Source: a virus. From it: a DNA stretch of 21,647 nt. The position numbers and the translations under genes were made by a program. Within the stretch, counting starts at the first letter, position 1, and every line of letters begins with the position of its first letter. A model generated the notes under the pieces. It had not been told where the DNA came from. It did not search any database and saw only the letters and a program-made list of their open reading frames with translations. Location of the stretch: positions 1 through 21,647 of IMG/VR virus record IMGVR_UViG_3300022602_000476, one strand, 5' to 3'. Below, piece after piece: positions 1 to 21,647 of this stretch.

Positions 1-239
1 GGCTGAACTGATCCGGAGCAAAATAAGCGCCCCATTTGTTCCACTTGACTAGACTTATAGATATTGGTACCACCAAAATTAAGGAAAGCACCAGGAGTAG
101 TGGCTGAAGGAATATCCGTAGGCCCAGAAATAACTTGAACATCGTGTCCCGCCTTTCGTAGTAGTGCAGGCACATGGGTCTTCCATTGACCTGTGTACCT
201 TGTATCTACAGCTTCTAAATCAATTAAGAATACTTTCAT
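1..239 (-). CDS. Glycosyltransferase-like protein, N-terminal fragment (runs off the window)
   Basis: An open frame starts at the ATG at 239-237 and continues through the left window edge, giving about 79 residues. It begins MKVFLIDLEAVDTRYTGQW and includes a Gly/Thr/Asn stretch (FLNFGGTNIYKS). The start MKVFLID followed by a helix with HVPALLRKAGHDV resembles the first beta-alpha unit of GT-B glycosyltransferases, where a beta strand is followed by 'LxxxGHxV'. No catalytic residues can be checked because the C-terminal part is missing. The ATG overlaps the stop of the upstream gene as ATGA, so the two are translationally coupled. It is the last visible gene of the clamp operon. It could also be an unrelated Rossmann-like protein; the family call is weak, the coding call is strong. 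Confidence 0.5.
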   Translation of the reverse strand, partial: MKVFLIDLEAVDTRYTGQWKTHVPALLRKAGHDVQVISGPTDIPSATTPGAFLNFGGTNIYKSSQVEQMGRLFCSGSVQ

Positions 240-484
240 TCTGCTCGTTCGTACTTGGGATTTTTACCTAAATAAGGCTTGCGTTCGGTTGTAAATGCTT
301 TTTTAGGACGACGACTCTTATCAAAGTTACGCCATTGCCAGCTTTCTCTGTTGTAGAGATGAGCTTCGTCAAACGGAGCACCTTCCATTTTACACCAATC
401 TAGAAATGCTTCTAGATCTTCAAAGATCCTAACAACATCTGGACGATTTTCGAAATAATTGATGTCCTTATAATTCTTAGCCAT
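236..484 (-). CDS. Small hypothetical protein, 82 aa
   Basis: Not recognised. The protein is 82 aa, charged and rich in aromatic residues (several Trp, Tyr and Phe), with a basic C-terminal third (KSRRPKKAF, then RKPYLGKNPKY). There is no signal peptide, membrane segment or Cys pair. The start ATG follows a clear Shine-Dalgarno-like AAGGAAAG (minus strand, about 490-497) in a 20-base gap after the QueD-like gene. Its stop overlaps the next ATG by ATGA. The tight spacing on both sides and agreement with operon direction support it as a real gene. The basic tail could bind nucleic acid, but that is only a guess. Confidence 0.75.
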   Translation of the reverse strand: MAKNYKDINYFENRPDVVRIFEDLEAFLDWCKMEGAPFDEAHLYNRESWQWRNFDKSRRPKKAFTTERKPYLGKNPKYERAE

Positions 485-504
485 TGTAGCTTTCCTTTTT
501 CTTT

Positions 505-894
505 TTAATATTTGATAAATGAACCATTTTCTCCGTCTTCGGAGACCTCAATCCAAACCTCACGGTCAGGATACTTTGCTGAGATTTGAGCATATAAATC
601 ATCGCTCATCATCTCGCAACTTTTATAATCTAGTTTTAGTATACTATCTTTGTATAAATTTTCCAACCAGCGTTTAAACTGGATGAATTCGACATCACGG
701 TCGTTGTGGGTAACTGAAAGCCAAACACGAAAATGGAATATATGGCGATGAGGAGTAGCCAAAAACGATACATCATATTCATCTCCTGTTGCTAAGTTTG
801 GATCTGTTGCGGCCGCTGGATAAGCATGGATGCCTTCTTTCTGGAATGTAACCCAGATCATTTTTTTAGGACGGATATCTTGTTTAATTATCAT
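505..894 (-). CDS. QueD / 6-pyruvoyl-tetrahydropterin synthase-like T-fold protein (divergent)
   Basis: A 129-aa protein with features of the QueD/PTPS family. It has an early His (H23), an HxH pair (PHRHIFHF, H49 and H51) leading into a hydrophobic strand, an E in SCEMMSDDL where the family has (T/S)xEN, and a late strand VWIEVSEDG resembling the family's 'V.V.ET' before the C-terminus. QueD makes 6-carboxytetrahydropterin, a precursor of preQ0 and 7-deazaguanine. The catalytic Cys normally four residues before HxH is missing here (a Leu), and the LDH...ND segment is contracted to LDY. If related, it may therefore be catalytically altered or non-enzymatic. Its start lies inside the 3' end of the MutH-like gene (11-base overlap). 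The presence of a DpdA-like gene in the same operon makes the assignment more plausible but does not prove it. Confidence 0.45.
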   Translation of the reverse strand: MIIKQDIRPKKMIWVTFQKEGIHAYPAAATDPNLATGDEYDVSFLATPHRHIFHFRVWLSVTHNDRDVEFIQFKRWLENLYKDSILKLDYKSCEMMSDDLYAQISAKYPDREVWIEVSEDGENGSFIKY

Positions 895-1474
895 AAGTAA
901 AAATATGTTGAAAGGTTGAAGTTGCCATTTTTTTTAGTTTATCCATATTACTATCTGAAATTCTCCAATCTAAAGATCGTGTTCTACTGGGAGCAGTATT
1001 TTCAAAATAACCATAGTAACCTCCATTACACGAAGTGTATGTTTTTTTAGGATTTTGTATTATTTGATTTCTTGCATGATTGTATGCCTGCTCAAATAAG
1101 TCTTGTATATGCGGTTGATCAAAATCGATGAGGTCAACATCAATTATAATGCTGTTTTCATCTAGTGTTGCTCTTAATTGTTTTTTAATTTTTTTTGCAA
1201 TCGGCGTATCGTACCAATTGTCATGTGCTACAATATTTTCAGGAAGCATTGTACCTACTGTTTGAGAACTAACGGCATTTTCATGCCGAGTCTTAAATTC
1301 CCAATCAAATTCTTTGCAATCTACACCGCTACCACGATTTATATTAATACCCATTTCCTCAATCTTGTCTTCGAACGCTCTACCAGCCTCACCACTTTTT
1401 GTGTTTGGCAAAGCTACACCTACTAAAGATTTTTTAATTAGGTCTGTAATAAATTCTTCTTGCGGTGTTATCAT
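884..1474 (-). CDS. MutH/Sau3AI-like PD-(D/E)XK endonuclease
   Basis: A 196-aa protein. Residues 26-63 carry a MutH-type active site: E35 in GRAFEDKIEEMG, then D52, E59 and K61 in GSGVDCKEFDWEFKT. The D-x6-E-x-K spacing is the same as in E. coli MutH (D70, E77, K79), and E35 corresponds to the MutH upstream Glu in its G..xE helix. Further on, WYDTPIAKKIKKQL resembles the MutH segment after the active site, where a Trp precedes a basic helix. MutH and Sau3AI cut at GATC; the specificity of this protein cannot be read. Its ATG overlaps the upstream stop (ATGA) and its 3' end overlaps the QueD-like gene. Possible roles are host DNA breakdown, repair or genome competition. The fold call is fairly secure, the role is inference. 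Confidence 0.68.
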   Translation of the reverse strand: MITPQEEFITDLIKKSLVGVALPNTKSGEAGRAFEDKIEEMGININRGSGVDCKEFDWEFKTRHENAVSSQTVGTMLPENIVAHDNWYDTPIAKKIKKQLRATLDENSIIIDVDLIDFDQPHIQDLFEQAYNHARNQIIQNPKKTYTSCNGGYYGYFENTAPSRTRSLDWRISDSNMDKLKKMATSTFQHIFTYDN

Positions 1475-1989
1475 AATGTGTTATCCTGTGTGTATTGACC
1501 CCAATGAGTATATTTGTCCTTACTCATTAGATCATGTAGTTGATGAGTCCATACTCCAGGATTAGTCTTACCCCAAGTAAGGTCATCCAGTTTAAGTGTG
1601 GCGTTATAGTTATGTTGATTAATATAAGGTAATTTTACACTAATCATAGGTACAAATCTTGGATATTCACTGTATCCAGATTCAAGTACTCCTTCTGCAT
1701 GTTTGACATCAAAGTCTAAAGTTACCCAATAATCTTCTTTGAGACAGCCTAGAATGACTTCATCCCACGCACGATATTCATTAAATGAAATACCGTTGGG
1801 ATTAAAACTTTGACTAGTACCAAAGTAGATGTGTTTAATTTCAACATCTCGATTTGCCTGCTGCAGGATTTCTTCTAATGGTGGAGTTCCTACTACAAAC
1901 AATGTTTTCATACCATAACAAATGGTATGTTCGACTTCGTAACCTGTAAAGTAAACGACATTTTGCCGTTCTTCAGTGTTTAGTCCCAT
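1471..1989 (-). CDS. Conserved hypothetical phage protein, 172 aa
   Basis: Not assigned to a known fold. The 172-aa protein has alternating hydrophobic strands and short helices, for example VVYFTGYEVEHT, KTLFVVGTPPLEEIL, IKHIYFGTSQSF, WVTLDFDVKHAEGVLESG and FVPMISVKLPYI. The strand-helix alternation suggests an alpha/beta, possibly barrel-like, domain. Conserved-looking polar residues (EVEHT, DFDVKH, KLDD, HQLHDL) could form an active site. I associate similar sequences with T4-like marine phages, where they are annotated as hypothetical. The start overlaps the end of the dehydrogenase gene by 10 bases and the end overlaps the MutH-like gene as ATGA, so it is co-translated with the modification and nuclease genes. 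No function is proposed. Confidence 0.8.
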   Translation of the reverse strand: MGLNTEERQNVVYFTGYEVEHTICYGMKTLFVVGTPPLEEILQQANRDVEIKHIYFGTSQSFNPNGISFNEYRAWDEVILGCLKEDYWVTLDFDVKHAEGVLESGYSEYPRFVPMISVKLPYINQHNYNATLKLDDLTWGKTNPGVWTHQLHDLMSKDKYTHWGQYTQDNTL

Positions 1990-2885
1990 TTAATATAACC
2001 TCTACTATAACCACTCGGACGATTAACGCCATCCGCAAACGCTTGTTGCCATTCTGTAGTACGATTGTAGCATCGAGTCCAAAAAGAATCAACCTCTAGA
2101 TAACCGTTTTCAATAAAATACCTTGCCATTCTCATGCAATCGATAAAATAAGGATTACGGGGACTAGGTTTGATAGTAGTAACTGCCTTCCAAAGTTGAG
2201 CTTGCGCTTCTGGTTTACTTACAGCCTTGCCTACTCCGTCGATAATTAGTGCATTGTTATTTAGGTTAATCTGTGTACCTAGTTCATAATTTCCACTAAG
2301 ATCTACAACAACATCATAAGTTTCAATAGTGCTAGATAATAGTTTATTCCCCCATAGGGTTTTATTACTATTACCTAATACATCTACATGAAAGATATAA
2401 CCATTAAGACGCATCGCATGATAAGCAACCCATGCAAGAAATCCACTACCGATAATCAACATACGAGTGTTTTCACTGCGCCCTTGTCTATCTAATAATT
2501 GATCTTTAGCTTGGTTAATAAGATTAAGCCCGCATGCCACTGGTTCTAAGATATAACGGGGATGCGCTTCAGGGATGCGTACATATTCAAAAGGTTTTAC
2601 ATTATAGTAATCCGAATACGCAGGCTCTCCGCGTGTAGCAACATAATCTCCGACTTGTACGCCTTCTACATTAGCACCTACTTTAGTGACCTGTCCGATT
2701 CCTTCGTGCCCACTCATTTCTATTGGCAAAGGACCAAACTCTCCAATCATCATGTCAATATCACTACGACAAACACCAGTCATTAAGGCTTTTACTTCAA
2801 TTTCAGTTGGACTAGGTTCAGGTTTATCCCAGCCAGTTTCTACAAAATTGCCATTACCTACGGTATATAAAATTCTAGTTCTCAT
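1980..2885 (-). CDS. Zinc-type medium-chain dehydrogenase/reductase (alcohol dehydrogenase-like)
   Basis: An MDR-family oxidoreductase of 301 aa. The N-terminal GroES-like domain has the catalytic-zinc Cys in TGVCRSD and the His-Glu pair in MSGHEGIGQV, followed by VGDYVATRG and the EPVACGL segment typical of the family. The Rossmann motif is MLIIGSGFLAW, with Ala in place of the third Gly. The four-Cys structural-zinc lobe is absent and the protein is shorter than the usual 340 or so residues. The frame could extend 9 codons upstream to 2912, but the ATG at 2885-2883 forms an ATGA overlap with the preceding oxidoreductase and begins MRTRILYT, as expected for an MDR strand, so this start is preferred. 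Substrate unknown; the neighbours suggest sugar or sugar-nucleotide chemistry. Confidence 0.82.
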   Translation of the reverse strand: MRTRILYTVGNGNFVETGWDKPEPSPTEIEVKALMTGVCRSDIDMMIGEFGPLPIEMSGHEGIGQVTKVGANVEGVQVGDYVATRGEPAYSDYYNVKPFEYVRIPEAHPRYILEPVACGLNLINQAKDQLLDRQGRSENTRMLIIGSGFLAWVAYHAMRLNGYIFHVDVLGNSNKTLWGNKLLSSTIETYDVVVDLSGNYELGTQINLNNNALIIDGVGKAVSKPEAQAQLWKAVTTIKPSPRNPYFIDCMRMARYFIENGYLEVDSFWTRCYNRTTEWQQAFADGVNRPSGYSRGYIKWD

Positions 2886-3763
2886 AAATTTTCTATTTGC
2901 TCGTGTATCCACATGTCTTTATCGAATTGATCTAACCAAAATTCATAATTATCAACATTGTCAATGGCATTTTGGATCATACTTTTGTAAGCATCTTCTG
3001 GACACCACCCTAATTCAAATATTTCTGTAGTGTCGTCTGGCATTGTAAATTCAATAGCACTTTTTTCATACAAATTACTGCGCCAAGAAGATATACATTT
3101 CCATTTTGGATGAAAGAAAATATTGCAAACATCATCTACATCATAGATACCGTTAGGATTAACTGTGCCGTACTCCGTAGTTTTTATATCTTCTAATCTC
3201 CATACTTGTGTTTTTAAATGTCCACTCATTGGAAGTCTACGCCAATCGGGATTCATGGCAATATATAAACTTAATAAGTGAGGCATAAGATCACGACTAA
3301 CACCCCCATATGCTAATTTTTTTGTAGTAAACCAACTGCCTGGGTTTGGAATACAATTCTTCCTGGTCCACTCTATATTCACTGATTTTGCTTTATCGGC
3401 AAGTTTTTTTAGATCAGAAATATTACTACGCCACATATTATTTTTAATCATCATAAAACGTGTCTGCGAAAAGGTTTCTACTAATTTTTTCCAACTAAAA
3501 CTGTCAGCTACTCCAGGCTTTTCGATAAAAACTATTTTAGACACCGATGCTGCCTTAGCCGCAAGTTCAAAATGTGTAAAATTAGGAGTACAAATATGTG
3601 CTGTATCAAATGAGCTATTTGCTATAATTGCTGAATCGATAGTAGTAAAATCTGCATCTTTTTTTGGATCGCTATCGACCGTAATAATTTTGTGACCAAG
3701 ATCAGTAAGTACTTTGGCGTATAGATTACCGATACCCATTCCGACGATTAGACTAGTTTTCAT
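2882..3763 (-). CDS. Gfo/Idh/MocA-family NAD(P)-dependent oxidoreductase
   Basis: A 293-aa protein. The N-terminal Rossmann fold shows LIVGMGIGNLYAKVL (residues 5-19), an acidic residue after the second strand (TVDSD), TPNFTHFELA (59-68) and the family signature EKP at 81-83. The C-terminal domain has GGVSRDLMPH (154-163), where the family normally carries the catalytic Asp/His pair (here D159 and H163). Members oxidise or reduce sugars, inositols or biliverdin-type substrates. It is somewhat short but complete. The start lies inside the previous gene (11-base overlap) and its stop forms ATGA with the MDR gene, so the two dehydrogenases are probably made in step. In phages such genes are usually taken as sugar-modifying auxiliary functions; the substrate is not readable. 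Confidence 0.85.
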   Translation of the reverse strand: MKTSLIVGMGIGNLYAKVLTDLGHKIITVDSDPKKDADFTTIDSAIIANSSFDTAHICTPNFTHFELAAKAASVSKIVFIEKPGVADSFSWKKLVETFSQTRFMMIKNNMWRSNISDLKKLADKAKSVNIEWTRKNCIPNPGSWFTTKKLAYGGVSRDLMPHLLSLYIAMNPDWRRLPMSGHLKTQVWRLEDIKTTEYGTVNPNGIYDVDDVCNIFFHPKWKCISSWRSNLYEKSAIEFTMPDDTTEIFELGWCPEDAYKSMIQNAIDNVDNYEFWLDQFDKDMWIHEQIENL

Positions 3764-4013
3764 TTGTAAACTTCTTTCCTTCTTCCCAATACTTAATCAT
3801 ACGACTAACATCTTCCATTCTTTCTTGTATAATCTCAGGAGCTGCACGTTCTAATTCTTTTAGATTATGATAACTAGGATAATGACGCAAACATCGACCG
3901 GCTTCTTCCCGTATTTTTTTTGAAATACGCGGAGTCTTTTTTGGATTCAAAAGACTTTCTAAAAACTCTTCGGTTCTTTGTATACTTCTAAATCTTTCGT
4001 CAGGTAATGTCAT
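3753..4013 (-). CDS. BPSL0761-like small protein, 86 aa
   Basis: An 86-aa helical protein starting MTLPDERFRSIQRTEEFL and containing REEAGRCLRHYPSYHNL. The N-terminal M-T-x-P-D-E-R followed by a helix and then 'xxLRHYPS' matches the pattern I recall for the BPSL0761 family, a group of small bacterial proteins of unknown function. The C-terminal half is a charged helix (ELERAAPEIIQERMEDVSRMIKYW). The ATG directly abuts the dpdA-like stop (TAA-ATG, no gap), so translation probably depends on readthrough by the same ribosomes. Its stop lies 11 bases inside the next gene. The function is unknown; position right after DpdA makes an accessory role conceivable but unsupported. Confidence 0.65.
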   Translation of the reverse strand: MTLPDERFRSIQRTEEFLESLLNPKKTPRISKKIREEAGRCLRHYPSYHNLKELERAAPEIIQERMEDVSRMIKYWEEGKKFTNEN

Positions 4014-5642
4014 TTAGAACTCAAATAGTGAATTGTTTAATATAGGTTTTGTTGGCTCTTTTACAATTTCGTCTATTGTTAAATTGCCTTCAAATTCAAT
4101 GTGGGCATCTGCAATAGGTCTTGTTTCTTCTTTAACAATTTTCTCCATTGTTAAATTGCCTTCGAATTCGATATGTTTATCTGCATAAGTAGATGCATTA
4201 ACAGTATTCTTGCCAATGTATCCTCTAGTACCAGGAATATCTTTCCAGTAGGAATCGTATTCTTCTACTAATGCGTCGGCTCGACCACGATCACTAGTTT
4301 CAAATATAGCATTAACAATATCTTTAAAATACATATAATCATATTGTTTTACTACTTTAGTATTTGCATCGGCAACACTTAGCATAGCAGGTTTTAATCC
4401 AGCATCATACTGTCGATTAGCCTCTTGCACACTATTAATATGCATCCAAACATTATGACCCATCATAATTGCGTAAGTGAAGCTATCCCATGAAGTCTTT
4501 CCAATTTTACCAATTTTATTAACATCATTAGGGCCATAGATACATATTTCATTTATTTTAACACCATCCATTAATGGGCTTGTTGTAAAAGAAGTAAAAT
4601 GACCATCTTGCACTATTGCATCTTGGAAGAGTCTTGTGTCTTGTGAATATTTTTTGTCATCAATAGACGGCAACATTCTGTAGAGCCACTTTTCTCTATC
4701 TTTGATTTCTGTTTGGACATAGATTTGTCCGTTTGCTGTTGCAAGGAACGGTGAGGCGCAATCAAAAGATATGGTAAAGTTTTCATTATGATATTTCCTT
4801 ATTGCACGTTGAACATCTGTGAGCAAAAGTGCCCACTCTAATTTACTGGTGCCTAAAAAGTGCATCCAATCCTGTTGACCTTTTTCAAGTAAACCATCAA
4901 ATCGAAGTGCTACTAATCTCTGTAACATCAAGTGTACATCACACATATTCTGTCCACCCATACCCCAACCGTTAAAATGACGGCCTGGATATTGTTTTGG
5001 ATCACAATATTTCTTCATGTGCTGATACCATCCTTCAGCATCTGCATGATTTTCACCTTGCAATACATTTAAGAACTTACAATTACCATTACGATTGTTT
5101 ATAAAATATTCGTTGTTGATAAATGTGGCCTGTACTGCTTCAGTATAGCTAGTAATACCTGTTGCTTTTTGACCGGCAGGACTACGAGCTACCCACGCAG
5201 GTACATCTAGGCCCATGCCATAGTCCATAAGTGAATCCATCCATTTAAGTACTTGCTCTCGTTTTTTCTGAGCTTTGGGACAATTAGGATCTTTCCAGTC
5301 ACCTTCCCACTTGCCTTTACCAATTTGGAATCCACCTGAATCGCCTAATACCCAAGATGTTGCTCTGTTTCTATTACGAAACATATCTTCGCCTTCATCC
5401 AGTTTATTAAGATCTAGATTAGCATGTCCTGCACTATATAAACAATGGTCATAATAGAATGCTGCATTAGGATCTAGATAATTCATGGCTTCGATGCCCA
5501 TAGGTCCGAAGCTGGCAGGTATTCGTGCAGGATCTACATAATTAGAAAATCGTTGTTTGCCTATGTAGGTGCTATAAAATCCTGACGTTGCCGGCAGGAA
5601 ATATGCATAGTCTTTTTGAGCTGATGTTAAATCTCGAATCAT
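4014..5642 (-). CDS. dpdA: DpdA-like DNA guanine transglycosylase (TGT fold) with clamp-binding-like C-terminal tail
   Basis: A 542-aa protein with the tRNA-guanine transglycosylase active-site layout: GDSGGFQIGKG (D101), GLDVPAW (D146), NVLQG (Q195), GWGMGGQ (G229 and G230), HFLGTSKLEW and SFDCASPF (D294). These parallel Zymomonas TGT residues D102, D156, Q203, G230 and the nucleophile D280. The TGT zinc motif CxCx2C is not visible, which fits phage DpdA better than a tRNA enzyme. DpdA family members replace guanine in DNA with 7-deazaguanine derivatives and protect phage DNA from restriction. The last 53 residues are two copies of a 24-aa repeat followed by SLFEF, almost the same tail as the phage DNA polymerase (TLFEF). 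The gene starts at a TAATG overlap with the sliding-clamp gene. The family call is strong; DNA rather than tRNA as substrate is inferred. Confidence 0.85.
   Translation of the reverse strand: MIRDLTSAQKDYAYFLPATSGFYSTYIGKQRFSNYVDPARIPASFGPMGIEAMNYLDPNAAFYYDHCLYSAGHANLDLNKLDEGEDMFRNRNRATSWVLGDSGGFQIGKGKWEGDWKDPNCPKAQKKREQVLKWMDSLMDYGMGLDVPAWVARSPAGQKATGITSYTEAVQATFINNEYFINNRNGNCKFLNVLQGENHADAEGWYQHMKKYCDPKQYPGRHFNGWGMGGQNMCDVHLMLQRLVALRFDGLLEKGQQDWMHFLGTSKLEWALLLTDVQRAIRKYHNENFTISFDCASPFLATANGQIYVQTEIKDREKWLYRMLPSIDDKKYSQDTRLFQDAIVQDGHFTSFTTSPLMDGVKINEICIYGPNDVNKIGKIGKTSWDSFTYAIMMGHNVWMHINSVQEANRQYDAGLKPAMLSVADANTKVVKQYDYMYFKDIVNAIFETSDRGRADALVEEYDSYWKDIPGTRGYIGKNTVNASTYADKHIEFEGNLTMEKIVKEETRPIADAHIEFEGNLTIDEIVKEPTKPILNNSLFEF
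4032..4175 (-). repeat. Tandem 72-bp in-frame repeat (2 copies) in the dpdA tail
   Basis: Two adjacent 72-base units, 4104-4175 and 4032-4103, encode residues 490-513 and 514-537 of the DpdA-like protein. Both begin HIEFEGNLT and contain IVKE-x-T-x-PI. The units are identical at 16 of 24 residues and remain in frame. They are preceded by ADK and ADA, which extends the similarity slightly upstream. The repeat sits between the catalytic domain and the terminal SLFEF. Confidence 0.9.
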
Positions 5643-6373
5643 TACTTACTTTGAGCTGGAAGAATGTATTCGTACACAGCTATACCGCTATCAACTGTGA
5701 TATTTAATGCGCCTGCATCTGCAATACGCATAGTTTTGTCACCGGTTAAATTTAAAATACTTTGAACAGATGCTACAGGCCATGACCAAGATTGTTTCAA
5801 TTTACCACTTACCCCGCTTTGAAATACAAAATTTCCTGCATGGGTACTTGCATCGCCAAAACTAAACACTAAATTTCCATCTTTAGTTGTTACTTGGAAA
5901 TTAGATTCTTCTGTGTGTATAGCACTTTGAAATTTAAATCTTTGAATACTAGCCATATTAGGTTCAAATTCAATATCCCAGTTAGCACCTTTAAACTTAA
6001 CACTTTTTAATTTTTCATTAATAATATCTTGATTCATAAAACGATAATCGTTTTCAAAATCCTGATTACCATTTTGGAAGTGTAATCCTGTAGGAATTTC
6101 CTCGCCGTTACGGTCTTGTTTTACTACATTGATAGTAAAGTTTTCTTTATATTCCGGGCATTTTAATAGGATATCTAATTTGTTAAGATTAGGCATACCG
6201 AATGTACCTTCGAAATCGTCAACTGATTCTTTTGTCTTAGCATTAAGAATAACGCTACGATCTTCAGCCATACTTTCTATTGAAATTTCTTTCTTTGATG
6301 CAGAAACTTTTACTAACGGTAAAAATCCCAAACTGTGTGTATGTGCTACTAGGTCTTGTAAAAAGTCTTTCAT
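5642..6373 (-). CDS. 45: Sliding clamp (T4 gp45-like DNA polymerase accessory protein)
   Basis: A 243-aa, strand-rich protein close to the T4 gp45 length (228 aa). DDFEGTFGMPNLNKLDILL (about 52-70) resembles the gp45 segment 'FDVAIYDLNGFLGIL'. The C-terminal strand ITVDSGIAVYEYILPAQ resembles the last strands of gp45. A trimer of such proteins encircles DNA, tethers the polymerase and, in T4, also activates late transcription. The start follows AAAGGA (about 6382-6387) at good spacing behind a near-consensus promoter. The stop overlaps the dpdA-like ATG by one base (TAATG). Its sequence is clearly diverged from T4, so the call leans on overall pattern and context with gp43. A structure prediction showing two clamp folds would confirm it. 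Confidence 0.75.
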   Translation of the reverse strand: MKDFLQDLVAHTHSLGFLPLVKVSASKKEISIESMAEDRSVILNAKTKESVDDFEGTFGMPNLNKLDILLKCPEYKENFTINVVKQDRNGEEIPTGLHFQNGNQDFENDYRFMNQDIINEKLKSVKFKGANWDIEFEPNMASIQRFKFQSAIHTEESNFQVTTKDGNLVFSFGDASTHAGNFVFQSGVSGKLKQSWSWPVASVQSILNLTGDKTMRIADAGALNITVDSGIAVYEYILPAQSK

Positions 6374-6394
6374 GATAATATTCCTTTATAGTTG

Positions 6395-6423
6395 ATTGTA
6401 CTTGGATTTTTTGACATTGTCAA
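6395..6423 (-). promoter_or_regulatory. Sigma70-type promoter for the clamp-dpdA operon, with a dyad over the -35
   Basis: Read on the minus strand, TTGACA (6423-6418) and TACAAT (6400-6395) are separated by 17 bases. This is a perfect -35 and a five-of-six -10 at optimal spacing. It lies just before the ribosome binding site and ATG of the sliding-clamp gene. The -35 overlaps the stop codon of the nucleotide-sugar dehydrogenase gene. The 13 bases at 6423-6411 (TTGACAATGTCAA) form a perfect dyad around a single central base and could be an operator. Confidence 0.75.
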
Positions 6424-7190
6424 GGGGTTTTTCTTATTTTCTTATTGTATTTTATTGCCGATTCTAAAATACTCATATTTGTATTTAGGCGGTCACTGTA
6501 ATGAGTAAATGCTTTTGTGTCTTTAGGAAAGCATGCTCCTCCGAATCCGCGACTACCATCTGGACCTGGCACTTGCATATGACTGACTCCTATGCGCTGA
6601 TCATAAGCTAACACTTGTTTAACTGTGTCATAATCTATGCCGTTAGATTGGCATAGGTCATACAATTGATTAAAAAATGCCACTTTAAGGCTTAAAAAAC
6701 AATTAGTAGTATATTTTACCATACTAGCTTCACCCACGCTTGTTTCTAAGTATGCTTCACATTTGGGTAACGAATCTTGAAAAACTTCCTTCCAAAAAAT
6801 AAAGTTATCGCCACCGATTACCATATAAGTTTGATTTTTAAAGTCGTCATTCGCTGTTACCGCTCTTAGGAATTCCGGACTATAACTTATATCATTATAA
6901 GGATGCTCTTCGATTAATTTTTCCAAGTAATCTGGCGGAACGGTGCATTTAATTAATATTGGTATATCATAAGGCGCATCGTCCAGCACAGTCTTCAGCT
7001 GACTTATATCGCAATCGCCATCGTCACTACTAGGAGTTCCTACACATACAATCATACAGTCTGCGTGACTGTATCGACTCACTGTATGATTGTTGTATTT
7101 AGGATCAACGATATACAATTCATTTTTATCTTTTAATGAGTTTGCTACAGCCTTTCCTACAAACCCATATCCTGCAATTATAATATTCAT
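6420..7190 (-). CDS. Short nucleotide-sugar dehydrogenase (UDP-glucose/GDP-mannose dehydrogenase family)
   Basis: A 256-aa protein that oxidises the C6 hydroxyl of a nucleotide sugar if it acts like its family. Visible motifs are GYGFVG (7-12), CVGTP (49-53), SPEFLRAVTANDDF (104-117), VKYTTNCFLSLKVAFFNQL (158-176, with the conserved Lys and Asn) and GFGGACFPKD (215-224) with the catalytic Cys C220. Typical members are about 400-450 aa. Here the C-terminal UDP-binding domain is missing, and the protein ends soon after the central dimerisation helix. The ATG at 7190-7188 lies one base after the polymerase stop and fits the first Rossmann strand (MNIIIAGYGF). An upstream in-frame TTG at 7202 is less likely. 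The active site is intact, so it looks like a minimal form, not a broken gene. Confidence 0.85.
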   Translation of the reverse strand: MNIIIAGYGFVGKAVANSLKDKNELYIVDPKYNNHTVSRYSHADCMIVCVGTPSSDDGDCDISQLKTVLDDAPYDIPILIKCTVPPDYLEKLIEEHPYNDISYSPEFLRAVTANDDFKNQTYMVIGGDNFIFWKEVFQDSLPKCEAYLETSVGEASMVKYTTNCFLSLKVAFFNQLYDLCQSNGIDYDTVKQVLAYDQRIGVSHMQVPGPDGSRGFGGACFPKDTKAFTHYSDRLNTNMSILESAIKYNKKIRKTP

Positions 7191-7191
7191 A

Positions 7192-9861
7192 TCAAAACTC
7201 AAATAATGTGTTAAAAGTATTTTTTTCTTCGGTACTATTGATATCCCAATTTAATACACCAATTAAATTGTCTAGTTTGTTATTAATAATAGTTTGTTCC
7301 ATTTCAGCATGATCAAAGGGTAAATCTTTGAACCACTGTGGTAATCTCAGTTCATCTACAGGATAAGCAACTGATGTAAAACCTAACGGATTAGGTTTAA
7401 GTTTACAGACGATGACTTTAGCACCATCTGTAATAGACATTGAATACTTGTCATTGTACATTCTTTTTAAAGTATTCCAATTAATACTGGCTCTGACATG
7501 CCCAGGCATGTTTGCTTTGCCAATTTTTTTCTCTTTTTCTTGATAATCTGTAATGTTATTAGCTCTTTTAGGCGAACCTTTTTCCCATCCAGGACGACCT
7601 TTGAATTTTATTCGAAATTCACTAATCATGTCTAAAACAGTTTGCTCGTCTTTTCCCATTAATACCATTTCAAGAACATCACTTAAAAAGTTTTGAATGA
7701 ATTCAGGAGTATCGCTACGCTTAAGATCCAACCCCATAGCTTTAATTTTGCCAGGTTTTCCATCTACATCAGTTCTTTTTCCTTCTTTATCGTAGTATAA
7801 TACAGCATATCGTTTCTTAGTAATGAATAAACTTTTACTACCGACGATTTCACGGCCAGCCTTTATGACTTCACCACGGCTTTTTGGACAATGAAACTGA
7901 TCTAACATAAATTGCGGAAATGTAGTATTAACTTCATCGCCGATCTGATCATACAATTGTATTACTGTTTCTTTCGTCCAAGGAATTCGCCCTGCTTCGA
8001 TGTCTTTCTGTAAAGTGCGATAAGCACTAAAATAACAACTATCGGTATCACCGTATATGACTGCTTTACCTCTATGGTCATACTCGCCGGCAATAATCTC
8101 ATTTACTTTACCGGCCATGTGTTTGACAATCTGACGACCTGTTAGTGTTGTTGATTGTCCAATCCGCTTATCAAAGAACCTACAACCACTGTTAAGAATA
8201 GCACCATACAAACTATTCAAGTTAATCTTCTTAACCAGTTGTCGTTTGTCCCAGTATTCTTCTTCGACTTTGTTGCCTGCTTTAATAGCATCTTTTAGTT
8301 TAGCCTGCATTTCTTTACGCTCGGCATACCAGCGTTTTAGTAGACCTGGAATAATACCTTCTTTTTCGTGTGTAAAGATAGTACCATTAGCACTAATCAT
8401 CCAAGGTTGATTGCTTTCGAAAATAAGTCTGTATACTTCTGCCGCACTTAATATATCAGTTTCTCCATTTTCCCAATCAATAGTGATATCTGTACCAATC
8501 TCTTGGTTCATAACTGCTTCGTATTCTAAACTGCCGAATATGCCTTCCCACGCAGCCGCAAATGATTTGCCTTTTGCCATCTGTAGTTCAATGTATTCTT
8601 CAGTTTTTGTCTGACGCATTTGGCCTATAATAGTTTCTGGACCCATGTTAAGTGCTCTAATTGCACTGGGATAAAGTGAATTAATATCTAACGACCCGAT
8701 CCAATCGTGAATTCCATCTTTAGGGACTGCAACATACGCACCTGCGGCCGCAGTATTCTCTTCGCGATCATCTTTTTTAATACGATTAGGAACTTGAAAT
8801 CCTCTCCGATGTGCTTCGTTAATAATAGCCTGTTCTGTTACCGCTACCGCACCCATCGTAGTTTGTAGTAATACTGTGTTTTCATGTGCCAATGTATTGG
8901 CAAGATCCATAAATTTTAATTTCTTATCCAAATCATCGAGTAGTTTACAGTCATTAATATTATATTCTACAAATGTACGGAAATCATTGTTGTATAATTG
9001 GTCTAATGTACCTTCGTACTGTGTTTTACGTTGTCCTAATTCATGTTCTGCAATAGCGTCCAACCGATAGCTATGTCTTTCTTCATATGTATATTTGCGA
9101 TATAATTCAAGATAATCCAAATGCACACGACCTATATAATCATAAGTTGTACTGGTCCTGCCATATTTTTCATACTCTCGTTTTTTTGGCAATTGATCAA
9201 ACAGACAGAATCTACGAGTATCTTCTTTGCTTAATGCTTTGATTACACGATTAGTTGTATAAGGTACATCAAATCCTTCTGAGTTCCACCCACTGATAAC
9301 ATCGGCATCTTGTATAAGATCTAAGAACATACTTAACAATTCACCTTCATTGTCAAACAAGTAAGTATTAGGAAAATCTTTAACCATTTCTTTGGCATCT
9401 TCCATGCTAACACCTTTAGGCGGAATAGCCATACACACCATAGTTTCCATCCATTGTAGGTAGACAGCAATCGCAGTAATTGGCATAAATGCATCGTCTG
9501 GACTTGCATAACCACGCTCTGGATCAAAGTCTACCTCAATATCGAAAAATGCTACATTTAGTTTAGGAGCATCTTGATTTAAGTAGTGTTCACTTAGTGT
9601 TACAAAAATTGGATTAATATCTGACTCGTAAAGAGTTTTACCACTATTAATGGCCTGTTCCTTACGCAGTTCTTTAGTGTTTTTACAAACAATACGGGTA
9701 AGAGGATCCCCGTAAATTGATTGGAATTTGCCCTTAGGGTCTTTTACATAGAATGTGTGTTTTACAGGAATATCGCGAAACTCACGCTCACCTTTCTTGT
9801 TGCGTTCAACTACTCGAACAATATCGTTCTCTCTATCAAACCAGGCGTCTACATAGCTCAT
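7192..9861 (-). CDS. 43: Family B replicative DNA polymerase (T4 gp43-like)
   Basis: An 889-aa protein, nearly the length of T4 gp43 (898 aa). The 3'-5' exonuclease motifs are FFDIEVD (D107, E109), SGWNSEGFDVPY (D198) and YNINDCKLLDD (Y300, D304). The polymerase motifs are motif A SLDINSLYPSAIR (D392), motif B VKKINLNSLYGA (543-554) and motif C IYGDTDSCYF (D605, D607), followed by TKKRYA. All catalytic residues are present, so it should be proofreading-competent. The C-terminus NTLFEF resembles the C-terminal peptide with which RB69/T4 gp43 bind the sliding clamp (ending DMFDF). It is preceded by a 70-base leader with a GGAG ribosome binding site (9872-9869) and a predicted stem structure. 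Confidence 0.98.
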   Translation of the reverse strand: MSYVDAWFDRENDIVRVVERNKKGEREFRDIPVKHTFYVKDPKGKFQSIYGDPLTRIVCKNTKELRKEQAINSGKTLYESDINPIFVTLSEHYLNQDAPKLNVAFFDIEVDFDPERGYASPDDAFMPITAIAVYLQWMETMVCMAIPPKGVSMEDAKEMVKDFPNTYLFDNEGELLSMFLDLIQDADVISGWNSEGFDVPYTTNRVIKALSKEDTRRFCLFDQLPKKREYEKYGRTSTTYDYIGRVHLDYLELYRKYTYEERHSYRLDAIAEHELGQRKTQYEGTLDQLYNNDFRTFVEYNINDCKLLDDLDKKLKFMDLANTLAHENTVLLQTTMGAVAVTEQAIINEAHRRGFQVPNRIKKDDREENTAAAGAYVAVPKDGIHDWIGSLDINSLYPSAIRALNMGPETIIGQMRQTKTEEYIELQMAKGKSFAAAWEGIFGSLEYEAVMNQEIGTDITIDWENGETDILSAAEVYRLIFESNQPWMISANGTIFTHEKEGIIPGLLKRWYAERKEMQAKLKDAIKAGNKVEEEYWDKRQLVKKINLNSLYGAILNSGCRFFDKRIGQSTTLTGRQIVKHMAGKVNEIIAGEYDHRGKAVIYGDTDSCYFSAYRTLQKDIEAGRIPWTKETVIQLYDQIGDEVNTTFPQFMLDQFHCPKSRGEVIKAGREIVGSKSLFITKKRYAVLYYDKEGKRTDVDGKPGKIKAMGLDLKRSDTPEFIQNFLSDVLEMVLMGKDEQTVLDMISEFRIKFKGRPGWEKGSPKRANNITDYQEKEKKIGKANMPGHVRASINWNTLKRMYNDKYSMSITDGAKVIVCKLKPNPLGFTSVAYPVDELRLPQWFKDLPFDHAEMEQTIINNKLDNLIGVLNWDINSTEEKNTFNTLFEF

Positions 9862-9883
9862 AATTATTCTCCGATGTCACTTG

Positions 9884-9926
9884 AGGCTGACAAATACCTT
9901 CATGCGGTTTATTGGCCCGCTAGCCT
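9884..9926 (-). promoter_or_regulatory. Nested stem structure in the DNA polymerase leader (possible translational operator)
   Basis: In the 70-base gap before the polymerase gene the minus strand can form an inner hairpin GCGG (9920-9917) / CCGC (9907-9904) with the loop GCCAATAAA. An outer stem AGGCT (9926-9922) / AGCCT (9888-9884) can enclose it. The ribosome binding site GGAG follows at 9872-9869. In T4 and RB69, gp43 represses its own translation by binding a hairpin just before its ribosome binding site. The stems here are short, so the structure may be fortuitous. Confidence 0.3.
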
Positions 9927-9931
9927 TCTTT

Positions 9932-10819
9932 TTAGAATCCCGGAACCTTTTTAAACCAAATATCATCTGGCCAAAATTTGTGCGGATATCCTTTTGTATT
10001 TATATTTGTATAAAATGTAAATACATCATGATCGGCTTTCTCTTTAACTTCTGCTATAGCGTCTAACCATAACTGTTGTTCTTTAGGTGGATCACCTAAT
10101 CCTAGTAAAGGTCTTAAATAAGTATTAAGCCATGAGACATGTTGAACGGCACTAGGATGCCTTTCACTGATACACCACTCACCTTTTTTATTTTTAAACA
10201 ACCAATTCTTGTCTGGATTTTCTATTGCGTGACATGCAATTGGTTTAATCCAATGGTCTTTATTCTCAGACCAAATGCGATCGATATAAAAATTATATTG
10301 TGGAAAGTCTTTTTGAATAGAAATTTCGTTAGAATTTATTTTTTCATCTGCTTTATAGTTATCTAAATCACTTCCTAATTTAGTAAAATCTCCAATACTT
10401 GTCATATACCAGGTACATCCAGTTGATTTTAATAAAGATATAACTGATATTATGGCATTTAGACTATGCATCACATATGCAGATTCATCAAAAAACGTAT
10501 CAATCCACCATGGGGTAAATATCTTTGAATTTACTTCTTGGAAAATACTTCCTTTTGCCCTCCAATGATATTGATTATCTTTTACAAATTTACAATAATC
10601 GTGTCGTAAATAGTATGTCCACTGAACAATTACTATATCATCTGCATTAATATTGTTTCTTGCATGGCACTCTGCAACTCGTTCAGAGATGCTTCGACAT
10701 CCGGATCCTGGTATCCCCCAATTTTCATAATTATCAAATTCTAAACCTAAGAAAGGTGACCATGTAGGGCACCCTAAATAGTAAGTGTATGAACACCCAA
10801 ATGTAAATAATCGAGCCAT
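9932..10819 (-). CDS. SGNH/GDSL-hydrolase-like protein
   Basis: A 295-aa protein beginning MARLFTFGCSYTYYLG, with the first strand and G-x-S-x-T nucleophile block of SGNH hydrolases (S10). NWGIPGSGCRSI (33-44) matches the Gly block, and VIVQWTYYLRHD (63-74) the third block. SERHPSAVQH (218-227) is the His block, where the usual DxxHP-type Asp is a Glu here (E219-R-H221). The middle part is rich in aromatics (FTPWWIDTFF). Such proteins act as esterases or acetyl-hydrolases on carbohydrates, or serve as non-catalytic scaffolds. It starts two bases after the dsbA-like stop in the replication operon, and no role in replication is evident. There is no signal peptide. Confidence 0.65.
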   Translation of the reverse strand: MARLFTFGCSYTYYLGCPTWSPFLGLEFDNYENWGIPGSGCRSISERVAECHARNNINADDIVIVQWTYYLRHDYCKFVKDNQYHWRAKGSIFQEVNSKIFTPWWIDTFFDESAYVMHSLNAIISVISLLKSTGCTWYMTSIGDFTKLGSDLDNYKADEKINSNEISIQKDFPQYNFYIDRIWSENKDHWIKPIACHAIENPDKNWLFKNKKGEWCISERHPSAVQHVSWLNTYLRPLLGLGDPPKEQQLWLDAIAEVKEKADHDVFTFYTNINTKGYPHKFWPDDIWFKKVPGF

Positions 10820-10821
10820 TT

Positions 10822-11079
10822 TTAAATTCTTTTAGTGATATCTAAAATTGCTTCGATTTCTTCCCAATCTTCATTATAAGCCTGCCAATCACCTTTGTGA
10901 GCAATCTTAATAGCTCGGTTAATAACACTGGGTTTAATTTGTAATTCTTCTGCAACTGCCTTAACTGTTTCTTTCAAGCCTTCTTGCAAATCTTCAACTT
11001 CTCGTAATACTGTTGAACCTTCGCTAATCAATCTTTCTAATTTTGCCTTTTCTTCGGGACCATAACTACGACCTGGCAT
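10822..11079 (-). CDS. dsbA: DsbA-like double-stranded DNA-binding protein (late transcription)
   Basis: An 85-aa charged, helical protein with KLERLISEGSTVLREVEDLQ followed by ETVKAVAEELQIKPSVINRAIKIAHKGD. This matches the length (T4 DsbA is 89 aa) and order of T4 DsbA, where 'KLKISGYNELIKDIR' precedes 'AKDELGVDGKMFNRLLALYHK'. T4 DsbA binds double-stranded DNA and enhances late promoters. The ATG is preceded by a strong AAGGAG (11090-11085) five bases away and a well-formed promoter. It is the first gene of the replication module, directly at the junction with the virion-type module. Confidence 0.7.
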   Translation of the reverse strand: MPGRSYGPEEKAKLERLISEGSTVLREVEDLQEGLKETVKAVAEELQIKPSVINRAIKIAHKGDWQAYNEDWEEIEAILDITKRI

Positions 11080-11103
11080 ACTATCTCCTTAATTATATAG
11101 CCT

Positions 11104-11132
11104 ATTATATATTACTTATTGTGTAAATGCAA
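11104..11132 (-). promoter_or_regulatory. Sigma70-type promoter for dsbA-like and the replication module
   Basis: On the minus strand TTGCAT (11132-11127) and a perfect TATAAT (11109-11104) are separated by 17 bases. A strong AAGGAG ribosome binding site follows at 11090-11085, before the ATG at 11079. It lies in a 98-base intergenic gap, the longest in the window, directly after the hairpin that ends the upstream module. Confidence 0.65.
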
Positions 11133-11145
11133 CATTTAGAGGTGG

Positions 11146-11171
11146 AAATGGCAGAAATTAATCTGCCATTT
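11146..11171 (-). terminator. Hairpin terminator after the 782-aa gene
   Basis: On the minus strand the arms AAATGGCAGA (11171-11162) and TCTGCCATTT (11155-11146) pair perfectly over 10 bases around a six-base loop TTAATT. The hairpin starts six bases after the stop codon of the 782-aa gene. The run of T after the stem is short (three T, within the stem base) and followed by CCACC, so it may be a weak intrinsic terminator or an RNA-stabilising 3' end. It separates the late-type module from the promoter at 11104-11132. Confidence 0.6.
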
Positions 11172-11177
11172 ATTTAA

Positions 11178-13526
11178 TTAACCGCGAGCTATTTTAAGCC
11201 AGCGAGCTAGTTCATCTTCTACGCTTTCTTTAACTCCTGGCATTGTTGTACCGGATTTGTTAATATCAGTACCTGCTGGAACCTTTGGTAAATCAGTAGT
11301 GTTTGTTGGACTTGCACCAGCACCAGATTTATCAGCATTTTTCTTTTCGCCAGCTACAGCTACAGCTGCAGCTTCTGCAGCTGCCCGCTTGTCTTGATCA
11401 GATTGTGCAGAACTTGCATGTTCTACTTTATCTAACACAGCTTGAGCGTGTTCGGTAGATTTCATCCAAACGGGTGTTGGATTCGGATCATCGCCATGGC
11501 TCATCATTAAAGCATGTATTTGTTTAACTAATTCTTGTTGTGCTGGAGTTAATGAACCTGCAGAAGTAGTCGGTACTTTTGTGTCTTCTGGTGCTGGCGG
11601 AAAATTTGGATCTGAATCAGCCCCGCCACCACCACCGCCACCTGTTGTTGTATCTGTTGGGCTTGTTGCTGAACCACCGCCTAATGCATTAGCCGCCGCA
11701 ACTCCGCCTGCACCAGCTAATCCAACCCCTAATGCTGTCTTGCCTGGATTTTTACCAACCCAGTTAGCTGCCTTATTAGCGGCATTTGCTGTACCTCGAG
11801 CATTTATATCTCGATTAGCTATTTGTTTATCGCTTAGGGCTTTGCCAGTACGTTTGTCCACGGCTGTAGCCATCTTGTCTTTAAATTCTTTTTCTGTACC
11901 TTTGATTAAGTTACCTTTAGCTTCCTTACCAGCCAATCCGCCTGCAATATTTCTTCCAACGTTGGCAACTTTATCCCAACCGCGGCCTAATGTATTTCCA
12001 ATTCCGCCTAAACTTAATTCGTCTAGTCGTTGTTGATCCCATTCAATAGCATCTAAGACACTTTCGTCTGTGATTTGTTTTCCGTCTTCTCCGTAAGCAT
12101 ATCCATCTTCATATAACCAAACATGGTAAACAGCATCTTCTTCTAACTGCCAATGACCACTTTCAATCATAGCTAATTTTTCTTGTAATGATTTAATGTT
12201 TTCAGCAACGGTGGGAGGAGTTAGACCCATTTTAGTCAATACTGCTGTAGTCTTTGGTCCAATTTTTCCGTCTGCTGTTAGACCATTAGCTTTTTGGAAC
12301 GCCATGATTTCTTGTGGAGTTGTTGGATACTTACTAGGATCATATCCTAGTGTTTTAGTATCAGATGCTTGCTTGAGTTTATCAACACCTGCTTGTGTGG
12401 CCAGGTTAGCACCTAATGCAGTAGCACCACGGGCTACTTTAGCCATACCGCTTGCACCTTTAATTAAACCGCCAGCAATTGCACCGCCTGGAACTGGTAC
12501 AGCAATAGAACCTGCCACATTACCGGCACCGTATAACCATGGGCTACGAGTTTCCGCTTCTTTACTTGCGGCAGTTTGTTTTGCCAATTCGTCTTTGTAT
12601 GTGCCTGAACCGAATGCACTCTTAACACCAGCGGCAATATTGTCGCCTGTGCCAAGTGTTACACCATTCCATGCACCGCGACCGAAGTCTCCAGCATCTT
12701 TACCAAACTGATCCATGCTATATTCGTTTAGTTGCGCACCTTCAAATTCGTAACCAAAACTTTCAGTTAATGCTTTTGCCATAGATAAGTCCGTACCTTC
12801 TTGGAAAGCATTTACACCCATACCGCCTAAAGCACCACCTGTTAATGCACCTAGACCCATTCCCAGTTTGCCGCCATATTTCTTACCTAACGCACCGCCA
12901 GCTAATGCGCCAGCACCGATGCCAGCACCGATACCAGCTTTTTGTCCTAGAGTTTTTTCATGTGGAGCCGGACCAGGAGTTGGAGCAGGAGCCGGACCAG
13001 GAGTTGGGTCTGGTGTAGGCATAGGAGCAATATCATTGCCTAATGTTGCTTCTAATTCTGCTACCAAGGCATCTAATTTTGCAGCATCATTGTCTCCAGT
13101 ATCACCAGTATTTGGTCCAGGAGTTGGCATAGGAGCTGGAGCTGGTCCAGGAGTAAGTTTAGTCAAATCAACTTTAGTACCCTGATCTAGTTTAAGTCCA
13201 AATGGGCCACCTTTTACCTGCTGACCAGCACCTGTAGCGGCTAATGCTTTTGCTAGATCTGGTGCTTGATTCGCTATCCAATCGCTTGGCATGACTTTAG
13301 CTTCTGGCGGAATATTGGTATCTCTCGCACCCATTATATCCATGTATTTTACCATGCCATCTTTACTGTCTATAAATGCCTGTGCTTTTCTATTGTCTAT
13401 ATAACTTTTAATAGTAGCAATAGGATCTTTACCGGCAGCAGGATTAGTGCCCATGTCAGTAGTGGTAACTGGAATACCTGCTTCTGCAATGGTATCTAAT
13501 TTTATCATTAAATCTCTTAAGTTCAT
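11178..13526 (-). CDS. Large mosaic virion-type protein with glycine zippers and a peptidoglycan-binding-like repeat
   Basis: A 782-aa protein starting MNLRDLMIKLDTIAEAG. In order it has an N-terminal domain (about 20-120) and two Pro/Ala/Thr linkers (125-140, 167-189) around a short helix. These are followed by a glycine-zipper stretch (198-240, GAGIGAGALAGGALG), then LGTGDNIAAGVKSAFG and a hydrophobic Gly/Ala/Val segment (332-360). A PG_binding_1-like unit follows at about 404-435 (PQEIMAFQKANGLTADGKIG). A further Gly/Ala segment (594-617) and a seven-Gly run precede a Ser/Thr/Pro-rich C-terminus. Zippers plus a cell-wall-binding unit suggest an internal or tail-associated virion protein that acts at the cell envelope during DNA entry. 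It follows a GAGG ribosome binding site and ends before the hairpin. Its exact position in the particle is not known. Confidence 0.8.
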   Translation of the reverse strand: MNLRDLMIKLDTIAEAGIPVTTTDMGTNPAAGKDPIATIKSYIDNRKAQAFIDSKDGMVKYMDIMGARDTNIPPEAKVMPSDWIANQAPDLAKALAATGAGQQVKGGPFGLKLDQGTKVDLTKLTPGPAPAPMPTPGPNTGDTGDNDAAKLDALVAELEATLGNDIAPMPTPDPTPGPAPAPTPGPAPHEKTLGQKAGIGAGIGAGALAGGALGKKYGGKLGMGLGALTGGALGGMGVNAFQEGTDLSMAKALTESFGYEFEGAQLNEYSMDQFGKDAGDFGRGAWNGVTLGTGDNIAAGVKSAFGSGTYKDELAKQTAASKEAETRSPWLYGAGNVAGSIAVPVPGGAIAGGLIKGASGMAKVARGATALGANLATQAGVDKLKQASDTKTLGYDPSKYPTTPQEIMAFQKANGLTADGKIGPKTTAVLTKMGLTPPTVAENIKSLQEKLAMIESGHWQLEEDAVYHVWLYEDGYAYGEDGKQITDESVLDAIEWDQQRLDELSLGGIGNTLGRGWDKVANVGRNIAGGLAGKEAKGNLIKGTEKEFKDKMATAVDKRTGKALSDKQIANRDINARGTANAANKAANWVGKNPGKTALGVGLAGAGGVAAANALGGGSATSPTDTTTGGGGGGGADSDPNFPPAPEDTKVPTTSAGSLTPAQQELVKQIHALMMSHGDDPNPTPVWMKSTEHAQAVLDKVEHASSAQSDQDKRAAAEAAAVAVAGEKKNADKSGAGASPTNTTDLPKVPAGTDINKSGTTMPGVKESVEDELARWLKIARG

Positions 13527-13543
13527 ATTTTTCCTCGACTATA

Positions 13544-15499
13544 TTATCTTATCGAACACTTAGGCACTAACTTACCGTTTTTAGATTGCATTCCTGTCTG
13601 CACTTGGCCTGCGCGACAAACACTGGTTTTCTTTTTAGGTTTTATTGTTTTAACAGGTTCACCTAAATTTTCTTTCATTTTACGAATTAAACGATTTGCT
13701 TCTTTAATTGGATTAGATTCTTGAGATTTTTTTTCTTGTTTTTCTTTCCAATCTTTTTCAAAATCTGATTTAGCTTTTTTTGCCCGTTCTATACTGGCTG
13801 TTGATTTGGCTTTTTCTCGATCCCATGCACGACTTAATTTTACCTGTGCTGACTGACCTTCATCTAAATCGTCTGCAATAGCTTTTTTAATTATGTTAAC
13901 AACATTGGGATTTGCTTTTAGTTGATGTAATGTATGTTCGGCGTGAGCTTTATCTTTAAATCCGCCTTGAACTACCGCCCAAGAATTTGTACCAAAAAAG
14001 CCACCAGATGGATACCATATCTCTGATTTTCCAGTATCTGTGCGATCTACTACTTTCAATTTATTTGGGTCTATCGGTGGAGGATTATCCTTTTCAGCTT
14101 GTGCCTTGGCCATCATTTGTTTGTGTGCCTGTACATTGGCTTTCTCGTGTGCCATAGGTTCTTGACCGATCATATCTCTTAGTAGATCTGCCCAACTCCA
14201 CCCCTCCATTTCGGGATCGTGAAATATTTCTTCAAACTCACCTACCACTTCACTTAGATCTTCTTCAACAAAATATTTTGGAATCAAACCTTTTTTCTCA
14301 GCTATATCTATCATGTAAGATTCTAAAGCATCGTCATCTTCATTAGCAAAATGTTCTTTAGTATCTGGATCCATCTTTTTAATAATATCCATACCAAACT
14401 TAAACGCATGTTTGTAGCCTGGCATGTTATTCATACTCATAACAGTTTTTGGGTCAACTCGAAGTGGTTTTTTATCTTGGCGTGTGCCTAATGCTTTATT
14501 CATGAATCCTGTAAAATTAGGATCATGTGCTTCGTTGGGCATAATACCTGGACCGCCAGGACCTGGTTTAAATCCCATGCTATGGCCTGGAATTTCATTT
14601 TCTTTTACTTTTCGCTTGCCTTTCATAGCATTGCTAAGTAGCGCAGTGCCTTTGTCTTTTTGATTGAATTCTTTAGCTACACTCTGTTTAATACCAACTT
14701 TCTTGGCAAACTCTGGATTGTGTGCAGCTGCTGCCATGGTGCGAGCTTGTTTTTCAGTAGTGCTTTTTTCAGATACAATGCTTTCTTTCATCATTACTCT
14801 TTGAGCAATGATACCAGCATATTGATTAATTAACTGTTGTTTATGCGATTGTTCTTCTAATTTTTCTTGTTCAACTTCATTAAAAAACTTATCTATCAAA
14901 GTAGATTTACGCTCAATTATTTTTGTTTCAGGTTTTTGATAATGTTGCATTGCCATTTGTACTGGCAATGCAACTTTATGTGGATTAGCACCTTCGTTAA
15001 GTATTTTAACATCATTCTTTTTAACAATAGACAAAAACTTACTTAAAGTATTTTCTTTCATAAATCCCAATGCTTGCGCTGTTTCTTCATCACTTGCAGG
15101 TTGCCATGTAGTTTCATCTGGCTTTAATCGATTCTTAGGATCTTGCAATGCTAGTAATTGTTGAATAACCATACCCTGTTCTTGTTTACGAGAAGCTATG
15201 TATGCTGGGCTTTTGATCATAGTGCCCATGACGGCACCAATTTCTTTAGGATCAGTTGCTGGCAAATCGTAATATTTTGAACCATCAGATGGATCTGTTT
15301 CAAGATAAGGAGCAAGTTGTTTGACTTGTTCTGGGGATAGTTGTGATGCCGATTGCGGAGCTGTTTTTACTCCAGTATTACCTGCACCGTACATAGCGGC
15401 TTCGTCGACCACTCGAAGAAATCGAGCCATGTCATTAGCACCTGCTACAGGCTTTGTAGCAACTCCATCCATCGCCTGTAGTATGCGCTTCATGTCCAT
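13544..15499 (-). CDS. Virion-type hypothetical protein, 651 aa
   Basis: Not assigned to a known function. The 651-aa protein begins MDMKRILQAMDGVATKPVAG, an amphipathic start like those of neighbouring proteins. It is helical and charged: residues about 190-245 form a likely coiled coil (KSTLIDKFFNEVEQEKLEEQ and onward). A Gly/Pro patch sits near the middle (FKPGPGGPGIMPNEAHDPNF). An acidic region (EEDLSEVVGEFEEIFHDPEM) follows, and the C-terminus is very basic (AKKAKSDFEKDWKEKQEKK) with a Cys-containing end. A start two codons later (ATG at 15493) is possible. I recall similar sequences from uncultured marine T4-like phages without a function. Its place in the late-type module suggests a head-internal or scaffold-like role, which is inference. 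Confidence 0.8.
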   Translation of the reverse strand: MDMKRILQAMDGVATKPVAGANDMARFLRVVDEAAMYGAGNTGVKTAPQSASQLSPEQVKQLAPYLETDPSDGSKYYDLPATDPKEIGAVMGTMIKSPAYIASRKQEQGMVIQQLLALQDPKNRLKPDETTWQPASDEETAQALGFMKENTLSKFLSIVKKNDVKILNEGANPHKVALPVQMAMQHYQKPETKIIERKSTLIDKFFNEVEQEKLEEQSHKQQLINQYAGIIAQRVMMKESIVSEKSTTEKQARTMAAAAHNPEFAKKVGIKQSVAKEFNQKDKGTALLSNAMKGKRKVKENEIPGHSMGFKPGPGGPGIMPNEAHDPNFTGFMNKALGTRQDKKPLRVDPKTVMSMNNMPGYKHAFKFGMDIIKKMDPDTKEHFANEDDDALESYMIDIAEKKGLIPKYFVEEDLSEVVGEFEEIFHDPEMEGWSWADLLRDMIGQEPMAHEKANVQAHKQMMAKAQAEKDNPPPIDPNKLKVVDRTDTGKSEIWYPSGGFFGTNSWAVVQGGFKDKAHAEHTLHQLKANPNVVNIIKKAIADDLDEGQSAQVKLSRAWDREKAKSTASIERAKKAKSDFEKDWKEKQEKKSQESNPIKEANRLIRKMKENLGEPVKTIKPKKKTSVCRAGQVQTGMQSKNGKLVPKCSIR

Positions 15500-15503
15500 T
15501 GGA

Positions 15504-17066
15504 TTACCCTAATAGACGCTGTGTCAATGCACGGATTTGATCAACTTCGCGATTTTCGACTAAAACTGGTTTTTCATTACGGGTTAAACGGGCTAATTGT
15601 TCCTGCATACGAGTAAATTCTGTAGATTCTTTTACGGTTTCTTTTGCTTTTTTGCCAGCACGTAATGCAGCTAAGTCTGATTTCTCAATCTTGCCATCAT
15701 GATCAGCATCGATCTTTTTTTGATTGCCTGGCAAATTTTTAACAGCTTTTTTCTCTGCCATATAAGCAGTAGTTTCTTTGATGTTCTTCCACATAGCGGC
15801 TGCAGCAATTTTCTTACCTTTCTCACCGCCACCGGCAGACTTGGCTACTTTGTCAAAACTTTTTCCTGGTTTACCAATGTCGCCACCTGCTTTAGCTTTC
15901 TTAACTGTAGCAGACTTCTTAGCGGCACTTAGTCCAGCACTTGGCTTGGCACCTTCTTTAACTGGCTTGCAACCGCACTCTGCCATAGGCATGTCGCACT
16001 CTTTGCACATCTTAACAGCTTCTTTTAACTTGCCAGCTTTCTTAGCGGCACGGATACGACTACCTAAGTATTCATCTTTACCTGACTCGATCTTACCGTC
16101 CTGGTCGTAATCTTTCTTAGCCATTTTAGATTTAGATTCCATCATTGTACCGCTGCACTCGTACACACCACCGCCGTTTAGGCCTAAGTGTTGATGATAG
16201 CATTCGCCCATAGCGCCATGTGTAATTGTTCCACCACACTCTTCGCAGGCTTGTTTATGATGCATTGCTAATTCTAAATTACCAGCTTTATGATGTTTAG
16301 CATATTCGCAAGCATGATGATGAGCCATATGTGCTGGACTCATTTTTGCTTCATTGGTAGTAGTTACGCCACCTTTACGGATTGTCTGCTTGCCAGGATT
16401 AGCTTTTCCCCACGCTTTAGAATCTTTTTCATATTCTTTATCAGCAGCACGATCTCCTGCTTTGTCTGCGCTTGAACGAGCTTTAGCATGCGATTTAGTA
16501 CGATCATTTTTTTCATCGTATGGTTCATTGCTAAAACGATCTTGATTATGTTTATGTGTAATTGTACTACCTTTTTTAGTTGTAGTTCCACCAGTGCTAC
16601 TTTTCTTTTCATAATCACCAGTTTCGTTTTCTTTTTTGTTTTTCCAATCAAATGCATTTTCTGACATTTTGTCTGCATCAGCTTGTTTCAAGGCACGGAG
16701 TTTTTCTTTAGCTTCATTTAAGCGGAATTTTAAAGTTCTTCTTAGACTTTCACTCATCGGAGCATTGTCAACTTGCTCACCATATTCTCCGATTTTCTTT
16801 TCATAAGCTAGATAATGGTAAACACTAGCAATGTTAGTAGCAGCAATAGTAATCTTTGCTTGTACCCATGCTTCTAATTGTTCGTTATCATCAATATGTT
16901 CTTGTAAATTGGTAGCATAGTTAGCTAATTTAATTAGCTCTTGCTTGGCCATTGCGCCTTCTTGGTCGCCATGTGCTTCTTCTGGGTCTTGCAAACTAGG
17001 GTCTGACCCCATATCTGACATTCCTTGATCCATATCTGGTACTTCTTGGTCTAATTCTGGTGGCAT
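15504..17066 (-). CDS. Virion-type protein with EF-hand-like and Cys/His-rich segments, 520 aa
   Basis: A 520-aa protein. An acidic, Met/Asp-rich start is followed by a helical domain (41-90, AKQELIKLANYATNLQEH onward) of a type I recall in uncultured marine phages. A long charged low-complexity region (130-240) follows. Residues 245-310 are rich in His and Cys (HHACEY, CEECGG, GECYHQH, YECSG), and CKECDMPMAECGC lies at 354-366. Both look like metal-binding knuckles. Two calcium-loop-like motifs are present: DYDQDGKI (319-326) and DADHDGKI (453-460, with D464 at the twelfth position). The C-terminus is helical. The ATG has CGGAG upstream. Function unknown; metal-binding structural or packaged-protein roles are plausible. 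Its stop is four bases before the 651-aa gene. Confidence 0.8.
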   Translation of the reverse strand: MPPELDQEVPDMDQGMSDMGSDPSLQDPEEAHGDQEGAMAKQELIKLANYATNLQEHIDDNEQLEAWVQAKITIAATNIASVYHYLAYEKKIGEYGEQVDNAPMSESLRRTLKFRLNEAKEKLRALKQADADKMSENAFDWKNKKENETGDYEKKSSTGGTTTKKGSTITHKHNQDRFSNEPYDEKNDRTKSHAKARSSADKAGDRAADKEYEKDSKAWGKANPGKQTIRKGGVTTTNEAKMSPAHMAHHHACEYAKHHKAGNLELAMHHKQACEECGGTITHGAMGECYHQHLGLNGGGVYECSGTMMESKSKMAKKDYDQDGKIESGKDEYLGSRIRAAKKAGKLKEAVKMCKECDMPMAECGCKPVKEGAKPSAGLSAAKKSATVKKAKAGGDIGKPGKSFDKVAKSAGGGEKGKKIAAAAMWKNIKETTAYMAEKKAVKNLPGNQKKIDADHDGKIEKSDLAALRAGKKAKETVKESTEFTRMQEQLARLTRNEKPVLVENREVDQIRALTQRLLG

Positions 17067-17093
17067 GAGTATACTCCGTTTATCTTTATATAT

Positions 17094-17984
17094 TTAGCCT
17101 CGTTTAACGGCAGGCCCACCAAATAAGCTGGTACCTTTAATATCTAAACCGTTTTTGGCTGTTCCGTTCTTGTTTTTAGGCTGTACAATCTTAGGTAGTT
17201 TAGGTGCTTTTGTACCTGACTTACCCGGGGAGCCTGTGTAGCTCTTCTTTCCTATATTCTTTTTACCAATAGCAATGTGCGGGCTTACAACAGTTCCAAT
17301 GTTTGCGGCACTAGTAGCACCGGCTGTAGCTGTTTCTCTAATACCAGCACCATTGGCTTTTTGAACAGCTTGATAAAATGCCTTGGCTTGTTCTTCGGTA
17401 GGATTCTTATACATCTGACTTAACAAGTTATGTGCATCATTTAAGGCTGGTACACTAGGATGTCCTTTACCTAACGCCATCATACGCTGATTAAGTTGGT
17501 CTTGTACTCGTGCGATCGATTGTGAATCTTTTCCTATGGTATTTAGAAAACCAGGCAATTTTGCCATAGCCGCACTAGCTATACCTTCATTCTCAACTTC
17601 TGACATACCTTGTTCGCCGTGTTTTCTAGCTCTAACAATTCGTGCATGTAAACGATTCAAATCATCTTCCATACTACGTGCTTTACGTTCGCTAGCAGTG
17701 AGATTTTGTTCACGATCTGCATATTGCCAGCTAGAACCGCCTAACGATTTGTATTCGTTTTTCATTTTTTCATATTCGGCTTCAAGCTGATGTAGATTAG
17801 CATGATCCTGCCCTGCAGCCTCACGATTGCGATGCTCTTGTTCTGCACGACGCTTGGCTAACATATCCATGGTGCGTTGTTTTTCTTGTTCAGGAGTTCC
17901 TGCAACACGCAAATTCATGCCTTTTTCTCTAGCCATTTTCATAAAATCATCGGCTAAACTTTCGACTAATTCATTCATTTTCAT
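17094..17984 (-). CDS. Virion-type coiled-coil protein, 296 aa
   Basis: Not recognised by function. The 296-aa protein begins MKMNELVESLADDFMKMARE, then has a long highly charged helix (about 30-125; EYEKMKNEYKSLGG, ARSMEDDLNRLHARIVRARK), very likely a coiled coil. A short helical domain with NPTEEQAKAFYQAVQKANG follows. The C-terminal 70 residues are Gly/Lys/Thr/Ser-rich and basic (GKKNIGKKSYTGSPGKSGTK), probably disordered. A basic tail on a coiled coil suits a DNA- or capsid-associated structural protein. The ribosome binding site AGGA lies within the last codons of the preceding 70-aa gene. A second Met two codons in is an alternative start. Confidence 0.78.
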   Translation of the reverse strand: MKMNELVESLADDFMKMAREKGMNLRVAGTPEQEKQRTMDMLAKRRAEQEHRNREAAGQDHANLHQLEAEYEKMKNEYKSLGGSSWQYADREQNLTASERKARSMEDDLNRLHARIVRARKHGEQGMSEVENEGIASAAMAKLPGFLNTIGKDSQSIARVQDQLNQRMMALGKGHPSVPALNDAHNLLSQMYKNPTEEQAKAFYQAVQKANGAGIRETATAGATSAANIGTVVSPHIAIGKKNIGKKSYTGSPGKSGTKAPKLPKIVQPKNKNGTAKNGLDIKGTSLFGGPAVKRG

Positions 17985-17985
17985 A

Positions 17986-18198
17986 TTATTTTCCTACAGG
18001 TTTTTCACCAGTTAAGTAAGGTTTGCTAAACCATAATTGAAACCACTCGGGTGTTCCTGGTTGTATATTGTGTTCACGCATCAACTTAGCTTTTTCTGTA
18101 CCAGTAACACTGATATTAATTCCGTCTAGCTCGTATGGTTGTAGGCCTTTAAATTCATTAACGCCTGCTAACTTTTTAAGACGAGCTAGATCATCCAT
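17986..18198 (-). CDS. Small hypothetical protein, 70 aa
   Basis: A 70-aa protein starting MDDLARLKKLAGVNEF, a short amphipathic helix, then a compact domain with YELDGINISVTGTEKAKLMR and GTPEWFQLWFSKPY. No known family is recognised. The ATG overlaps the Dps stop as TAATG and the stop is one base before the next ATG, whose ribosome binding site lies within this gene. The Arg/Lys/Leu-rich first 13 residues look like the starts of other proteins in this module and could be a targeting or scaffold-binding segment. That is inference. Confidence 0.75.
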   Translation of the reverse strand: MDDLARLKKLAGVNEFKGLQPYELDGINISVTGTEKAKLMREHNIQPGTPEWFQLWFSKPYLTGEKPVGK

Positions 18199-18635
18199 TA
18201 TTTTAAACTCGCTCTTAACATCCAGCTGTGCTTTTTATGTGCATCCTGGCGATCTGCTAGAAAATTACTTAGTCCATGATCACCGTGTTGTTCGGCCATG
18301 TCAAATGTAATACGGAATATATTGGCCATTCGTTCACTGTCTGCTAGTAATTCTTGAAGCATGCTGCTCCAATCTGGAACGGCATTTTCATCCTCGACTG
18401 TAGTTAACATGCTAAATTTTTGTAAACTAGCTGGTGTATAAATTTGCAATGCACGAAGATGTTCAGCAAATGTATCAATGCTACCATAGACTTCTGTGTA
18501 AATTCTTTCAAATAGTTCATGCAATTGACCAAACAGTGGACCTTCGACATTCCAATGAAAATTATGTGCCTTTAGATAAAAACTAAATTCGCTAGCAAAA
18601 GCTGTTTTGAGTGATAAATGGTATTTTTCGTCCAT
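18198..18635 (-). CDS. dps: Dps-family miniferritin (DNA protection / iron oxidation)
   Basis: A 145-aa protein with the Dps signature HNFHWNVEGPLFGQLHELFE. Ferroxidase ligands H27, H39, D54 and E58 have the same spacing as H51, H63, D78 and E82 of E. coli Dps. E43 takes the place of D67. Family members form 12-subunit shells that oxidise and store iron and shield DNA from Fenton chemistry. The E. coli Lys-rich N-terminal DNA-binding tail is absent: the protein starts MDEKYHLSLKTAF. DNA binding is therefore uncertain, while iron oxidation is likely. It sits between virion-type genes (one base after the 125-aa gene, TAATG with the 70-aa gene). This suggests late expression and possibly packaging in the particle. 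Confidence 0.88.
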   Translation of the reverse strand: MDEKYHLSLKTAFASEFSFYLKAHNFHWNVEGPLFGQLHELFERIYTEVYGSIDTFAEHLRALQIYTPASLQKFSMLTTVEDENAVPDWSSMLQELLADSERMANIFRITFDMAEQHGDHGLSNFLADRQDAHKKHSWMLRASLK

Positions 18636-18636
18636 T

Positions 18637-19014
18637 TTATATTCCGTGTTTATTCTTAGGATGTTTGGCTACAGGACTTATTTTATGTGTGTCGTCGGGT
18701 TCTTGACTTTTTTTCCAAGGTAACACTTCGTGATCTTCTGTAGGAATTACTTTTCTGGCATCTTTAAACATATTATGTTCTACTTCGGTATATGGGTGTT
18801 GTGTCCAGTAAGGACCCATCCAACTTTCATGATCTATATTAGCGGGTGTTTTACCAGATCCGTCCATCATACCGACTACGATACCAGTACGCATCTGATG
18901 ATAGCTAGGATAATAGCCACCAGGATCCCTAGAACGTCGAATACCCTGATGCACAGCCGCATGATGGTCGTGATGCTTGCCAGTATGTTCAGTAATAAAT
19001 TCTTTTGCTCTCAT
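18637..19014 (-). CDS. Small virion-type protein with MRA(K/Q)EF start and ISPVA tail, 125 aa
   Basis: A 125-aa His-rich protein (KHHDHHAAVHQGIRR) with an aromatic/Gly middle (GYYPSYHQMRTGIVVGMMDG), HPYTEVEH and the tail ISPVAKHPKNKHGI. The start MRAKEFI and this tail mirror the last 132 residues of the preceding 424-aa protein (MRAQEFI ... ISPVATIKKNKYGI). The two also share a central 'Y/F-G-M-M/A' segment and a 'D/P-x-x-T-E/D' helix start. The two are probably paralogous modules. The ATG overlaps the previous stop (TAATG). FITE near residue 9 fits an I-x-E prohead-protease-type site. Function unknown. Confidence 0.75.
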   Translation of the reverse strand: MRAKEFITEHTGKHHDHHAAVHQGIRRSRDPGGYYPSYHQMRTGIVVGMMDGSGKTPANIDHESWMGPYWTQHPYTEVEHNMFKDARKVIPTEDHEVLPWKKSQEPDDTHKISPVAKHPKNKHGI

Positions 19015-20288
19015 TATATGCCGTATTTGTTTTTCTTTATTGTTGCTACAGGACTAATAGTATTTGCACCATCTGCTTCATTACTAGTACCGTCTGAAAT
19101 ATGTGTGATAGCACCTGCGCCAACAGATTTAGCAGCATCTTCTATTTTTTTCAATTCTGCATCGGTGTATGCTGTAATTAATGGATCACCACTCATAGCA
19201 CCTGCTCGGGGCATATCAGGGTTAGCCATAGCCATGCCAAAACGATATTGCATATATGGACTACCGTTAGCTTTGTTCATACTAATGTTAGGAATACTCA
19301 TGGCATTTTTTAATGCTTGAATATGCACATGATGCAATTCTTCTGCGCCTTTTCCAGCATAAGGAACATCGCCTTCTGCTAGTTGTTTGCGTATAAATTC
19401 TTGTGCTCTCATCTCTCTTATTACCTTATTAGCATATTTAACCGAATTTTCATCAGATCTGGTATATACTTGTTGCGCCTTTTTATCTCCTGTTCCTCTT
19501 TCTATTTGGTCTGGTTCTTTAGCTTTTTCTTTTTCAAACCATTTACGCATTTCTTCGGAGCTTGGAGTTGTTTTCTTTTTTACAGGTTTTTCAACTTTTC
19601 CTAATAATCCCATGAGACTTTCATCGGCTACTTTTTCTTTCTTAGCTTTCTTCGGCTTATCATATGACTTCATACGCTGTTCAGCCTTATGCATTAGATC
19701 CATCACTTCATCATCACTGAGTTCAGGACTCATAGCATCGCGCCATGCTGCGAACTTTTCTTCGTCTGTTGCATTGGGATCCATTAGTATGGCTCGCATA
19801 GGAGTAGCACGGGGACCTTCTTCACTTCTACTAGGATCGTTAGTTGCTTGACGAGCAATAACGTTTAAACTGTTAAAATTAAACGGAATTTCACCAGACT
19901 TATTAGGTTTACCGTTGTAATTTTTAACATAACTTAGTGCGTTTACCTGATCTGCACCTACGACAACTGTAACATCAGTATAGCCATGCGCACTTAACTT
20001 CTGCAACACTCGAGTTAAATCGGGCATGTCATCTGTAGCTGTATGAAAAATATGCCCATGCCTAGGAAATACTCGTTTATAAATCGCTAACTTTTCATCA
20101 GGTGTGATTGGATCATCTTTGCCTACGGTACGACTAACAACAAAATATGGATCAGCACCGTGATCTTTAGCCTGCGTAATAACACTACTGGCCAGCATCA
20201 TATGACCTTTATGACCCATACCGCGGCCCCATCCTACAACTGCTGCTTTACTTTCTCCAGTACGATTTAAAAATTCCCGTAATAACAT
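19014..20288 (-). CDS. HxGH nucleotidyltransferase-like protein with fused virion-type C-terminal module
   Basis: A 424-aa protein. Residues 15-210 look like a cytidylyltransferase/NMNAT-fold domain: AVVGWGRGMGHKGHMML with HKGH at 26-29, then VTVVVGADQVNALSY and GPRATPMRAIL (158-167), resembling the S/T-x-x-x-R motif of the family. The middle (210-290) is Lys/Glu-rich linker. Residues 293-424 (from MRAQEFI to KKNKYGI) form a module paralogous to the next gene's protein. Family enzymes transfer a nucleotide to a phosphorylated substrate, for example in NAD or sugar-nucleotide synthesis. The HxGH site appears intact, but the substrate is unknown. It starts at a TAATG overlap with the ligase-like gene. 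Confidence 0.72.
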   Translation of the reverse strand: MLLREFLNRTGESKAAVVGWGRGMGHKGHMMLASSVITQAKDHGADPYFVVSRTVGKDDPITPDEKLAIYKRVFPRHGHIFHTATDDMPDLTRVLQKLSAHGYTDVTVVVGADQVNALSYVKNYNGKPNKSGEIPFNFNSLNVIARQATNDPSRSEEGPRATPMRAILMDPNATDEEKFAAWRDAMSPELSDDEVMDLMHKAEQRMKSYDKPKKAKKEKVADESLMGLLGKVEKPVKKKTTPSSEEMRKWFEKEKAKEPDQIERGTGDKKAQQVYTRSDENSVKYANKVIREMRAQEFIRKQLAEGDVPYAGKGAEELHHVHIQALKNAMSIPNISMNKANGSPYMQYRFGMAMANPDMPRAGAMSGDPLITAYTDAELKKIEDAAKSVGAGAITHISDGTSNEADGANTISPVATIKKNKYGI

Positions 20289-21647
20289 TAGTCTTTCCTT
20301 GGAGCCCAGTTAGCCTGGTCAATAGTTTTGACAAACTGTCCAGGCAAATCATTCTTAAATTTACCTCCAGGATGTGCTTGTACATAACCTTCCGGTTTAG
20401 TTTGACGGATCCCACCGTGTGTGCCACTACTTAATGCACTGATTACTTTCATTTTTTCATGTGTTAACAATTCAACAGCACTTAAAACAGCATCTAAACC
20501 GGGGTGACTTAGTACTTTTTGTGCTTGGCTATTGCTTAATTTAGCCATGGACCATTGCGCGAATTTTTCCTTCACTCCTTCAACACGCAAATTCTGGTTA
20601 AAGAAACTGTATAATACATCACCAGGTTTGCTTAGTCCAGGTTGTCCTGCTATAAAGCTGTCTATTAGCGATTTATTCTTTTTGATAAAGTCTTCAGTAT
20701 GTTTTAAACCAGTATCATCTATTTTAGGTGCATGTTCAACATAAGTTGTACCTTGTACAATAACATCTGGAGTTGATAACTTTTCAGCATTTGGATATCG
20801 TGTTTCATCAGATCCGATATGTGTGTAATAACCTGTTGCAGCCACCATCATTTTAGCATTGCTTATTCGTTTGCCTAACTCGCTTCCTACTGGAATATGA
20901 AAACTGGTTATGTTTGGAGTGAAATCAAATTCATTAGTTGATTGGTTTAATTTGGCAGGTTTTAACGGACTGAATAATATGCCGCCCTCTATATAACCTT
21001 TTGCAGGACTAATTTTTTCAAAGTATGGCCACAAGTCTGCAAGACCTTGTGCAAATGCTCTACGCTGATCTTCTTGCCCTGGCTGTGTTGTACCTGTACC
21101 AAGCACAAACATAGCAATATCGTCGGCATCGTTCATCATTGTAGTTACACCACTCTTGGTATGTGTAGTACCGCGTTTTAAATAATCCCATGCATTTTTA
21201 GGAAACATATGGAATTTGCCATCGTCATCTCTACCCCAATAGATTACTGGACTACCATCCCACTTTAATTCTATAGTCCCGCCTTTGTTAGTCATATGAC
21301 GCAATCTTTCTACTGCATGCAACCCACCTTTACTTCCATTAGTAAAAACTAAATCTTCTATATGTTGATATTTACGACCAACAATTGGCGCAACAGCTTC
21401 ATTAATAGTTTTTGGAGTAACAGCCTGCCAACTTGCACCTTCGCTAGCTTTTTGTAGCAATTGATTGCGCAATGCTTCGTCTGGAATATTATTCAATATA
21501 CTTTCAACACTACCCATAGCATCGGCAGTAGCGGTAGGCCCAAATAATTTTTTGGCTATAACATCTAAGTTATGACTAATAAATTGACTCTTTTTTCCAG
21601 CAGCATCTCTAGCGTATAACCCTTCGTCTGGTGAGTATAACATACCT
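20288..21647 (-). CDS. Ligase-like nucleotidyltransferase protein (DUF6267-like), probably N-terminally cut by the window
   Basis: At least 451 residues are visible. HIEDLVFTNGSKGGLHAVER (94-113) is followed by TIELKWDGSPVIYWG (123-137) with a K-x-D-G motif (K127, D129, G130), the nucleotide-binding lysine motif of ATP-dependent DNA/RNA ligases. KGYIEGGILF (215-224) fits a later acidic ligase motif, and FTPNITSFHIPVG plus ELGKRISNAKMMVA complete a pattern I associate with phage DUF6267 proteins. An ATG lies at 21643-21641, but no proper ribosome binding site can be seen before it, the frame stays open to the window end, and MLYSPDEGLYARDAAG reads like an internal segment. The true start is therefore probably outside. 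The enzymatic role is unproven. Confidence 0.7.
   Translation of the reverse strand, partial: GMLYSPDEGLYARDAAGKKSQFISHNLDVIAKKLFGPTATADAMGSVESILNNIPDEALRNQLLQKASEGASWQAVTPKTINEAVAPIVGRKYQHIEDLVFTNGSKGGLHAVERLRHMTNKGGTIELKWDGSPVIYWGRDDDGKFHMFPKNAWDYLKRGTTHTKSGVTTMMNDADDIAMFVLGTGTTQPGQEDQRRAFAQGLADLWPYFEKISPAKGYIEGGILFSPLKPAKLNQSTNEFDFTPNITSFHIPVGSELGKRISNAKMMVAATGYYTHIGSDETRYPNAEKLSTPDVIVQGTTYVEHAPKIDDTGLKHTEDFIKKNKSLIDSFIAGQPGLSKPGDVLYSFFNQNLRVEGVKEKFAQWSMAKLSNSQAQKVLSHPGLDAVLSAVELLTHEKMKVISALSSGTHGGIRQTKPEGYVQAHPGGKFKNDLPGQFVKTIDQANWAPRKD

Follow-up and report, generated by a model that had tools for sequence, protein, structure and literature searches.

In this study, we analysed a viral DNA stretch of 21,647 nt (IMG/VR record IMGVR_UViG_3300022602_000476; the whole stretch is referred to as the window) together with its relatives, and found that a predicted DpdA-like guanine-exchange enzyme and the replicative DNA polymerase of the same phage share a short C-terminal ending, in a gene block that also encodes a predicted PCNA-fold sliding clamp. 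The explanation we favour, and which as a whole we consider likely, is a DpdA2-related transglycosylase that is tethered to the clamp via its tail and modifies newly made duplex.

Gene order and the two LFEF endings

The features of the block are as follows:

4014..5642, minus strand: predicted DpdA-like (DpdA2-related) TGT-fold guanine-exchange enzyme, 542 aa (AF2 model, fold matches, hhalign)
4017..4040, minus strand: putative sliding-clamp-binding motif LNNSLFEF at the extreme C-terminus of DpdA
4017..4220, minus strand: predicted disordered C-terminal tail, DpdA residues 475–542
4041..4184, minus strand: tandemly duplicated 24-aa linker unit (ADxHIEFEGNLT...), DpdA residues 487–534
4761..4763, minus strand: D294 in ISFDCAS, candidate catalytic nucleophile Asp of DpdA
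5340..5342, minus strand: D101 in invariant GDSGGFQ, candidate catalytic Asp of DpdA
5642..6373, minus strand: predicted PCNA/gp45-fold sliding clamp, 243 aa, phrog_12062 (AF2 model, PDB fold matches)
6420..7202, minus strand: UDP-glucose dehydrogenase-like gene between the polymerase and clamp genes
7192..9861, minus strand: family-B replicative DNA polymerase, 889 aa (PF00136/PF03104; phrog_262, E 3.7e-198)
7195..7212, minus strand: polymerase C-terminal NTLFEF, equivalent of the gp43 clamp-binding tail, read directly

The DpdA ORF ends ...PILNNSLFEF* and the polymerase ORF ...KNTFNTLFEF*. The first-pass annotation had limited this ending to the two proteins and had placed dpdA directly after the clamp gene with a TAATG junction. 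Both statements were confirmed, since the clamp and dpdA ORFs overlap in this way and no other ORF of the window ends in LFEF, a count whose scope is the 21.6-kb record from which alone the virus is known. The polymerase with its gp43-like tail sits two genes from the clamp gene, and its homologues in related loci end in NTFN[SK]LF[ED]F-like tails. The UDP-glucose dehydrogenase-like gene is missing from the polymerase–clamp gap in many relatives (e.g. L012, L020). Just downstream of dpdA, an 86-aa protein (3753–4013, minus strand) that gave no family match is conserved in many relatives, L005 and L007 among them, while the ORFs at 18198–18635 and 19014–20288 (minus strand) appear by eye to encode a Dps/ferritin-like (KAHNFHWNVEG) and a nucleotidyltransferase-like protein.

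The clamp ORF had no Pfam match, and phrog_12062 is a PHROG of unknown function. Its AF2 model (39 family members; pLDDT 91.8, pTM 0.88) gave 490 PDB fold matches with E below 1e-3, the strongest at 8e-11, and the best 50 of the 490 were all PCNA-type clamps. The clamp homologue of Vibrio phage 2.275.O additionally matches phrog_223, DNA polymerase processivity factor (E 6.7e-5). As modelled, the ORF is a PCNA-fold, two-domain sliding clamp with a predicted ring and processivity role.

For the 542-aa ORF, neither Pfam, PHROGs nor PADLOC returned a match to DpdA, and phmmer against the PDB found none. The TGT fold proposed earlier for this ORF was nevertheless borne out by fold comparison of its AF2 model (pLDDT 71.9, pTM 0.74): all of the top 9 PDB matches are TGTs (best E 1.1e-5), and the viral-model matches include a Motura transglycosylase and R9TGF0, a 464-residue nt-1 protein that we infer to be the nt-1 DpdA2. 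The family profile aligned with KVP40.0122, the DpdA2 candidate within the KVP40 preQ0 gene cluster, across the DSGG and SFD regions (hhalign, 88.9%, E 2.4e-6), whereas hhalign against the DpdA of phage 9g gave a probability of only 0.4–3% and no detectable profile link. Taken together, the TGT fold, the link to KVP40.0122 and the absent link to 9g DpdA lead us to assign the ORF, on profiles and models, to the DpdA2-related enzymes and not to the 9g type. The contexts of D101 and D294 are invariant in two family alignments (A1, A4), and the D294 region is also aligned in DpdA2 by hhalign; a catalytic role is predicted for both residues. GDSGGFQ around D101 matches the DSGGFQ signature of TGTs.

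The last 68 residues (475–542) have pLDDT values below 50 in the model, so that the tail bearing SLFEF at its very end is predicted to be disordered. HIEFEGNLT occurs twice in the linker, starting at residues 490 and 514. The 24-aa duplication lies just before the putative clamp motif and is absent from the relatives listed, and on account of this absence it probably represents a recent linker expansion. The catalytic domain of the 2.275.O DpdA (L083:5905-7695) is interrupted by an insert, about 80 residues long and highly charged (EPKEVAKPEKLSE...).

It is very unlikely, in our estimation, that the enzyme is a tRNA-type TGT or has some activity other than DNA modification, with its clamp tail serving an unrelated role. 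Such an enzyme would be compatible with the missing Pfam and PHROG matches, with the absence of a CxCxxC zinc signature from the protein and with the scarcity of QueC, which we found in only 2 of 20 records of the jumbo group, one of them weak. Against it stand the profile link to DpdA2, whose phage nt-1 contains dPreQ0 in its DNA (PMC6884629), the position of the 2.275.O homologue in a QueF/YhhQ/QueC/FolE cluster, and the description of a deazaguanine synthesis and incorporation system in phage PA5oct (PMC7824862). When the jumbo-phage relatives were searched for a full preQ0 pathway, 12 of 18 records encoded FolE and 12 of 20 QueD, with QueE-like genes in 54 loci; the scarcity of QueC would be compatible with a pathway that draws on a precursor upstream of preQ0, or with QueC supplied by the host. 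Directly after the PA5oct dpdA, a gene that by eye encodes a GT-B-like glycosyltransferase (L082:7626-8687, QCG76198.1) has relatives in 110 fetched loci and might decorate the inserted base.

Conservation and mobility of the tail motif

We read the relatives in 80 near and more than 80 more distant IMG/VR loci. Single-sequence IMG/VR scans with the 2.275.O and PA5oct DpdA returned nothing, and a mixed profile then gave the distant loci. In 159 of 163 related loci, dpdA is preceded on its own strand by the clamp gene at a distance of at most 1.4 kb; in two of the four exceptions the match falls within 250 bases of the contig or locus end. Motif statistics were obtained on the last 75 residues of 72 non-redundant DpdA representatives (85% identity) with 1,000 shuffles. 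[LF]F[DE] occurred in 53 of the 72 tails against a shuffle mean of 12.0 (maximum 22), and the stricter [FLM]xx[LF]F[DES] in 40 against 2.6 (maximum 9). The first-pass annotation had held that homologues next to the clamp without the motif would refute recruitment; examined for this, all 72 representatives retain it in at least a degenerate form, although this loose pattern is permissive, and most in a clear form. A few members have degraded motifs (KLMIV in L236, NQHFYE in L266). Bacterial controls, namely plasmid-borne DpdA relatives, gave weak partial matches only.

The position of the motif varies. In some relatives a variable linker leads to a terminal motif (SLFEF, NLFDE, SLFEL); in others the motif is internal and directly follows the conserved domain (MFANLFDEV..., NTFNNLFDLEE...), with a hypervariable acidic end beyond. 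Mapped onto a catalytic-domain tree from which the tails were left out, the terminal and internal states are best explained by 10 changes, at least 6 of which are forced by well supported branches. Such retention despite a shifting position is the hallmark of short linear binding motifs. The tail moreover has the traits of a T4-type SCBM, that is, a short hydrophobic-acidic motif shared with the cognate polymerase and carried on a flexible, hypervariable linker.

The likeness to the cognate polymerase extends to distant relatives. The DpdA of 2.275.O, about 28% identical to that of the window, ends NNNDLFGW and its polymerase NNTDLFDW, and these are the sole such ORF ends among 480 ORFs in 349 kb. 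The PA5oct polymerase ends DSLFGW, and SFNSLFDVD lies close to the end of the DpdA of this phage. In the related loci L196 and L197, both DpdA (NEFFEF*) and polymerase end in FFEF, and over 59 pairs the F-for-L variant co-occurs in the two tails (Fisher p 7e-4). We considered this L/F covariation as proof of coevolution and rejected it, since it comprises only two independent contrasts and is not significant given the phylogeny.

Similar endings were seen on other proteins. In the 167-kb record of L086, the sole LFDF-type ORF end beyond those of polymerase and DpdA belongs to what looks by eye like an FkbM-type methyltransferase (G001:21314-22360, ending NKFESLFDFG), a possible further clamp client. 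Sinorhizobium phage Phosso (PV764938.1) encodes a glycosyltransferase-like protein ending QLSDLFDFG (223052–223924) and a 167-aa protein ending NDLFDFG (153391–153894), and both ends resemble the Phosso polymerase tail NDLFTF.

Coincidence or low-complexity drift, by which a short hydrophobic end would be kept by chance in close relatives, is a reading we disfavour as extremely improbable. It gains some room from the shortness of the motif and from loose patterns that match every sequence, but the shuffle controls lie far below the observed counts, and polymerase and DpdA are nearly the sole matches in whole-record ORF-end scans. We also see only a small chance that the motif docks elsewhere, for instance at a DpdA dimer contact, the clamp loader or the polymerase, and merely resembles a clamp motif. 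TGT enzymes do act as dimers (PMC6884629); yet the tail of the window DpdA is predicted to be disordered, the motif shifts within the tail over 6–10 changes, and in 2.275.O, the most divergent member, it matches the tail variant of the cognate polymerase. Recruitment of DpdA to the sliding clamp, as the first-pass annotation had proposed, is in contrast well supported at the sequence level by the conserved motif, the clamp and TGT folds and the disordered tail.

The 9g-type DpdAs and other subfamilies

Phage 9g, intended as a negative control for the tail motif, gave the opposite result and supplied an independent further case. Its dpdA adjoins clamp and polymerase genes, and its DpdA ends RLQDLFDE. 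LF motif ends were present in all 14 of the 9g-type isolate genomes (RVQELF, RIQELF, DQPELF, EQMELF and others), among which the residues preceding the motif diverge, and all 78 complete DpdAs from 80 further IMG/VR contigs end in QELF, RELF, QDLF or occasionally ELY, which again argues against coincidence. The clamp gene lies downstream of dpdA in each of these 78 cases. The 9g-type clamps are beta-type (phrog_947, DNA polymerase processivity factor). For transposases that bind the beta clamp, a C-terminal Q-L-x-L-F consensus has been described (PMC4549789), which the 9g-type ends resemble. All of them have L4–F5, with LY as a rare substitute, and the residue two positions ahead of L is in most cases Q, R or M, though Q1–L2 is rarely exact. 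The polymerases of the 9g type lack the tail seen on DpdA, and the clamp reading for this group is therefore drawn from motif consensus and neighbourhood. In the 9g-type DpdA, only a short distance separates LF from the folded domain, which makes a structural role in place of clamp contact conceivable here.

Beyond this group, the DpdA of Streptococcus phage Dp-1 ends RQRRLF, with DnaN three genes away, and that of Edwardsiella phage ZHS ends KQSLW. None of five parB-linked actinophage DpdAs has an LF-type tail motif, and the phiFN37 tail is ambiguous. The DpdA2 of the T4-like phage KVP40 has no terminal motif, and the 18.7 kb around its gene contain no annotated clamp gene.

A clamp-tethering model and its precedents

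Of the elements of the model, the identical tails, the disorder, the clamp and TGT folds, the gene order and the conservation of the motif come from our computations, and we infer docking, timing with replication and the identity of the inserted base. We propose that a DpdA2-related DNA transglycosylase, which would swap guanine for a 7-deazaguanine base, consists of a folded catalytic domain (residues ~1–474), a flexible linker and the LNNSLFEF motif, and that this motif would dock in the hydrophobic clamp pocket that also receives NTLFEF, the tail of the polymerase. Since a clamp trimer has several sites, DpdA could share the clamp with the polymerase or follow it. Held by its tail, by analogy with T4, its catalytic domain would be free to reach the duplex behind the polymerase, and newly made duplex would be modified before host nucleases act. 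From its sequence features, we regard tethering of the window DpdA to the clamp that the phage itself encodes as very likely. If DpdA is tethered, it is reasonably probable that modification takes place at the fork or immediately behind it, and guanine exchange would then follow the replication fork.

T4 provides the closest precedents. The first-pass annotation had given DMFDF as the ending of both RB69 and T4 gp43; RB69 polymerase does end in DMFDF, but T4 gp43 ends ...ASLDFLFG, and T4 gp55 ends ...SLDFLYEAND. In T4, gp43, gp55 and gp33 all bind gp45 through C-termini that can be exchanged for one another and sit on divergent linkers, and a gp55–gp33 fusion with an internal clamp motif still works (PMC2988020). 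These clients thus resemble DpdA in their short hydrophobic-acidic C-terminal motif, in the variable flexible linker and in the tolerance of an internal position; they comprise polymerase and non-polymerase proteins, whereas the client here would be a DNA base-exchange enzyme. T4 alpha-glucosyltransferase binds gp45 according to Sommer 2004, as cited in PMC13216743, and was pulled down with gp45 (PMC13216743). It is, similarly, a phage DNA-hypermodifying enzyme on the phage's own PCNA-type clamp that is proposed to act with replication, but it transfers glucose onto hmC instead of exchanging a base, and it ends ...QFDIITK without an SCBM-like tail, which points to another clamp contact. The motif was absent from the tails of T4 beta-GT, Dam and alpha-GT.

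Among DpdAs, the nt-1/KVP40 DpdA2 (PMC6884629) has a related TGT-fold catalytic domain, with the KVP40 enzyme lacking the terminal LF motif. The 9g DpdA (PMC6884629) likewise has its gene beside clamp and polymerase genes and an LF end, but differs in subfamily, in its beta-type clamp and in its QELF-type motif. The beta-clamp-binding transposases (PMC4549789) also recruit a DNA enzyme to a clamp by a C-terminal tail, but to the host clamp and for transposition instead of modification.

Clamp binding without modification at the fork, with DpdA loading onto late or completed DNA via leftover clamps, or with the contact serving processivity or storage and modification being bulk and post-replicative, is in our view unlikely. 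T4 clamps double as tracking platforms in late transcription (PMC2988020), and for T4 alpha-GT expression, and not clamp binding, is the main determinant of its share of modification (PMC13216743). Furthermore, phages with a tail-less DpdA reach high modification: Rosebush DNA contains 96,530 dPreQ0 per 10^6 nt (PMC6884629), and its relative Ares encodes a DpdA without such a tail. Against this, almost every relative has its dpdA within the polymerase–clamp block, an arrangement that suggests expression together with the replisome but falls short of proof. Heavy modification is thus possible without a clamp tail, and because of the Rosebush level and the T4 alpha-GT result the tail may tune timing or targeting instead of being essential.

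For the broader reading, that clamp docking is a general design rule, with exchange replication-coupled where dpdA adjoins the clamp and other DpdAs finding DNA otherwise, we see the chances as evenly balanced. Under this rule, each motif would fit its clamp, PCNA/gp45-type in the jumbo myophages and beta-type in the 9g-like siphophages, and deazaguanine exchange would be coupled to replication as is maintenance methylation by DNMT1–PCNA, another clamp-recruited DNA modification.

The first-pass annotation had supposed clamp-tethered deazaguanine insertion to be undescribed. Our literature search found no paper connecting DpdA with a sliding clamp, and to this extent the claim stands; clamp-recruited DNA modification is, however, already known in kind from T4 alpha-GT and gp45. 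What appears new is that a base-exchange enzyme carries a putative clamp-docking motif, and that such a motif is conserved in two DpdA subfamilies whose clamps are of two types. Such a tail would give a concrete answer to how phage DpdA finds phage DNA. DpdA replaces up to ~30% of guanines, and the tail may explain how this is fast enough to beat host nucleases. It would add base exchange to the "tool-belt" clients of the T4 clamp, which comprise polymerase, late transcription and alpha-glucosylation, and would link two unrelated clamp types to one solution for DpdA recruitment.
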